64,000 bases of DNA from Rhodothalassiaceae bacterium. GTDB taxonomy: Bacteria; Pseudomonadota; Alphaproteobacteria; Sphingomonadales; Rhodothalassiaceae. A model generated the notes under the pieces. It was not told where the DNA came from. It saw only the letters and a program-made list of their open reading frames with translations, and searched no databases. How positions within the stretch are numbered: position 1 is the stretch's first letter; each line of letters opens with the position of its first letter. The position numbers were made by a program, and so were the translations under genes. Positions 1 through 64,000 of the stretch are shown piece by piece. Where the stretch lies: contig BPKC01000001.1 of NCBI GenBank assembly GCA_026004935.1, positions 1,341,491 to 1,405,490 on the forward strand, given 5' to 3'.

Positions 1-1
1 G

Positions 2-2437
2 GGACTGCGGCCCGACCGGCTGGCGGACGCCGTCCCGTCGCTGGCCGCGCTGGCCGGGGTTGCGATGCCGGTCGATCTGGACGCGAGCGTGGCGCTGGCT
101 GCCGACCGGCGGCTCGCGGATGCCCGCCTTCGCGCCTCTTTTGCCGCCGGGACGTTCCAGCTCGATCCCTTCTACCCCGAAGCCGTTCCCGTCGACGGGC
201 TCGCCTTCACGGCCGTTCTCGACGCCGGGCGGGACGTGCTGCGGCTCGAGGATTTCCGCCTCGGGCTGAACGGGGCGGGGCTCGTGCTCTCGGGCGCGCT
301 CACACTGCCGGCCGCAGGCAGGCCGCCCGTGCTGACGCTGCGCGGGGGCTTCGAGGCGCTGTCGATCGCCGACCTCGTGCGCTACTGGCCGGACGGGCCG
401 GCGCGCGGCGCGCGCCGCTGGATCGCGGACCACATCGCTCGCGGAACGGTGCGCGACGCGGAGCTCGCCTTCCGGCTCCCCGGCGAGGCCTTCGAGACCG
501 GCGAGCTGCCGGCGGACGCCTTCACGCTCGCATTCGGATTCGCCGATCTCGAGGTGCATTATCTGGGGGCCCTGCCGCCGCTCGAGCGGGCCGCGGGCCG
601 CGGCCGGCTGACGCTCGAGCGGCTGGTGCTGGATCTGGAGCAGGGCCGGATCGGCGCGCAGGACGCCGCGGGCAGCCGCGTCGTGCTGGAGGAGATCGGG
701 CGCCCGCACGCGGCCCGGGCGGAGATCGCGCTCAAGCTCGCCGGTCCGCTGCCAGACCTGCTCGCGACGCTGGACGAGGAGCCGCTGGGCTTTCCCTCGC
801 GCTTCGGCCTCGATCCCGCCCGCGTCGCGGGCGGCGCCAGCGCCCGTGCCGCGCTCACGATCCCCCTCGTGAAGACCGTGACGCTGGCCGACGTCGGCTT
901 TGCGGTCACGGGGCGGGTCGAGGACTTCCGGCTCGCGCCCTTCGGCGTGCTGGGGATCGCGGCGCTCGACAGTCCGGCGCTCGATGTCACGGTGGACGGG
1001 AACGGGATGCGGGTCTCGGGCCCCGTGGCGGCGCCGGGCGTCACCGCCCGGCTGGACTGGCACGAGGATTTCAAGCCGGCCGCCGGCGCGCCATCGAGCC
1101 TGTTCCGGCTGGCCGACGGGCGCCTCGACTTCGCCGAGGCGACCTGGCTCGATCCCGACCCGCTCGGGCTTTCGGGCGACGCGGGCTGGGAGGGGACGAT
1201 CCGCGGGCGCGGCTTTGCCGTGGATGATGGGGCCTTCTCCTTCGATCTCGGGCCGGCGGCCATCGATCTCGCCTGGTTCGGCTACGCCAAGCCGGCAGGC
1301 AGGCCCGCCCGGCTCGCCCTGCGGATCGGCGCGCGCGCGGGGGGCGGCCGCAGCGGATGGGCGCTCAGCGATCTGCGCTACGAGAGCGGGTCCGACCGGA
1401 TCGCGGGCGGCATGCGCTGGCATGAGCGGGACGGCGCGATCGTGATCGACGCGCTCACCCTCGATCCCCTCAGGCTTGGCGAGACGGCGCTTGCGGTCAC
1501 GCTCGCGCGCGAGAAGGACCGGCCGGTGCTGACGGTCACCGGCGCGCGGCTCGACGCCCGGGCGGCGCTCACGCAGTTCGCATCGGGCCGGCTGCCGGGC
1601 AACGGCGAGGGAACGGCCTTCGATCTTGCCGCCCGCATCGACGAGGTGCTGGCGCGCAACGGCGTCACCTTCGCCGCGCTCGCGGCGAAGGGCGCCTTCG
1701 GTACGCGCGGGCTTGCCGCGCTGGATCTGACGCTCGGCGACGATCACGGCCATCCGCTCGCCGGCTCGCTCTCCTTCGACACGGAGTGCGGCTGCCGGCG
1801 CCTGTTCATCAGCGCCGAGGACGCGGGCCGCTTCGCGCTCGGGCTCGGGCTGTTCGAGAATGCCGAAGGCGGCAGGCTCACGGTGCGTGCGACCGTCTCG
1901 CCGGCCGCCCAGCGCCGGCTCGAGATGGAGGGGCTCGCGCGGATCGAGAACGTGACGATCGTCAAGCGCTCGGCGCTGGTGGCGGCGGTGGAGAAGGGCA
2001 AGGAAAGCGGGCTCGACGCCTATGTGGGCGAGAAGGGCCTCGCCTTCGATCTCGTCGAGATCCCCTTCCGCGTCGACGGCCCGATCATCGACATCGACAA
2101 CGGCCGCGCGCGCGGCGACCGCCTGGGGCTGACCTTCGCCGGCCAGGTCGACCGCGAGAACGGCCGGTTGGCGATCAACGGCCTGATGGTGCCGGCCTAC
2201 GCGCTGAACTCGCTGCTCGGGAAGATTCCCATCATCGGCGGGCTGTTCTCGGGCGGCAGCGGCGGCGGCCTGTTCGCCGTGCGCTACGACCTGAGCGGAC
2301 GCATCGACGCGCCGGAGGTCTCCGTCAGCCCCATGACGCTGATCCTGCCGGGGATCCTGCGCAAGCCCTTCGAGGGCGGCAAGGCGAAGCTGCCGCCGGC
2401 CGAGCGCAGGGACGGGCCGCAGGACGACGGCCGGTGA
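2..2437 (+). CDS. AsmA/YhdP-like large envelope protein (5' truncated)
   Basis: The reading frame is open from the window edge, so only the C-terminal 811 residues are seen. The sequence is a long run of amphipathic beta-rich segments without enzyme motifs. It ends in a glycine-rich stretch (GGLFSGGSGGGLF) followed by a beta segment and a short basic, proline-rich tail, as in the C-terminal AsmA-like region of DUF3971/YhdP-type proteins. Family knowledge: these are inner-membrane-anchored periplasmic proteins implicated in phospholipid transport to the outer membrane; the N-terminal membrane anchor would lie upstream of the window. Assignment to the broad AsmA superfamily is fairly safe; the exact subfamily is inferred. 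It ends convergent to speB, with repeat cluster R1 between them. Confidence 0.7.
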   Translation, partial: GLRPDRLADAVPSLAALAGVAMPVDLDASVALAADRRLADARLRASFAAGTFQLDPFYPEAVPVDGLAFTAVLDAGRDVLRLEDFRLGLNGAGLVLSGALTLPAAGRPPVLTLRGGFEALSIADLVRYWPDGPARGARRWIADHIARGTVRDAELAFRLPGEAFETGELPADAFTLAFGFADLEVHYLGALPPLERAAGRGRLTLERLVLDLEQGRIGAQDAAGSRVVLEEIGRPHAARAEIALKLAGPLPDLLATLDEEPLGFPSRFGLDPARVAGGASARAALTIPLVKTVTLADVGFAVTGRVEDFRLAPFGVLGIAALDSPALDVTVDGNGMRVSGPVAAPGVTARLDWHEDFKPAAGAPSSLFRLADGRLDFAEATWLDPDPLGLSGDAGWEGTIRGRGFAVDDGAFSFDLGPAAIDLAWFGYAKPAGRPARLALRIGARAGGGRSGWALSDLRYESGSDRIAGGMRWHERDGAIVIDALTLDPLRLGETALAVTLAREKDRPVLTVTGARLDARAALTQFASGRLPGNGEGTAFDLAARIDEVLARNGVTFAALAAKGAFGTRGLAALDLTLGDDHGHPLAGSLSFDTECGCRRLFISAEDAGRFALGLGLFENAEGGRLTVRATVSPAAQRRLEMEGLARIENVTIVKRSALVAAVEKGKESGLDAYVGEKGLAFDLVEIPFRVDGPIIDIDNGRARGDRLGLTFAGQVDRENGRLAINGLMVPAYALNSLLGKIPIIGGLFSGGSGGGLFAVRYDLSGRIDAPEVSVSPMTLILPGILRKPFEGGKAKLPPAERRDGPQDDGR

Positions 2438-2482
2438 TCGGTTTTCGGTCATCGGTCATCGAGTCATCAGTCATCGGTCGTC
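2438..2482. repeat. Heptamer tandem repeat, left edge of R1
   Basis: Imperfect seven-base repeats of the GGTCATC/GGTGATC type start right after the stop codon of the AsmA-like gene. A similar array lies in inverted orientation at 3258-3322, so the hairpin cluster is bracketed by inverted heptamer arrays. Confidence 0.65.
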
Positions 2483-3310
2483 AGAAAGGGGAGACAAGCC
2501 GGTGGTGACGTTCCCCTCTCGCGTCATTCGCCGGCTCGACCGGTGAATCCATGAGGCGGTGACGGCAGGCCCGGCGCGCACGGCTGTCCCCGCCTTCCGC
2601 CGGACCCGCCGGTCGCGCCGGCGGTTGACGATTGGGGGGCGCGCAACGGCGGGCGACACTTTCCTGAACGCGTCGTTCGCCGACTTGATCGGCGAACCCA
2701 TCAGGAGGTGACGCCGTCACGCGCGCCGGGCGATGGCCCCGCCTGCGGCTGGACCCGCCGGTCGAGCCGGCGGGTGACGAGGGGAGGTATGGACCCGCCG
2801 GTCGAGCCGGCGGGTGACGAAGAGAAGGTGGCGGCGGCTGACGCTCTCCTCTTTCGTCATTCGCCGCGAAAGCGGCGAATCCAGCCGCCACTGGGGACGA
2901 TCCCGGCTCTCGAGGCTGCTCGGCTTCCCGCTGGACCCGCCGATCAAGTCGGCGGGTGACGAGGGGAGGTATGGACCCGCCGGTCGAGCCCGCGGGTGAC
3001 GCATTGAGGGGGCGCGCAACGGCGGGCGACACTTTCCTGAACGCGTCGTTCGCCGACTTCGATCGGCGAACCCATCAGGAGGTGACGCCGTCACGCGCGC
3101 CGGGCGATGGCCCCGCCTGCGGCTGGACCCGCCGATCAAGTCGGCGGGTGACGAGGGGAGGTATGGACCCGCCGATCAAGTCGGCGGGTGACGAGGGAAG
3201 GGAATGGACCCGCCGGTCGAGCCGGCGGGTGACGAAGAAGGAGTGCGAGCGTCTACCCCGATCACCGATGACCGCCCGTTGATTACCGATCACCAATCAC
3301 CGATCACCGA
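2438..3310. repeat. Repeat cluster R1: about 12 hairpin units in both orientations
   Basis: This convergent intergenic region holds no credible gene. About twelve copies of a 30-base unit are visible. In plus orientation the unit is TGGAC, then CCGCCGGTCGAGCCGGCGG, then GTGACGA; approximate starts are 2601, 2751, 2790, 2932, 2971, 3124, 3163 and 3204. In minus orientation it is TCGTCA followed by a hairpin such as TTCGCCGCGAAAGCGGCGAA and TCCA; approximate starts are 2522, 2672, 2855 and 3044. Units are irregularly spaced. A block of about 165 bases (2636-2800) recurs at about 3007-3175. Both edges carry 7-base tandem repeats. The layout resembles REP/BIME-type clusters; no associated transposase gene is present in the window. 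Confidence 0.85.
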
Positions 3311-3322
3311 TCACCGATTACC
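3258..3322. repeat. Heptamer tandem repeat, right edge of R1
   Basis: Five or six imperfect copies of GATCACC/GATTACC are seen, the inverse of the left-edge array. The array runs into the last codons of speB: the final residues SGAGNR and the stop codon are encoded partly by repeat-like sequence, so the repeat may have reshaped the end of that protein. Confidence 0.65.
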
Positions 3323-4291
3323 GGCGCCCGAGCGGTGCAGGGCGGCGTCGGCCGGCGGCGCGCCGAGCATGGCGTAGCTCATGATCTTGTAGGCGAGCTT
3401 GGCGGCGAGGAAGTCGGCCGCGTGCAGGCCGGCGCGCGGCGCAAGCTCGGTGATGTCGGCCCCCACGATGCGCGCGACCGCCGCCGCCCGCCGCAGCACG
3501 GCGAGCGCCTCGTCCCAGAACAGGCCGCCCGGCTCGGGGGTCCCGGTGGCCGGCATGAGGGAGGCGTCGAATCCGTCGAGATCGAAGGTGACATAGACGG
3601 GCCGGCCCGCGAGCGGCGCCACGATGGCGTCGAGATCCCACGCCGCCTTGTCCACCGCCCAGTGGATGTGGATGCGGTGGCGGTTGGCCTCGAGGAAGGG
3701 GATCTCTTCGGCCGAGATGTTGCGGATGCCGACCGAGACGACCGAGAGCCGCTCGTCGTCGAGGCAGCGGCGAATGGCGGCGGCATGGGAGTAGTGCTCG
3801 CCGTCGTAGCCGTCGCGCAGGTCGGCATGGGCGTCGAAGTGGAGCAGCACGAGATCCGGGTGGCGCTCCGCGAGCGGCCGGATCGCGCCCGGGGTGAGGC
3901 TGTGCTCGCCACCGAAGACGAAGGGAAAGCGCCCGTCCGTGACCACCGCCTCGACGATCCCGGCGAGCTGGTCCAGCGCGCGCTCCACGGGCCAGGCGAT
4001 CCGCACGGGCTTGAGCGTGCGCACGCCGAAGCGCGCCACCGGCTCGCACCAGAACTCCTCGTCGAAGAGCTCGACCTCCTGGCTTGCCGCCAGCATCGCC
4101 TCGGGCCCGCGCGCGGTGCCGCCCTCGTAGGAGACCGTCGCCTCCAGCCCGAAGGGGATGACGATGACGCGCGCATCCTGAACAGGCGGGCCCGCCTCGG
4201 GCTCGAGCCCGAGAAAGCCTTCGGCCTGGGGCAGGAAGCGCAGCGGCGCCGGCGTCCCGCGCCGCGGTGCCGGGGTCTTCTCCCTCGCCAT
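3311..4291 (-). CDS. speB: Agmatinase-type ureohydrolase
   Basis: 326 aa, arginase/agmatinase fold. All six metal ligands of the binuclear manganese centre are in place: H130 (GGEHS), D153, H155 and D157 (HFDAHAD), D237 and D239 (FDLDGFD). The loop ATGTPEPGG after the last pair is typical of agmatinases. Expected reaction: agmatine to putrescine plus urea, cytosolic. The ATG overlaps the stop of the upstream deoxyhypusine-synthase-like gene by one base (TGATG), so the two are translationally coupled. That partnership suggests a substrate in the same polyamine route; a longer guanidino-polyamine such as aminopropylagmatine is an alternative that sequence alone cannot exclude. Confidence 0.9.
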   Translation of the reverse strand: MAREKTPAPRRGTPAPLRFLPQAEGFLGLEPEAGPPVQDARVIVIPFGLEATVSYEGGTARGPEAMLAASQEVELFDEEFWCEPVARFGVRTLKPVRIAWPVERALDQLAGIVEAVVTDGRFPFVFGGEHSLTPGAIRPLAERHPDLVLLHFDAHADLRDGYDGEHYSHAAAIRRCLDDERLSVVSVGIRNISAEEIPFLEANRHRIHIHWAVDKAAWDLDAIVAPLAGRPVYVTFDLDGFDASLMPATGTPEPGGLFWDEALAVLRRAAAVARIVGADITELAPRAGLHAADFLAAKLAYKIMSYAMLGAPPADAALHRSGAGNR

Positions 4292-5379
4292 CACCGGGCT
4301 TCCTCGGCAGCGGCGAAGAGATCGGCGAAGCGGCGCGCCCGGCGGTTGCGCCAGTGGCCGCGATGCCAGGCGTCGGAGGCGATCAGCGGCACCACCGTCG
4401 TCGCCTCGGCATAGACCATCTGCTCGAAGACCGTATCCACCTTGCCCCAGGAGCAGGCCTCCTTGAGGGTCGAGGACGAGCAGGCGCCGTCGCGCACGTC
4501 GGCCACCGTGATCTGGACGGCGTATTTGTGCATGTCCACCTCCTCGCCCAGGATCTCGGCGCAGACGACCGTGTCCTGCGCGAAGTTCTTGGGCACGCCG
4601 CCGCCGACCATGAACAGCCCCGTGGTCCCCGCGCGGATCTTGATCTCGGTGAGTTCGCGGAAATCGGCGATGGAATCGATGGTAAGATACGGCTCGCCCG
4701 CCCTGATGCGCTCGGCCTGGTGCTTGACGAGGCCGAAGCCGGCGGAGGAATCCGTGAAGGCCGGGCAGAAGATCGGCACGCCCTTGCGGAAGGCGGTCTC
4801 CACCAGGCTGCCGGGCTTCTTTGCGTGCTTCGTCAGCCAGCGGCCCATCTCGGCGATGAAGGCGCGCGAGGAATAGGGGCGCGGCGGCAGCGAATCGGCG
4901 ATCTCCTTGATGGTGAGGTCGCAGACCTGCAGCTCCTCCTCGTCGATGTAGGTGTCGTAGATGCGGTCGATGTAGAGGTCCCGGAGCCGCCGGTCGTCGA
5001 CGTCGGGCCGGCCCTGGTAGTGCTTGAATCCCAATGCCTCGAAGAAGTCCATGTCGACGATGGAGGCGCCGGTCGCGACGATGGCGTCCACCATGCCGTA
5101 TTCCACGAGATCCCGGTAGACGTGCATGCAGCCGCCCGCCGAGGTCGAGCCGGCGAGGGTCAGGATGACGGCGCACTCCGGATCGGCCAGCATGCGGTTG
5201 AAGATCTCCGCCGCGCGCGCGGCATCGCGCGAGGAGAACGACATCTTCCGCCAGGCCTCGATCAGCGGCCGGGCGTCGAAGGCCGTGATGTCGATGTGCT
5301 CGATAGGGGTCTGAAGAAGCGCCGCCTTCTCGTTGGGACGGCTGCGGTCCTCCTTCGCTTTCACGTCGCTCGCCGTCAT
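4291..5379 (-). CDS. Deoxyhypusine synthase-like protein (bacterial homologue)
   Basis: 362 aa from the ATG at 5379, chosen because GGGAGAA lies just upstream; an in-frame start at 5415 is weaker. The protein aligns over its whole length with deoxyhypusine synthase. It carries the NAD-site segment LAGSTSAGG and, near the C-terminus, the SWGK motif whose lysine (K313 here) corresponds to the lysine that forms the enzyme-imine intermediate in the human enzyme. Bacteria lack eIF5A, the eukaryotic substrate. Bacterial and plant homologues are thought to transfer the aminobutyl group to a free polyamine, for example to make homospermidine. The gene lies between an ornithine-decarboxylase-type gene and an agmatinase, which supports a role in polyamine synthesis. 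The real acceptor is unknown. Confidence 0.88.
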   Translation of the reverse strand: MTASDVKAKEDRSRPNEKAALLQTPIEHIDITAFDARPLIEAWRKMSFSSRDAARAAEIFNRMLADPECAVILTLAGSTSAGGCMHVYRDLVEYGMVDAIVATGASIVDMDFFEALGFKHYQGRPDVDDRRLRDLYIDRIYDTYIDEEELQVCDLTIKEIADSLPPRPYSSRAFIAEMGRWLTKHAKKPGSLVETAFRKGVPIFCPAFTDSSAGFGLVKHQAERIRAGEPYLTIDSIADFRELTEIKIRAGTTGLFMVGGGVPKNFAQDTVVCAEILGEEVDMHKYAVQITVADVRDGACSSSTLKEACSWGKVDTVFEQMVYAEATTVVPLIASDAWHRGHWRNRRARRFADLFAAAEEAR

Positions 5380-5411
5380 GTCCTGTTCTCCCTTGTCCAT
5401 CCTTCGTGCGA

Positions 5412-6710
5412 TCAAGCCGAAACGGGCAGGCGGAAGGCCGCACCCGCACCCTCGCCCGCGCGCGGGCGGCTGCGGCGCGCCTCGGCCATCTGGCCGCGGC
5501 CGGCGCGGGCGCGGATCAGCACGGTGCGTCCCGCGCCGAAGCCGTTGAAGCGGGTGCGCATCGCCGCGCCATAGGCGCCGAGATTGGCGATTTCGATCCA
5601 GTCGCCCTCATCCATGTCCTCGGGCAGGAAGAAGGGGCCCTCCATCCGGTCCATGCTGTCGCAGGTGGGGCCGAAGAAGCGGAACGGCGCAAGCGGCGCC
5701 TCGCCCGCCTCGTCCGGCGCGCCCGCGCCGGCGCGCCAGATCCGCCGCACCGGGTAGCGCCAGCCGAGCGCGGCGGCGTCATAGAGCGCGCCGAAGCCGC
5801 CGTCGTTGAGGTAGAGGGCGTCCCCCTTGCGCAGGTCCACGCGCGCCAGGACGGACCCGGCCTCCGCCACCATCGCGCGGCCCGGCTCGCACAGCAGGTC
5901 GAGCCCGTCCAGGCCGAGGCGGCGGGCCGCCTGCCGGATCGTCGCGAGATAGTGGCGCAGCGGCCGCGGGCTGCGGTCCGGATAGGGCGCCGGAAAGCCG
6001 CCGCCGACATCGAGCGAGTCGATCCCGACCCCCGCCTCGTCGGCGAGCGAGGCCGCAAACCGCATGGCATCCGCGAAGGCCAGCGGGTTCTCGCACTGGG
6101 AGCCGACGTGGAAGGCGATGCCGAGGCGGCGCGCAAGCGGCCGCGCACGCCGGAGCAGCCGCACCGCCTGCTCGCGGTCCGCACCGAACTTGCCGGTGAA
6201 CTCGAGCGCCGCGCCGGTGGCCGGCAGCGCGATGCGCAGGTGAAGATCGAGGGCGAGCCCGCCGGCCTCCTCGACGATCTTGTCGAGCTCGGCCGCGCAG
6301 TCGAAGGCGAAGTCGCGCACCCCGGCGAGCAGGGCGTGGCGGATCGCGGCCCGGGATTTTACGGGATGCATGAAATAGAGCCGGGCCGCCGGCGCATGCG
6401 CACGCACGAGATCGATCTCGGCGATCGAGGCGACGTCGAAGGAGTCGACGCCCGCCTCGTGAAGAACCCGCAGCACCACCGGATGCGGGTTCGCCTTCAC
6501 CGCATAGAGCACGCGTCCTGGAAAACGCCCCAGAAACAGGCGTGCCGCCCGGCGCAGGCGGTCGGGATAGATCACCTCGATGGGCCCGTCCGCCCCGAAC
6601 AGCGCAACCGCCTCGGCCGGGCTCCGGCACAGCGGCGCCTCGGCCGACGGCGCCGGCGCCGCGGCAGGCGGGGAAAAGATGGGAAGGGCTTCGATGCGCG
6701 CTCGGTTCAT
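5412..6710 (-). CDS. Ornithine/lysine decarboxylase family protein (fold type III PLP)
   Basis: 432 aa. The PLP lysine is K72 in YAVKANP; HVGSQ (201-205), GGGFP (236-240) and EPGR (275-278) are the cofactor-phosphate and barrel motifs. GPTCDSMD (C350, D351) is the substrate-binding signature of ornithine decarboxylases rather than diaminopimelate decarboxylases. Expected reaction: ornithine to putrescine plus CO2; some relatives also accept lysine. It is the first large gene of the minus-strand polyamine locus, 32 bases upstream of the deoxyhypusine-synthase-like gene. A proline/alanine-rich N-terminal extension of about 25 residues precedes the barrel. The 146-base leader to the small ORF upstream carries several strong stem-loops. 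Confidence 0.88.
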   Translation of the reverse strand: MNRARIEALPIFSPPAAAPAPSAEAPLCRSPAEAVALFGADGPIEVIYPDRLRRAARLFLGRFPGRVLYAVKANPHPVVLRVLHEAGVDSFDVASIAEIDLVRAHAPAARLYFMHPVKSRAAIRHALLAGVRDFAFDCAAELDKIVEEAGGLALDLHLRIALPATGAALEFTGKFGADREQAVRLLRRARPLARRLGIAFHVGSQCENPLAFADAMRFAASLADEAGVGIDSLDVGGGFPAPYPDRSPRPLRHYLATIRQAARRLGLDGLDLLCEPGRAMVAEAGSVLARVDLRKGDALYLNDGGFGALYDAAALGWRYPVRRIWRAGAGAPDEAGEAPLAPFRFFGPTCDSMDRMEGPFFLPEDMDEGDWIEIANLGAYGAAMRTRFNGFGAGRTVLIRARAGRGQMAEARRSRPRAGEGAGAAFRLPVSA

Positions 6711-6734
6711 CGCGTCCTGGTCCTGTTCGCCTCG

Positions 6735-6854
6735 GCGAGGGTCCCGCCTCGCGGTCTCGTCTGGATGCCGGAAGGGCGCCCGGCATGCGGCGATGACGCC
6801 CGCGGCGCCGGGACCGGGCGGCGCGGGCGGCCGGCTCCGTCGATCGGGAGCCGG
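6735..6854 (-). promoter_or_regulatory. Multi-hairpin leader between small ORF and ornithine decarboxylase
   Basis: Three perfect stems are visible. CCGGCTCC pairs with GGAGCCGG at 6831-6854, starting three bases after the small ORF's stop codon. ATGCCGG pairs with CCGGCAT at 6765-6786. GCGAGG pairs with CCTCGC at 6735-6752. None is followed by a run of T. The arrangement of short ORF, stem-loops and biosynthetic gene resembles a translation-controlled leader; the function is inferred only. Confidence 0.4.
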
Positions 6855-6856
6855 TA

Positions 6857-6982
6857 TCAGGCGAACGGACTGATCATGTCGAAGGCGATGAAGCGCCAGC
6901 GCCAGTGGGTGCGCGGCTCGATCCGGCGCGGCGTGCCGTCGGCCCAGAAGAGGGGATGCGTGACGCCCCTGACGTAAGCCAT
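6857..6982 (-). CDS. 41-aa small protein or leader peptide upstream of ornithine decarboxylase
   Basis: A 41-codon ORF with a convincing ribosome site (GGGAGG, six bases before the ATG at 6982). The C-terminal half is rich in aromatic and basic residues (RTHWRWRF) and ends in MISPFA. I do not recognise a family. Its position, 146 bases ahead of the decarboxylase with a perfect 8-bp hairpin directly after its stop codon, fits either a regulatory leader peptide or a small conserved protein co-transcribed with the polyamine genes. A known parallel is E. coli SpeFL, a short ORF that senses ornithine ahead of speF; no clear homology to it is claimed. A longer in-frame start at 7108 is less likely because it has no ribosome site. 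Confidence 0.6.
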   Translation of the reverse strand: MAYVRGVTHPLFWADGTPRRIEPRTHWRWRFIAFDMISPFA

Positions 6983-7085
6983 GGGATGCCTCCCTTCATC
7001 AATCAGCGCCGGCGTCCGCGGGCGGCCCGCCGGCCCAACCAACAAAGAAAGCACGCGTCCATGGCTGAGTGGCTCAGGAGGTCCT

Positions 7086-7131
7086 GGGGCGCGTGTGGAG
7101 CGCCCCATGCATCAATCGCCCCGCCGATGCA
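7086..7131. promoter_or_regulatory. Two adjacent inverted repeats upstream of the small ORF
   Basis: GGGGCGC pairs with GCGCCCC at 7086-7106, and TGCATC pairs with GATGCA at 7108-7131. They lie in the 243-base gap between the cNMP/FHA gene and the 41-aa ORF. Either could end transcription from the cNMP/FHA gene or be an operator for the polyamine locus; no T-tract follows. Confidence 0.35.
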
Positions 7132-7225
7132 AGAGAAAATTTCGCGCCGCTCCGCGGGCGCATTTTCCTCCGGAATCGCAGGCCGTCCGCCCCCCCCTTG
7201 AAGCCCGGGGCCGTGGGGGCGGCCG

Positions 7226-7996
7226 TCACGCATCCGGGCGATGCTCGACTATGAGATGAAAGCGGAAGGGCGAATCCGTCGCGCCGGCGACGATCTCGTT
7301 GGGGCCGAAATGGAGCACCGCGGTGGCCTCATGCCCGAAACGCGAGAGATGCCGGCCATCGACGATGGTGCCGAGCCGGCTGCCGAGATCGCGCAGGATC
7401 AGATAGCCGTCGCGGCGCTCGATTGCAAAGTGATTGGGCGAGAGATCGCCGGCGCGGTCCGTCTCGAGAAAAAGCGCGGACGCGGACAGATTGGGCGTCT
7501 GGCTGCCGGCCGCCCGCGCGCCGACGGTAAACGGCAGATGGCGGATGACGACGCCCTTCTCGCCCATCTGGCGCCGGACCGCCTCGCTCGCCGGCTGCAG
7601 CCGCAGCGTGCCGATGTCGGCAAGGCGGGCCTTCTCCATGCGCCGGCGCCGGCCGTCGACGAGTTGCTGGTTGGTCTCGGCGAGCCGCCGGCAGAGCATC
7701 CGCAGCAGCGGCAGGCCCAGCGGATTGTCGCGGCTGAACACCTCGATGAACTCGGCCCGCTCGACCCGCAGCAGCCGGCAGGGCTCCAGCGCGCGCATGG
7801 TGGTCGACCGGCGCTCGCCCATGATCACGCCGGTCTCCCCGAAGATCTCGCCGCGGCCCAGCACGGCAAGCCGCACCGGTCCGGCCGCGCCCTTGCGCAA
7901 CACCTCGATCTTGCCGTCCTCGATGACGTAGACGGCATCGGGCTCGTCGCCCTCGCGGTAGACCACCGCCCGCTCCGGCACGCTGATCGTCTTCAT
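7226..7996 (-). CDS. Cyclic-nucleotide-binding domain fused to FHA domain
   Basis: 256 aa from the ATG at 7996 (GAGGG upstream). Residues about 1-120 form a CRP-type cNMP-binding domain, with the phosphate cassette GEIFGETGVIMGERRSTT. Residues about 160-250 form an FHA domain, with SPNHF and DLGSRLGTIVDG in place of the usual SxxH and DLGSTNGTxVNG. There is no helix-turn-helix, so it is not a transcription factor. The combination suggests an adaptor that joins a nucleotide or small-ligand input to phosphothreonine-dependent binding of a partner. No kinase gene is adjacent. It is separated by 157 bases from the divergent asparaginase gene. Confidence 0.8.
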   Translation of the reverse strand: MKTISVPERAVVYREGDEPDAVYVIEDGKIEVLRKGAAGPVRLAVLGRGEIFGETGVIMGERRSTTMRALEPCRLLRVERAEFIEVFSRDNPLGLPLLRMLCRRLAETNQQLVDGRRRRMEKARLADIGTLRLQPASEAVRRQMGEKGVVIRHLPFTVGARAAGSQTPNLSASALFLETDRAGDLSPNHFAIERRDGYLILRDLGSRLGTIVDGRHLSRFGHEATAVLHFGPNEIVAGATDSPFRFHLIVEHRPDA

Positions 7997-8153
7997 CGCC
8001 GCGCGCCCTCGCGTCCCCTTTCGCGCGGCGGGCCGAATCGCCCGCCCTTCCTGCGGAAAGTTTAGCGCGAGGGCATTGCGCATTCCTTAAGGGCTCTGCC
8101 AATCTGTCCGGTGGAAGAAAGGCGCCGGGCGGTTGCGAAGGGAGGAGGCGACG

Positions 8154-9191
8154 ATGGCTGCAGGCATCGGGGTGCGGATCCGGAATGCGGCGCTGTGCGG
8201 GCTCGCGCTGGCGGCGGCGCTCGGCGTGCGGACGGCCCGGGCGGAGGATGGCGGCATGCGGTACGCGATCGCGATTCATGGCGGGGCCGGGACGATCACC
8301 CGCCAGTCCATGACGGCCGAGCGCGAGCGGGCCTACCGCGCCAAGCTCGCCGAGGCGCTGGAGGCGGGGCGCAATGTGCTGGCCGCGGGCGGCAGCGCGC
8401 TCGATGCGGTCGAGGCCGCCATCGTCGTGATGGAGGACAGCCCGCTGTTCAACGCCGGCAAGGGCGCCGTGTTCACCGCCGACGGCCGCAACGAGCTCGA
8501 CGCCTCGATCATGGACGGGCGGACGCTGAACGCCGGGGCCGTCGCGGCGGTGACCCATGTCAAGAACCCGATCCGGCTCGCCCGGCTCGTGATGGAGCGC
8601 TCGCCCCATGTCCTGCTCGCCGGCGACGGGGCCGAGGCGTTCGCGCGCGAAGTCGGCGCCGAACTCGTGCCCGCGACCTATTTCTGGACCGAGCGGCGCT
8701 GGCAGCAGCTCATGCGCGTGCAGGAGGAGAAGAAGGGCGCGGGGCTGCTGCTGGACCACGACGCCGAGCACAAATACGGCACCGTCGGGGCGGTCGCGCT
8801 CGACAAGGACGGCAATCTCGCCGCCGGCACCTCCACCGGCGGGCTCACCAACAAGGCCTGGGGGCGGATCGGGGATTCCCCGATCATCGGCGCCGGCACC
8901 TATGCGAGCAACGCAAGCTGCGCGGTCTCGGGGACGGGGCAGGGCGAATACTTCATCCGGCTGACCATCGCGCGCGAGGTCTGCGCGCTGGTCGAGCACC
9001 GCAAGCTGCCGCTGCAACGGGCCGCGGACGAGGTGATCCAGAACAGGCTGAAGAACCTCGGCGGCTCGGGCGGCGTCATCGCACTGGGGCGCGACGGCGC
9101 CATCGCCTTCAGCTTCAACACCGAGGGCATGTACCGCGGCTGGCTCACCAGCGCGGATCCCGAGCCGCATACCGCCATCTACAAGGACTGA
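8154..9191 (+). CDS. Isoaspartyl peptidase / plant-type L-asparaginase, exported
   Basis: 345 aa from the ATG at 8154, which has a strong GGGAGGAGG site. The N-terminus (about 1-30) looks like a signal peptide ending near ARAED. The rest is an Ntn-hydrolase of the IaaA/asparaginase-2 family: IHGGAG near residue 41, the autocleavage site KYGTVGAV with nucleophile T210, and the substrate loop GTSTGG (225-230). The precursor is expected to cleave before T210 into alpha and beta chains that hydrolyse beta-aspartyl peptides or asparagine. The predicted export makes a periplasmic scavenging role likely. Confidence 0.9.
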   Translation: MAAGIGVRIRNAALCGLALAAALGVRTARAEDGGMRYAIAIHGGAGTITRQSMTAERERAYRAKLAEALEAGRNVLAAGGSALDAVEAAIVVMEDSPLFNAGKGAVFTADGRNELDASIMDGRTLNAGAVAAVTHVKNPIRLARLVMERSPHVLLAGDGAEAFAREVGAELVPATYFWTERRWQQLMRVQEEKKGAGLLLDHDAEHKYGTVGAVALDKDGNLAAGTSTGGLTNKAWGRIGDSPIIGAGTYASNASCAVSGTGQGEYFIRLTIAREVCALVEHRKLPLQRAADEVIQNRLKNLGGSGGVIALGRDGAIAFSFNTEGMYRGWLTSADPEPHTAIYKD

Positions 9192-9568
9192 TAGCCGGAG
9201 CGAGCGGCGGATCACTACGGGCCGGCATTGCGGGCCCCGCATGGATTCTCCGCGGCGGCGGGATCCTGCGTCCCCTTGCAGGACGCACGGACCGTTTTGC
9301 GAAGTGAAAAGCCGGGCAGGGCCCCATTTCTCGCAATTTGCAAAACGGCGCCGCCCGGGGCCGGGCAAGAAATGGGCGCTGAGGCCGCAACGGCCTGAAA
9401 TTCCGGAGGTTTTTGAAGTGCGCACCAACGGCGCGTGCTGGCATGGTTTCTGCAGCCCCGCCTCCGGGTTCGGCTGGGCTCCAGGGCGGCATGCGGCTGC
9501 CGGGCCGGCGGAGAGTGCGGTCCCCGGTGCGGCGACGGCGCATCGCCGAGGCGCAAAGGACGGAGACG
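9192..9568. other. Intergenic region with two interleaved inverted repeats
   Basis: No gene is seen in these 377 bases. CCGTTTTGCGA (9292) is matched by TTGCAAAACGG (9338-9348), and CCCCATTTCTCG (9322-9333) by CAAGAAATGGGC (9366-9377). The arms interleave, so a transcript could form a pseudoknot. A GGAGG at about 9405 precedes an in-frame TTG, but the H-NOX-like fold begins at the later ATG. Confidence 0.5.
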
Positions 9569-10150
9569 ATGAAGGGTCTGTTTCTGGACGAGTTTCTGAC
9601 CTTCCTCGAGGAGCAGCATTCCTGGCGCCTCGCGGAGGACGTCTCGGCGGCGCTCGGCGGCACGGTCTTCCTGTGGACGGGCGACTATCCGGCCGCGACG
9701 TTCGATCAGCTGATCGACACCGCGGCGCGGCTGTCCGGCGAGCAGCCGGGGCAGCTTGCGCGCCGGTACGGCCGTCATCTCTTCCGCTTGCTGGAGCGTC
9801 GCTTTCCCGAGCTCGTCCTCGTGCCGCGCGACGGTTTCTCCTTCCTTGCGCAGCTGCCGGCACGGCTCGCGCTCAAGCTCGGGATCTGGCTGGATGACGG
9901 CCGGGTGCCGGGCGTCGCCGTATTGCGCGAAGGCGAGCGGGTGGTCATCCGCCTCGCCTTCGCGAAGGGGCATGCCGCCGGGGTTGCGGAGGGCTTTCTT
10001 GCCGCGGCCGCCGAAAAATTCGGCGACATGGCGATCGAGACGACGAGGAGCGACGAGGCCGCCGGCATGAGCTTCGTGCTGCGGCGGACGACCGAACAGG
10101 CGCCGCCGCGCGCCCGCGTCGTGCCCCTGCGCGCGCCGGTGCCGCTCTGA
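9569..10150 (+). CDS. H-NOX-fold (haem NO-binding domain) protein lacking the usual haem ligand
   Basis: 193 aa. The N-terminus MKGLFLDEFLTFLEE matches the start of H-NOX/HNOB domains, and the helical layout continues to the end of the domain at about residue 165. In canonical H-NOX proteins the proximal histidine follows FLxxxxxxH; here F92-L93 is followed by AQLPARL, so the ligand position is a leucine. The YxSxR haem-propionate motif is also absent (about 128-136 reads IRLAFAKGH). It is therefore probably haem-free, or binds something else. No adjacent cyclase, histidine kinase or diguanylate cyclase partner is present. The ATG was chosen because it matches the family start. Confidence 0.65.
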   Translation: MKGLFLDEFLTFLEEQHSWRLAEDVSAALGGTVFLWTGDYPAATFDQLIDTAARLSGEQPGQLARRYGRHLFRLLERRFPELVLVPRDGFSFLAQLPARLALKLGIWLDDGRVPGVAVLREGERVVIRLAFAKGHAAGVAEGFLAAAAEKFGDMAIETTRSDEAAGMSFVLRRTTEQAPPRARVVPLRAPVPL

Positions 10151-10175
10151 CTCGGCCCGCCGTCCCCAACCGGCC

Positions 10176-10661
10176 TCAGGCGGCGATGCCGAGGCGCTTC
10201 AGGCTCTCGCGCGCACGGAACAGCCGGCTCTTGACGGTGCCGACCGCGACCCCGAGCTCGGCAGCCGCCTCCTCGTATTTCATGCCGTCGATGGCGACCT
10301 TTTCGAGCACCTCGCGCTCGTGGGGGCTCAGGTGATCCATCTTCTCGATCACCTCGCGCACGGTCACCGCATCGAGCTGGGACGGCTCGGCGGAGGCGTT
10401 GGCCATCCAGTCCTCGATCTCCACGCTCTCACCACGGCGGCGCGCGCGGCGGCAGCCGTCGATGAAGAGGTTGTGCATGATCGTGAACATCCAGGATCTG
10501 AGATCCGTCCCCGGCTGGAACTGGTCGAGCCGGGCGATCGCGCGCTCAAGCGTGTCCTGGACGAGGTCGTCGGCATCGTCCGGATCCCGGGTGAGCGCCC
10601 GGGCGTAGCGACGCAGATGCGGAATTTCGCGTTCGATTCCGTCCAGCAAGCGGCGTCTCAT
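10176..10661 (-). CDS. ECF-type RNA polymerase sigma factor
   Basis: 161 aa with region 2 (PHLRRYARALTRDPDDADDL, then TDLRSWMFTI) and region 4 (LSPHEREVLEKVAIDGMKYE, then GTVKSRLFRARE), and no region 3, as in group IV sigma factors. The ribosome site is AGGGAGGA. The protein resembles alphaproteobacterial ECF factors close to the EcfG/general-stress group, but no nepR or phyR gene lies nearby, so the class is uncertain. It ends 25 bases from the convergent H-NOX-like gene. No anti-sigma gene is recognised next to it. Confidence 0.9.
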   Translation of the reverse strand: MRRRLLDGIEREIPHLRRYARALTRDPDDADDLVQDTLERAIARLDQFQPGTDLRSWMFTIMHNLFIDGCRRARRRGESVEIEDWMANASAEPSQLDAVTVREVIEKMDHLSPHEREVLEKVAIDGMKYEEAAAELGVAVGTVKSRLFRARESLKRLGIAA

Positions 10662-10703
10662 GGCGTCCTCCCTGACCGGACCACATCACCCTGAGCGCGA
10701 AGG

Positions 10704-10732
10704 CATATGGGTGGCGCACCCGCCTCCTTCAA
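10704..10732 (-). promoter_or_regulatory. Possible sigma-70-type promoter of the ECF sigma gene
   Basis: On the minus strand TTGAAG and CATATG are separated by 17 bases, about 43 bases before the start codon. The -35 is good and the -10 is weak. Confidence 0.4.
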
Positions 10733-10777
10733 GGGGATCGGGACGCGAACGGAAGCCGCGATAGGCGGCGCGCCGGG

Positions 10778-10803
10778 GGAACAATCCGCGGCTTCGCGGC
10801 GTT
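10778..10803 (+). promoter_or_regulatory. EcfG-type (general stress) promoter
   Basis: GGAAC at 10778-10782 and CGTT at 10800-10803 are separated by exactly 17 bases, the consensus read by alphaproteobacterial EcfG sigma factors. It points at the 92-aa gene starting at 10883 and is divergent from the ECF sigma gene. Confidence 0.6.
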
Positions 10804-10882
10804 GACGGGCGTGCGAGTCGTGTCGACCGGAACAAGAATGGGCGGCCAGCGGAAATGACCGCCCGCATCATCGGGGGACGCC

Positions 10883-11161
10883 ATGCGGAACGATGCGAGC
10901 ATCTGGCGCTTCTACATCGCACCGGGGGACGATCTGCTGTGGCGCTACGCCCAGGGACGGGCGAACGTCATGGAGATGCGCTCGGTGGCCTTCGCCGTGC
11001 GGCGCCACGCCCATGTGCGGGTGATGGTGGCCCGGGTGCGCGCCCAGCTTCCCACGTATCTGGCGGCCGACGCCGACAGCCTAGAGGAGGAGGTGCCCGC
11101 GCGTCTGACCGCGCTGGTGGATCTCGCCCGGCGCCGGCTGTCCGACGGCGGCGGGGACTAG
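10883..11161 (+). CDS. Small basic protein of unknown function
   Basis: 92 aa with no family recognised. The first half is mixed and arginine-rich (FAVRRHAHVRVMVARVRAQL), with an acidic patch (DADSLEEE) at about 63-70 and a helical, basic C-terminal part. It has no cysteine pair and no clear signal peptide. The expected EcfG-type promoter lies 80 bases upstream, so it may be a stress-induced gene. It lacks the features of NepR, the anti-sigma partner often found next to ecfG. The ribosome site is GGGGGA, close to the ATG. Confidence 0.6.
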   Translation: MRNDASIWRFYIAPGDDLLWRYAQGRANVMEMRSVAFAVRRHAHVRVMVARVRAQLPTYLAADADSLEEEVPARLTALVDLARRRLSDGGGD

Positions 11162-11193
11162 AGGCCGGAGCCGCGGCCCGCATCTTCGCGCGG

Positions 11194-11222
11194 TTGCGGG
11201 CGGCCGGGGCCGCCCATATAGT
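11194..11222 (+). promoter_or_regulatory. Sigma-70-type promoter of ribF
   Basis: TTGCGG and TATAGT are separated by 17 bases, about 70 bases before the ribF start. This is one of the best -10 matches in the window. No FMN riboswitch-like element is seen in the leader. Confidence 0.55.
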
Positions 11223-11293
11223 CCGCGCCGGCTGGTGCGGGGCGGGCGCGTGACCCGTCCGCCGGCAGCGTCCGTCGTCAAAGGGACTGGGCA

Positions 11294-12358
11294 GTGAAGC
11301 TCTGGCGCGATCGCGGGCCGCTCGATCCCCGCCTGCGGGGTGCGGTGGTGGCGCTCGGTAATTTCGACGGCTTCCATCGCGGCCACCAGGTGGTGGTGGG
11401 CGAGGCCGGGCGGCTGGCGCGGGCCATGGGCACGGCCCTCGCCGTGCTGGTGACGGAGCCGCACCCGCGCGCCTTCTTCGCGCCTGATGCGGCACCCTTC
11501 CGGCTGACGCCTTTCCGCGACCGGCTGCGGCTGATGGAGGGCTTCGGCGTCGATCTGCTCGCCGTGCTGCGCTTTAATGCGCGGCTCGCCGCCACCGACC
11601 ACTGGGCCTTCGTGCTGCGCTATCTGAAGCAGGCGCTTCAGGCGCTGCATGTCGTCGTCGGCTTCGACTATCGCTTCGGCCGCGGCCGCGGCGGCTCGGC
11701 CGCGACGCTCGCCTGGCAGGGAGGGATGGAGGGTTTCGGGGTCACCGTCGTGCCGCCCGTGCGCTTCGGCATCGAGGGGGCGGCCGGCGAGATCTATTCC
11801 TCCAGCCTCGTGCGCCAGGCGCTGCGCGACGGCCGGGCGCGCCGCGCCGCCGCGCTGCTGGGCCACTGGTGGACGGTCTCGGGCCGGGTCGTCGGCGGCG
11901 ACCGCCGCGGGCGCGAGATCGGCTTTCCGACCGCCAACATCCGCCTCGCGCGGGACGCGCTGCGCCCGCGCCACGGCGTCTACGCCGTGCGGGTGCTGCT
12001 GGAGGACGGCGCGGGGCCCCGGCGTTTGCTCGAGGGCGTCGCCAACTTCGGCCTGCGGCCCACCTTCTCGGGCCTCGTGGAGCGGCTCGAGGTGTTCCTT
12101 TTCGACTTCGCCGGCGACCTCTACGGCCGGCACGTGATGGTTGAATTCGTCGGCTTCGTGCGCCCGGAGCGCAAGTTCGACTCCGTCGAGGCGCTGAAAG
12201 CGCGGATCGCGGCGGATTGCGAGGCCGCCCGCGCGCTGCTGGCGGATCCCGAGAACGCCCGCGACCACCTGCCCATGCCGACGCTCGAGCGCTATCTGGC
12301 CGAACACCCCTCGCCGCCCGTCGCGCTTGTTGAGCATGCGGGCCCGCTGCCGGCCTGA
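11294..12358 (+). CDS. ribF: Bifunctional riboflavin kinase / FMN adenylyltransferase
   Basis: 354 aa, cytosolic, makes FMN and FAD from riboflavin and ATP. The N-terminal FAD synthetase domain has the nucleotidyl-transfer motif GNFDGFHRGH (22-31) and the downstream SSSLVRQALRDG. The C-terminal riboflavin kinase domain has GFPTANI and the paired aspartate/glutamate region around VNYG-like VANFGLRPTF. The length is slightly above average because of a short proline-rich tail. It lies upstream of ileS, the usual order in many proteobacteria. A terminator-like hairpin follows, so the two are probably separate transcripts here. Confidence 0.95.
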   Translation: MKLWRDRGPLDPRLRGAVVALGNFDGFHRGHQVVVGEAGRLARAMGTALAVLVTEPHPRAFFAPDAAPFRLTPFRDRLRLMEGFGVDLLAVLRFNARLAATDHWAFVLRYLKQALQALHVVVGFDYRFGRGRGGSAATLAWQGGMEGFGVTVVPPVRFGIEGAAGEIYSSSLVRQALRDGRARRAAALLGHWWTVSGRVVGGDRRGREIGFPTANIRLARDALRPRHGVYAVRVLLEDGAGPRRLLEGVANFGLRPTFSGLVERLEVFLFDFAGDLYGRHVMVEFVGFVRPERKFDSVEALKARIAADCEAARALLADPENARDHLPMPTLERYLAEHPSPPVALVEHAGPLPA

Positions 12359-12673
12359 GGAGGCCCGGCCCGGCGCGGCCGGCGGCTTGCGCCGGCCGGG
12401 GGTTGTCCGCTAAAGCCGGCGGCAAGGAGCCGTCTCATATGTGACGGGTGAGCACGATCATGCGGACCGCATCCTGCCGGCGACCCGATGGCCGAATTAC
12501 GGACCCGGCGCTCCCGTGACGCAGGCGGGAGTGCCGGGACGAACGGCGTGACCGGTCGGCACGCCTCCTGCGGTTTCCTTCACCCCATGCTGCGGGCCGG
12601 GCGGACGCGGGCGATGCCCGCGACCGGAGCGCCCCGCCCGCCGGGCCGATGACGAGCGAGAAAGGCATTCGTG
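12359..12673 (+). other. ribF-ileS intergenic / ileS leader
   Basis: About 315 bases without a gene. Besides the hairpin next to ribF it holds a strong imperfect stem GGCGCTCCCG / CGGGAGTGCC at 12507-12535. A 15-base direct repeat (GATGACGAGCGAGAA) occurs at 12648-12662 and 12673-12687, the second copy carrying the ileS start codon. No T-box-like structure was recognised. Confidence 0.5.
12377..12397 (+). terminator. Hairpin after ribF
   Basis: GGCCGGCG pairs with CGCCGGCC around a five-base loop, 18 bases after the ribF stop. There is no run of T, so intrinsic termination is only possible. Confidence 0.4.
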
Positions 12674-15541
12674 ATGACGAGCGAGAACGGCAGCGGCAAG
12701 GGCGGCGGGCCCGATTACCGCGCGAGCGTGTTTCTGCCGCGGACCGAGTTTCCCATGCGCGCAAAGCTGCCGCAGCGCGAGCCGGAGTGGCTGGCGCGCT
12801 GGCAGCGGCAGAACATCTACCGGCGCCTGCGCGAGGCCGCGCGCGGCCGGCCGAAGTTCGTGCTCCACGACGGCCCGCCCTATGCGAACGGCGACATCCA
12901 CATCGGCCATGCGATGAACAAGATCCTGAAGGATGTCATCGTCCGCGCCCATCAGATGACGGGCCACGACGCACCCTACGTGCCGGGCTGGGACTGCCAC
13001 GGCCTGCCGATCGAGTGGAAGATCGAGGAGCAGTACCGCAAGGCGGGACGCGACAAGGACGAGGTGGACCCCGTCGTCTTCCGCCGCGAGTGCCGGGAGT
13101 TCGCGGCCTACTGGATCGAGCGGCAGAAGGCGCAGTTCCAGCGCCTCGGCGTCTTCGGCGACTGGGACAATCCCTACACCACCATGGATTTCGAGGCGGA
13201 GGCGGCGATCGTCGAGGAGCTGCTCAAGTTCGTGCGCGAGGGCCGCGTCTACCGGGGCCTGCGGCCTGTGCTGTGGTCGCCGGTGGAAAAGACGGCGCTG
13301 GCCGAGGCCGAGGTCGAGTACCACGACCACACATCGACCCAGATCGACGTCGCCTTCCCGGTGGTGGAGACCCCCGATCCGCCGCTGGAAGGCGCGGCGG
13401 TGGTGATCTGGACCACGACGCCCTGGACCATCCCCGGCAACCGCGCGATCGCCTACGGGCCGGAGATAGACTATGTGCTGGTCGAGGTCGAGGAGGTGGG
13501 CGAGGGCGCCCGCATCGCCCCGGGGCGCCGGCTGCTGGTGGCCGAAACGCTTCTCGACGATTTCGCCGCACGTGCCGGGATCACCGTCTACGGCGTCGTC
13601 GAACGGCTGTCGGGCGCGGCGCTCGCGGGGGTGGTGTGCGCCCATCCCTGGCGCGGGCGCGGCTACGACTTCCCCGTGCCGCTGCTGCCCGGCGAGCACG
13701 TGACGACGGAGCAGGGCACGGGCTTCGTCCACACCGCGCCCGGCCACGGCGAGGAGGACTTCGTGCTCGGCCGGCGCTTCGGGCTGGAGGTGCCGGCCAC
13801 CGTCGGCCCCGACGGCCGCTACTACGAGCATGTGCCGCTGGTGGCCGGCGAGCATGTCTACAAGGTGGACGAAAAGGTCTGCGCGCTGCTCGAGGAGGCG
13901 GGCGCGCTGGTGGCGAAGGGCCGCCTCGTCCACAGCTATCCCCATTCCTGGCGCTCGAAGGCGCCGCTCATCTTCCGCACCACGGACCAGTGGTTCATCT
14001 CGATGGACAGGGGCGGCCTGCGCGAGGTGGCGCTCAAGGGCATCGACGCGGTGCGCTGGGTGCCGCCGCGGTCGAAGAACCGCATCCGCGCCATGGTCGA
14101 GACGCGGCCGGACTGGGTGATCTCGCGCCAGCGGGCGTGGGGCGTGCCCATCACGATCTTCGTGAAGCCCGACACGGGCGAGATCCTGAACGACGAGGCC
14201 GTCCACCAGCGCATCATCGCGGCGGTGCGCGAGCAGGGCGCGGACGCCTGGTTTGCCGGCGATCCCCGGCGGTTCCTGTCCGACGAGCAGCGCGCCGAGG
14301 GATGGGAGCCGGTCACCGACATCCTGGACGTCTGGTTCGACTCCGGCTCGACCCACGCCTTCGTGCTGGAGAGGCGGGAAGAGCTCGTCTGGCCGGCGAG
14401 CCTCTATGTCGAGGGCTCCGACCAGCACCGGGGCTGGTTCCAGTCGAGTCTGCTGGAGGCCTGCGGCACCCGCGGGCGCCCGCCCTACGAGGCGGTGCTC
14501 ACCCACGGCTTCACCCAGGATGCCGAGGGCCGCAAGATGTCCAAGTCGCTGGGCAACGTCGTCGATCCGCTCAAGGTCGTCGACGAGTTCGGCGCGGACA
14601 TCCTGCGGCTGTGGGTGGTCTCCACCGACTATTTCGAGGATCAGCGCATCGGCGATGCGATCCTGCGCGGCCAGGTGGACGCCTATCGCAAGCTCCGCAA
14701 CACCCTGCGCTATCTTCTCGGGGCGCTGGCGGACTTCGATGCGGAGCACGAGCGGGTCGAGCCCGCCGAGATGCCGGAGCTCGAGCGCTGGATCCTGCAC
14801 CGGCTGAGCGCGCTCGATGCCGAGCTGCGCCGGCGCATCGCGGACTTCGACTTCAATCCCTGTTTCCAGGCGCTCTACCACTTCTGCGTCCAGGATCTGT
14901 CGGCCTTCTACCTCGACATCAGGAAGGACGTGCTCTACTGCGACCCGCCGACGAGCCCGCGCCGGCGTGCCGCGCGCGACGTGATGGACCGCGTCTTCCA
15001 CAGGCTCGTCGTGTGGCTCGCGCCCATCCTCGTGTTCACGGCGGAAGAGGCCTGGCTCGCCCGCCATGGCGAGGCGGCGGAATCCGTGCATCTTGAGCAG
15101 TTCCCCGAGACCCCGAAGGCCTGGCGCGACGAGGCGCTGGACGAGCGCTTCCGGCGGCTGAAGACGATCCGCCGCGTGGTCACCGGCGCGCTGGAGGAGG
15201 CGCGGCGGGCGAAGGCGATCGGCGCTTCGCTAGAGGCCGCACCGGTCCTCCATGTCGAAAACCCGCAGGACCGCGCCCTGCTCAGTTCCGTCGATTTCGC
15301 CGAGATCTGCATCACCTCGGGGCTGGAGGTGACCGATGCGCCGGCGCCGGCCGACGCCTTCCGGCTCGACGACGTGCCCGGGATCGCCGCCGTCGTGCGC
15401 CGCGCGCAGGGGCGCAAATGCGCGCGCTGCTGGCGGGTCCTGGAGGAGGTCGGACGCGACGCCCGCTACCCGGAGACCTGCGGCCGCTGCGCGGATACCT
15501 TGGCTGAGCTTGCCTTCCCGCCGGCCGAGCCGGCCGCCTGA
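12674..15541 (+). CDS. ileS: Isoleucyl-tRNA synthetase
   Basis: 955 aa class I synthetase that charges tRNA-Ile. HIGH motif HIGH at 76-79 in the context [18 protein letters not shown] at about residue 620 (RKMSKSLGN); editing domain between them; WDCHGLP and the [13 protein letters not shown] segment are typical. The C-terminal zinc finger is complete (CARCWR and CGRC). A GTG immediately precedes the ATG; I take the ATG at 12674. lspA, often downstream of ileS, is not next to it: the following genes are on the other strand. A 16-base palindrome (15548-15563) lies in the short convergent gap and may end transcription. Confidence 0.97.
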
Positions 15542-15574
15542 GGCGGGCCGCGCCGCGGCGCGGCGCCGGCGCCC

Positions 15575-16150
15575 TCAGCGCGGCGCGCGCTTGGCGAGGA
15601 TCCGCTGCAGCGTGCGCCGGTGCATGTTCAGCCGGCGCGCGGTCTCCGAGACGTTGCGGTTGCACTGCTCGTAGATGCGCTGGATGTGCTCCCAGCGCAC
15701 GCGGTCCGGCGTCATCGGCTTGTCGGGCGGCGGCGGCAGGCCGTCGGGCGGGGCGAGCAGTGCGCCCTCGATGCTGTCGGCATCGGCGGGCTTGGCGAGA
15801 TAGTCCACCGCCCCCGTCTTGATCGCCGCCACCGCGCTGGCGATCGCGCCGTAGCCGGTGAGAATCACGATGCGCATGTCGTCGCGCACGCGTCTCAGCT
15901 CGGGCACGAGGTCGAGGCCGTTGTCGCGGTCGAGCTTGAGGTCGACGACGGCGAACTGCGGCTCCTCGCGCGCGGCCAGCGTCAGCGCGCCGGCCAGATC
16001 CGTCGCCGTGAAGACCTGGAAGCCGCGCCGCTCCATGGCGCGCGCGAGCTGCTGCAGGAACAGCTCGTCATCATCGACGATGAGCAGCTTCAACGGCTCA
16101 TCCCCGTTTACGGGATGCTCCTCCTTGAGCGGGGCTGGAGACGCATTCAT
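15575..16150 (-). CDS. regA: Redox response regulator of the RegA/PrrA/ActR family
   Basis: 191 aa. The receiver domain has the acidic triad D26-D28 (IVDDDE), phosphoacceptor D70 (VVDLKLDRDNGLDLV), T in ILTGYG, and K in YLAKPADA. After a proline linker comes a Fis-type helix-turn-helix (about 150-191, SETARRLNMHRRTLQRIL), nearly invariant in RegA/PrrA/ActR. It controls photosynthesis, respiration, carbon or nitrogen fixation genes in response to redox state in relatives. The ATG at 16150 is preferred over 16186. It is encoded 92 bases downstream of its cognate kinase gene. Confidence 0.92.
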   Translation of the reverse strand: MNASPAPLKEEHPVNGDEPLKLLIVDDDELFLQQLARAMERRGFQVFTATDLAGALTLAAREEPQFAVVDLKLDRDNGLDLVPELRRVRDDMRIVILTGYGAIASAVAAIKTGAVDYLAKPADADSIEGALLAPPDGLPPPPDKPMTPDRVRWEHIQRIYEQCNRNVSETARRLNMHRRTLQRILAKRAPR

Positions 16151-16242
16151 CGTGATCAAACCCTTCCGATGCCGGCCGATGCGCAACGGCGCACTCCGTC
16201 GTCAGTTTAGGCGGGCCGCCGGCCGATCTCAAGCCGCGCCGG

Positions 16243-17640
16243 TCAGACCTTCAGGATCGCGGCGTCCGCCGGCCAGGTGATGGTCACGACGGCGCCGCCC
16301 TGCGGGCGGTTGGCAAACCGCACGCGCGCGCCCGTGCGCTCGAGCAGCGAACAGGCGATGAAGACGCCGAGCCCCAGGCCGAGTCCCGTCTCGCCCGCCG
16401 GAAGCTCGTCTCCCGCCACCCGCCGGCGCGTGGAGACATAGGGCTCGCCGAGGCGGCCCAGCACGTCGTCGGGAAATCCGGGGCCGTCGTCCGCGATGAT
16501 GATCTCGAGCCCGGCCGGCGACCACCGCGCCTCAAGATCCACGCGCGTGCGCGCAAATCCGATGGCGTTCTCGACGAAGCTGGACAGCGCGTGCAGCAGC
16601 TCCGGCCGGCGCTGAAGGCGCGGCGCGGGGAGGTTCCCGGCATCCGGGACGGGCCGGGCGTCGATCGCGAGCTCGAGGTGGGAACGCTGCTCGAAGGGGC
16701 GGGCCACCTCGCGCAGGATCGCCTCGACCGGCTGGCGGTCGAAGGGATGGGCGCCGGCGCCGAAGTCCCGCTGGCGCAGCCGCTCCAGCGCGTGCCGGCA
16801 GCGTTCGACCTCGCGCAGCATCAGTTCCAGATCCGGCCGGTGCGGGGCGTCGGCCGGCGTGTCGTCCAGAAGGTCCTTGAGGGTCAGCGTGATGGTGCCG
16901 AGCGGCGTGCCGAGCTCGTGGGCGGCGGCCGCCGCCAGCGCCCCGAGGTCGGCGAGCTGGCGCGCCCGCTGGAGGGCCGCCGCGGCGGCATCGAGGGCGG
17001 CGATGCGCCGGCGGCCGGCCTCGGTCGCGCTGTTGGCGTAAAAGGCCACGACGACGATCGCGCTGCTCAGCGCAAGCCAGATGCCCGCCACATAGGTGTC
17101 CGGCAGCATGAAGGGCTCGGTATCGGGCCAGGGCAGCGGCCAGGGGTCGATGGAGATCACAAGCAGCAGCACGAGGGCGAACAGCACGAAGGCGAGCATG
17201 GCGCGCCGGCCCAGCACGCTCGCCGCGATGGTGACCGGCACCAGCATCAGCGCCGAAAACGGATTGCAGATGCCGCCCGTCAGATACAGCACCGTCGCAA
17301 GCTGGAGCATGTCGAAGGCGAGATGCGTGGCGGCCTCGCGCTCGGAGAGCATCGGCGAGCGCCGGTGCGAGAGCATCACCGCGATGTTGAACAGAGCCTT
17401 GAGCGCAATCGCCGGGCCCACGAAATCGACGGGCACCCGGGCATCCAGCCAGCCGGCGACGAAGGCCGTGACCACCGTCTGGCCCGCGATCGAGAGCCAC
17501 CGCAGCCCCACGAGGGTGCGGCAAGGCAGCGCCGGAGGGGACGGCGTGTGCCTCCGGCCGGCATCCTCCGCCGCCGACCGGGCCGGGTCGGGGTAGAACC
17601 CGCCGCCGAAGAGAGAGGTGAAGGACTGGAACGGCCGCAT
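16243..17640 (-). CDS. regB: Redox sensor histidine kinase RegB/PrrB/ActS
   Basis: 465 aa. About six membrane spans (residues 40-200) are followed by a dimerisation/phosphoacceptor segment and an HATPase domain. The quinone-binding motif GGICNPF lies at 122-128 in the third loop. The H-box is AAAHELGTPLGT with H241. C281 lies exactly 40 residues after H241, the same spacing as H225/C265 of Rhodobacter RegB, where the cysteine is the redox switch. ATP-binding boxes ENAIGFA, DDGPGFP and GLGLGLGVF are intact. Ubiquinone-pool reduction is expected to control its activity. The start was chosen at 17640; the longer frame upstream lacks family similarity. Confidence 0.93.
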   Translation of the reverse strand: MRPFQSFTSLFGGGFYPDPARSAAEDAGRRHTPSPPALPCRTLVGLRWLSIAGQTVVTAFVAGWLDARVPVDFVGPAIALKALFNIAVMLSHRRSPMLSEREAATHLAFDMLQLATVLYLTGGICNPFSALMLVPVTIAASVLGRRAMLAFVLFALVLLLVISIDPWPLPWPDTEPFMLPDTYVAGIWLALSSAIVVVAFYANSATEAGRRRIAALDAAAAALQRARQLADLGALAAAAAHELGTPLGTITLTLKDLLDDTPADAPHRPDLELMLREVERCRHALERLRQRDFGAGAHPFDRQPVEAILREVARPFEQRSHLELAIDARPVPDAGNLPAPRLQRRPELLHALSSFVENAIGFARTRVDLEARWSPAGLEIIIADDGPGFPDDVLGRLGEPYVSTRRRVAGDELPAGETGLGLGLGVFIACSLLERTGARVRFANRPQGGAVVTITWPADAAILKV

Positions 17641-17690
17641 GACGTGATCCTGCGTCCAGAACCGGCCGGGGCGCAAGCACGCAACCGCCC

Positions 17691-18860
17691 TCAGAGCCCC
17701 GCCAGCACCTCGGCGAGACGCGCGAGATCCTGCTCGTCGATCCACAGATGCGGGGCGACCCTCAGCAGCTCACCGCGCGCGCTGGTCAGCACCCGCGCTC
17801 CGGCGAGCGCGGCGTGGACGGCGACGACGTCGCGGCTTTCGTGGCGCAGGCCGAACAGATGCGGCGCGCGCAGTTCGGCGGGCGGCGCGTCGAAGCCGGC
17901 CTGCGCGAACAGCGCGATGATCCGCTCCGACAGCTGCGCCAGCGTGCGCGCGGTGCGTTCCGGGCCCCAGCCCAGCACGAGCTCGAGCGCGGCCTTCGCG
18001 AGAGGCATGGCGAGAAACTGGCTGCGCTCGCCCATGTCGTAGCGCCGGGCGCCGGGCATGTAGCGGTCCTGATAGTCCACGAGCCGGCGGAAGTCCTCCG
18101 CGCCCGCGCGCACGATCCAGTTGTCCTCCAGCGGCGGGGCGTCCCACCAGCGCTCGGCGACATAGGTGAAGCCCAGCGCATAGGGGCCGAACAGCCATTT
18201 GTAGCCGACGGTGGTGGCGAAATCGGGCCGCACCGCGCGCACGGAGAAGGGCAGGGCGCCGAGGCTCTGGGAGACGTCGACGAACAGGGCCGCGCCCACC
18301 GCGTCCAATGCCGTGCGGATGCGCACGAGATCGAGGCGGATTCCGCTCGCCCAGTGGACGTTGGGCAGCGCCGCGACCGCCACCCGCTCACCGAACTGCT
18401 CGATCGCCTCCAGAACCCGCGCCGTCCAGTCGCAATCCGCCGGCCCGTCGAGGACGACGAGTTCGGCTCCGGTCTCCCGGGCGCGGCGCGCCCAGCCGTA
18501 GTAATTGGATGGGAACTCCTCGGCGAGCGTGAGGATCACCTGGCCGCGCGCGAGCGGCAGCACCCGCGCGGCGGTGGCCACCGCATAGGAGACGGCGGGC
18601 TGGATAGCGATGGCGTCCGCGGGCGCGTCGAACAGCCGGGCGGCAAGCGCCCGCACCTCTTCCGACGGCGCGAAGAATTCCTCGGCCCCGATCTCCCATG
18701 GGTGCAGACGCTGACGCGCGGCCGCATCGGCGATGGCGAGAAACCGCTTCGGCCAGGGCGTCATGTAGGCGGCGTTCAGATACACGAGATCGCGGGGCAG
18801 ATCGAAGATCGCGCGCTGCGATGCGATCGGCTCCTCGGCGGCGACAGGCGTCATTGTCAT
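17691..18860 (-). CDS. Class V aminotransferase (PLP, fold type I)
   Basis: 389 aa. The PLP lysine is K221 (GYKWLFGPYALG), the cofactor aspartate is D195 (FVDVSQSLGALP), and the N-terminal YLNAAYMTPWP segment binds substrate. The overall pattern matches the cysteine desulfurase/isopenicillin-epimerase-like branch, but the catalytic cysteine loop of desulfurases was not recognised, so a role as aminotransferase or lyase is open. Its start codon overlaps the stop of the upstream glucosaminidase gene by four bases (ATGA). It is followed 50 bases later by regB. Confidence 0.85.
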   Translation of the reverse strand: MTMTPVAAEEPIASQRAIFDLPRDLVYLNAAYMTPWPKRFLAIADAAARQRLHPWEIGAEEFFAPSEEVRALAARLFDAPADAIAIQPAVSYAVATAARVLPLARGQVILTLAEEFPSNYYGWARRARETGAELVVLDGPADCDWTARVLEAIEQFGERVAVAALPNVHWASGIRLDLVRIRTALDAVGAALFVDVSQSLGALPFSVRAVRPDFATTVGYKWLFGPYALGFTYVAERWWDAPPLEDNWIVRAGAEDFRRLVDYQDRYMPGARRYDMGERSQFLAMPLAKAALELVLGWGPERTARTLAQLSERIIALFAQAGFDAPPAELRAPHLFGLRHESRDVVAVHAALAGARVLTSARGELLRVAPHLWIDEQDLARLAEVLAGL

Positions 18861-19852
18861 CCTTCCTGTTCCGGTCCCGGCGGCATGGCGGGCCGCAGCG
18901 GGTTTCGCATGGCGCCGTGCGGCGGTTCCAGCGCGGCGCGCTCGAAGCGGGAAAGCCGGTTGCTGCGGATCACGCTGCGCAGCTCCTCCACATAGGCTTC
19001 GCGGCGCGTGGAGTAGCGGATGAGCGTGCCGGCGAGAACGAGGCCGGCCGCCTCGCCCGCCCCGTCGCGCCTGAGGGCGGCGCGGCGGTACCGGAATTCC
19101 CGATACGCCGGATTGCGGTTGAGGTTGAGCATGTAGGCGCGCACCGAGTCGATCAGATAGTCGAAGGCGCGGATCCGGTAGCGCGCTCCCCTCGGGCGCT
19201 CGAGCGGCACGATGCCGCGCTCGCTGTCCTTCCACGTCCACTGGCCGAACAGCGCGTTGCCCTCGCGCGCGAACCGGGCCGCGCCCCAGCCGCTCTCGAT
19301 CGCGGCCTGGGCCAGCGCGAGCGAGACGGGAACCTCGTCAAGGCGCAGCTCCAGCGCGGCGAACCAGGCCGGCGAAAGAAAGGCGAGGCCCTGGGGAAGG
19401 GCGAAGCGCCGGCCCTGCGCCTCGAGCCAGCGGCGTTCATGGGCGTTGAGCCGGCGCCCGTCCTCCAGCTTGCCGCGCAGCCGCGCCGCCGTCAGCCGGT
19501 CCTCGGCGAGCAGCTCGTTCGCGCGCAGGACGAGCGGCAGCACCGCGGTAAGAAAAAGCTCCTTCTTGAGCCGCGTGTTCCGGAGGCCGCCGAGTCCCGG
19601 CGGCAGGGCGGCGAGCATCCGCCGCGGCACGAGCGCGCGCCTGTCCGGCACGTCGCGCGCCCGGTAGCCGAGAAGCGTGAAGAGCTCCCTGGGATCGCCG
19701 GGCGGGCGCAGGTGCCGGTGGTAGAAGACGCGCTCGGCGAACAGCCGCTTTTCGCGCGCGTGATCGCCCTGATGCAGCGCGAGTCCGGTGACGCCGCCCA
19801 GAACCAGCAGCGCCGCCGCCGCGAAGGCTGCGCGTCGGATGCCGATGGTCAT
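18857..19852 (-). CDS. Bax-like N-acetylglucosaminidase family protein
   Basis: 331 aa. An N-terminal hydrophobic stretch (residues about 6-25) acts as signal or anchor. The C-terminal half is a glucosaminidase domain of the E. coli Bax type: LAQAAIESGWGAARFAREGN contains the expected catalytic glutamate (IESGWG) and NALFGQW follows. Likely acts on peptidoglycan in the periplasm. The ATG at 19852 was taken; an in-frame TTG at 19888 is less likely. It is translationally coupled to the downstream aminotransferase, an unusual pairing. It is divergent from mipZ, with 156 bases between. Confidence 0.82.
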   Translation of the reverse strand: MTIGIRRAAFAAAALLVLGGVTGLALHQGDHAREKRLFAERVFYHRHLRPPGDPRELFTLLGYRARDVPDRRALVPRRMLAALPPGLGGLRNTRLKKELFLTAVLPLVLRANELLAEDRLTAARLRGKLEDGRRLNAHERRWLEAQGRRFALPQGLAFLSPAWFAALELRLDEVPVSLALAQAAIESGWGAARFAREGNALFGQWTWKDSERGIVPLERPRGARYRIRAFDYLIDSVRAYMLNLNRNPAYREFRYRRAALRRDGAGEAAGLVLAGTLIRYSTRREAYVEELRSVIRSNRLSRFERAALEPPHGAMRNPLRPAMPPGPEQEG

Positions 19853-20008
19853 GCCCGGCGGGCCCTTCCCTGCCGCATTGCCGCGCAAGCAGGGCCAAGG
19901 GCTTGCAGGGATCGGCGGCGATCGTCAATAGCAGGCGCTGGTGCGGGCAAGCGGCGATGCTCCCGCGGCCGGCGCGGGCCGCACGGGACGGCGGGCGCGG
20001 GCGAAGCG

Positions 20009-20893
20009 ATGGTGAAGGACGCGATGACGCAGAATTCAGACGATCGGCCGCATGTCGTGGTGCTCGGGAACGAGAAGGGCGGCACCGGCAAGTCCACGAC
20101 CGCCGTGCATCTGCTGTTCGCCCTGGCGCGGACGGGGCTTGCGACGGCGGCGATCGATCTGGACGACCGCCAGCGCACGCTCTCGCGCTATCTCGAGAAT
20201 CGCCGGCGCTACGCGACCGAAAAGGGCCTGCGGCTGCCGCTGCCGCCGGTCGAGATCGTGCCGACGAGCCATGCCGCGACGCGCGAAGAGGCAAGGGCGG
20301 AAGAGCGCCGGGCCTTCCAGGCGGCGCTGGCGAAGCTGGAAGGGCGGGCCGACGTCATCATCATCGACTGCCCGGGCCGCGACTGCTTTCTTTCGCGCCT
20401 CGCGCACGCCCATGCCGACACGCTGATCACGCCGATGAACGACAGCTTCGTCGATCTCGACCTGCTGGCGAGCGTGCATCCGGACAGCTACCGGATCGAA
20501 CGGCTCAGTCTCTATGCCGAGATGGTCTTCGAGGCGAGGAAGCAGCGCGCGCTCACCTTCCGGCGCGAGCTCGACTGGATCGTGATGCGCAACCGCCTCG
20601 CCAATCTCGACGCGCGCAACAAGCGCCGGGTGGAGCGCGTGCTCGGCGAGCTTTCCAGGCGGCTGGGTTTCCGCTTCGTGCCGGGCTTGAGCGAGCGCGT
20701 GATCTACCGCGAGCTGTTCCCGAAGGGACTGACCCTCGTGGATCTCACGCCGGGCGAGGGCCCCGCGACGGGCACGCGGCTCACGCTCAGCCATGTCGCC
20801 GCGCGCGAGGAGCTGAGGCGGCTCGTCGACGCCTTGCGCATCCGCAGGCCCCACCCACATGAGGAAGCGCAGGCGGGCGGAGCGGCGGGCTGA
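20009..20893 (+). CDS. mipZ: Division-plane positioning ATPase MipZ
   Basis: 294 aa, ParA/MinD superfamily. Deviant Walker A NEKGGTGKST (21-30), Walker A' AIDLDDRQRT, and Walker B IIDCPGRD. PMNDSFVDLDLL and RVIYRELFPKGLTLVDL match Caulobacter MipZ closely. Family role: binds the ParB-origin complex, forms a bipolar gradient and inhibits FtsZ polymerisation away from midcell. Start at 20009; an ATG at 20024 is possible. A 35-residue basic, proline-containing tail follows the ATPase core. It is followed nine bases later by the VWA gene, so they are probably co-transcribed. Confidence 0.93.
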   Translation: MVKDAMTQNSDDRPHVVVLGNEKGGTGKSTTAVHLLFALARTGLATAAIDLDDRQRTLSRYLENRRRYATEKGLRLPLPPVEIVPTSHAATREEARAEERRAFQAALAKLEGRADVIIIDCPGRDCFLSRLAHAHADTLITPMNDSFVDLDLLASVHPDSYRIERLSLYAEMVFEARKQRALTFRRELDWIVMRNRLANLDARNKRRVERVLGELSRRLGFRFVPGLSERVIYRELFPKGLTLVDLTPGEGPATGTRLTLSHVAAREELRRLVDALRIRRPHPHEEAQAGGAAG

Positions 20894-20901
20894 CGCGGAT
20901 C

Positions 20902-21699
20902 ATGGCGAAAGAAGACGACAGGCGGCGTACGGATCAGGCGGCACCCGCGACCCGGACGGCGGGCGCGCAACCGCTGCGGCCGGAGGTCGCACGCTTTCTC
21001 GCCGAACTCGAGGCCCGCGCGCCCGCCCGCAGCCGGGCCGGCAGCCGGCAGGTGCCGGCGGATGCGACAGGCGCCGCGGCCCCGCGCGCCAATCTGCTGT
21101 TCGCGCTCGATGCGACGATGAGCCGGCAGCCGACCTGGGATCTGGCGGTGTCCATCCAGGCGGACATGTTCCTCGAGGCGGCGAAGTTCGGAGGGCTCGC
21201 CATCAAGCTGGTCTATTTCCGCGGGCTCGGCGAGTGCCGGGCGACGGGTTTCGTGCGCGATCCCGTCAAGCTCGCCGAGCTCATGACCGGGATCACCTGC
21301 CGGGCCGGCCGCACCCAGATCGCCCGCGTCCTGCGCCACGCCGTGCGCACGGCGCGCGAGGACGGGCTCAAGGCCATGGTCTACGTCGGCGACTGCTGCG
21401 AGGAGAACCCGGACCAGCTTGCCGCCATCGCCGGCGAGCTGGCGATCCTGGGCGTGCCCATCTTCCTGTTTCACGAGGGCGGTGACGCCTTCGCGCGCCG
21501 GGTGTTCGAGGAGCTCGCCCGGATCACGAAGGGCGCCGCGCTCGCCTTCGATCCCGCAAGCCCGCATGAGCTGGCGGCGCTGCTCAAAGGGGTTGCGGCC
21601 TACGCCGCCGGGGGAGACGGGGCGCTCCAGGCGCTGGCACGGCGGGAGGCGCCGGCCGGGGCGTTGCTCGCGCATCTCGCGCGCGCAGACGGCAGCTAG
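20902..21699 (+). CDS. VWA-like domain protein
   Basis: 265 aa. A charged, proline/alanine-rich N-terminus (1-60) leads into a von Willebrand A-like fold. The metal-site motif appears as DATMS (70-74), with further conserved positions in GRTQIARVL and VYVGDCCEENPD. No signal peptide. It would bind a metal-dependent protein partner; the partner is unknown. It sits between mipZ and the DnaJ-domain gene with very short gaps, a context shared by related alphaproteobacteria as far as I recall. Function cannot be stated further. Confidence 0.75.
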   Translation: MAKEDDRRRTDQAAPATRTAGAQPLRPEVARFLAELEARAPARSRAGSRQVPADATGAAAPRANLLFALDATMSRQPTWDLAVSIQADMFLEAAKFGGLAIKLVYFRGLGECRATGFVRDPVKLAELMTGITCRAGRTQIARVLRHAVRTAREDGLKAMVYVGDCCEENPDQLAAIAGELAILGVPIFLFHEGGDAFARRVFEELARITKGAALAFDPASPHELAALLKGVAAYAAGGDGALQALARREAPAGALLAHLARADGS

Positions 21700-21735
21700 G
21701 GCACGCACGGCAGGGCAGGGAAGGCAGGGGCGACC

Positions 21736-22458
21736 ATGGCCACCGCGTTCTTGACGGGTCTGCTCGCTCTGCTCGCCTTCGTTCTGCTGCTGCTCCTTGT
21801 CGAGCGCGCGGATCCGGCGAAGCTCGCCCGTGCGCTCGTGTGGCTCGGAATTGCGGCGGTCGTGCTCGTCGCCGGACTGCTGCTCATCAGCGGCCGCTTC
21901 CTTCAGAGCCTTCCCGCGCTTCTGGCGGCGCTCGCCATTCTCTGGCAGCGCGCCGCCCTCCAGCGCCTCACCCGGCGGGGGCTCGCCGGCATGGGTGCCG
22001 GCAGGCGGCGGACGAGCCGGGTGGAGACGGCCGCGCTTGAGATGACGCTGGACCTTGCCACCGGCGCGCTTGACGGCACCGTGCGCCGGGGCCGGTTCGC
22101 CGGGCGGCGTCTTGCGGAACTGGACGAGGAGGAATGCCTCGCCCTCCATCGCGATCTCGCCGGCGACGAGGAAAGCAGGCGGCTGCTGGAGGCCTATCTC
22201 GACAGACGCATGCCCGGCTGGCGCGCGCGGGCGGGGGGCGAAGGCGAGGAGACGGCGGGCGAGTCGCCGCCCGGGCACGGCGGCATGACCCGCGAGCAGG
22301 CGCTGCGGATCCTCGGGCTTGCGGAAGGCGCGGGGCGCGAGGAGATCATCGCCGCCCACCGCCGTCTGATGCAGAAGCTCCATCCCGACCACGGCGGCAG
22401 CGACTTTCTCGCCGCCCAGATCAACGAGGCCAAAAGGGTCTTGCTGGAGGAGGAGTGA
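21736..22458 (+). CDS. Membrane-anchored DnaJ-domain protein
   Basis: 240 aa. Two N-terminal hydrophobic segments (about 3-22 and 34-70) anchor it. The middle is charged and includes a strongly acidic/arginine-rich linker. The C-terminal J-domain (about 180-240) carries the HPD tripeptide in KLHPDHGGSD. The layout (membrane segments first, J-domain last) resembles mitochondrial Pam18/Tim14 and the alphaproteobacterial DnaJ-like proteins thought to be their relatives, rather than classical DnaJ. It would stimulate a DnaK ATPase at the inner membrane face. It lies between the VWA gene and phosphomannomutase. Confidence 0.85.
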   Translation: MATAFLTGLLALLAFVLLLLLVERADPAKLARALVWLGIAAVVLVAGLLLISGRFLQSLPALLAALAILWQRAALQRLTRRGLAGMGAGRRRTSRVETAALEMTLDLATGALDGTVRRGRFAGRRLAELDEEECLALHRDLAGDEESRRLLEAYLDRRMPGWRARAGGEGEETAGESPPGHGGMTREQALRILGLAEGAGREEIIAAHRRLMQKLHPDHGGSDFLAAQINEAKRVLLEEE

Positions 22459-22532
22459 AGCGGCTATCGCGCGGCGCGACATCCGGTCGCAAGCCGGTGA
22501 CCACGCGAGCACGAGGACGGGAGCGCAACGGC

Positions 22533-23948
22533 ATGGCCGAACGGGCGGCGGAACGGCAGGCGGGTGACGGGCATCTGTTCGATCCCACGATCCTGCGTGA
22601 ATACGACGTGCGCGGCATCGTTGGCGAGACGCTGACGGTGCGCGACGCCCGGGCGCTGGGCCGCGCCTACGCCGCGTTCCTCAAGGAAGTCGGGGCGCCG
22701 GCGCGCCTGCCGGTGGCGGTGGGCCGGGATGGCCGGCTGAGCTCGCCGGAGCTCGCCGATGCCCTCATCGCTGGCATCAGGGCGGGCGGACGCGATGTCA
22801 TCGACATCGGCCTCGGCCCCACGCCCATGCTCTATTTCGCGGTCCATCATCTGGGGCTGGCCGGCGGGATCATGGTCACCGGCTCCCACAATCCGCCGGA
22901 CTACAACGGCTTCAAGATGATGGCCGGCATGAAGCCGCTTTTCGGCGCCGACATCGCCCGGCTCGGGGAGCTGGCGGCGGCCGGCCCGCCGGAGGCCGGC
23001 AATCCGGGGCGGGTGATGCGCCGCGAGGTGCTGTCCGCCTATGTCGCCCGGCTCGTCTGCGATGCCCGGATCCCGGCGCTCGACGTGGTCTGGGACACCG
23101 GCAACGGCGCGGCCGGGCCGGCGGTCGAGGCGCTGATCGCGCGGCTGCCCGGCCGGCACGAGCTGCTCTTCGGGGCGGTCGACGGGCGGTTTCCCAACCA
23201 CCACCCGGATCCGACGGTGGAGGCGAATCTCGCCGATCTCAAGCGTGCGGTCCGCGCGCGCGGCGCCGACCTCGGCATCGCCTTCGATGGCGACGGCGAC
23301 CGCATCGGCGCGGTGGACGGCGAGGGCCGCGTCGTCTGGGGCGACCAGATCCTGCTGATTCTCGCCCGGGCGCTGCTTGCCGAGCTGCCCGGGGCACCCG
23401 TGATCGCCGACGTCAAGGCCAGCCAGCACCTCTTCGACGGCATCGCGGCCGCCGGCGGCGAGCCGGTGATGTGGAAGACCGGGCATTCGCTCATCAAGAC
23501 GAAGATGGCCGAAACCGGCGCGCCGCTGGCCGGCGAGATGAGCGGCCACATCTTCTTCCGCCACCGCTACTACGGCTTCGACGACGCGCTCTATGCGGCC
23601 GTGCGGCTGCTGGAGGCGATCGGCGCGGCGGGCCGCAGCCTCGCGGAGCTGCTCGACGGGCTGCCGAAAAGCGCGGCCACCCCCGAAATCCGCCTCGCCT
23701 GCCCCGAGGAGGAAAAGCGCGGCGTGGTGGAACGGCTGGCGCGGCATCTGGCGGCTGAGGGGCGCAGGGTGGTCGATGTGGACGGCGTGCGCGTGATCGC
23801 GGACGACGGCTGGTGGCTGGTGCGCGCCTCCAACACCCAGCCGGTGCTGGTCGCGCGAATCGAGGGGCGGGATGAGGCGGCGCTGGCGCGCCTCGAATCG
23901 GATCTGAAGGCGGCGCTCGAGGCGGTCGGCTTCCAGGCGAAGTGGTAG
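22533..23948 (+). CDS. Phosphomannomutase/phosphoglucomutase
   Basis: 471 aa alpha-D-phosphohexomutase. Phosphoserine loop VTGSHNPP with S118, metal loop DGDGDRIG (about 249-256), sugar-binding loop GEMSGHIFF, and phosphate-binding loop RASNTQP. The protein matches the AlgC/ManB bifunctional branch, converting mannose-6-P/mannose-1-P or glucose-6-P/glucose-1-P for polysaccharide or LPS precursors. Start at 22533 was chosen because the preceding in-frame sequence overlaps the DnaJ gene and is not family-like. It follows the DnaJ-domain gene by 74 bases. Confidence 0.93.
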   Translation: MAERAAERQAGDGHLFDPTILREYDVRGIVGETLTVRDARALGRAYAAFLKEVGAPARLPVAVGRDGRLSSPELADALIAGIRAGGRDVIDIGLGPTPMLYFAVHHLGLAGGIMVTGSHNPPDYNGFKMMAGMKPLFGADIARLGELAAAGPPEAGNPGRVMRREVLSAYVARLVCDARIPALDVVWDTGNGAAGPAVEALIARLPGRHELLFGAVDGRFPNHHPDPTVEANLADLKRAVRARGADLGIAFDGDGDRIGAVDGEGRVVWGDQILLILARALLAELPGAPVIADVKASQHLFDGIAAAGGEPVMWKTGHSLIKTKMAETGAPLAGEMSGHIFFRHRYYGFDDALYAAVRLLEAIGAAGRSLAELLDGLPKSAATPEIRLACPEEEKRGVVERLARHLAAEGRRVVDVDGVRVIADDGWWLVRASNTQPVLVARIEGRDEAALARLESDLKAALEAVGFQAKW

Positions 23949-24135
23949 CCCGTCGCATCCCGGTGGCGATCAGCCGATTTTTGCTCCCGCCGGCTCGTGG
24001 CGCCGGCGGGTCGCCATCGTCCTCGGGGCCTTCCGCCTAACCGCTTGATCGCGCGCCCGTCTCCGCGACCGCCTTCCGCGCACGTCAGCCCGCATGCGCA
24101 AGAAAATGAGCCGGATTCCCGGCCCTTTCGCACGG

Positions 24136-24167
24136 TTTGCCCCCTTGCCATTATCCGGCCGTTAATA
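24136..24167 (+). promoter_or_regulatory. Possible promoter ahead of clpS
   Basis: In the 308-base gap after the phosphomannomutase gene, an A+T-rich patch contains TTGCC-type -35 candidates followed by TTAATAAAG. Spacing is not ideal, so the exact boxes are uncertain. Nothing else is seen in this gap. Confidence 0.3.
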
Positions 24168-24256
24168 AAGATTATGGCATGAGATGAAGAACGGGACCGG
24201 CAGCCGATGCGGCGGCTGCAGCGATGGTGTGGATCAGGTGTTCGTGTGTGCCGGAG

Positions 24257-24655
24257 ATGAAGAGGACCGCGATCGAACGGCTGCTCATGGCGGTTGAGCC
24301 GGGTCTCGAGCCGGCGCTGATGGCGGCCGGAGACGAGGATGGACAGGAAGGCGACGGCGGGCCGGTCACGGGGCTGCTGACCAAGCCCAAGCCCAGGACC
24401 AAGAAGCCGTCGATGTACAAGGTGCTGATGCTGAACGACGATTACACGCCCATGGAGTTCGTGGTCCATGTCCTGAAGCGCTTCTTCCGGATGGACCACG
24501 CGGAGGCCGTGCGGGTGATGCTGCACGTCCACCGCAAGGGCGTGGGGGTGTGCGGCGTCTTTCCCTACGAGGTGGCCGAGACCAAGGTCCACCAGGTGAT
24601 CGACTATGCGCGCAAGCACCAGCACCCGCTGCAGTGCACCCTGGAGAAGGCCTGA
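24257..24655 (+). CDS. clpS: ATP-dependent Clp protease adaptor ClpS
   Basis: Core of about 85 residues with the diagnostic [23 protein letters not shown] and [11 protein letters not shown], and the end [10 protein letters not shown]. ClpS delivers N-degron substrates (Leu, Phe, Trp or Tyr N-termini) to ClpAP. The start is unclear: 24257 gives 132 aa, 24224 gives 143 aa, and internal ATGs would give a tail length closer to Caulobacter ClpS. None has a clear ribosome site. The gene lies directly upstream of clpA, its functional partner. Confidence 0.95.
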
Positions 24656-24754
24656 GAACGCCCTTGTGGAGATGCGGAGGAAACAATATCTTTACGGATG
24701 GGAGGTAGGCTGAGCATAGTTGTTGCGTGAACCGGGCAGGAAGGAACAGGAATC

Positions 24755-27106
24755 GTGCCGAGTTTTTCGAGCCATCTGGAGCAGACGCTGCATCGGGCTC
24801 TCGCCGAGGCGAGCCGGCGCCGCCACGAGTATGCGACGCTGGAGCATCTGCTGCTGGCGCTCATCGACGACCCGGACGCATCGGCGGTGCTCAAGGCCTG
24901 CAATGTCGACTGCAACCTCCTGCGCCGCAATCTCGAGGACTATCTGGACAACGAGCTGGAGAGCATCCGCGTCGAGGACGGCGTCGTGGAGGCGACGCCG
25001 ACCGCCGGCTTCCAGCGCGTCATCCAGCGTGCGATCCTGCATGTGCAGAGCTCGGGCCGTGACGAGCTCACGGGCGCCAACGTGCTGGTCGCGCTGTTTT
25101 CCGAGCGCGAAAGCCACGCCGTCTACTTCCTGCAGCAGCAGGACATGACGCGGCTCGATGCGGTGAGCTACATCTCCCACGGCATCGCCAAGTCGCCGCA
25201 GCACCATGAGCGGCGCACCGCGCGCGGAGCCGAGCAGGCGGGCGAGGGGCCGCGCCCGGGAAGCGCGGGCGGCTCGTCGTCGAAGAGCAAGTCGGGCGAG
25301 AGCGCGCTCGAGACCTACTGCGTCAATCTCAACGAGAAGGCGCGCGACGGCCGGATCGATCCGCTGATCGGCCGCCAGCTCGAGGTCGAGCGCACGATCC
25401 AGATCCTGTGCCGGCGCTCCAAGAACAATCCGCTTCTCGTCGGCGATCCCGGCGTCGGCAAGACCGCGATCGCCGAGGGCCTGGCGCGCAAGATCGTCGA
25501 GGGGGATGTCCCCGATGTGCTCAAGAACGCCACGATCTTCGCCCTCGACATGGGGGCGCTGCTCGCAGGCACGCGCTACCGCGGCGATTTCGAGGAGCGG
25601 CTCAAAGCCGTCGTCCAGGAGCTCGAGGAATACGAGGGCGCGATCCTGTTCATCGACGAGATCCACACCGTGATCGGTGCGGGCGCCACCTCGGGCGGGG
25701 CGATGGACGCATCCAATCTGCTGAAGCCCGCGCTGGCCTCCGGCGCGATCCGCTGCATCGGGTCGACGACCTACAAGGAGTTCCGCAGCCACTTCGAGAA
25801 GGACCGGGCGCTGCTGCGGCGCTTCCAGAAGATCGACGTCAACGAGCCGTCGATCGAGGATGCGATCAAGATCATGAAGGGCCTGAAGCCCTATCTCGAG
25901 AAGCACCACAAGGTCCGCTACACCCGCGAGGCGCTGCGGGCGGCGGTGGAGCTGTCGGCCCGCTACATCACCGACCGCAAGCTGCCCGACAAGGCCATCG
26001 ACGTGCTGGACGAGACGGGTGCGGCCCAGATGCTGCTGCCGCCGTCGCGGCGCAAGAAGGTCGTCGGGGTGAAGGACATCGAGGCGGTGGTGGCGAAGAT
26101 CGCGCGCATCCCGCCGAAGTCGGTGACGAAGGACGACGTGCGCGTGCTCGCCAATCTCGAAAGCGATCTGAAGCGCGTCGTCTTCGGCCAGGACCGGGCC
26201 ATCGAGGCGCTGGCGGCGAGCATCAAGCTCGCGCGCGCGGGGTTGCGCGAGCCGAACAAGCCCATCGGCTGCTATCTCTTCTCCGGGCCGACGGGTGTCG
26301 GCAAGACGGAGGTCGCCCGCCAGCTCGCGCGGCTGATGGGCGTCGAGCTCATCCGCTTCGACATGTCGGAGTACATGGAGCGCCACACCGTCTCGCGGCT
26401 GATCGGCGCGCCGCCCGGCTATGTCGGCTTCGACCAGGGCGGGCTGCTGACGGATGCCATCGACCAGCATCCGCATTCCGTGCTGCTGCTCGACGAGATC
26501 GAGAAGGCGCATCCGGATCTCTTCAACCTGCTCCTGCAGGTGATGGACGCCGGCCAGCTCACCGACCACAACGGCAAGAGGATCGACTTCCGCAACGTCA
26601 TCCTGATCATGACGACGAATGCCGGGGCGGCCGAGCTGTCGAAGAGCGCCATCGGCTTCGGACGCGAGACCCGCGAGGGTGCGGATGACGAGGCGATCAA
26701 GCGGCTGTTCACGCCGGAGTTCCGCAACCGCCTCGATGCCGTGATCCCGTTCGACTATCTCTCGCTGGACATCGTCGAGCGGGTGGTCGAGAAGTTCATC
26801 CTGGAGCTCGAGCTGCAGCTCGCCGAGCGGCACGTGACGATCACCATCGACGAGGCGGCGAGGCGCTGGCTCGCCGAGCGCGGCTACGACCGGCTCTACG
26901 GTGCGCGGCCGCTCGCCCGGCTGATCCAGGAGAAGATCAAGAAGCCTCTGGCCGACGAGCTTCTGTTCGGCCGGCTCAGGGACGGCGGCCAGGTGGTCAT
27001 CCGCATCGAGGACGACAAGATCGCCTTCGACATCGCGGGTGCCCGCGACTCCGCATCCCAGCGCCAGGGCAACGGCAAGCCCGCCGCCCCGGAACCCGCC
27101 GTGTGA
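24755..27106 (+). CDS. clpA: ClpA, ATPase subunit of the ClpAP protease
   Basis: 783 aa with GTG start (AGGAAGGAACAGGAA upstream). Clp N-domain (1-145), a low-complexity G/S-rich linker (about 165-185), AAA-1 with Walker [10 protein letters not shown], and AAA-2 with Walker [10 protein letters not shown]. It ends with the C-terminal D2 small domain. The long middle domain of ClpB is missing, which separates it from ClpB. It unfolds substrates and threads them into ClpP. The N-domain is the docking site for ClpS encoded just upstream. Confidence 0.96.
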
Positions 27107-27316
27107 CGCGCGCGGCGAACGGAAAGCGGTGGCGGAGATCCGCCCTGCGGATGCACGCAAGGCGTTCTTGAGGCAGGCGGGGCTCGCCGGCGCAGCCGCT
27201 TTCTGCGCATAGCGCCTTTACAGGGCCGCGCGGCATCCCATATCCGGTCGGAAGACGGGCCGCGGCCGCCGGGACGGCGCCGCGCGGCCGGCGACGGGAA
27301 AGCAGGAGACATCGGC

Positions 27317-27649
27317 ATGGACGAGGCGTTGCGGCAGCGGATCGACGAGGCGATCAGGCGCGATGACGTCGTGCTCTTCATGAAGGGCACGCCGACCTTC
27401 CCGCAGTGCGGATTTTCGGCGGTCGTCGTGCAGATCCTGCAGCACATGGGCGTGCCCTTCCGCGCCTATGACGTGCTGCCGGATCCCGAGCTGCGCCAGG
27501 GGATCAAGGAATACACCAACTGGCCGACGATCCCGCAGCTCTACGTGAAGGGCGAGTTCATCGGCGGCTGCGACATCGTGCGCGAGATGTTCGAGACCGG
27601 CGAGCTCAAGACCCTCTTCGAAGAAAAGGGCATCCTCGCCCGCGCCTGA
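27317..27649 (+). CDS. grxD: Monothiol glutaredoxin (Grx4/GrxD type)
   Basis: 110 aa with the CGFS active site (31-34) typical of monothiol glutaredoxins, followed by the cis-proline segment [20 protein letters not shown] for glutathione binding. Family role: a glutathione-ligated 2Fe-2S cluster carrier and iron-homeostasis partner of BolA. A bolA gene, often upstream in alphaproteobacteria, is not found in this window. The 210 bases before it show no other gene. It is convergent with the unknown gene at 27745. Confidence 0.93.
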
Positions 27650-27744
27650 GCCGTCCGCCGGCCGGCGCAACTGCGCGGCCCGCACCGGGATGGACGAAAG
27701 CGCATACCCATCCGCCCCCGGCCCATCGGCGGCCGGACAGGCGG

Positions 27745-28332
27745 TCAGTCGAAGAGTGCGTCGATATCGGCCTGGCTGATGCTGTCGGCGTCTTCTCCGG
27801 CGTCGTCCCCGCCCGCTCCCGGCGCGGCGACCGCCCCGACCTCCTCGATGCCCCCGGGGCCGCAGTGGACGATGCCGTTTATCGCGGACACCAGCGCCCG
27901 GATTTCCTCGAGCCGTGGCTGAAGCTCCGCCGCCAGTGCCGCGGCGTCGCCATCGGCCGCGAGCGGCGCGACGGCCGCAAGCGTCTCAAGGATCCGCTCG
28001 CCGAGCTCGCGGCTGCGGGCGTCGAAGGCCTCGCGCACCTCGGGCGGTGCGAGCTCGTAGGCGGCGATCGCGAGCTCCTTGTCGCGAAAGCCGGTGCGCC
28101 GGAAATGTTCCGGATAGGAGATCGGGCGCCAGTCGCGCACCTCCTCCAGCGCCTCGGGCATATCGGGCGCCAGCTCGAGCAGCATGATCACCTCGTTGAA
28201 ATGATTGAGGTAATCGGTCGCAAGGAAGCTGTTCTCGTCGATGTTGGTGCCGGCGAGCTGGCGGCGCAGCACGGCGCGCTCGCGGGCAAGTTCGTCACCT
28301 GCTGCGATGGCCGAGGCCCGATGCTGCACCAT
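27745..28332 (-). CDS. Unknown protein ending in a FliM-like peptide
   Basis: 195 aa, mostly helical, no family recognised. Residues about 25-70 (ENSFLATDYLNHFNEVIMLL) look like a conserved helical core. The C-terminal 40 residues are acidic and flexible and end in SISQADIDALFD. That tail resembles the N-terminal CheY-P-binding peptide of FliM (SQxEIDALL), here placed at the C-terminus. A role in chemotaxis or flagellar control, for instance as a CheY-binding or phosphatase-like protein, is an inference. No chemotaxis gene is adjacent; the flagellar operon begins about 12 kb away. GGAG lies upstream of the ATG. Confidence 0.7.
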   Translation of the reverse strand: MVQHRASAIAAGDELARERAVLRRQLAGTNIDENSFLATDYLNHFNEVIMLLELAPDMPEALEEVRDWRPISYPEHFRRTGFRDKELAIAAYELAPPEVREAFDARSRELGERILETLAAVAPLAADGDAAALAAELQPRLEEIRALVSAINGIVHCGPGGIEEVGAVAAPGAGGDDAGEDADSISQADIDALFD

Positions 28333-28546
28333 TCCCGCTGTCTCCGGCGTTGTCGCGATACCGACCCGTCTGGCTCACCCGGCGATCGCCGGCTCGATGC
28401 GAGTCGCGCCGATCCGGCGCGTGCACGACGCTAGCCCATGGCGCCTTGCCCAAAAGTTAACCGGGCCGCCATGCGTTCATTTTCAAGGCGCTGTGAGAGT
28501 CCCTGCGGGCCGATCAGAAGGCGACTCCCGCAGCCGGCGCGTCCAT

Positions 28547-28565
28547 GGTAAACTCCGCATTTACC
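28547..28565. promoter_or_regulatory. Palindrome in a divergent gap (operator-like)
   Basis: GGTAAA and TTTACC are separated by seven bases, 37 bases upstream of the 85-aa gene at 28602. It is a symmetric, A+T-leaning site in an otherwise G+C-rich region, as expected for a repressor operator. Confidence 0.4.
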
Positions 28566-28601
28566 GATGGGGTCCGGTTCACCTGATCGAAGCAGGGAGC
28601 G

Positions 28602-28859
28602 ATGCTGACGGTCCTGGAGAAGCTGCGTCGGCGTGAGCGCGGGAATCCCGCGGCGGTCGCGGCGCACCCGGTTCTCGAGCCCGGCACCCTGCTCAGCATC
28701 GGCCGGCCGGGTGCCGTGATACGGCTCGACCGCAGGCTGGAAGGCGCGGGCGGCCACCGCTACTGGATCGTCTCCGAGCTTGCGGGCGACTGCTCCCGGC
28801 GGGCCACCCGGCGCGTCATCAGCGAGGAGAAGCTCGGCCGGCTGCTCGCGGGCGGCTGA
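28602..28859 (+). CDS. Small protein of unknown function
   Basis: 85 aa with a good ribosome site (AGGGAG before the ATG). The central part ([20 protein letters not shown]) is beta-rich; the rest is basic. It has no signal peptide, cysteines or recognised motif. The reading frame ends 190 bases before mccB, so it may be co-transcribed with the leucine-degradation genes or stand alone under the palindrome at 28547. I do not recognise a family. Confidence 0.6.
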
Positions 28860-29049
28860 ATCTCCCGCCGCGCCGCGGCCCGTTCCCGCGCTGTGCCGTT
28901 CGTCCCGTTCCCGGGACGCAGGCCCGTCCCGCGGCCGAAACCCTTTCTTCCGTCTTCCCGATTGGCTATCAGCGGGGGCGCGGTCCACGGCCCGCCGCTT
29001 GCGGCAGGCCGGTGGCATCCGGGGCAGCAGGACGGGGTGCGGGCGCAGC

Positions 29050-30657
29050 ATGTCGATCATCAGATCCGGTATCGATCCGCGCGATGAAGGCTTCCGCCGC
29101 AATGCCGAGGCGATGGCGGCGCTCGTCGCGGACCTCAGGGAGAAGATCGCCGCGATCGCGGAGGGCGGTCCGGCCCATGCGCGCGAACGGCACAAGGCGC
29201 GCGGCAAGCTGCTGGTGCGCGAACGCATCGACCTGCTGCTGGACCCCGGCGCGCCCTTCCTCGAGCTGTCGCAGCTCGCCGGCTACGGGATGTACGAGGA
29301 TGACGTTCCGGCGGCCGGCATCGTCACCGGCATCGGCCGGGTCAGCGGGGTCGAATGCATGATCGTCGCGAACGACGCCACCGTGAAGGGCGGCAGCTAC
29401 TATCCCATGACGGTGAAAAAGCACCTGCGCGCCCAGGAGATCGCGGAAGAAAACCGGTTGCCCTGCATCTATCTCGTGGACTCGGGCGGGGCCAATCTTC
29501 CGCGCCAGGACGAGGTCTTCCCCGACAAGAACCACTTCGGCCGCATCTTCTTCAACCAGGCGCGGATGTCGGCGAAGGGAATCCCCCAGATCGCGGTGGT
29601 GATGGGCTCCTGCACCGCCGGCGGCGCCTATGTGCCGGCGATGGCGGACGAGAGCATCATCGTCCAGAACCAGGGCACGATCTTCCTCGGCGGCCCGCCG
29701 CTGGTCAAGGCGGCGACCGGCGAGGAGGTCTCGGCAGAGGAGCTCGGTGGCGGCGACGTCCATGCGCGGATCTCGGGCGTCGTGGACCATCTCGCCCGCG
29801 ACGACGCCCAGGCGCTCGTGATGGCGCGGCGGATCGTCGCGCGGCTCAACTGGCGCAAGCAGGGGCGGCTGGAGATCGCCGAGCCGCGCGAGCCGCTCCA
29901 TGATCCGGCCGAGATCGGCGGCATCATCCCGGCCGATCCCCGCCAGCCCTATGACGTGCGCGAGGTGATCGCCCGGATCGTCGACGGCTCGGAGTTCGAC
30001 GAGTTCAAGAAGAACTACGGCACGACGCTGGTGACGGGCTTTGCGCGGATCTGGGGCTATCCGGTCGCGATCCTCGCCAACAACGGCGTGCTGTTCTCGG
30101 AGTCGGCCCTGAAGGGTGCGCATTTCATCGAGCTCGCCTGCCAGCGGCGGATCCCGCTCGTCTTCCTGCAGAACATCACCGGCTTCATGGTCGGCAGGAA
30201 GTACGAGCACGGCGGCATCGCGAAGGACGGCGCGAAGCTGGTGACCGCCGTGGCCTGCGCGGACGTTCCGAAGTTCACGGTGATCATCGGCGGCTCCTTC
30301 GGGGCGGGCAACTACGGCATGTGCGGGCGCGCCTACGGGCCGCGGTTCCTGTGGATGTGGCCGAACGCGCGCATCTCGGTGATGGGCGGCGAGCAGGCGG
30401 CCAACGTGCTCGCCACCATCCGCCGCGACGCGCTGGCCAAGAAGGGGATCGACTGGCCGGCCGAGGAGGAGGAGGCCTTCAAGGCCCCCATCCGCGAGCA
30501 GTACGAGCGCCAGGGTCATCCCTATTATGCGAGCGCGCGGCTGTGGGATGACGGCATCATCGCTCCCGAGGATACCCGCCGCGTGCTGGCCATGGGGATT
30601 TCCGCCGCCCTCAACGCGCCCGTCGCCGACACCCGCTTCGGCGTCTTCCGGATGTAG
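29050..30657 (+). CDS. mccB: Methylcrotonyl-CoA carboxylase carboxyltransferase subunit
   Basis: 535 aa. The two carboxyltransferase subdomains have the acyl-CoA and biotin binding stretches ([55 protein letters not shown]). The pattern [10 protein letters not shown] is typical of MccB rather than propionyl-CoA carboxylase. With MccA it carboxylates 3-methylcrotonyl-CoA in leucine and isovalerate breakdown. The start at 29050 begins [10 protein letters not shown], matching family starts; upstream in-frame codons are not similar. It is followed 34 bases later by the hydratase gene. Confidence 0.93.
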
Positions 30658-30691
30658 GGGATGGGCCGCGCACTGCTGGGGAGCCGAAGCC

Positions 30692-31519
30692 ATGTCTGAA
30701 ACCCTGGAAATCGGGCTCGAGGACGACGGTGTCGCCACCGTCCGGCTGAACCGGCCGGACGTGCACAACGCCTTCAACGAGGAGCTTATCGCCGCACTCC
30801 ACCGGGCCTTCGACGAGCTCGGGCGCGATGAGGCGGTGCGTGTCGTGATCCTGCGCGGGCGCGGGGCGAATTTCTGCGCCGGCGCGGATCTCGACTGGAT
30901 GCGCCGGGCCGCCGACTTCGGGCCGGAGGAGAACCGGCGCGACGCCGAGAAGCTTTCCGAGATGCTCCATGCGCTCAACAGCCTGCCGAAGCCGGTCGTC
31001 GCTCTGGTTCACGGTGCCGCGGTCGGCGGCGGGGTGGGGCTTGTGGCCTGCGCGGACATCGTGGTTGCGGTGCGCGATGCGCGCTTCGCCTTCACGGAGG
31101 TGCGGCTCGGGCTCACACCGGCCACCATCAGCCCCTATGTGATCGCGAAGATCGGCGAGAGCGCGGCCCGCCGCTATTTCCTGACCGGCGAGCGCTTCGA
31201 TGCGATTGCCGCCCACGACATGGGGCTGGTGCACGAGCTCGTGGGCGGGGTCGAGGATCTGGACACCGCCGCCGCGCGCATCACGGCGGCGCTTCTTGCC
31301 GCCCCGCCCGGGGCGCTCGCCGCCACGAAGGCGCTGATCGCCACCGTCAAGGGCCGGTCCATTGATGCCGCTTTGCGGCGCGAGACCGCGCGCATCATCG
31401 CCGAGCGGCGCGAGAGCGACGAGGCGCGCGAGGGCATCGCCGCCTTCTTCGCCCGGCGGCGACCCGGCTGGGCGCCGGCACGCAAGGACGATGCGCGGAC
31501 GAGGCAGGGGGAAGGATGA
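30692..31519 (+). CDS. Enoyl-CoA hydratase family protein, probably methylglutaconyl-CoA hydratase
   Basis: 275 aa crotonase fold. The oxyanion-hole segments GANFCAGADLDWM and HGAAVGGGVGLVACADIV are present, and the catalytic glutamate region FTEVRLGLTPATISPYV is typical of methylglutaconyl-CoA hydratases of the LiuC/AtuE type. Position between mccB and mccA supports hydration of 3-methylglutaconyl-CoA to HMG-CoA, the next step after the carboxylase. HMG-CoA lyase is not found in the window. The stop lies four bases before the mccA GTG. Confidence 0.88.
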   Translation: MSETLEIGLEDDGVATVRLNRPDVHNAFNEELIAALHRAFDELGRDEAVRVVILRGRGANFCAGADLDWMRRAADFGPEENRRDAEKLSEMLHALNSLPKPVVALVHGAAVGGGVGLVACADIVVAVRDARFAFTEVRLGLTPATISPYVIAKIGESAARRYFLTGERFDAIAAHDMGLVHELVGGVEDLDTAAARITAALLAAPPGALAATKALIATVKGRSIDAALRRETARIIAERRESDEAREGIAAFFARRRPGWAPARKDDARTRQGEG

Positions 31520-31523
31520 GGCC

Positions 31524-33563
31524 GTGCCGCTTTTCGAGCGCATCCTGATCGCCAACCGCGGGGAGATCGCCCGGCGCGTGATCCGCAGCTGCCGGGCGCT
31601 CGGCGTCTCGCCCGTCGCGGTCTATGCCGAACCCGATCGCGACGCCCCCCATGTGCGCGAGGCCGACGAGGCGCTGGCGCTCCCGGGCGCGGATCCCCGC
31701 GCGGCCTATCTGGACGCCGCGGCGCTGATCGCGGCGGCGAAGGCGGCGGGTGCCGAGGCGATCCACCCGGGCTACGGCTTCCTCTCGGAAAACCCGGCCT
31801 TCGCGGAAAGCTGTGCCGAGGCCGGCATCGTCTTCATCGGGCCGCCGCCCGGGGCCATGCGCGCCATGGCCGAAAAGGACGCCGCCAAGCGGCTGATGGC
31901 CGAGGCGGGCGTGCCGGTGGTGCCCGGCTATCACGGTGCCGAGCAGGACGAGGCGACGCTTCTGGCCGAGGCGCGGCGCATCGGCTTTCCCGTCCTCATC
32001 AAGGCGGTCGCCGGCGGCGGCGGCAAGGGCATGCGGCTGGTCGAGCGCGAGGCGGATTTCGCCGAGGCGCTGGCGGCCGCCCGGCGCGAGGCGGCGGGCG
32101 CCTTCGGCAACGACCGCGTGCTCATCGAGCGGTACGTCACCCGCCCGCGCCATGTGGAGGTGCAGGTCTTCGGCGATGCGACGGGGCGCGTCGTGGCGCT
32201 GTATGAGCGCGACTGCTCGATCCAGCGTCGCCATCAGAAGATCGTCGAGGAGGCGCCGGCCCCCGGCCTGCCGGAGGAGCTGCGCGCGCGGATGCTCGAG
32301 GCGGCGGTCCGCGGCGCCGAGGCGATCGGCTATGTGAACGCCGGCACGATGGAGTTCATCGTCGATGCCGCCGGCCCCCTCGATGCCGGGACCCCCTTCT
32401 ACTTCATGGAAATGAACACGCGCCTGCAGGTCGAGCATCCGGTGACCGAGATGGTGACCGGGCTCGATCTCGTCGCCTGGCAGATCCGGGTTGCGGCCGG
32501 CGAGCCGCTGCCGGCGGACTGGCCGCCGCCGCTTTCCGGGCATGCGATCGAGCTGCGGCTTTATGCCGAGGATCCGGCCCGTGGCTTCCTGCCGCAGACG
32601 GGGCGGATCTTCCACCTGCGCCTGCCGGAGGGCCGGCCGGGCATCCGCGCGGACTTCGGTGTGGAGGAGGGGGGCGCCGTCACGCCGCATTACGACCCGA
32701 TGATCGGAAAGCTCATCGCCCATGGCGCGGACCGGGAGGAGGCGCGGCGGCGCCTGATCGCGGCGCTCGATGCGCTCGAGATCGCGGGGGTGAGGACGAA
32801 CCGGGCGTTCCTGCGCCGCGTCGTCTCGCATCCCGCCTTCGCCGAAGGCCGGGTCGACACGCGCTTCGTCGCGGACCACGAGGCCGAGCTCCAGGGCGGG
32901 GATGAGGCGCCGGCGTTCACGGACTGGGCGCTTGCGGCCGCCGCCGTCCAGCACAGGCGGGTGCACGTGCGCCGGCGGCATGCCGCGCAGGGCGGGCCGG
33001 ATCCGCATTCGCCGTTTGGCCTTGCAGATGGCTTCCGCCTCAATCTGCCGGCCACCGAAGAGATGCTTCTGTCGGCCGGCGGTGCGGATCGCAGGCTGCA
33101 ACTTGTCCATGAAGGCGAGTGCGGCCTTCTCGTGCGGGATGGCGAGGAAAGCGTGCGTATCGGGCTTGCGGGCGAGGACGGCGAAGGCCGCCTTCTCCTG
33201 CGTCTGGATGGCCGGCTGGTGCGTCTGCGCGCCGTCGAGCGCGACCACGAGCTGCATCTGTTCGTGGACGGCCGGCATCTCGTCTTCCATCGCCATTCGG
33301 CGCGCTGGGAGGACGAGGAGGAGGCCGAGGGCCCGGGCGAGCTGCGCGCGCCGATGCCGGGCAGGGTGCTCGCGCTCAAGGTGAAGGAGGGCGAGGCGGT
33401 GGAGCGCGACGCGGTGCTGCTCGTGCTTGAGGCGATGAAGATGGAGCATCCCTTGCGCGCCCCGCGCGCCGGCATCGTCCGCAAGCTTGCGGTGCGCGAG
33501 GGCGACCAGGTGGAGGAGGGTGCGCTGCTGCTCGCGCTCGCCGACGCCGGGGATGGCGCCTGA
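31524..33563 (+). CDS. mccA: Methylcrotonyl-CoA carboxylase biotin-carboxylase/BCCP subunit
   Basis: 679 aa. The start is a GTG at 31524, preceded by GGGGGAAGG and fitting the family N-terminus PLFERILIANRGEIARR. Biotin carboxylase domain (1-450) with glycine-rich ATP loop AVAGGGGKGMR and MEMNTRLQVEHPVTE. BT-like middle domain, then biotinyl domain with EAMKMEHPL, whose lysine is biotinylated. The subunit carboxylates biotin with bicarbonate and ATP and hands it to MccB. Confidence 0.94.
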   Translation: MPLFERILIANRGEIARRVIRSCRALGVSPVAVYAEPDRDAPHVREADEALALPGADPRAAYLDAAALIAAAKAAGAEAIHPGYGFLSENPAFAESCAEAGIVFIGPPPGAMRAMAEKDAAKRLMAEAGVPVVPGYHGAEQDEATLLAEARRIGFPVLIKAVAGGGGKGMRLVEREADFAEALAAARREAAGAFGNDRVLIERYVTRPRHVEVQVFGDATGRVVALYERDCSIQRRHQKIVEEAPAPGLPEELRARMLEAAVRGAEAIGYVNAGTMEFIVDAAGPLDAGTPFYFMEMNTRLQVEHPVTEMVTGLDLVAWQIRVAAGEPLPADWPPPLSGHAIELRLYAEDPARGFLPQTGRIFHLRLPEGRPGIRADFGVEEGGAVTPHYDPMIGKLIAHGADREEARRRLIAALDALEIAGVRTNRAFLRRVVSHPAFAEGRVDTRFVADHEAELQGGDEAPAFTDWALAAAAVQHRRVHVRRRHAAQGGPDPHSPFGLADGFRLNLPATEEMLLSAGGADRRLQLVHEGECGLLVRDGEESVRIGLAGEDGEGRLLLRLDGRLVRLRAVERDHELHLFVDGRHLVFHRHSARWEDEEEAEGPGELRAPMPGRVLALKVKEGEAVERDAVLLVLEAMKMEHPLRAPRAGIVRKLAVREGDQVEEGALLLALADAGDGA

Positions 33564-33584
33564 GAGGCAGAGGGGGAGGGGAAG

Positions 33585-34844
33585 ATGGCCGATGACGCCG
33601 TCCGCGACGGGCTCGCGATCACGCTTGAGGACGTGGAGGCCGCCCGTGACCGCATCCGCGATGCGCTCGTGCGCACGCCGGTGATCCGCTCGGGGCCGCT
33701 GTCGGATCTCGTCGGCGCGGAGGTGTTCCTGAAGCTCGAGATCTTCCAGTACACGGCCTCGTTCAAGGAGCGCGGCGCGCTCAACCGCCTGCTTGCGCTG
33801 AGCCCCGACGAGCGCCGGCGCGGGGTGGTCGCGATGTCCGCCGGCAATCATGCGCAGGGCGTCGCGCGCCACGCCGCCCGGCTCGGGATCCCGGCGACCA
33901 TCGTGATGCCGCGCACGACGCCGTTTACCAAGGTCCGCAACACCGAGCGCCTGGGGGCGGAGGTCGTGCTCGTCGGCGACACCCTCCAGGAGGCGCTCGA
34001 TCACGCCCGCCGGCTGGAGGCGGAGGGCCGCGTCTTCATCCATCCCTTCGACGATCCGCTGATAATGGCGGGCCAGGGCACGCTCGCCCTCGAATTCCTG
34101 AAGGACGTCCCCGATCTCGATGCGCTGATCGTGCCGATCGGCGGGGGCGGGCTGATGGCCGGCGTCGCGGTGGCGGCGAAGGGCGTGCGCCCCGACATCC
34201 GGATCTTCGGCGTCCAGTCCGAGAACTATCCGTCCATGAAGGCGGCACTCGAGGGCCGCGAGATTACGCCGAAGCCCATGACGGTGGCCGAAGGCATCGC
34301 GGTCAAGGCGCCCGGGCGGCTGACCCTGCCCATCGTGCGGGCGCTGGTGGACGACATCTTCGTGGTCGAGGAATGGCGGATCGAGGACGCCATCGATCTG
34401 CTGGCCGAGGTCGAGAAGATCGTCGTCGAGGGCGCCGGGGCCGCTCCGCTCGCCGCGCTGCGGCGCGAGCGCCGGGCCTTCGAGGGGCGGCGGGTCGGGC
34501 TGGTGGTGACCGGCGGCAACATCGATCCGAGAACGCTTACCGCCTGCATGCTGCGGCGGATGGTGCGCGACGGCCGGCTGGCGCGGCTCAAGGTCACGAC
34601 ACCCGACGTGCCGGGCTCGCTCTCGCGCATCACCGCGGTGATCGGACGTGCCGGCGGCAACATCCTCGACGTCGTCCACCAGCGGCCGTTCGCCGCCGCC
34701 CCCGTGCGCTATACCGAGATCGAGCTCGTGGTCGAGACCAAGGACCGCGCCCATACCGAACAGCTCATCGCGGCGCTTGCCGGCGAGGGCTTCGCGGTGG
34801 AGAACATCTCGGGGGACACGCACAGAAAGGCGCAATCTCTTTAA
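33585..34844 (+). CDS. ilvA: Threonine ammonia-lyase with C-terminal ACT-like domain
   Basis: 419 aa. Fold-type II PLP enzyme with K61 in TASFKERGA, the phosphate loop GGGGL and NHAQG. The C-terminal 80 residues (GSLSRITAVIGRAGGNILDV) form an ACT-type regulatory domain. Expected reaction: threonine to 2-oxobutanoate plus ammonia; the length matches the single-ACT TdcB-like branch common in alphaproteobacteria. It follows mccA by 21 bases and may be part of the same transcript, joining amino-acid catabolism genes. The biosynthetic or catabolic role cannot be told from sequence. Confidence 0.9.
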   Translation: MADDAVRDGLAITLEDVEAARDRIRDALVRTPVIRSGPLSDLVGAEVFLKLEIFQYTASFKERGALNRLLALSPDERRRGVVAMSAGNHAQGVARHAARLGIPATIVMPRTTPFTKVRNTERLGAEVVLVGDTLQEALDHARRLEAEGRVFIHPFDDPLIMAGQGTLALEFLKDVPDLDALIVPIGGGGLMAGVAVAAKGVRPDIRIFGVQSENYPSMKAALEGREITPKPMTVAEGIAVKAPGRLTLPIVRALVDDIFVVEEWRIEDAIDLLAEVEKIVVEGAGAAPLAALRRERRAFEGRRVGLVVTGGNIDPRTLTACMLRRMVRDGRLARLKVTTPDVPGSLSRITAVIGRAGGNILDVVHQRPFAAAPVRYTEIELVVETKDRAHTEQLIAALAGEGFAVENISGDTHRKAQSL

Positions 34845-34861
34845 CGGGGGCAAAAACACTC

Positions 34862-35653
34862 ATGAAGGCCATCTTCCTAGATGATGCCGGAGTCACCGGG
34901 AGAAAACGGTCCTCTGACCAGCCTATTCTGTTGCTGGGCGGCATCATTCTTGATATTGATCGAATGCCGGATGTTCATCAGAGATTTGACGAGATCGTCA
35001 CCAGAACATTTAACAGCATATCTGGCGCCTCAATACCGGAAACTCATGCTCGACCAGAAATTCATGCACGGCCGATCGTCAGTGGAAAGATGCCTTTTGG
35101 CTCCCTTACTATGGATGAACGCTTAAAGATTTTTGAAGATGTCTATGACCTTATATCAGAGTACGACGGACATGTATGTTGCTTCGCATTCTTGAAGGAT
35201 AATTACATAATTGGTAAAGGTCATCCGTATCACATCGCCTTTCAGATTCTATGTGAGCGGATCGAAGAGTATCTTGAAAGCCTGAATGAGTATGCTCTCA
35301 TTTTTATGGACCGGAACTCCGAGGTCGAGCATGAGCTCGTGAGAAATTTGTCCTCTTTCAGAGCGCAGGGATTTGTTTGGGGAACGCCGCGTCGGGAGCG
35401 CGTGACACGAATCATTGGTGCCTTACACACTGTTGATTCCAAGCATGATACCTTCATTCAGATTGCTGATTTGGTCGTCTATGGTCTTTATCAGATGGAA
35501 ACGTTGCAAGATGTGGCCATCGATCATGAAAAAGGGGAATCAAAGAATTCCATAACACTTTGCCTGAGAACGAGAATAAGGGACATATTTCTCCAGAAAA
35601 TTGAGAAAAGAATTTGTATCAGGCGTCGTTGGCCTGAGCATCCGTTCATTTGA
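34862..35653 (+). CDS. DUF3800 protein, probably horizontally acquired
   Basis: 263 aa. The N-terminus KAIFLDDAGVTG fits the DUF3800 start (IYIDESGxxG), and the C-terminal QIADLVVYGLYQ fits its second conserved acidic motif. DUF3800 proteins are predicted RNase H-like, metal-dependent nuclease-type folds often found in mobile or defence regions; the activity is not established. Base composition and codon use are strikingly A+T-rich against the neighbours (for example ATA, AGA and TTT codons). It sits directly after ilvA and before a 255-base A+T-rich gap, so the insertion probably spans about 34845-35870. Confidence 0.8.
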   Translation: MKAIFLDDAGVTGRKRSSDQPILLLGGIILDIDRMPDVHQRFDEIVTRTFNSISGASIPETHARPEIHARPIVSGKMPFGSLTMDERLKIFEDVYDLISEYDGHVCCFAFLKDNYIIGKGHPYHIAFQILCERIEEYLESLNEYALIFMDRNSEVEHELVRNLSSFRAQGFVWGTPRRERVTRIIGALHTVDSKHDTFIQIADLVVYGLYQMETLQDVAIDHEKGESKNSITLCLRTRIRDIFLQKIEKRICIRRRWPEHPFI

Positions 35654-35908
35654 TGGGTAAGGAACCGGATTTTTAGGGATGGGTGCCGATTTTATCCGAC
35701 ATTCCGGGTTCCGAGAATGATTATAATTAAAAAGAGCCAACCAAGGCCTCGAAGGCTGGGGCTCACAAAGGGCGAACCCGCTCTTGGCTGGCTGTACCTC
35801 GTATGCCACATTTCGCCCGTGGCGCGCAAGGGCCTGCTGCTGGGGGCTAGGATGGCGGCGCCACGCGCATGGTGTGCTGATCAGTGCGTGCGCCGCAGGG
35901 GCCGGATC
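35654..35908. other. A+T-rich remainder of the DUF3800 insertion
   Basis: No gene is supported. The stretch to about 35870 keeps the low G+C content. It contains inverted matches such as GAGCC and GGCTC around AGGCCTCGAAGGCT (about 35733-35763). No transposase, integrase or clear target duplication was recognised. Confidence 0.4.
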
Positions 35909-37189
35909 CTACCGTCCCCGGTAGCGGCTGGCGGGGAAGACGAGGCGGGTGACGTGTCCGCGCGCGCGCTTTTTCGTGCGGCCGGCGGGCGGCTCCGGTT
36001 CGTCCAGCTCCATGTGCCCGCCGTGGAGCTCGATATAGGCCTTGGCCATGGGAAGTCCGGCGGTGAGCCGGCGCGTGGGCGCGCTGTAGACGTCCGCCTC
36101 CTCCTCGAGCGCCGCCACCGCGCGTTCGACATCCGCCAGTTCCAGGCGCGGTCCCGCGTCCTCCACCGCAAGGAAGACGCCGCCGTCGCCGCTGCGGCCG
36201 ATGCGGCAGCGGATGGGCGTGCCCGGCGGGGCGGCGCGCAGCGCGTTGTCGAAGAGCGCCTCCGTCATCTTTTCGACGAGCTCGGGATCCGCCAGCACGG
36301 GCCCGATGCCCGCCTCCACGGCGAACAGGACCCGGCCCATGTCTTCGGCGCGCAGGAAGCGCTTCGTGACCCGCCGCACGAGGGCCTCCAGATGCACCTC
36401 CTCGTCCTTGACGGCGAAGCGCTGGGGATCGTCGGCGACGGCGGCGGCCAGCATGTCCTCGATGCGGAACAGCAGCTCGCGGCCGGCGGCATGGATGTCG
36501 CGCGCATAGGCGGCGCGCTGCGCCGCGTCCAGTTTCATGAGGGCTTCGTTCTGGAGGATCTCTGACAGGCCCAGGATGCCGTTGAGCGGCGTGCGCAGAT
36601 CATGGCTCAGCCGCGCCAGCATGCGCTCGCGTGCCGCGCGCACCGCCAGAAGCTCCGCGGTCAGCGCCTCGATCTGCGCCTCGAGATCTGCGCCCAGGGG
36701 ATGCACCACGAGCACGTAGCGCAGCGGCGTGCCGCGGCCGCCGAAGGGGCGGAAGACGAGGCGGCACGGCAGCGGACGGCCGTCGCCGTCCTGAAGACGC
36801 CCTTCGGCGGTGAAGGCCTGGTGGCGAATCAGCGCCCGGCGCAGACCCTGCGCGTCGCCCAGCCCGCCGCGCGCGAACAGCGCCAGCACGTTGCGGCCGA
36901 CGAGCGTGCGCTTGTCGCGCGGCTTCAGGCCCAGGATCCGCAGGGCCGCCGGATTGCAGTCGCTGACGGTCAGCGCGTGAGTCGCGAGATCCAGGTCGAG
37001 GATGAAGATGGGCGCGAGGGACTCCTCGAAGATGGCGTCGAACAGACCGATGCCCGCCGCCCGCACCTCCGCCCGCGGGATCTCGAGCGGTTTGAAACGG
37101 ATCGCATCATCCTGCGGCGGGGGAGCCACGCGCGGTCCCTCCCTTGCCAGACCTTGCCGAAGAAGCCGGCCGGGCATCCGGCCGCTCAC
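35909..37189 (-). CDS. PAS-domain histidine kinase with degenerate ATP-binding domain
   Basis: 426 aa, soluble. PAS domain at about 45-165, a coiled coil at about 165-190, and an intact H-box SHDLRTPLNGI with H196, close to DivJ/PleC-type kinases. In the catalytic domain the N-box remains (FDNALRA, N315) and a D344 (EDAGP) is kept, but the glycine-rich G2 box is missing: TAGLPMAK stands where GTGLGLA is expected. The protein may bind ATP poorly and act as a phosphatase or scaffold. GTG start at 37189, or ATG at 37177. No response regulator is adjacent. It is divergent from the SCP2 gene. Confidence 0.8.
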   Translation of the reverse strand: MSGRMPGRLLRQGLAREGPRVAPPPQDDAIRFKPLEIPRAEVRAAGIGLFDAIFEESLAPIFILDLDLATHALTVSDCNPAALRILGLKPRDKRTLVGRNVLALFARGGLGDAQGLRRALIRHQAFTAEGRLQDGDGRPLPCRLVFRPFGGRGTPLRYVLVVHPLGADLEAQIEALTAELLAVRAARERMLARLSHDLRTPLNGILGLSEILQNEALMKLDAAQRAAYARDIHAAGRELLFRIEDMLAAAVADDPQRFAVKDEEVHLEALVRRVTKRFLRAEDMGRVLFAVEAGIGPVLADPELVEKMTEALFDNALRAAPPGTPIRCRIGRSGDGGVFLAVEDAGPRLELADVERAVAALEEEADVYSAPTRRLTAGLPMAKAYIELHGGHMELDEPEPPAGRTKKRARGHVTRLVFPASRYRGR

Positions 37190-37309
37190 CGATTGGGCGC
37201 CAATATGGTTTCAGCTTTCTTAAGGCCGATCAAGCGGTCAGGCCGCCGCAGCCGGCGGCGCGCCGCGCGGGGCGCGGGAGGCCTCTTGTTTCCGGCGGCA
37301 CGCGCGGGC

Positions 37310-37337
37310 TTGCCACGGGGTGTGGAGCTGCTAGTCT
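37310..37337 (+). promoter_or_regulatory. Sigma-70-type promoter upstream of the SCP2 gene
   Basis: TTGCCA and TAGTCT are separated by 16 bases, in the 216-base divergent gap and about 69 bases before the ATG. Confidence 0.4.
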
Positions 37338-37405
37338 CGCACGGGCCGCGGATGATCGCGGCCGGGCAGCGACGAAGAATGCATCAGGACGGGAGATCAC
37401 AAGCC

Positions 37406-37699
37406 ATGGGGATCGAGGATCTGACGGAGGCCGTGCGCGCGCGCGTGGGCGGGGCGTCCATCGGCGGCGTGCTGAAGTTCGACCTGGGGGAGGCGGGCGT
37501 CATCCGCATCGACGGCACCCAGACGCCGGCGGTGGTGGACAACACCGACGGTCCGGCCGACTGCACCATCAAGGTGGCCGAAAGCGACTTCCGCGAGATC
37601 ATGGAGGGCAAGCAGAACGCGCAGATGGCCTTCATGATGGGCAAGCTCAAGATCGAGGGCAACATGGGGCTGGCCATGCAACTGGCCGGCTCGCTGTAG
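37406..37699 (+). CDS. SCP2 sterol-carrier domain protein
   Basis: 97 aa, a stand-alone SCP2 domain. Signature elements are GVLKFDLGEAGVIRIDG, the glycine-rich TDGPADCTIKVAESDFREI and the C-terminal MMGKLKIEGNMGLAMQL. These proteins bind fatty acyl-CoA or other lipids in a hydrophobic tunnel. It lies 65 bases upstream of an acyl-CoA dehydrogenase on the same strand, consistent with lipid metabolism. GGGAG lies about eight bases ahead of the ATG. Confidence 0.9.
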   Translation: MGIEDLTEAVRARVGGASIGGVLKFDLGEAGVIRIDGTQTPAVVDNTDGPADCTIKVAESDFREIMEGKQNAQMAFMMGKLKIEGNMGLAMQLAGSL

Positions 37700-37764
37700 G
37701 CGGCGCCGTCCCCCGCTCGGGCGGGCGAGCACGCCGCACCGGCCGCGGCGCAGGAGGCGGAACC

Positions 37765-38961
37765 ATGGATCTGGAATTCGGCCCGGAGCTCGAGGCCTTT
37801 CGCGAGGAGGTGCGCGGCTTTTTCGCCTCCGCGCTGCCCGCCGACATCCGCGACAGGATGGAGCGCGGCGTGCCGCTCGGCAAGGACGACATCGTCCGCT
37901 GGCAGCGGATCCTCTACGAGAAGGGCTGGATCGCCCCCCATTGGCCGAAGGAGTACGGCGGCTGCGGCTGGGACGCGGCGCGCCAGTACATCTTCCATGT
38001 CGAGATGGGGCTGGCCGGCGCCCCGCGGCCGATTCCCTTCGGGCTCAACATGGTGGGCCCGGTGATCTACACCTTCGGCACCGAGGAGCAGAAGGCCTTC
38101 CACCTGCCGCGCATCCTGCGCTCGGAGATCTGGTGGGCCCAGGGCTTCTCGGAGCCGGGAGCGGGCTCGGATCTCGCCGCGCTCGCCACCAGCGCCCGGC
38201 GCGAGGGCGACGAATACGTCATCAACGGCACGAAGCTGTGGACCACCATGGCCCACTGGGCGGACTGGATCTTCGTGCTGGCGCGCACCTCGCGCGAGGA
38301 AAAGCCGCAGCAGGGCATCACCTTCCTGCTCGTCGACATGAAGACGCCGGGAATCAAGGTGAGCCCCATCATCACCATCGACGGCTTCCACCACGTCAAC
38401 GAGGTGAGCTTCTCGGATGTGCGGGTGCCGGTGGCGAACCGCGTCGGCGAGGAGGGCAGGGGCTGGAGCATCGCCAAGTTCCTGCTCGCCAACGAACGCC
38501 AGGCGATCGCGGACATTGGCTCCAAGAAGCGGATGCTCGCGCGCCTGAGAAAGCTGCTCGATGCCGTGACGGCGCAGGGAAGGCCGCTGTCGGCCGATCC
38601 CGCCTGGCGGCGCCGGCTCGCGGCGCTCGAGGCCGACGTGCTGGCGCTGGAGTTCACCGAGCTCAGATACCTCGATCTGCAGCTGCGCGGCGAGGCGCGC
38701 GGCATCGAGCCCTCGATCCTCAAGGTCCGCGGCACGGAGCTGCAGCAGGCGCTCTCGGAATTCGCGATGGACATTCTCGGCCGCTACGCCCTCGCCTATC
38801 CGGAAGGATATGGCGAGGAGGGGCGCAACCTGCCGGAGATCGGGCCGCAGGGCACGCCGGGCATCATCCAGCACTTCCTGTTCTCGCGCGCCGCGACGAT
38901 CTACGGCGGCTCGAACGAGATCCAGCGCAACATTCTCGCCAAGATGCTGCTCGCGGCCTGA
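37765..38961 (+). CDS. Acyl-CoA dehydrogenase
   Basis: 398 aa flavoprotein. The N-terminal helical domain leads to the beta-barrel with FSEPGAGSDLAAL and KLWTTMAHWADWIFVL, typical of FAD-binding. The C-terminal YGGSNEIQRNILAK is the FAD/electron-transfer signature. It matches the long, 380-410-residue branch whose members act on bulky or branched substrates, not the short-chain butyryl type. Substrate is unknown; the nearby SCP2 gene suggests a lipid or steroid-like ligand. It is not clearly part of the leucine operon. Confidence 0.9.
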   Translation: MDLEFGPELEAFREEVRGFFASALPADIRDRMERGVPLGKDDIVRWQRILYEKGWIAPHWPKEYGGCGWDAARQYIFHVEMGLAGAPRPIPFGLNMVGPVIYTFGTEEQKAFHLPRILRSEIWWAQGFSEPGAGSDLAALATSARREGDEYVINGTKLWTTMAHWADWIFVLARTSREEKPQQGITFLLVDMKTPGIKVSPIITIDGFHHVNEVSFSDVRVPVANRVGEEGRGWSIAKFLLANERQAIADIGSKKRMLARLRKLLDAVTAQGRPLSADPAWRRRLAALEADVLALEFTELRYLDLQLRGEARGIEPSILKVRGTELQQALSEFAMDILGRYALAYPEGYGEEGRNLPEIGPQGTPGIIQHFLFSRAATIYGGSNEIQRNILAKMLLAA

Positions 38962-39044
38962 TCCCTGTCCTGCCGCCGGCGGCCTTGACGGCGCGACGCG
39001 TCTGCCCCTAGGCGTGCGGCATGCGGCAAGGCGAGGGGCGGGCG

Positions 39045-39551
39045 ATGGACCGGCTCGGCAGCATCCTGAAGATCGCGATCCTGCTCAGCATCGCCGTGCT
39101 GCTGCTCGGCGGCGTGATGCTCATTCTCGGCCCCGAGCGGATCGCGGACTGGATTCCCCGCCGCCCGCTGCCGGAGATGGATCTGCGCGCGCTGCCGGAC
39201 GACAAGCCCGGCGTGCTCGCCTGCACGCCCGGGCTGTGTGCGCCGGAGACGATCGACATCGCGATCGAGCCGCTCGACCTTCCCGCAGACGAGCTGCGCC
39301 GCCGGCTGCTCGCCTTCGTCGACGGCTCGCCCGAGATCGTGCTGATCGACATCTCTCCGGACGGCCGCCAGTGGCGCTTTCGCGTGAGCGTGCCGGGCGA
39401 GCCGGTGCCCGATGTCGTGGTCGTGCGGCTGGACGCGCGCGCGGACGGGCGCACGGGGCTCGCCATCTACAGCACCGCCATGGGCTGGGACACGGACCGC
39501 GCGCGCCAGGAACGGCGCGTGCGGCGCTGGCTCGCGATTCTCCAGCCCTAG
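39045..39551 (+). CDS. Membrane-anchored DUF1499-like protein
   Basis: 168 aa from the ATG at 39045 (GAGGGG ahead); an in-frame start at 39021 is possible. One N-terminal hydrophobic segment (about 8-28) anchors a periplasmic domain. The C-terminal part ends in VVVVRLDARADGR and RQERRVRRWLAIL, resembling DUF1499 proteins; similarity is weak. Two cysteines (LACTPGLC) may form a disulfide. A -35/-10 pair TTGACG-N18-TAGGCG lies just upstream. No specific function can be given. Confidence 0.55.
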   Translation: MDRLGSILKIAILLSIAVLLLGGVMLILGPERIADWIPRRPLPEMDLRALPDDKPGVLACTPGLCAPETIDIAIEPLDLPADELRRRLLAFVDGSPEIVLIDISPDGRQWRFRVSVPGEPVPDVVVVRLDARADGRTGLAIYSTAMGWDTDRARQERRVRRWLAILQP

Positions 39552-39660
39552 GCGTCCGCCCGCGGCGAGCGCGGCTTTTGTCGAAAAGACGCGGCAAAGC
39601 CCGCGGATGCCGCAACCGATCCTTTACGCCCGCTGCGACAGCTTCGGCGTGCGCGGGAGC

Positions 39661-39689
39661 TTGGCATGGCGGCAGGCAGGGCCTAGGAT
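39661..39689 (+). promoter_or_regulatory. Promoter very close to the start codon (leaderless candidate)
   Basis: TTGGCA and TAGGAT are separated by 17 bases. The -10 ends nine bases before the ATG at 39699, so the transcript would begin at or next to the start codon, and no ribosome site is visible. Confidence 0.45.
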
Positions 39690-39698
39690 CATCGCGTC

Positions 39699-40268
39699 AT
39701 GAGGAAGGGATCGAGGCGGAGAGGCATCGGGCGGCGCGGCGGGTTCGCCTTCGCCGCGGGCGCCCTGTGCGCGCTGCTCGCCGGCGTCCATCCGGCCGCG
39801 GCGGCCGACGGGGCGGATGGTCCGGCGGCCGGCGCAGCAGCGGCGCCCCCGTGTCTGACCGGCGCGGAGCGCGACGGCTGGCAGGTGCGGGTGCTCCAGA
39901 CCCAGCTCATGGTGGCGGCGCTGTCCTGCCGGGGCAGCCGGGAGGCCGGCCATGTCGGTCTCTACAACGCGCTGGTGAAGGCCCGGCGCGCGGAGCTGCG
40001 CGCGGCGGCCGACGGCTTCCGACGCGCGGTGGCGCGCACCGCCGGGCCCCGGGCGCTCGATCGCGAGGTCACGGCCATCGCCAATGACGTCACGCGGGCG
40101 GCTCTCGAGCGGCCGGACTTCTGCGAACGGGCGGCCGCCCTCGCGCGCGCGATCGCACAGGCGCCCGAGGCGCCGCTCGTCACCTTCGTGCGGCTGATGC
40201 CGGTGCGCATTCCGCTGCCTGCGGCTTCATGCGCGGGCGGGGACGGCCTCGTCGCCGCCAACGACTAG
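39699..40268 (+). CDS. Secreted protein of unknown function
   Basis: 189 aa with an arginine-rich N-terminus and signal peptide (about 15-37, cleavage near AAA). The mature part has four cysteines (PPCLTG, LSCRG, DFCER, ASCAG) that could form two disulfides. The core VLQTQLMVAALSCRG, YNALVKARR is one I associate with a conserved but uncharacterised alphaproteobacterial family. It is convergent with flhG, with 35 bases and a strong hairpin between them. Confidence 0.75.
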   Translation: MRKGSRRRGIGRRGGFAFAAGALCALLAGVHPAAAADGADGPAAGAAAAPPCLTGAERDGWQVRVLQTQLMVAALSCRGSREAGHVGLYNALVKARRAELRAAADGFRRAVARTAGPRALDREVTAIANDVTRAALERPDFCERAAALARAIAQAPEAPLVTFVRLMPVRIPLPAASCAGGDGLVAAND

Positions 40269-40275
40269 CGCCGGC

Positions 40276-40303
40276 GGCGGCCGCCCGGCGCGGGTCGGCC
40301 GCC
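40276..40303. terminator. Hairpin in the convergent gap before flhG
   Basis: GGCGGCCG pairs with CGGCCGCC around 12 bases and fills the gap between two converging genes. It can serve either direction. No T-run on either side. Confidence 0.4.
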
Positions 40304-41092
40304 TCACGCCGGGGCGGGTTCGGCGGCGAGCAGCGTCTCGGCGAGCGCCTGGACGGCCTCGCCCGCCTCGCTCTGGGGAAAGCGCGAGAGCAGAGGCGCC
40401 TGCATCCGGATCGCCTCGCGCACGCGCCGGTCATCCGGGATGATGCCGGCAAGTTCCGGATCATGGCGCAGGAAGGTCTGGCAGACCTTGCGCAGCGCCT
40501 GCCAGGTCCGCTCGCCCTCCTTGCGGTTCTTCGCCATGTTCACGACGACGCGGATGTCGGCATCCGGCCGGCGCTGGTGGAGCACCTTGATGTAGGCATA
40601 GGCGTCGGTAAGCGAGGTCGGATCGGGGGTCAGCACGACCAGCACCGTGCCGCGGTGCTGGGAGAGGAGCGTCACCCCCGGCTCGATCCCGGCCGCGAGA
40701 TCGAGAAGCACACGGTCGTAGCGCCCCGCGGCATCGATCAGCCTCTGTCTGAGCGCCAGCAGGGCACCCGTCTCCAGCCCGGCGAGCAGCCCGGAGCCCG
40801 ACTTGCCCGCGAGCACGTCCAGCCGGCCTGGGGAGGGCGTGCCGTCCAGCGGCACGGGCGCGGCCGCCTCGTGGATCGCCATGCGCCCGTCCAGCACGTC
40901 GCCGAGATCATGGGCCGGGGTGAGGCCCAGCTGGATGTCGACATTGGCCAGCCCCAGATCGCCGTCGAACAGCAGCACCCGGCGCCCCCGGCGCGCGAGC
41001 GCATGCGCGAGCGTGATCGCGAACCAGGTCTTGCCCACGCCGCCCTTGCCGCTTGCGATCGTGATCAGTCTGCGCTCGTTGTCCGCCATCAT
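40304..41092 (-). CDS. flhG: FlhG (MinD-like flagellar number regulator)
   Basis: 262 aa. Deviant Walker A SGKGGVGKT (14-22), DGDLGLANVD (switch I), and the family LGLTP segment, followed by the FlhG-type C-terminal half. FlhG binds FlhF and regulates flagellum number. Its ATG overlaps the flhF stop by four bases (ATGA), so they are translationally coupled. It is the last gene of the nine-gene flagellar operon. Confidence 0.92.
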   Translation of the reverse strand: MMADNERRLITIASGKGGVGKTWFAITLAHALARRGRRVLLFDGDLGLANVDIQLGLTPAHDLGDVLDGRMAIHEAAAPVPLDGTPSPGRLDVLAGKSGSGLLAGLETGALLALRQRLIDAAGRYDRVLLDLAAGIEPGVTLLSQHRGTVLVVLTPDPTSLTDAYAYIKVLHQRRPDADIRVVVNMAKNRKEGERTWQALRKVCQTFLRHDPELAGIIPDDRRVREAIRMQAPLLSRFPQSEAGEAVQALAETLLAAEPAPA

Positions 41093-42228
41093 CCGCTCAC
41101 CTTCACCAGGGTTTCGCGACTCTCTTCGCCGTTGCGCACCGCCCTGCCGGAGCCGGCGGACGGCCTGGCCGTCCTCGGGATCCGGGCGAACAGCTCCGCC
41201 AGCCGCCAGGGCGAGGGCGGCACGATGGCATCCGCCAGCCAGGGGCTCGCGCTCCAGCCCGTGAGCGCAAGCTGGCCGCCGCGCGCGGCCGTCAGCACCG
41301 CCGCCAGCCGCCGCACGCCGTCGAGCCGCGTCATGACGAGGCGGCGCGCACCGAGCTCCGCGAAGATCCGCGCGACGTCGGCCGCCTCCATCGGGTCCAT
41401 GCCGGCCGGCAGCACGAGCAGCGGATCCACGGGCACCGCCTTCAGAAAGCCGGCAAGCCGGCCCAGCTCGTCCATGTCGAAGGGATTGACCCCGAAGCTG
41501 TCGATCAGCACCAGGTCCACGCGCGCCTGGCCCGTCGCGCGGATCGCCTCTCCGGCGAGTTTCGCAAGCCGCTCGGGCGCGTCCGCGACCGCGAGCGGCA
41601 GCTCCATGCGCCCGGCATAGGTCTCAAGCTGCTGGACGCCGCCGGACTTCCAGGTGTCGGTCGTGATCAGCCTGACGCGGTGCCCGAACAGCAGGCTTTC
41701 GGCCGCGAGCTTGGCGGCGGTGACCGTCTTGCCCGCGCCGGGCGGTCCGACGAGGAAGAGCGGCCGGCTCGCCGGAAGCGTCAGCGGCTGGAAGCGCACG
41801 AGCGCCTCGAAGGCCTTGGCCAGCGCATCGACGAGGCCGAGCCCGCTGCGGCTGGTCGCGATCTCCGCCACCCGCTCGCCGAGCTCGAAGGGCAGGCCGT
41901 GGTGGGTGATCACCGCCTTCAGCTCGCCGGCATCGAAGCCGTCCGGCCGCCGCCGCCGGCGGGCCGCGGGCGTGCCGGCGCGATCCCCGTGGGCGGGCGG
42001 GGGCGCCGCGGTGGTCGCGGGCGCCTCGACCGCCGCGGGATCCGGCAGGCGGGGCTCGGCGGGCGGCGGGACGGGATAGGCGCCGTCGTCCACGGCCGCC
42101 GTCACCCTGACGCCGCCGAGCCGCTTGCCCTGCTCGACGGAGACGATGATGGCATCGGGCCCGAGGCTGCGCCGCACCTCGGCCATGACCGTCTTCATGT
42201 CTCTGCCGGTGAAGGTCTTGAGCCGCAT
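41089..42228 (-). CDS. flhF: FlhF (SRP-type GTPase for flagellar placement)
   Basis: 379 aa. The N-terminal FlhF/B-like segment (MRLKTFTGRDMKTVMAEVRR) is followed by a proline-rich variable linker (50-95), then the SRP-GTPase NG domain with P-loop GPPGAGKTVTAAKLA (about 160), TTDTWKSGGVQQL and the TRLDG guanine-specificity motif. It recruits the first flagellar components to the cell pole. Coupled to flhG downstream and 43 bases after flhA. Confidence 0.93.
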   Translation of the reverse strand: MRLKTFTGRDMKTVMAEVRRSLGPDAIIVSVEQGKRLGGVRVTAAVDDGAYPVPPPAEPRLPDPAAVEAPATTAAPPPAHGDRAGTPAARRRRRPDGFDAGELKAVITHHGLPFELGERVAEIATSRSGLGLVDALAKAFEALVRFQPLTLPASRPLFLVGPPGAGKTVTAAKLAAESLLFGHRVRLITTDTWKSGGVQQLETYAGRMELPLAVADAPERLAKLAGEAIRATGQARVDLVLIDSFGVNPFDMDELGRLAGFLKAVPVDPLLVLPAGMDPMEAADVARIFAELGARRLVMTRLDGVRRLAAVLTAARGGQLALTGWSASPWLADAIVPPSPWRLAELFARIPRTARPSAGSGRAVRNGEESRETLVKVSG

Positions 42229-42271
42229 CTGCCGCCTGCCGCCCCTGTCCCTTGCGCCCGCCCGCGCCGCC

Positions 42272-44497
42272 TCAGCTCACCTGGCCCAGCGCCTTCAGCC
42301 GCACCCGCGGATGGATCTCGGCCTGGCTCATCACCACCGTCTGCGGCCGCACCCGCTCGACGATCGAGCGCACATAGGGCCGGATCTGCGGGCTCGTCAC
42401 CAGCACCGGCGACTCGCCGCGCGAGGCGAGCTGATCGTAGATCCGCCGCAGCGCCGTCATGAAGGCCTGCAGGTCGCTCGGCGCCATCGCGAGCTGGCGC
42501 TCCTCGCCCTGGCCGACGAGGGCGTCCGCGAACTTCTGCTCCCATTCGGGAGACAGCGTGACGATCGCGAGCGTCCCGTCGGGACCGGCGTTCGCCGCGC
42601 AGAGCTGGCGCGCGAGCCGGCTGCGCACGTGCTCGGTGATGGTGACGATGCTGCGGCTGCCGCCGAGAACGGCCTCCGCGATGCCTTCCAGGATGGTGCC
42701 GAGATCCTTGATCGAGACGCGCTCGGCGAGCAGGTTCTGCAGCACCCGGTGGATCGTGGTGACGCTCGCGTGGTTGGGCACGAGATCGTCGACGAGCTTC
42801 TTCTGCTCCTCCGGCAGCTCGTTCAGCAGCTTCTGGGTCTCGCCGTAGGTGAGCAGCTCGGGCATGTTGTCCTTGATCACCTCGGTCAGATGCGTGGTGA
42901 TCACGGTGGAGGCGTCGACGACCGTGCAGCCCTTGAAGGTCGCCTCCTCCTTCAGGGTCTTGTCGATCCAGATCGCGGGCAGGCCGAATGCGGGCTCGGT
43001 GGTGTGCTCGCCGGGCAGGTCGATGCGCCGGCCGCTGCCCTCGATCGCGAGCAGCATTCCGGGTCGCACCTCGCCGCGTCCGACCTCGACCTCCTTGATG
43101 CGGATGGCATAGGCGTTGGTGGGCAGCTGCATGTTGTCGAGGATGCGCACCGAGGGCATCACGAAGCCGAACTCCTGCGCAAGCTGGCGGCGCAGCGCCT
43201 TGATCTGCTCGGTGAGCCGGCCCTGCTCCTTGTCGCTGACGAGCGGCAGCAGGCCGAAGCCGAGCTCGAGCCGGATCATGTCGATCGCAAGCGCCTTGGT
43301 GATCGGCTCCTCCGCCTTCGGCTCGGCGGCCTTCGCCTTCTCGCGCGCGGTCTCGGCCTCGGCCGCGGCCTTCTTGCGGCCATCCTGGATCCGCCAGGTG
43401 ACATAGCCGAGCAGCGAGCCCAGCACCGCGAACGGCAGGAACGGCAGGCCCGGCATCAGGCCGAACAGCAGCATGAGTCCCGAAGTGAGCGCCAGCGCCT
43501 TCGGAAAGCTCGACAGCTGGCCGATCAGCGCCCGGTCGGTGGAGCCCTGGCCCGAGGCCTTGGTGACGATGAGGCCGGCCGCCGTGGACACGAGCAGCGC
43601 CGGAATCTGGCTGACCAGTCCGTCGCCGATGGTCAGGATCGTGTAGCGGTCGATGGCCTCGGAAAAGCGCATGCCGTTCAGCGCGACGCCGATGATCATG
43701 CCGCCGATGATGTTGATGAAGGTGATGAGCACGCCGGCGATCGCATCGCCGCGCACGAATTTCGCCGCGCCGTCCATGGCGCCGTAGAAGGCGTTCTCGT
43801 CCTCCAGCTCGCGGCGGCGCCGGCGGGCTTCGGCCTCGTCGATGAGGCCGGAGGACAGATCCGCGTCGATCGCCATCTGCTTGCCCGGCATCGCGTCGAG
43901 CGAGAAGCGGGCCGCGACCTCGGCGATGCGGCCGGAGCCCTTCGTGATCACCACGAAGTTGATGATCACGAGGATCGCGAAGACGATGAGCCCGATCACC
44001 ACCGCCCCGCCCATCAGGAACTGGCCGAAGGCCTGGATCACGTGGCCGGCGGCATCGGGCCCCTCATGGCCGTGGGCGAGGATCAGGCGGGTGGAGGCGA
44101 TGTTGAGCGCGAGCCGGAGCATCGTCGCGATCAGCAGGATCGTCGGGAAGCTGGACAGCTGCAGCGGCTTCTCGATGAACATTGCCGTCATCAGGATGAC
44201 GACGGAGAAGGTGATCGAGGTGGCGAGCGCCATGTCCAGCAGCCACGGCGGCATCGGCATGATGAGCATGACGAGGATGGCGATCACCGCCAGCGCCACC
44301 GCGACATCCGTGTTGCGGGCGGCGAGGGTGAACACCTGCCAGGTGGCCCCGCCCGCGCCCGCGGCGCCCGTGTTGCCGTCGCCGCCGCCGGCCCTGTCCC
44401 CCGGCGCCTGGTCCGCACGCGCCGGCGGGACCGCGCCCGCACGGGCCGCCACCGGCGGCGTCGCGGGGGAGGGGGGTGTGGCGGCCACCTCACTCAT
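42272..44497 (-). CDS. flhA: FlhA (flagellar export gate)
   Basis: 741 aa. A 50-residue A/P/G-rich N-terminal extension precedes the eight-span membrane domain (about 55-360), including the conserved FHIPEP-type loop (GSGRIAEVAARFSLDAMPGK). The cytoplasmic domain has the LGLLPLVSDKE-type subdomains. FlhA forms the nonameric gate that docks export chaperones. The N-terminal extension is longer than in enteric FlhA and compositionally like the neighbours. Confidence 0.95.
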   Translation of the reverse strand: MSEVAATPPSPATPPVAARAGAVPPARADQAPGDRAGGGDGNTGAAGAGGATWQVFTLAARNTDVAVALAVIAILVMLIMPMPPWLLDMALATSITFSVVILMTAMFIEKPLQLSSFPTILLIATMLRLALNIASTRLILAHGHEGPDAAGHVIQAFGQFLMGGAVVIGLIVFAILVIINFVVITKGSGRIAEVAARFSLDAMPGKQMAIDADLSSGLIDEAEARRRRRELEDENAFYGAMDGAAKFVRGDAIAGVLITFINIIGGMIIGVALNGMRFSEAIDRYTILTIGDGLVSQIPALLVSTAAGLIVTKASGQGSTDRALIGQLSSFPKALALTSGLMLLFGLMPGLPFLPFAVLGSLLGYVTWRIQDGRKKAAAEAETAREKAKAAEPKAEEPITKALAIDMIRLELGFGLLPLVSDKEQGRLTEQIKALRRQLAQEFGFVMPSVRILDNMQLPTNAYAIRIKEVEVGRGEVRPGMLLAIEGSGRRIDLPGEHTTEPAFGLPAIWIDKTLKEEATFKGCTVVDASTVITTHLTEVIKDNMPELLTYGETQKLLNELPEEQKKLVDDLVPNHASVTTIHRVLQNLLAERVSIKDLGTILEGIAEAVLGGSRSIVTITEHVRSRLARQLCAANAGPDGTLAIVTLSPEWEQKFADALVGQGEERQLAMAPSDLQAFMTALRRIYDQLASRGESPVLVTSPQIRPYVRSIVERVRPQTVVMSQAEIHPRVRLKALGQVS

Positions 44498-44553
44498 CTC
44501 GCCTGTCCATTTCCCTGCTCATCTTCCGGCCGCATCGGCAGCCGCCGTGCCGC

Positions 44554-45951
44554 TCAGGACGCCTGCGCGCGGCTGGAGCCGGTCGCCGGCTGGGGAATCG
44601 GGATGCCCTCAGCCTGATACTGGTTGAGCTTGTTGCGCAGTGTGCGGATCGAGATGCCCAGAATGTTGGCCGCATGAGTGCGGTTGCCGAGACAGTGGCG
44701 CAGCGTGTCGAGGATGAGCTCGCGCTCCACCTCGGCCACCGTCCGGCCGACGAGGCTGGGCCGTGCCGGCGCGCCCGCGTCAGACGCCGCGGGAGCCGAC
44801 GGCGCCGCCTGCGCGGGTGCGGCGGAGGCGCTGGTCGCGCGCGGCGCGGGCCGTGCGCCGTTCGGCAGCACGATCGCCTCGGGGCCGATCTCGTTGCCGC
44901 TCGCCAGCAGCACGGCGCGGTGCATGGTGTTCTCGAGCTCGCGCACGTTGCCCGGCCAGGGATGCTGGTGCAGCAGCGCGATCGCCTCCTTCGACAGCGG
45001 CCGGTAGGGCAGGCCGTTCACCTCCGCGTATTTGCGGGCGAAATGCTCGGCGAGCGCGGGGATGTCCTGCGGGCGCTCGCGCAAGGGCGGAATGCAGAGG
45101 TTCACGACGTTCAGGCGGAACAGCAGGTCCTCGCGGAAGGTGCCCTTGCGGACCTCCTCCTGCAGGTCGCGGTTCGACGTCGCGATGATGCGGATGTCGA
45201 CCTTGACGGGTTTCGAGCCGCCGAGACGGTCGATCTCGCGCTCCTGGATCGCCCGCAGCAGCTTGGCCTGCAGGCGGATGTCCATCTCCGAGATCTCGTC
45301 CAGCAGCAGGGTGCCGCCATCGGCCTCCTCGAATTTGCCGATGCGCCGCGCGATGGCGCCGGTGAATGCGCCCTTCTCGTGGCCGAAGAGCTCGGATTCC
45401 AGAAGATTTTCCGGGATCGCCGCGCAGTTGACGCACACGAAGGGCTTGTTCGCGCGGTTCGACTTGCGGTGGACGAGGCGCGCGAAGACCTCCTTGCCGG
45501 TTCCCGACTCGCCGGTGATGAGGATGCTGGCCTCCGACGGCGCCACCTGCTCGGCGAGCGCCACGACCTGGCGGGTCAGCGGATCGCGGAAGATGAAGGT
45601 CTCGTTGTCCTCGGCCACCGCCTGGAGCACCGCGGCGATGAGATCGGCCTCGGGGGGCAGCGGGATGTATTCCTTCGCCCCGTCGCGGATCGCCTGGGCG
45701 GCGCGCTTGGCGTCCGCGCCGATGCCGCAGGCGACGACGGGCAGCGAGAAATGCTCGGCGCGCAGGCGGCGGATGAAGTCCCTGATGTCGAAGAGGACGT
45801 CGATCATCACCAGATCCGCGCCGCGGTTGCGCAGGATCTGCATGCCCTGCTCGATGGTGGCGGCGTGGGTGACCTGGGCGCCGCGGGCGACCGCGATGCT
45901 GCTGGCCGCGCCCAGCTGTCCGTTCAGTTCACCGATGATCAACAGACGCAT
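44554..45951 (-). CDS. flbD: FlbD-type sigma-54 activator
   Basis: 465 aa. A degenerate receiver domain (MRLLIIGELNGQLG) lacks the usual acidic pair of response regulators, as in Caulobacter FlbD. The AAA+ domain has Walker A GESGTGKE, sigma-54 contact loop GAFTGA, Walker B GTLLLDE and arginine finger RLN/REDLLFRLNV. The C-terminal Fis-type helix-turn-helix is NRTHAANILGISIRTLRN. A GAGGAG site precedes the ATG. It activates late flagellar genes from sigma-54 promoters and represses early ones. In this operon it lies between the stator-like gene and flhA. Confidence 0.93.
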   Translation of the reverse strand: MRLLIIGELNGQLGAASSIAVARGAQVTHAATIEQGMQILRNRGADLVMIDVLFDIRDFIRRLRAEHFSLPVVACGIGADAKRAAQAIRDGAKEYIPLPPEADLIAAVLQAVAEDNETFIFRDPLTRQVVALAEQVAPSEASILITGESGTGKEVFARLVHRKSNRANKPFVCVNCAAIPENLLESELFGHEKGAFTGAIARRIGKFEEADGGTLLLDEISEMDIRLQAKLLRAIQEREIDRLGGSKPVKVDIRIIATSNRDLQEEVRKGTFREDLLFRLNVVNLCIPPLRERPQDIPALAEHFARKYAEVNGLPYRPLSKEAIALLHQHPWPGNVRELENTMHRAVLLASGNEIGPEAIVLPNGARPAPRATSASAAPAQAAPSAPAASDAGAPARPSLVGRTVAEVERELILDTLRHCLGNRTHAANILGISIRTLRNKLNQYQAEGIPIPQPATGSSRAQAS

Positions 45952-46005
45952 CGTCTACTCCTCGTCATCCACCGATTCTCAGTTCTCGAACCGTCAACCG
46001 CCCGA

Positions 46006-46770
46006 TCACGCCTTCGCGGCCGCATCCGCCGCCACCAGCCCCTTGAGCAGCCGCGCCAGCTGCTCGGGATGCTCGCGCCGGCCGATCGCCCGCGCGCCGA
46101 TGGCGTAGATGCGGCGCACCAGGTCCTCCTCTTCGGCCAGCCGCTCGATCCGGTCGGCCAGCGGCAGGAAGACGACATGGGCGAGAAGCGCACCGTAGAG
46201 CGTCGTCAGCAGCGCCAGCGCCATCGCCGGTCCCAGCTTTTCCGGCGCGTCGAGACCGGCCAGCATCTGGACGAGACCGATGAGCGTGCCGATCAGCCCG
46301 AAGGCCGGCGCCACCTCGCCCGCCCGGCGCAGGATGGCGGCGGCGCGCTCGCGCCGCATGCGCGCAGCCGCAAGCTCGGCCTCCATCACCTCCGCAAAGC
46401 CCTGCCCGCCGCCGCCCGCATCGAAGACCAGCTCCAAGGCCTCGCGGAAGAAGGCATGGGTCTTGAGCCCCGCCAGCCGCTCGCGCAGCGGCGCATTGTC
46501 GGCCCGCGAGCGCAGACGCCCGGCGATCGTGATGACCTCGCGCATCGCCTGCTCGGGGGTGGCCGCCGCGCGCGCCAGCGTGTCGCGGAGCTGCGAGAGG
46601 GTCTGGGCGATCTCCTTGAGGGGAAAGCCCATGAACAGCACGGCGACGGTGCCGCCCAGCACGACGAGGGCTCCCGCGCCGTTGACGAAGGCTCCCGGCG
46701 CGCCGCCCATCCAGATGGCGGCGGCGAGCATCGCGATCGTAAGCAGCAGTCCTGCCAGCACGCCGGTCAC
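46006..46770 (-). CDS. motA: MotA-like flagellar stator protein
   Basis: 254 aa with GTG start. Four hydrophobic segments in the MotA/PomA pattern: two near the N-terminus (3-22, 30-50), a large charged cytoplasmic loop (60-150) and two C-terminal segments (about 150-205) with PAFGLIGTLIGLVQML and GPAMALALLTTLYGALLAH typical of the proton/sodium-conducting stator. MotB is not found in the window. It lies between fliN and flbD, so it is part of the same flagellar operon rather than an ExbB/TolQ unit. Confidence 0.85.
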   Translation of the reverse strand: MTGVLAGLLLTIAMLAAAIWMGGAPGAFVNGAGALVVLGGTVAVLFMGFPLKEIAQTLSQLRDTLARAAATPEQAMREVITIAGRLRSRADNAPLRERLAGLKTHAFFREALELVFDAGGGGQGFAEVMEAELAAARMRRERAAAILRRAGEVAPAFGLIGTLIGLVQMLAGLDAPEKLGPAMALALLTTLYGALLAHVVFLPLADRIERLAEEEDLVRRIYAIGARAIGRREHPEQLARLLKGLVAADAAAKA

Positions 46771-46822
46771 GGATCGTCGCCCTTTCCCACCTGCCGGGTT
46801 TGCGCCGGAGCGCCCGCCCCGC

Positions 46823-47251
46823 TCAGTTGTGGTCCGACTTGATGATCTCGGTCATGGTGACCCCGAGATGCTCATCCACCAGCACCACCTCGCCGCGGGC
46901 GACGAGGCGGTTGTTGACATAGATGTCGATGGCCTCGCCGACCTTGCGGTCGAGCTCCAGCACCGCCCCGGGGCCGAGCTTGAGCAGCTGGTTGACCTCC
47001 AGCACCGTGCGCCCCAGCACCGCTTGGATCTTCACGGGCACATCGAAGACGGGCTCGAGGTCCTGGGCCGTGCGCGGCTCCTCCTCCTCGTCGGCGGCGA
47101 CCGCGAGCCCCGCCTGGAGCTCGTCGAGGGAGACCCCTTCGGCCTGCTCCGGGCCGCCGTTCTGCGCCGCGCCGTCGTCACCCTTGCCGTTGCCGCCGGA
47201 CGCCTCCTCGGGCGTGCCCTCCTGCGGCTTGCCGGTTTCGTCTTCGGCCAT
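46823..47251 (-). CDS. fliN: FliN, flagellar switch protein
   Basis: 142 aa. The C-terminal 75 residues form the SpoA (FliN/FliM C) domain: VFDVPVKIQAVLGRT, LLKLGPGAVLELDRKVGE, and VARGEVVLVDEHLGVTMTEI. The N-terminal 60 residues are acidic and glycine-rich, an extension common in alphaproteobacteria. It forms the lower C-ring and docks FliH. fliM is not present in the operon and must lie elsewhere. Confidence 0.93.
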   Translation of the reverse strand: MAEDETGKPQEGTPEEASGGNGKGDDGAAQNGGPEQAEGVSLDELQAGLAVAADEEEEPRTAQDLEPVFDVPVKIQAVLGRTVLEVNQLLKLGPGAVLELDRKVGEAIDIYVNNRLVARGEVVLVDEHLGVTMTEIIKSDHN

Positions 47252-47278
47252 GGGTCTGCTCCCTGCCTTGCCAATCGC

Positions 47279-47911
47279 TCACTGCGGCTCCACGTCCGCC
47301 GCCGGCTCCCGTTCGTCGAGATGACGGGCGACGATCTCCGTGATTTCCGCCTCGAGAGCCGCCAGATCCCGTTCCGCGCCGCCGTCCGGCCATTCGATCC
47401 GGCAGTCGCCCGCCGCGAGCGTCTCCTCGCCCAGCAGCACGACATCGCCGGCGAAACCCGCCTCCATCCGCAGCCGGTCGAGCCGGGCGCCGAGCGGCTC
47501 GACGAGATCTGCCGGCACCCGCGCGACGAGCCGCGGCTCGCGCCGGGCGGCGGCCATCGCCTCCGTCAGCAGCGCCTCGATCTCCGCCAGCGGAAAGCGC
47601 GCGATCAGGCTGCGCGCCAGCACGCGGGCGAGATGATGGGCGACGACCGCTGCCTCCTTCTCGAGCCGGGCCTGAAGCTCGGCGCGCGCGGCGAACAGCC
47701 GCTCGGCCGAGCCCGAAAGATTGTCCAGCGCCGCCGCCATCTTGGCTTCCAGCGCCTGGCGCATCTCCTCGCGACCCTGCGCGCGGCCCTCGGCAAACCC
47801 CCGGGCGCGGGCGGACTCGAGCTCCTCGCGGCGCTTGCGCTCCTCCTCGGCGCGGCGCCGCTCGGCGTCGTTGTCGAAGGCGGTCGTGAACTGGAACTTG
47901 ACGGGTGCCAT
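47279..47911 (-). CDS. fliH: FliH/FlbE-type regulator of the export ATPase
   Basis: 210 aa. N-terminal segment (FQFTTAFDND) followed by a long charged helix with GxxxG-like spacing (ARARGFAEGRAQGREEMRQ, about 34-52) and a globular C-terminal domain. These are the features of FliH, which holds the FliI ATPase at the C-ring through FliN. Primary sequence conservation in this family is low; the call rests on the position between fliG and fliN and on the coiled-coil plan. fliI is not in the window. Confidence 0.85.
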   Translation of the reverse strand: MAPVKFQFTTAFDNDAERRRAEEERKRREELESARARGFAEGRAQGREEMRQALEAKMAAALDNLSGSAERLFAARAELQARLEKEAAVVAHHLARVLARSLIARFPLAEIEALLTEAMAAARREPRLVARVPADLVEPLGARLDRLRMEAGFAGDVVLLGEETLAAGDCRIEWPDGGAERDLAALEAEITEIVARHLDEREPAADVEPQ

Positions 47912-47927
47912 CGCGCCGCGCGCCCTC

Positions 47928-48950
47928 CTAGTAGATCAGCTCGTCCTCGGCCTTGTTGTCGCGCAGGATGATCTCGCCGGCCTCCGCGAGCTCCTTGGCC
48001 TTGTTGACGATCTCCATCTGCGCCTCGTCCACGTCGCGCAGCCGCACGGGACCCATCGCCTCCATGTCCTCGCGCAGGATCTTGGCTGCGCGCTCGGACA
48101 TGTTCGAAAAGAAGAGGTCGCGCAGCGTGTCCGATGCTCCCTTGAGGGCGAGCGCCAGCCGGTCCTTGTCGATGTTGCGCAGCAGCGTCTGGATGCTGCC
48201 GGGATCGAGCTTCGCCAGATCCTCGAAGGTGAACATGAGGGCGCGGATGCGCTCCGCCGACTCGCGGTTGCGATCCTCGAGCGCCGACAGGAAGCGGTTC
48301 TCGGTGTTGCGGTCGAGGTAGTTGAAGATCTCGGCCAGCAGCTCGTGGCTGTCGCGACGGCTCGTGCGCGCCAGGTTGTTCATGAACTCGATGCGCAGCG
48401 TCTGCTCGACCTTGTCGAGGATGTCCTTCTGCACCGCCTCCATGCGCAGCATGCGCATGATGACCTCCATGGCGAAGTCCTCGGGCAGGGCCGAGAGCAC
48501 CCGCGCCGCATGTTCGGGCTTGATCTTGGTGAGCACCACGGCGACCGTCTGGGGGTATTCGTTCTTGAGGTAGTTCGCGAGCACCACCTCGTTGACGTTG
48601 CCCAGCTTGTCCCACATCGTGCGGCCGGCGGGCCCGCGGATCTCCTCCATGATCTGCTGGACCTTGTCGGGCGGCAGGACCCGCGCGAGCAGGCGCTCGG
48701 TGGTGTCATAGGATCCGCGCAGATTGCCGACGGATGAGACCTCGCGCGTGAAATCCTTGAAGAGCTGTTCGATGGCCTGGGCGCTCACGCGGCCGAGATT
48801 GGCCATCGTGGAGGACAGCTCCTTGATCTCCTCCTCGGTGAGCTGCTGCCAGATCGGCTTGCCGTATTCATCGCCGATGGCGAGCATGAAGGCCGCCGCC
48901 CGTTCCGGGCCCGTCAGCCGCGCCAGCTCCTTCTTGGCCTCTTCGCTCAT
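47928..48950 (-). CDS. fliG: FliG, flagellar switch protein
   Basis: 340 aa. N-terminal domain ([19 protein letters not shown]), middle domain with the EHPQT-like segment here [11 protein letters not shown], and C-terminal torque helix with charged residues (about 285-330, [17 protein letters not shown]). It sits on the MS ring and meets MotA. Located 48 bases after fliF and 16 before fliH. Confidence 0.95.
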
Positions 48951-48998
48951 CGCTCGGGTTCCCGTCGCAAGCCCCCTTCGGCGCGCGTCATGCGCCCG

Positions 48999-50681
48999 TC
49001 ATTCCTCCGCATAGAGCCAGGTGCGGATGATCGCCGTCGCCTCGTCCGGATGCTTGTTGACGATCTCGCCGATCTTGCGGACCACGGATTCCTGGATCTG
49101 CTCCTCGACACCCTCGGCATCGACGCCGCCCTGGCCGCCCACGGCCGGAACGCCGCCGACCCGGCCGGCACCCTGCGCCCCGGCGGGCAATGCGGCGGCG
49201 CCCGCCGCGCCTGGCAGCGCCGCACCGGCCTCGACGTCTCCTGCCGCAAGCGCCTCGGCACCCGCCCCGGCGAGCTGCGGGACGGGGGTCGCCTCGGGGA
49301 TCGCCTGGACGAGCCGGTTCACGAGCGGCCGCACGACGAGCAGCAGCACGAAGATCGCGACGATGCCGAAGACCGCGACCTCGACGATGCGGTAGAGATC
49401 CTGCTTGTCGAGGCCGAAGACGCGGAAGGGCTGTTCGATCTCGAGGGGCTCGATTTCCGGCTCCACGAAGGACATGGAGACGACCTCGACACTGTCCCCC
49501 CGGCTCGCGTCATAGCCGATGGCCGTGCGCACGAGCGCGGCAAGCTTCTCGATCTCGGCATCCGACAGCGGCGTGAAGACGTCCTCGCCGGCCTCGTTCT
49601 TCGCGTGGTGGCCGTCGACCAGGACGGCGGCCGAGATGCGCTGGATCGCGCCGCGCTCCTTGACCAGCGTGCGCACCGTGCGGGAGATCTCGTAGTTGAC
49701 GGTCTCGTCGGTTTTCTGGGTCTGGTTCAGGTTTTCGGCCGCGGCGACACTGGTCTCGTTGCCGGGCAGATTGGTGTCGACGCTGACCGGCGTCTCGCCG
49801 GGCTTGCGCTCGGCGGAGGTCTCCTCGATCGTGCGGGTCGAGCGCACGACGGCCGCGTCCGGGTCGAAGATTTCCTCGTTGATGGTGGCGGCGCTCGGGT
49901 CGAGTTCGACGGCCACCTGCGCGCGCACCTTCCCGGGGCCGACGGCCTTTTCGAGCAGCTGCTCGATGCGCTGGCGGAACATGTTCTCGAGACTGACCCG
50001 CTTCTCGTCAAGCGTCGCCGCCGCGGCATCCGCGCCGTCATCGCCGGCGCGGGCGAGCAGGGTGCCGTTCTGGTCGACGATGGAGATCTTCGACGGGCTC
50101 AGGCCCGGCACCGCCGCGGCCACCAGATGCTCGATGGCGGCCACCTGCTCGCCGGACAGCCGCGTCGTCGTGCGCAGGACGATCGAGGCCGACGGCTCGG
50201 GTGCGGTGCGCGAGAACAGCTCGCGCTCGGGCATCACGATGTGCACGCGGGCCGCACGCACCGACTTGATCTCCTGGATGGTGCGCGCGAGTTCCCCCTC
50301 GATGGCGCGCAGGCGGTTGATGCGCTGGACGAAGCTGGTCGTGCCCAGCCCCTCCGAGCGGTCGAAGATCTCGTAGCCGACGACGTTGCCGCCCAGCCCC
50401 TCGCCGGCCAGCGTCACCCTGAGCTGCGCGACCCTGTCCTGCGGCACGAAGATCGAGCGCCCGCCGTCTTCCAGACGGTAGGGGACCTTCATCGCCTCGA
50501 GGCGCTCGACGATGCGCCCGGATTCCGCGATGTCGAGATCGGCATAGAGCAGGCTCATCGGGGGCTGCGAGAGGCGCATCGAGACGAAGAAGAAGAATGC
50601 GATGATGCCGAGCACGATCGCGGTCATCGCGATCAGTCGCGCGGTGCCGAAGCTGGCGAGGATCTGCAGGAAACGGTTCAC
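48999..50681 (-). CDS. fliF: FliF, flagellar MS-ring protein
   Basis: 560 aa. Two membrane segments (about 17-37 and 430-455) flank the periplasmic ring-building motifs, including YADLDIAESGRIVERLEAM and RVHIVMPERELF. The acidic C-terminal tail (VRKIGEIVNKHPDEATAIIR) binds FliG. It is the first gene of the operon. The 265 bases upstream contain a G+C-rich hairpin and GTTAAC but no clear sigma-54 promoter. Confidence 0.95.
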   Translation of the reverse strand: MNRFLQILASFGTARLIAMTAIVLGIIAFFFFVSMRLSQPPMSLLYADLDIAESGRIVERLEAMKVPYRLEDGGRSIFVPQDRVAQLRVTLAGEGLGGNVVGYEIFDRSEGLGTTSFVQRINRLRAIEGELARTIQEIKSVRAARVHIVMPERELFSRTAPEPSASIVLRTTTRLSGEQVAAIEHLVAAAVPGLSPSKISIVDQNGTLLARAGDDGADAAAATLDEKRVSLENMFRQRIEQLLEKAVGPGKVRAQVAVELDPSAATINEEIFDPDAAVVRSTRTIEETSAERKPGETPVSVDTNLPGNETSVAAAENLNQTQKTDETVNYEISRTVRTLVKERGAIQRISAAVLVDGHHAKNEAGEDVFTPLSDAEIEKLAALVRTAIGYDASRGDSVEVVSMSFVEPEIEPLEIEQPFRVFGLDKQDLYRIVEVAVFGIVAIFVLLLVVRPLVNRLVQAIPEATPVPQLAGAGAEALAAGDVEAGAALPGAAGAAALPAGAQGAGRVGGVPAVGGQGGVDAEGVEEQIQESVVRKIGEIVNKHPDEATAIIRTWLYAEE

Positions 50682-50946
50682 GGTCCCGGCGCTCCCGAAG
50701 CCTTGTCCGCCGGCCGCCGATGCGGTCCGGATGGCGCAAGGCTAGGAGGCGCGGGTAAAGAGGGGGTTAACGGCCGGCAGATTTTGCCGCCGGCGGGGTC
50801 CCGTTTCGACCCATCGTGGTCGCATGCGCGCCCCCCGGCTGCACGCGGGCCGGCAAGCGGCGCAACCGCGACCCGCCGCCGGGACGGCCCGGCCCGGCGC
50901 GGTGCGTCCAGCCTTCGTTACCGGATCGGTGCGGGGGAGCGGCTGT
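50682..50946 (-). other. Gap between the leucine dehydrogenase gene and fliF
   Basis: No gene. An imperfect hairpin GCCGGCGGCA / TGCCGGC lies at about 50780-50805, followed on the minus strand by GTTAACCCCC. It could end dehydrogenase transcripts. No convincing promoter was found, although the operon must have one here or further upstream. Confidence 0.35.
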
Positions 50947-52086
50947 TCAGGCGCTCACGCGCTCGCGCGCCGTCTCCCGCTCGCGCTTGCGCCGGGCGGC
51001 GGCCGCGATGCGCTCCTCGGCCATGCGGTTTGCGACATGCCCGGTCGGCTCGCCGGACTCCTGCGAGCGACGGAACACCTCGGTGAGCGTATCGGCGATG
51101 CGGCGCACCTTTGCCGCCCGCTCCTCCTCCACCAGCTTCTCGCGGTAGACCTCCGACTCCACGGAGATGATGCCGCCGGCGTTGATCACGTAGTCCGGGG
51201 CATAGAGGATGCCGCGGCGCATCAGCGCCCAGTCGTCGCTTTCCTCGTTGTCGAGCTGATTATTGGCCGCACCCGCGACGATGGCGGCCCGGATTTCGGG
51301 AATCGTCCGCGCATTGAGGATGCCGCCCAGCGCGCAAGGCGAGAACACGTCCGCCTCCACCGCATGGATGCGCGCCGGGTCCACCACCTCGGCCGGGCCG
51401 TCGGCGAGGCAGGCCTCGAGGTTTTCGCGGCTGATGTCCGCGATCACGAGCCGCGCGCCCGCCTCGCGCAGATGCCGGGCGAGCAGGCGGCCGACATGGC
51501 CCACACCCTGGATCGCGACGGTGAGGCCCGCGACGCCGTCGCGCCCGAGCTTGTGCCGCACGGCGGCCTCGATGCCGTAGAACACGCCCCTGGCCGTGTG
51601 CGGGGAGGGGTCGCCGGTCGCGAACGGCCCCTCGTCGAGGCCGACGACGTATTCGGTCGCCTCGCGGATGTAATGCATGTCCTCCGGCGAGGTGCCGACA
51701 TCCTCGGCGGTGAAGTAGGTGCCGCCCAGGCGGTCGATGTATTCGCCGAACTTGCGCAGCAGCGCGGGCGTCTTGTCGGTCTTGGGGTCCCCGATGATGA
51801 CCGACTTGCCGCCGCCAAGCCGCAGTCCCGCCATCGCGTTCTTGTAGCTCATCCCGCGCGACAGGCGCAGGACGTCGTGGATCGCATCCTCCTCGGTGCG
51901 CCGGGCCGCGAACTCCACGCAGGCGTTGCGGTGCGCCGCCGCGTAGTTCCAGAAGCGGCAGCCGCCCACCGCCGGCCCCAGGGCCGTCGAATGGACCGCG
52001 ATGATGGCGCGCAACCCGGTCTCGCGGTCGCTGCAGAAGACGACCTGCTCATGATCCGAAAACGCGCGGGTCGAAAAGACGGGCAT
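50947..52086 (-). CDS. Leu/Phe/Val dehydrogenase-type amino-acid dehydrogenase
   Basis: 379 aa. Catalytic lysine in GMSYKNAMAGLRLGGGKS and the GDPKTDK segment match leucine dehydrogenases rather than glutamate dehydrogenases. The NAD-binding loop is QGVGHVG, and AANNQLDNEE is typical of this branch. Expected reaction: oxidative deamination of a branched-chain or aromatic amino acid with NAD. A strongly charged C-terminal tail (ARRKRERETARERV) extends beyond the usual end. It lies just upstream of the flagellar operon but has no known functional link with it. Confidence 0.9.
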   Translation of the reverse strand: MPVFSTRAFSDHEQVVFCSDRETGLRAIIAVHSTALGPAVGGCRFWNYAAAHRNACVEFAARRTEEDAIHDVLRLSRGMSYKNAMAGLRLGGGKSVIIGDPKTDKTPALLRKFGEYIDRLGGTYFTAEDVGTSPEDMHYIREATEYVVGLDEGPFATGDPSPHTARGVFYGIEAAVRHKLGRDGVAGLTVAIQGVGHVGRLLARHLREAGARLVIADISRENLEACLADGPAEVVDPARIHAVEADVFSPCALGGILNARTIPEIRAAIVAGAANNQLDNEESDDWALMRRGILYAPDYVINAGGIISVESEVYREKLVEEERAAKVRRIADTLTEVFRRSQESGEPTGHVANRMAEERIAAAARRKRERETARERVSA

Positions 52087-53340
52087 GTTGACCGATCCCC
52101 ATTCCTGTCGCTCGATTCATATGGGTGGTCGATGCGCGCGCGGCCACCCTTCCCAAGGATCCCGGACACGGCCGGGTCTTCCGGTGCGCCCTTGTCTTGA
52201 CTGTGCGCGCGATATGCGCGCCAACGTCACCGGAGCAACGCTCGGCTTTGCGGATCACCATCCCTGAGACCACCTCCCCTGCCACGGGTCCGGTACGGCA
52301 TCGAACGGGCGCCGCAGCCGAGTCGCGGGCGGCATTATGCCAGAGCGGGCGTGAAATGGGCTATCAAATTTGGCAGTGCGCCATGGCGGGGAAGTGCGGC
52401 TGCTCGGATGGACTCGGCAATATCCATGCGTGCGTCCGCGCCGGCGGGCGACGCCCTTTTTTCCTCGTGATGCGCCGCAAGAACGGCGGATCCAGCCACC
52501 ATGCGTGATAGCATCCGCCGCCGGCAATCGGCCCGCCGTCCGCTGGACCCGCCGGTCAAGCCGGCGGGTGACGAAGAGATGGTAACGGCGGGTGACGTTT
52601 CTTCTTTCGTCATTCGCCGCGAAAGCGGCGAATCCAAGGGCGAGGGTGACGACTCCGGCGCAGGCAATCGGCCCCGCCGTCCGCTGGACCCGCCGGTCAA
52701 GCCGGCGGGTGACGAGGGAGGGGGGCTGGACCCGCCGGTCAAGCCGGCGGGTGACGAGGGGGCGGGGTCGATCCGCTGGTCGAGCCGGCGGGTGACGAGG
52801 GGGTTGCGGGCCTGCCGGTCAACCTGCCGTCCGACGTCGGGGAGGGCGCACCGGCGGGTGACGTTCGCCCCCTCGCGTCGTTCGCCGGCTTGACCGGCGA
52901 ACCCATCCAGCGGTGACGGCAGCGCCGATGCCGGTGCGTGGCCCGGCCACCCGCTGGACCCGCCGGTCAAGCCGGCGGGTGACGAAGAGATGGTAACGGC
53001 GGGTGACGTTCTTTTCTTTCATCATTCGCCGCGAAAACGGCGGATCCCGCGACGATGGTGACGACTCCGGCGCAGGCAATCGGCCCGCCTTCCGCTGGAC
53101 CCGCCGGTCAAGCCGGCGGGTGACGAGAAAGTGGGCCGGATCCGCCGGTCAAGCCGGCGGGTGACGAGGGAGTGGGCCAGATCCGCCGGTCAAGCCGGCG
53201 GGTGACGAGGAAAGTTTGGCGGCGGGTGACGTCCTTTTTCCTCGCCATGAGCCGTGAAAACGGCGAACCCAGCCGTCGTGCGCGACGGCTGTCGATCGCC
53301 CGCGGGCCGGACGCGTCCGGGTGCAAGGGGCGCCTTCATG
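52087..53340. repeat. Intergenic region with repeat cluster R2 (about 13 hairpin units)
   Basis: 52087-52460 has no clear gene; an extended -10 (TGGCATAAT on the minus strand, near 52334) could serve the dehydrogenase gene. From 52467 to 53273 about thirteen copies of the R1-type unit lie in both orientations. Plus units, CCGCCGGTCAAGCCGGCGG with TGGAC before and GTGACGA after, start near 52544, 52685, 52727, 52769, 52955, 53096, 53134 and 53174. Minus units lie near 52467, 52608, 52875, 53019 and 53240. The stretch 52544-52680 is repeated with small changes at 52955-53092. Confidence 0.85.
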
Positions 53341-54153
53341 TCAGGGGCGCGGGGAGCGCAATGCTTCCTGCACCGCCGCCAGACGCGGCGCGAGCGCCGA
53401 GACGGCCACAGGCACCGGGCGTGGCGGGCCGGCGTGGGCCTTCAGCCAGGCGAGATGCTGCGCCATCGGCTCGCGCCAGGACGGATCGGCGCTCTCGAGC
53501 GTGACGCCGCCGGCCGCGCGCACCGCGTCATACAGGCGGAGCAGGGCGTCCGCGCCGAGACCGAGGCGGCGCAGGATCTCGATCGCCTCGCCATCGATGC
53601 GCCGCTGCTCCTCCAGCCATTCCTCCGGCGTCATGACCGCCAGGCGCTTGCGCCGCAGGGTTTCGATCGCCGCCTCGGTGCTGCGGCGCACGATCTGCTG
53701 ATTGGGATCGTTCGTGCCGCCGCGATAGAGCGCATCGGCGGGGGGCACCGCACGCACGGTGAAGCGCTTGCGCCTGGCGTCCGGTGCGGCCGCCTCATGC
53801 ATCGCCTGGAGCCGGGCGAGCAGCGCAAACCAGGCCTCCACATCCGGCAGAGCCCGCAGGAGACCGCCGGAGATGACGGCCCGCTTCCCTTCGGCGAAAT
53901 AGGCGACGGGCTGGGAGACGTCGGCGGCAAGCTCCACGGCGAAGTCGAGCTCGTCTCCGGCGCGCCCGCTCGCCGGCACGAGAAGCGCCGCACTGTCCGT
54001 GACCAGCGCCGCGAAGGCCTCCGCAAGCGGGTCCCCGGCCTGCGGCGCATCGCCCTCCCGGGCCGCCAGCGGGCCGACGACGGCCACCATCCCCGCGAGT
54101 ACCAGAAGCGCCAGAGCCGCGCCCGCCCGCCATCTCATCGGCTTCGCCCCCAT
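53341..54153 (-). CDS. Secreted M48-like protein lacking the zinc-site residues
   Basis: 270 aa with an N-terminal signal or anchor (about 8-30). Residues 84-118 align without gaps to the M48 peptidase core: AYFAEGKRAVISGGLL corresponds to the segment before the active-site helix, but ARLQAM stands where AHExxH is expected, so both histidines and the glutamate are gone. A later segment (RRIDGEAIEILRRLG) matches the ExxAD helix, with the third ligand changed to glutamine. SADPSWREPM near 221 matches the STHPxxxxR motif. I infer a catalytically dead M48 relative, perhaps a chaperone or binding protein. No Bam or lipoprotein gene is adjacent. Confidence 0.6.
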   Translation of the reverse strand: MGAKPMRWRAGAALALLVLAGMVAVVGPLAAREGDAPQAGDPLAEAFAALVTDSAALLVPASGRAGDELDFAVELAADVSQPVAYFAEGKRAVISGGLLRALPDVEAWFALLARLQAMHEAAAPDARRKRFTVRAVPPADALYRGGTNDPNQQIVRRSTEAAIETLRRKRLAVMTPEEWLEEQRRIDGEAIEILRRLGLGADALLRLYDAVRAAGGVTLESADPSWREPMAQHLAWLKAHAGPPRPVPVAVSALAPRLAAVQEALRSPRP

Positions 54154-54265
54154 CCGCGCATCCTTGTGCAGGCGACCGAGGCGGACGCGGATCGCACCCG
54201 CCCGGCCGACCCCGCAACCCTAGACCGCGGCTGCCGGCGTGCACAAGCCGGAAGATGGAGGCCCG

Positions 54266-55747
54266 TCAGCCCTTCATCTGCATCTTCAAGGTCCGCTCCA
54301 GCGCCCTGCCGTAGGGGGGGATGGCGCCGGAGAGCTTCAGCAGGTCGATCTTCGGCTGGCGCAGGACGCTGCGCGCATGCGAGAAGGTGCGGAAGCCGTC
54401 GCGGCCGTGATAAACGCCCATTCCCGACGGCCCGATGCCGCCGAAGGGCAGGTCCTCGACCGCGACATGCCACATCACGTCGTTGACGGTCACCCCGCCG
54501 GAGATGGTGCGCGACAGCACCGCGTCGATCTCCTCCCGGCGTTCGCCGAAGACATAGAGCCCAAGCGGGCGCGGATGCGCGTTCACGTAGGCGATGGCAT
54601 CATCGAGGCTGTCGTAGCCGACGACCGGCAGAAGCGGGCCGAAGATCTCCTCCTGCATCACCGTCATCTCGTCGGTCACATCGGTCAGGATGTGGAGCGG
54701 CAGGACGTTGCTGTTGTCCTCAGGATCGAAGCGCTCGCCGGCCGGGTTCACGACGCGCACGCTCGCCCCCTTCTTCTCGGCGTCGCGCACATGACCGAGC
54801 AGCCGCTCCTTGTGGCGGCGGTTGATGACGGAGGTGTAGTCCGGATTGTCCTTTATGCGCGGGTAGAGGCCGGATGCGGTCTCCTCCACCGCGGCGACGA
54901 AGGCGTCCCGCTTGTCGCGCGGCACCAGCGCATAGTCGGGAGCAAGGCAGATCTGGCCCGCGTTCATCATCTTGCCGGCGACGATGCGGTAGGCCGCACG
55001 ATCCAGATCGGCCGAGGGCGCAAGAATCGCCGGCGACTTGCCGCCGAGCTCCAGGGTTACGGGCACGAGATTTTCGGCCGCCGCCCGCATCACATGGCGC
55101 GCGATTCCCGTGGCCCCGGTAAACAGCAGATGGTCGAAGGCGAGCGAGGCGAAGGCCGCGCCCACCTCGGGGCCGCCGGTGAACACGGCCGCCTCGGCCT
55201 CGTCGAAGTAGCGCGCGACGAGCTCGGCGATCAGCGCGCTGGTGGCCGGCGTGAATTCGGACGGCTTGATCATGACGCGGTTGCCGGCCGCGAAGATCCC
55301 GGCCAGTGGCGCGAAGGTGAGATTGACGGGAAAATTCCACGGGCTGATGACGCCGACGACCCCCTTCGGCTCCCAGGACACCCAGGCCTTCGCGCCCAGC
55401 AGATTGAGGGGAAAGTCCACGCTGCGCCGCTCGGGCCGCATCCACCAGCGCAGATTCCTGCGCGCATGGGCGAGCGCCTTGACCGCCGGCAGCACGTCCG
55501 CGAACTTGCCCATGAGCGGCGGGCGGCCGCAGAAATCCTCGTTCATCGCCTCCGCCAGGGCGTCCTGATGGGTTTTCAGCAGATCGATGGTGCGCCTGAG
55601 CCTGTCGTCGCGGACCTTGCGCGGCACGGGCCGCTCGGCCTCGAAGGCCGCACGCTGGCGCCCCAATACCTCCTCCATGCGCCGGCGGATGTCCTCGGCG
55701 CCGGATCCGCTCTCATGCGTTGCGCGCGTCTTCTCGGCGATCGCCAT
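54266..55747 (-). CDS. Aldehyde dehydrogenase (coniferyl-aldehyde dehydrogenase-like)
   Basis: 493 aa from the ATG at 55747 (GGAGGAGG upstream). E234 (LELGGKSP) and C267 (NAGQICLAP) are the catalytic residues; the NAD(P) fold has SPWNFPVNL. The C-terminal MWHVAVEDLPFGGIGPSGMG is typical of class 3-like bacterial aldehyde dehydrogenases such as CalB. Substrate is not certain: coniferyl aldehyde or a long-chain aldehyde. A hydrophobic membrane-binding tail is not obvious. The neighbouring O-methyltransferase also belongs to a family active on aromatic compounds, which is suggestive only. Confidence 0.9.
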   Translation of the reverse strand: MAIAEKTRATHESGSGAEDIRRRMEEVLGRQRAAFEAERPVPRKVRDDRLRRTIDLLKTHQDALAEAMNEDFCGRPPLMGKFADVLPAVKALAHARRNLRWWMRPERRSVDFPLNLLGAKAWVSWEPKGVVGVISPWNFPVNLTFAPLAGIFAAGNRVMIKPSEFTPATSALIAELVARYFDEAEAAVFTGGPEVGAAFASLAFDHLLFTGATGIARHVMRAAAENLVPVTLELGGKSPAILAPSADLDRAAYRIVAGKMMNAGQICLAPDYALVPRDKRDAFVAAVEETASGLYPRIKDNPDYTSVINRRHKERLLGHVRDAEKKGASVRVVNPAGERFDPEDNSNVLPLHILTDVTDEMTVMQEEIFGPLLPVVGYDSLDDAIAYVNAHPRPLGLYVFGERREEIDAVLSRTISGGVTVNDVMWHVAVEDLPFGGIGPSGMGVYHGRDGFRTFSHARSVLRQPKIDLLKLSGAIPPYGRALERTLKMQMKG

Positions 55748-55896
55748 GGTCTCCTCCTCCACGTCCCGTGATCCGCGACACCGGCCCGGATGCGGCCGCA
55801 CTGCGACGATCATAGCACAGACGGGGCCCGCACCCGCCCTGATCTTTCCGTGAGCGGCGAGAAGGGGGCAGGAAAGGCGCCCGCGCCGTGCCGCCT

Positions 55897-56559
55897 TCAG
55901 CGCTTGCGGGCGAGGGTCAGGCCGTCGCCCACCGGCAGCATCACGATGTCGACGCGCTGATCGTCCCGCACATGCTCGTTGAAGGAGCGGATGGCGACGG
56001 TGTCCTGGTCGTCGGCTGCCGGATCGATGACGCGGCCGGACCACAGCACGTTGTCGGCCGCCACGATGCCGCCGGGGCGCAGGAGGGCGAGCGCCTGCTC
56101 GTAATAGGCGATGTAGCCGGTCTTGTCGGCATCGATGAAAATGAAGTCGACGAGCCCCTCCAGCCCCTCGCGCCCCAGCGCCGCCAGACTCTCGGCGGCC
56201 GGGGCGATCCTGAGATCGATCTTGCGCGCGACGTCGGCCTCCTCCCAGAAGGGGCGGCCGATCGCCGGGAACTCGGCCGAGATGTCGAGGGCATGCACGA
56301 TCCCGTCCTCGGGCAGGGCGAGTGCGAAGCCGAGCGTCGCATAGCCCGTGAATACGCCCACCTCGACGACGCGTCGCGCGTTGATCGCCTTCAGCAGCAG
56401 CTGCAGGAAGGCCACCTGCTCGGCGGACGAGCGCATGACCGAAAGCGGATGGTTGTCGGTCACCTCGCGCAGCCGCCGCTGGACTTCGGTCTCGCGCACG
56501 CCGACGGCCAGCAGATATTCCTGCAGCGCCTCGCTCAGTCCCAGAGAACGCGTGGACAT
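55897..56559 (-). CDS. Class I SAM-dependent O-methyltransferase (CCoAOMT-like)
   Basis: 220 aa. SAM-binding motif VVEVGVFTGYATLGFALALP, catalytic metal-site segment FIFIDADKTGYIAYYE and AADNVLWSGRV, all typical of the caffeoyl-CoA O-methyltransferase-like family that methylates catechol-type hydroxyls with a divalent metal. Bacterial members act on varied small molecules. It lies 149 bases upstream of the aldehyde dehydrogenase on the same strand and is divergent from the phosphatase gene. Confidence 0.9.
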   Translation of the reverse strand: MSTRSLGLSEALQEYLLAVGVRETEVQRRLREVTDNHPLSVMRSSAEQVAFLQLLLKAINARRVVEVGVFTGYATLGFALALPEDGIVHALDISAEFPAIGRPFWEEADVARKIDLRIAPAAESLAALGREGLEGLVDFIFIDADKTGYIAYYEQALALLRPGGIVAADNVLWSGRVIDPAADDQDTVAIRSFNEHVRDDQRVDIVMLPVGDGLTLARKR

Positions 56560-56586
56560 GCCATCCTCCCGATCCCGCCCCGATCC

Positions 56587-56604
56587 TTGTCAGGAATCCG
56601 TCAC
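56587..56604 (+). promoter_or_regulatory. Possible Pho box ahead of the alkaline phosphatase gene
   Basis: TTGTCAG and CCGTCAC are separated by GAAT, giving two seven-base half-sites with the 11-base period of PhoB boxes. An ATGATA-like -10 follows a few bases later, closer than usual. Confidence 0.4.
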
Positions 56605-56682
56605 GGCAGCATGATAGCGCCGTCGATGCCGCGCGTCACGCGCGGGGCGGATCCGCGGGTTCAAAGAGAAGGGAGGACCGGC

Positions 56683-58230
56683 ATGATGCGGGACGATACG
56701 GGCGCGAGGCGGGTGTGGGGCGGGCGTTCCGCCGCGCTCTGCCGGGACGTGGCGGCGGCGATGCTGCTTCTCGTCCTGTCCATTCCGTCCGTGATGGCGC
56801 AGGAGCCGGGAGACGATCCGCGTTCTGCGGATCCCACCTGGGCGCAGGGCCGCGGGCAGATCGCCGAGCGGCTGGCGGCCACGCCGCTCACCGGACATGC
56901 CCGCAACGTCATCCTCTTCATCGGCGACGGCATGGGGGTGAGCACGGTGACCGCCATGCGCATCTACGCCGGCCAGCAGAAGGGATTGCGCGGCGAGGAA
57001 TACGAGCTGCCTTTCGAGCGCTTTCCCTTCACCGCGCTCGTCAAGACCTACAACGTGAACGCCCAGGTGCCGGACTCGGCGGGCACCGCGAGCGCCCTTT
57101 ACACCGGCATCAAGACGGACATCGGCGTGCTGTCGATCCGCGCGGGCGCGCATGGCGACTGCGCGGCCATGCAGGCCGTGCCGACGATCGTGGAGGAGCT
57201 GGAGGACCGCGGATACGCGACCGGGATCGTCACCACCACGCGGCTTACCCACGCCACGCCCGCCGCGGCCTACGCGCATGCGCCGGACCGGGACTGGGAG
57301 GCGGACGCGGACATGCCGCCCGCCGCCAGCGCTCTGGGCTGCCGGGACATCGCCGCGCAATTCGCGGCCTTTTCCCATGGCGACGGCATCGATGTCGCGC
57401 TGGGCGGCGGGCGCGCGAACTTCCTGCCCGCATCGCGGGGCGGCCGGCGCGGCGACGGGCGGGACCTGATCGCGGCCTGGCGGGCGGGAGGGGATCATCG
57501 GCAGGTCGTCACGACGGCGGGCGCCCTTGCGCAATTCGCGCCGGGGCCGGAAGATCAGCTTCTCGGGCTGTTCTCCGACTCCCACATGGCCTTCGACCAC
57601 GACCGCCGTGCGGGCGGGCTGGACCAGCCCTCCCTCGCGGAGATGACGGCGGCCGCCATCCGCCTGCTCCAGGCGCGCACGGCCGGCCGCGCGCACGGGT
57701 TCTTCCTGATGGTCGAGGGCGGGCGGATCGATCATGCGCACCATGCCGGCAACGCCTTCCGGGCGCTCGATGACGGGCGGGCCTTCGCCGAGGCGGTCGA
57801 GCGGGCGATGGCGATGGTCGATCCGGCCGACACCCTGGTGCTGGTGACCGCCGACCATTCCCATGTCTTCGCGATCGCCGGCTATCCGCCGCGCGGCAAT
57901 CCGATTCTCGGGCTCGTCCGCGCCATCGCGCCGGATGCGGACGGCCATCACCCCATCGCGAAGGCGGCGGACGGGCGGCCGTATACGACGCTCGGCTATC
58001 TCAACGGCCCCGGGGCCGGCCGCCGGCTGCCGGCGGATGCGGACGATCGGCTCGTGCTCGAGCCCGGCTACCGGCAGGAGGCGGTCGTGCCGCTCAATTC
58101 GGAGACGCATTCGGGCGAAGACGTGCCGCTTTACGCCATCGGCCCCGGCGCCCGGCTCGCCCGCGGCGTGATGGAACAGAATGCCGTCTACCACCTGATG
58201 CGCACCGCTCTCGGCCTCGACGATCGCTAG
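56683..58230 (+). CDS. Alkaline phosphatase (PhoA superfamily), exported
   Basis: 515 aa with a strong GGAGG site and an N-terminal signal peptide (about 18-40, cleaved near MAQEP). IGDGMG binds metal, PDSAGTASAL carries the phosphorylated serine S132, EGGRIDHAHH holds zinc ligands, and ADHSH and THSGEDVPL complete the metal centre. It is expected to hydrolyse phosphomonoesters in the periplasm. A possible Pho box lies about 80 bases upstream. It converges on putA with repeat cluster R3 between. Confidence 0.92.
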   Translation: MMRDDTGARRVWGGRSAALCRDVAAAMLLLVLSIPSVMAQEPGDDPRSADPTWAQGRGQIAERLAATPLTGHARNVILFIGDGMGVSTVTAMRIYAGQQKGLRGEEYELPFERFPFTALVKTYNVNAQVPDSAGTASALYTGIKTDIGVLSIRAGAHGDCAAMQAVPTIVEELEDRGYATGIVTTTRLTHATPAAAYAHAPDRDWEADADMPPAASALGCRDIAAQFAAFSHGDGIDVALGGGRANFLPASRGGRRGDGRDLIAAWRAGGDHRQVVTTAGALAQFAPGPEDQLLGLFSDSHMAFDHDRRAGGLDQPSLAEMTAAAIRLLQARTAGRAHGFFLMVEGGRIDHAHHAGNAFRALDDGRAFAEAVERAMAMVDPADTLVLVTADHSHVFAIAGYPPRGNPILGLVRAIAPDADGHHPIAKAADGRPYTTLGYLNGPGAGRRLPADADDRLVLEPGYRQEAVVPLNSETHSGEDVPLYAIGPGARLARGVMEQNAVYHLMRTALGLDDR

Positions 58231-58700
58231 GGCCGGCCCGCCCGGCACAGCGAGCCCGTTTCTCGCCACCCGCCGGCACTCTCCCTGCGTCATCCGCCGG
58301 CTTGACCGGCGGATCCAGCTGGAAGCGGGGCCAGTCACGAGCGCCGGGATCGTCCCTGGCAGCGGCTGGATTCGCCGCTTTCGCGGCGAATGACGAAAGA
58401 GAAGAGCGTCACCCGCCGGCACTCTCCCTGCGTCATCCGCCAGCTTGACCGGCGGATCCATTTCCTTCCCGCGTCATCCGCCGGCTTGACCGGCGGATCC
58501 AGCCGGCAGCCGGGGCGCTCAACAGCATCGGAGCTGCCGTCTCCGCCTGATGGGTTCGCCGGTCGAGCCGGCGAACGACGCGAAGGGGGAGCGTCACCGT
58601 CGGTGCGTGCTTTCCTTCGCCGCCCGCCGGCCCGGCCGGGCGGGGGACGCCCGTCATCCTTCCAGCCGGAAGAGCCGGCCTGGCCGGGCGCAGGCGTCCG
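58231..58700. repeat. Intergenic repeat cluster R3 (about six hairpin units)
   Basis: No gene is supported. Units near 58289, 58431 and 58472 are of the GTCATCCGCCGG-loop-CCGGCGGATCCA type (minus orientation); 58367 carries TTCGCCGCTTTCGCGGCGAA, the reverse of the GAAA-loop unit; 58550 and about 58620 are further or degenerate copies. The family is the same as in R1 and R2, with stem ends mostly CCGCC. Like R1, it fills the gap between two converging genes. Confidence 0.8.
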
Positions 58701-61700
58701 TCAGCCCTCCAGCCGGAAGAGCTCGGCATTGCCGCCGACGGCGGCGGTGTTGACGGTCATCACCCGCTCGGTCGCGTAGCGCAGCAGGGTGTGCGGGCCG
58801 CCGGCCTTGGGGCCCGTGCCGGACAGGCCCGTGCCGCCGAAGGGCTGCACGCCGACGACCGCCCCGATCATGTTGCGGTTCACATAGACGTTGCCGGCGA
58901 GCGACGCGGCGAAGAGCTTTTCCCAGCGGCTCTCGAGCCGGCTGTGGATGCCGAAGGTGAGGCCGTATTGCGTCGCCCTCAGCTCCGCCATCAGGCGGTC
59001 GAGATCGGCAAGGCGGTAGCGCAGCACATGCAGCACCGGGCCGAACACCTCGCCGCACGACAGCGGCTCGAGATCCGCGATCTCGAAGATGCGCGGGGCG
59101 AGGAACACGCCGTGGGCGGTCTCGGGCGAAAGAATACCTTCGGCGAGCGGCCTCGCGCTGTTGGCCAGACGCGCGAGATGACCCTCAAGGCGCCCGCGCG
59201 CCTCCTCGTCGATGATGGGGCCGATGTCGGTGGCCGGGTTCTCCGGCAGCCCGACGCGGCGTTCCGCGAGGGCGCCGGTGATCATCTCCAGCATCTCGTC
59301 GGCCACCTCCTGCTGGACCATGAGCAGCCGCAGCGCCGAGCAGCGCTGGCCGGCCGACGAGAAGGCGGAAGCGAGCACGTCGTCGGTCACCTGCTCGGCA
59401 AGCGCCGTGGAGTCGACGACCATGGCGTTGAAGCCGCCGGTCTCGGCGATGAGCGGCACGATCGGCCCGCCGCGGGTGGCGAGCGTGCGGTGGATGATCT
59501 GCGCGGTCTCGGTCGAGCCCGTGAACGCGACACCCGCGATCCGCCGGTCGGCGACCAGCGGCGCGGCCACCTCCTCTCCGGTGCCCAGCAGCAGATGCAG
59601 CACATCCTCCGGCACGCCGGCCTCGTGGAAGAGGCGCACGGCCGCATGGGCGATAAGCGGCGTCTGCTCGGCGGGCTTGGCGATCACCGCATTGCCGGCG
59701 GCAAGGGCGGCTGCGATCTGGCCGGTGAAGATGGCGAGCGGGAAGTTCCACGGGCTGATGCACAGGAAGACGCCGCGGCCCGCAAGATGCAGCGTGTTGC
59801 GCTCGCCCACGGGCCCCGGCAGCGCCATCGGGCGCTCGAACCTGTCCTCCGCCTCGACCGCATAATAGCGGCAGAAGTCCACGGCCTCGCGCACCTCGGC
59901 CACGGCATCGGCGAGCGTGCGCCCGGCCTCGTGGACGATGAGGTGGATGAGCCGGTCGCGGTGCGCCTCCAGCTGGTCGGCCATCGCGCGCAGAGCCGCC
60001 GCACGCCGGGCCCCGCCCAGCGCATCCCAGCCGCGTTGCGCGCGCACGGCCGCTGAGAGGGCCGCCTCCAGATCCTCGGGCCGGGCCAGCCGGGCGCGGC
60101 CGACGAGCCGGCGGCGATCGGCCGGACGCCGGATCTCGACGCTCCCGCCGCCGCAGGGCTTGCCGGAGACGAGGCAGGCCGCCTCCATCACCTCGCCGTC
60201 AAGGCGGGCGAGCGCGGCCAGCAGGGGTTCGCGTTCCTGCGGCTGCTGGAGGTTGAGGCCCGCGGAATTCGGCCGGCGCGGGCCGTAGAGGGCGGGCGGC
60301 GGTGCGATCTGCGGATGGCGGCGGGGGCTGAGGCTCCTGAGCTCCGCGAAGGGATCGGTGGCGAGCGCGGCCGGCGGGGTTTCCGCATCGAGGAAGCGGT
60401 TGACGAAGCTGGAGTTGGCGCCGTTCTCGAGCAGCCGGCGCACGAGATAGGGCAGCAGATCCCGATGCGCCCCGACGGGCGCGTAGGTGCGCAGCCGGAA
60501 CGTCCCTTCGCCCCATTGCTCTTCGGCCGCGCGGTAGAGCACGCGGCCCATGCCGTGCAGCCGCTGGAACTCGTAGTCCGCCCCCTCCGGCGCCAGGGCG
60601 CGCACGGCGGCGAGCGTATAGGCGTTGTGGGTGGCGAACTGCGGATAGATATGCCGGCCCGCCTCGAACAGCGCCTTCGCGCAGGTCAGATAGCAGGCAT
60701 CCGTCGCGCTCTTTCTCGTCCAGACCGGAAAGTCCGCAACGCCCAGCTCCTGGGCATGCTTGATCTCGCTGTCCCAGTAGGCGCCCTTGACGAGCCGCAC
60801 GGGGATGCGCCGGCCCGTCTCCTCGGCCAGCGCGGCGATGAAGGCGACGACATGCGGCGCGCGCTTCTGATAGGCCTGGATCGCAAGGCCGAGCCCGTCC
60901 CAGCCGGCAAGATCGGGGTCCGCCGCCAGCCGCTCGAAGAGCCGCAGCGAGACATCGAGCCGGTCCGCCTCCTCGGCGTCGATGGTCAGCTGGATGCCGT
61001 GGCCGCGGGCCCGGCGCGCAAGTTCGTGAAGGCGGGGCAGCAGCTCGCGCTCCAGCCGCAGCCACTGGACGTCCTCGTAGCGCGGATGCAGCGCCGACAG
61101 CTTGATCGAGACCGACGAGCGCGTCTCGGGCCGGTCGCCTTCCGAGGCCGCGGCATGGCCAACCGCGGCGATCGCCTCCTCATAGAGCCGGAAGTAGCGG
61201 TCGGCCGCCGCGGTGGTGCGCGCGCCCTCGCCCAGCATGTCGAAGCTCATCAGCCGCCAGGCCGGACGCTGGCGGGCGCGCCGGGCGAGCGCCTCCTTCA
61301 TCGTGCGGCCGAAGACGAACTGGCGGCCGATGATGCGCATCGCCTCGGCCACGGCGCGGCGGATCACGGGTTCGCCCGCCCGCTTGACCAGACGGCCGAG
61401 GAAGCCCGCGGGATCGCGGCTCGTCGCCTCGTCGAGGCGCACGACGCGCCCCGTCAGCATCAGCGCCCACACCCCCGCGTTCACGAAGACGTCCTCGCTG
61501 CGGCCCAGATGCTTCTTCCAGTCGCCGACGCCGATCTTCTCGGCGATGAACAGATCCCGGGTCTCATCATCGGGGATGCGCAGCAGGGCCTCGGCCAGAC
61601 ACATCAGCGCCACGCCTTCCTCGTTGGTCAGGCCGAACTCGTGCAGGAAGACATCGAGCGTGCCCTGCTCGTCGCGCATCGCCCGCGAGCGCTCGATGAG

Positions 61701-61895
61701 CGCGATCGCATCCTCGCGGATGCGGGCCGCCAGCGCCGCGTCATAGGGCGGGGTAGCCAGAAGCGCCGCGAGCGCCTCCTCCTCATGGGCGCAGGTCGCC
61801 GCACGCATTGTCGTCCGGATCGCATCGCGCGCGGCAGGATGCGCCGCGGCCCGTGCCGCGTCCTTTGCGGCGGCGGTGTTCTGCTCGTCGTGCAT
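58701..61895 (-). CDS. putA: Bifunctional proline dehydrogenase / glutamate-semialdehyde dehydrogenase
   Basis: 1064 aa. The FAD-dependent proline dehydrogenase domain (about 170-480) has SSVSIKLSALHPRYE and the barrel motifs RLVKGAYWDSEIK and YPQFATHNAYT. The aldehyde dehydrogenase domain (about 590-1050) has ETGGFNAMVV and the catalytic cysteine in SSAGQRCSALR. It converts proline to glutamate using quinone then NAD, with intermediate channelling. The N-terminus has no ribbon-helix-helix DNA-binding domain, so it is probably not autoregulatory, unlike E. coli PutA. The start at 61895 is preferred over 61919. Confidence 0.95.
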   Translation of the reverse strand: MHDEQNTAAAKDAARAAAHPAARDAIRTTMRAATCAHEEEALAALLATPPYDAALAARIREDAIALIERSRAMRDEQGTLDVFLHEFGLTNEEGVALMCLAEALLRIPDDETRDLFIAEKIGVGDWKKHLGRSEDVFVNAGVWALMLTGRVVRLDEATSRDPAGFLGRLVKRAGEPVIRRAVAEAMRIIGRQFVFGRTMKEALARRARQRPAWRLMSFDMLGEGARTTAAADRYFRLYEEAIAAVGHAAASEGDRPETRSSVSIKLSALHPRYEDVQWLRLERELLPRLHELARRARGHGIQLTIDAEEADRLDVSLRLFERLAADPDLAGWDGLGLAIQAYQKRAPHVVAFIAALAEETGRRIPVRLVKGAYWDSEIKHAQELGVADFPVWTRKSATDACYLTCAKALFEAGRHIYPQFATHNAYTLAAVRALAPEGADYEFQRLHGMGRVLYRAAEEQWGEGTFRLRTYAPVGAHRDLLPYLVRRLLENGANSSFVNRFLDAETPPAALATDPFAELRSLSPRRHPQIAPPPALYGPRRPNSAGLNLQQPQEREPLLAALARLDGEVMEAACLVSGKPCGGGSVEIRRPADRRRLVGRARLARPEDLEAALSAAVRAQRGWDALGGARRAAALRAMADQLEAHRDRLIHLIVHEAGRTLADAVAEVREAVDFCRYYAVEAEDRFERPMALPGPVGERNTLHLAGRGVFLCISPWNFPLAIFTGQIAAALAAGNAVIAKPAEQTPLIAHAAVRLFHEAGVPEDVLHLLLGTGEEVAAPLVADRRIAGVAFTGSTETAQIIHRTLATRGGPIVPLIAETGGFNAMVVDSTALAEQVTDDVLASAFSSAGQRCSALRLLMVQQEVADEMLEMITGALAERRVGLPENPATDIGPIIDEEARGRLEGHLARLANSARPLAEGILSPETAHGVFLAPRIFEIADLEPLSCGEVFGPVLHVLRYRLADLDRLMAELRATQYGLTFGIHSRLESRWEKLFAASLAGNVYVNRNMIGAVVGVQPFGGTGLSGTGPKAGGPHTLLRYATERVMTVNTAAVGGNAELFRLEG

Positions 61896-62042
61896 TGCCT
61901 TGACCCCTGGATCCCGCATCACGCCGGCCGGACCGCTTGGCCGGCCGCGCGTCTCCTTAGCGCTCCCGCTTCCGGCGGCCAAGGGCCATCGCAGGGGCGC
62001 AGGGACGGGCCTGAGCCGCCGGCATCCCCGAGCGGGAGAGGA

Positions 62043-62342
62043 TCAGGCATGATCCGCCGCGGCATACCGCGCAATGGCGCGGGCCATGACGATGTCGCGC
62101 TCGGTCACGCCGCCGGCGTCATGGGTGGTGAGCCGGATCGTCACGCGGTTGTAGACGTTCGACCATTCCGGGTGGTGGTCCATCCGCTCGGCGAGCAGCG
62201 CGACCCGCGTGATCAGCGCGAAGGCGGCGTTGAAATCCGCGAATCGCAGATGGCAGGTGATCGCCTTGCCGTCCTCATCGATCCGCCAGCCCGGAAGCCC
62301 GGCGAGGGCCTCTTCGATGGCATCCCGTGACAGGCCGGTCAT
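62043..62342 (-). CDS. phhB: Pterin-4a-carbinolamine dehydratase
   Basis: 99 aa from the ATG at 62342, which has AAAGGAG seven bases ahead; 62375 is an alternative. The family signature [16 protein letters not shown] and [13 protein letters not shown] is complete. It recycles tetrahydrobiopterin after phenylalanine hydroxylation. No phhA gene is in the window. It lies 148 bases upstream of putA on the same strand and divergent from the PAS gene. Confidence 0.93.
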
Positions 62343-62572
62343 GGCACTCTCCTTTCTGCGTGTTGAAAAAGACAAGCTTCAAAGACTGATGGAGCGTCAT
62401 TTGTAATCTCATGCGTCCCATCTTGGGCCGGCCGGCCGCTTTCTGCAATCATGAGGTGCCGATAATTCTGGAAGACCGGTTTCCGTCATGCTACATTGTT
62501 GGCGCGTGAACCGGGGAGCAGGAGAAGCCGCAAGGCGGGCCGGGTCGCGACGGGGGTACGGCGAGGACCCCG

Positions 62573-63082
62573 ATGCAACAGGTGGATATCGCCGGGACAC
62601 CCGGCTGGATCGATTTCGCGCCGGAAGAGCTGCCGCACGAGAAGGCGCGGCGGCTGCACGCCCTGTGGGTTGAACGCAAGGGCGAGGGCCTGCTTCCGCT
62701 GCGCTCGGCCTTCCATGTGCGCGATCTGCGTTTCTGCCTGACCGAGATCGCGCTGGTGGAGGTGGTGGACGGTCCGCCGCACTTCATCGTCCGCGTCTTC
62801 GGCTCGGACGCGGCCGATCTGTCGGGCCGCGAGCTCACGGGCCGGCCGATGGATTTCAAGGGCCCGCGCGAGCGCGGGTTCTGGATGCTCCGGCACAGGA
62901 AGCCCTTCTTCGTCGAGGATCAGCGGGTCACCTGGTCGGACCGCTTCTATCGCCATTACGACGTGCTGGCGCTGCCGCTCACGCGTGATGGCGAGACGGT
63001 CAGCCACATCCTCTACTGGTTCCACTTCTACGTCGGTGCGCTGGAGATGAGCGAGGCCGCCGACGGCACCAACGGCCGCTGA
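62573..63082 (+). CDS. Stand-alone PAS-domain protein (PAS_5 type)
   Basis: 169 aa. The sequence matches the short PAS_5 family common in alphaproteobacteria: LPLRSAFHVRDLRFCLTEIA, then HFIVRVFGSDAADLSGRELTG, then YWFHFY at the end. There is no output domain, so it probably acts through partners, and its ligand is unknown. Start at 62573; no strong ribosome site is visible. The 230 bases before it contain an A+T-rich patch (62440-62500) but no recognised promoter. Confidence 0.85.
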   Translation: MQQVDIAGTPGWIDFAPEELPHEKARRLHALWVERKGEGLLPLRSAFHVRDLRFCLTEIALVEVVDGPPHFIVRVFGSDAADLSGRELTGRPMDFKGPRERGFWMLRHRKPFFVEDQRVTWSDRFYRHYDVLALPLTRDGETVSHILYWFHFYVGALEMSEAADGTNGR

Positions 63083-63088
63083 GCGCCC

Positions 63089-63289
63089 CTAGCGCGCGCC
63101 GCGCCTGCCGCCGCCGGCCTTGCGCCAGAGCGTGCGCAGGAGGGCCGCCAGCTCCTCGGAGCCGTCGAGGTAGGCGCCGAGCCGGTCGTGGAGGAGGCGT
63201 TGCGCCGCGCGCCGGTCCGCCGGCCGCTCGAGCCGGATCAGCGTCGCCGCGACCCGCTTCAGCCCGTCCGCATCCATCGATGCCATCAT
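63089..63289 (-). CDS. Small basic protein of unknown function
   Basis: 66 aa (start at 63289, or the second methionine). It is helical and basic (ADRRAAQRLLHDRLGAYLDG) and ends in GGGRRGAR. No family recognised. The reading frame looks like coding sequence from its composition, but it has only a weak GGAG upstream and may be a by-product of high G+C. It is convergent with the PAS gene, six bases away. Confidence 0.4.
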   Translation of the reverse strand: MMASMDADGLKRVAATLIRLERPADRRAAQRLLHDRLGAYLDGSEELAALLRTLWRKAGGGRRGAR

Positions 63290-63387
63290 CGTGCCGCCGT
63301 CTCCGCGCTCCGCGTTCCGTCTTCACGCACGAGGATCGCGCCCGCAGGTTACGATATCATGACGCCACCCGCGCGCGGCCGCCACGA

Positions 63388-64000
63388 TCATCCGGCCGGC
63401 GCGGCCGCCGCCCAGGCCATGATCCGCTCCTCCAGGATGTCGAGCGGCAGCGGGCCGTTCTCCAGCACGCGGTCGTGGAAGGCGCGGATGTCGAAGGCGT
63501 TCCCCATCCGCGCCTTCGCGCGCTCGCGCAGCTCCAGGATCTTCTGCTTGCCGATCATGTAGGCGGTCGCCTGGCCGGGCATGACGATGTAGCGCTCGAC
63601 CGCCTTGACGATGTCGCCCTCCGGGTTCGGCGTGTTCTCGAGGTGGTAGCGGATCGCGTCCTCCCGGCTCCAGCGCTTCCAGTGGATGCCCGTGTCCACG
63701 ACCAGCCGCACCGCCCGCCACAGCTCCATCGCCAGCCGCCCGAAGTCGGCGTAGGGGTCCTCGTAGAAGCCCATCTCCTTGGGCAGATACTCGGCATAAA
63801 GCCCCCAGCCTTCGGTAAACGCCGTGAAGCGGGCGTAGCGCTGGAAGCGCGGCACGCCCTCCAGCTCCTGGGCGATCGCGATCTGGAGGTGATGGCCCGG
63901 CACGCCCTCGTGATAGGCCAGCGCCTCGAGCTGGTAGGTGGGCATGTCCGCCATGCGGTAGAGATTGACGTAGTAGACGCCGGGGCGCGAGCCGTCGGGC
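63388..64000 (-). CDS. DUF885 metallopeptidase-like protein (C-terminal part)
   Basis: About 203 residues are visible; the N-terminal part lies beyond the window. The zinc-binding motif YHEGVPGHHLQ is followed by FTAFTEGWGLYAEY and MPGQATAYMIGKQ, the core of DUF885 proteins, which are related to M32-like or oligoendopeptidase-type zinc carboxypeptidases. Full members are about 600 residues with a signal peptide. The substrate is unknown. The real start cannot be seen. Confidence 0.88.
   Translation of the reverse strand, partial: PDGSRPGVYYVNLYRMADMPTYQLEALAYHEGVPGHHLQIAIAQELEGVPRFQRYARFTAFTEGWGLYAEYLPKEMGFYEDPYADFGRLAMELWRAVRLVVDTGIHWKRWSREDAIRYHLENTPNPEGDIVKAVERYIVMPGQATAYMIGKQKILELRERAKARMGNAFDIRAFHDRVLENGPLPLDILEERIMAWAAAAPAG

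Follow-up and report, generated by a model that had tools for sequence, protein, structure and literature searches.

The locus described here raises the question of what a protein does when it appears to keep the fold of a zinc peptidase without the residues needed for cutting. It lies in a window of 64,000 nucleotides (the whole stretch of DNA that was analyzed), from a genome of 2.9 Mb in two contigs. The position given for the open reading frame by the original prediction, 53341-54153, is right, and the GC fractions by codon position (0.81/0.54/0.87) are those expected of coding sequence when the genome is rich in GC. The product contains three His and no Cys. Its N-terminus is hydrophobic, as are those of the orthologues, and the AlphaFold2 model of the window protein shows a hydrophobic helix (residues 9-30) followed by a low-confidence linker; from this helix, seen in both sequence and models, we infer that the pseudo-peptidase is probably exported. 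The features referred to below are as follows:

53341..54153, minus strand: pseudo-peptidase gene, an open reading frame with ATG start and TGA stop, 270 aa
54061..54153, minus strand: probable signal peptide, about residues 1-31, ending in ...GPLAA (hydrophobic N-terminus, putative cleavage site)
53869..53910, minus strand: residues 82-95 with strands 84-87 and 91-95, predicted counterpart of the BepA edge strand (model and profile alignment)
53800..53817, minus strand: degenerate HExxH site, ARLQAM (residues 113-118), opposite AHELGH of BepA-type peptidases (profile alignment)
53593..53607, minus strand: degenerate third-ligand site, QRRID (residues 183-187), with Gln 183 at the ligand position and Asp 187 kept (profile alignment)
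53473..53493, minus strand: degenerate plug segment, SADPSWR (residues 221-227), without His and with Arg 227 invariant in five orthologues (orthologue alignment)
54266..55747, minus strand: aldehyde dehydrogenase gene, the upstream neighbor across a gap of 112 bp, adjoining the pseudo-peptidase gene in all five carriers

The protein belongs to a family without a name in Pfam or NCBIfam. Scans of both collections with single sequences gave no significant family match, and PF01435 was not matched by any of the five orthologues at E up to 10, leaving all of them below the Pfam gathering score. Two candidates from these scans were discarded, namely RPAP1_N, which reached only E 0.25 with the window protein, and a model of DNA polymerase III delta', matched by a single orthologue among the five at E 0.016. 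The window protein, used singly to scan the genome contigs, found no relative, and a plasmid search returned no match. A sequence search of the PDB ranked the M48 peptidase 3c37 first, though only at E 0.14.

A profile built from the five orthologue sequences reached further. Scoring 343-399 bits against its own family, this profile (A1) matched 61 of 296 order genomes at E 0.01, comprising the five carriers and 56 others, the latter at E 6.4e-6 to 0.009. In all 25 loci examined from these 56 genomes, the matched frame has [IV]NAFV[AP]GG and HExxH, with the intact HExxH closing the matched stretch within 15 bases; what A1 recognizes is thus the region before HExxH, its matches mostly ending at the first residues of that motif. 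We take these 25 loci, by motifs and length, to encode BepA-type peptidases; the non-orthologous matches, being from related genomes, are not mutually independent. Profile-profile comparison with hhalign gave 94.6% for the orthologue profile against the 25 BepA-type sequences, 55% against six LoiP-like and 4.3% against six HtpX-like sequences (both names being labels that we presume to be apt), with all sets chosen by an HExxH-like motif and hence no measure of how often M48 proteins lose HExxH. Maxima over 100 column-shuffled versions were 5.4% for the BepA set and 1.7% for the LoiP set, six draws of six BepA-type sequences gave 92.6-94.8%, and an aldehyde-dehydrogenase control gave 0.2%. The profile-profile alignment extends past HExxH as far as the third-ligand helix. 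Sequence profiles therefore indicate homology to M48 for which a single sequence alone falls short.

Two AlphaFold2 models were compared with known structures, one with the window protein first and three orthologues added (mean pLDDT 72, pTM 0.67, residues 124-172 of low confidence) and one with the protein of Iodidimonas muriae first (pLDDT 78, pTM 0.71); because the same four sequences were used, the models are not fully independent. Foldseek placed 3c37 and BepA in the top nine places for the first model at E 0.012-0.5, with every match above E 0.001, and matched the second to 3c37 at E 3.7e-5. In VIA-align 2, the first model aligned with BepA 6sar at Z 15.3 (165 residues, 3.2 A) and with 3c37 at Z 13.7 (173 residues, 3.9 A), the tool warning that mostly helical models may score Z 13-14 without a clear relative; ZMPSTE24 and Ste24p followed at Z about 9. 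The second model aligned with BepA at Z 18.1 (170 residues, 2.9 A) and with 3c37 at Z 15.6, and its further matches are other zinc peptidases (abylysin 8.7, selecase 7.9). In both models the aligned BepA residues are 55-295 only. The assignment to M48 in the original prediction is thus borne out by structure prediction, in which E. coli BepA is the best PDB match for either protein, and the models, with BepA and 3c37 ranked first at Z 13.7-18.1, point to an M48 fold.

The active site is where the family departs from its relatives. Residues 77-122 align without gaps along the BepA-type M48 active-site region, a stretch that encloses the ungapped alignment of residues 84-118 proposed from the sequence alone. 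As also proposed, HExxH is replaced by ARLQAM, with R114 in place of the first His, L115 in place of the Glu and M118 in place of the second His. In the order window/G001/G002/G005/G006, the orthologues have R,H,R,R,R at the first-His position, L,L,V,I,I at the Glu position, M,I,Q,E,E at the second-His position and Q,A,A,A,A at the third-ligand position. The last of these was located by an Asp present in all five orthologues (Asp 187 in the window copy), since we take the third zinc ligand of M48 to stand four residues before it; the ligand is gone, as expected, with Gln 183 in the window copy. Intact HExxH and the third Glu are each found in none of the five, so that the losses are shared among orthologues. 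One orthologue keeps the first His, and this residue, left in the same-genus genome, is plausibly a trace of an ancestral HExxH.

The M48 active-site plug follows the pattern HPx4R and contains the switch His of BepA, H246, according to the accessible text of PMC7950410. The original prediction that an STHP-like segment remains holds for the window copy, where SADP (residues 221-224) resembles STHP, but not for the family: His is absent from all five orthologues and Pro from the other four. HP thus occurs in none of the five plug segments, nothing corresponds to the BepA switch His, and the Arg alone is invariant. With the metal-binding and catalytic residues lost, we infer that peptidase activity is absent, and the protein probably binds proteins rather than cutting them. 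The fold match and the losses in all five orthologues support the earlier reading as an inactive M48 homologue, and we are highly confident that an M48/BepA core fold is combined here with the loss of the metal-site residues.

With modest confidence in the statement as a whole, function included, we lean toward a probably exported, non-catalytic relative of the BepA-type peptidase domain that binds envelope or outer-membrane proteins without cutting them, as a periplasmic binder or chaperone. The chaperone or inhibitor role put forward in the original prediction is likewise a putative one. The predicted core fold retains the N-terminal helix, the three-stranded sheet, the active-site helix, the third-ligand helix and the two helices that follow. 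Like BepA/YfgC, an E. coli M48 peptidase and LptD assembly factor (PDB 6ait, 6sar), the pseudo-peptidase would have the same peptidase-domain fold (Z 15.3/18.1), the edge strand and probable export, and BepA-type sequences are its best profile match. Unlike BepA, it lacks the zinc-binding residues (both HExxH histidines and the third zinc Glu) as well as the catalytic Glu and the switch His, and its end at residue 270 comes before any TPR domain. A closer match in architecture is 3c37 (putative M48 peptidase Q74D82, Geobacter sulfurreducens), a stand-alone M48 domain of similar size and the best PDB match by sequence and by Foldseek, although the sequence alignment has AHE in 3c37 and AR, or AH without the Glu, in the pseudo-peptidase family.

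In the proposed mechanism, the retained edge strand would bind partly folded envelope or outer-membrane proteins, which would be held or delivered uncut, comparable to the contact with LptD that protease-dead BepA retains. In E. coli, immature LptD is contacted by the BepA edge strand (Asn 105, Ala 106, Phe 107), and a weakened chaperone-like effect persists in protease-dead BepA E137Q, as described in the available portion of PMC8423444. Pro 82 and Ala 84 at the predicted strand are invariant in all five orthologues, and Ala 84 aligns with the Ala in the N-A-F motif that BepA-type peptidases carry; it would correspond to BepA Ala 106, the equation running through the BepA-type profile rather than the letters of E. 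coli BepA. These three points, the LptD contact, the persisting E137Q effect and the two invariant residues, are why a non-cutting envelope-protein binder is preferred. Against it, the residue after Ala 84, where E. coli BepA has Phe 107, can be Y, W, T, M or V among the orthologues, and the missing TPR domain makes docking as BepA does impossible. The parallel with E137Q, an M48 domain in contact with substrate that it does not cut, is also incomplete: that mutant is laboratory-made, with the catalytic Glu alone changed and the rest, TPR domain included, kept. In E. coli it aggravates sensitivity to vancomycin and has a dominant-negative effect, by the accessible part of PMC7950410. The dehydrogenase neighbor gives no hint of an envelope role.

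That dominant-negative effect of inactive BepA in E. coli (PMC7950410, accessible text) favors the main rival, in which the protein would regulate an active M48 paralogue of its own cell or serve as a decoy for it, binding the peptidase or competing for its substrates. Candidate partners exist: PF01435 is matched above the cut-off five times in the window genome and three to five times in each of the other four carriers; HExxH was seen in two of the window genome's five, the two loci examined (L040, L044). These genes are nevertheless distant from the pseudo-peptidase gene, the nearest on the same contig of any carrier being about 42 kb away, and we regard such a role as unlikely. More broadly, and only tentatively, the locus may represent a natural, catalytically dead BepA-type domain that became fixed in one alphaproteobacterial family, either to handle intermediates of outer-membrane proteins, without cutting them, or to antagonize active M48 peptidases.

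Reuse of the former pocket for ligand binding or a new activity, through Arg 114 (His in one orthologue), Asp 187 and Arg 227, is less probable still, and we consider it doubtful at best. All five orthologues have Asp 187 and Arg 227, and four of them have Arg at position 114, yet no new conserved catalytic set is evident among them. An Asp near that site is conserved in M48 peptidases, and this holds in the M48 loci examined. An Arg near the other place is likewise conserved in M48 peptidases, according to the available text of PMC7950410.

The preferred reading of a non-cutting binder presupposes a gene that is maintained, and its distribution and divergence bear on this point. Orthologues occur in five of seven family genomes, the window genome included, and in two genera; three of the carriers are presumably I. 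muriae JCM 17843, alphaproteobacterium Q-1 and a bacterium that is uncultured and carries the label Sphingomonadales, with Iodidimonas placed by NCBI in Iodidimonadaceae. The gene was not found in family genomes G003 and G004, the latter only 64% complete. Searches of 296 order genomes and 385 class genomes, both drawn from larger groups, gave no further orthologue, so the gene looks family-restricted within the genomes searched. Class-wide, the profile matched 15 of the 385 genomes besides the window's own; nine matches were inspected, of which seven have HExxH and two lack the Glu. All were rejected as orthologues, the best reaching 32 bits against 343-399 within the family.

In all five carriers the pseudo-peptidase gene lies downstream of the same aldehyde dehydrogenase gene (presumably for a coniferyl aldehyde dehydrogenase) and on the same strand. 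A set of 40 genomes that included the window's own yielded 23 dehydrogenase loci, of which only those of the five carriers match in the downstream stretch; a divergent copy behind the dehydrogenase gene in non-carriers was sought, and the matches listed there have E 1 or worse. In G003 this stretch encodes another protein, which we take to be haemolysin III-like, on the opposite strand, and in G004 the contig stops about 260 bases beyond the dehydrogenase gene. A protein gene at window 55888-58230 (plus strand) has a counterpart in I. muriae (L048, 2605-4128, minus strand), near the dehydrogenase and pseudo-peptidase genes; both products are presumably alkaline-phosphatase-like, and the shared neighborhood may therefore be wider.

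Decay of a gene without function is very improbable, even though divergence is fast: identity to the window copy is 24-42%, and the two copies of the window's genus differ by dN 0.62 and dS 1.14 (dN/dS about 0.5), which indicates a rapidly changing gene, and absence from G003 and the incomplete G004 would also suit loss. The frame, however, is open in all five carriers, from two genera and beside the same neighbor (the I. muriae alignment row starts at ATC, a putative start), and pN in the second genus is 0.32-0.37 against a pS of 0.72-0.81. Third codon positions are the most divergent in 10 of 10 orthologue pairs, with the distant pairs saturated. A pseudogene was rejected on the open frames and codon positions, subject to the caution that saturation affects most pairs. 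It is just as improbable that the protein is no relative of M48 and owes its likeness to convergence or to an artefact of modelling, for despite the lack of a significant Pfam or NCBIfam match and the modest E values (0.012 at best for the window model in Foldseek, 0.14 for 3c37 by sequence), the sequence profile, the profile-profile comparison and the two models all point to the same family.

Pseudo-peptidases are already a known kind of protein; the present family would add a variant of the M48/BepA fold that is not a peptidase and is specific to one lineage. LptD is both assembled with the help of BepA and degraded by it, and splitting the two roles took laboratory mutants. A natural BepA relative without any metal contact would reveal surfaces that serve binding alone. 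Among the titles and accessible passages of open papers found by searching for inactive M48 proteins, none concerned a bacterial M48 pseudo-peptidase.

Two further alphaproteobacterial proteins over the PF01435 cut-off, L053 and L056, have HCMGH and HQMGH in place of HExxH. They resemble the pseudo-peptidase as relatives of M48 without the catalytic Glu, but differ in keeping both histidines, in passing the Pfam cut-off and in not being orthologous. L054, of the same subfamily as these two by eye, has HEMGH, and the comparison of the three sequences hints at further, separate inactivations in M48.

The window also contains a 29-bp repeat, palindromic in its core (CCCGCCGG TCAAG CCGGCGGG). Exact copies of its 27-bp core were sought in 21 genomes; none was present in 19 of these, including the same-genus one (89% complete), and the remaining two have 236 (the window's genome) and 15 (G018). 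With up to 3 mismatches, the 29-bp repeat (52545-53207, 2602-3234 and 58288-58500) occurs 18 times in the window, where none is expected by chance.
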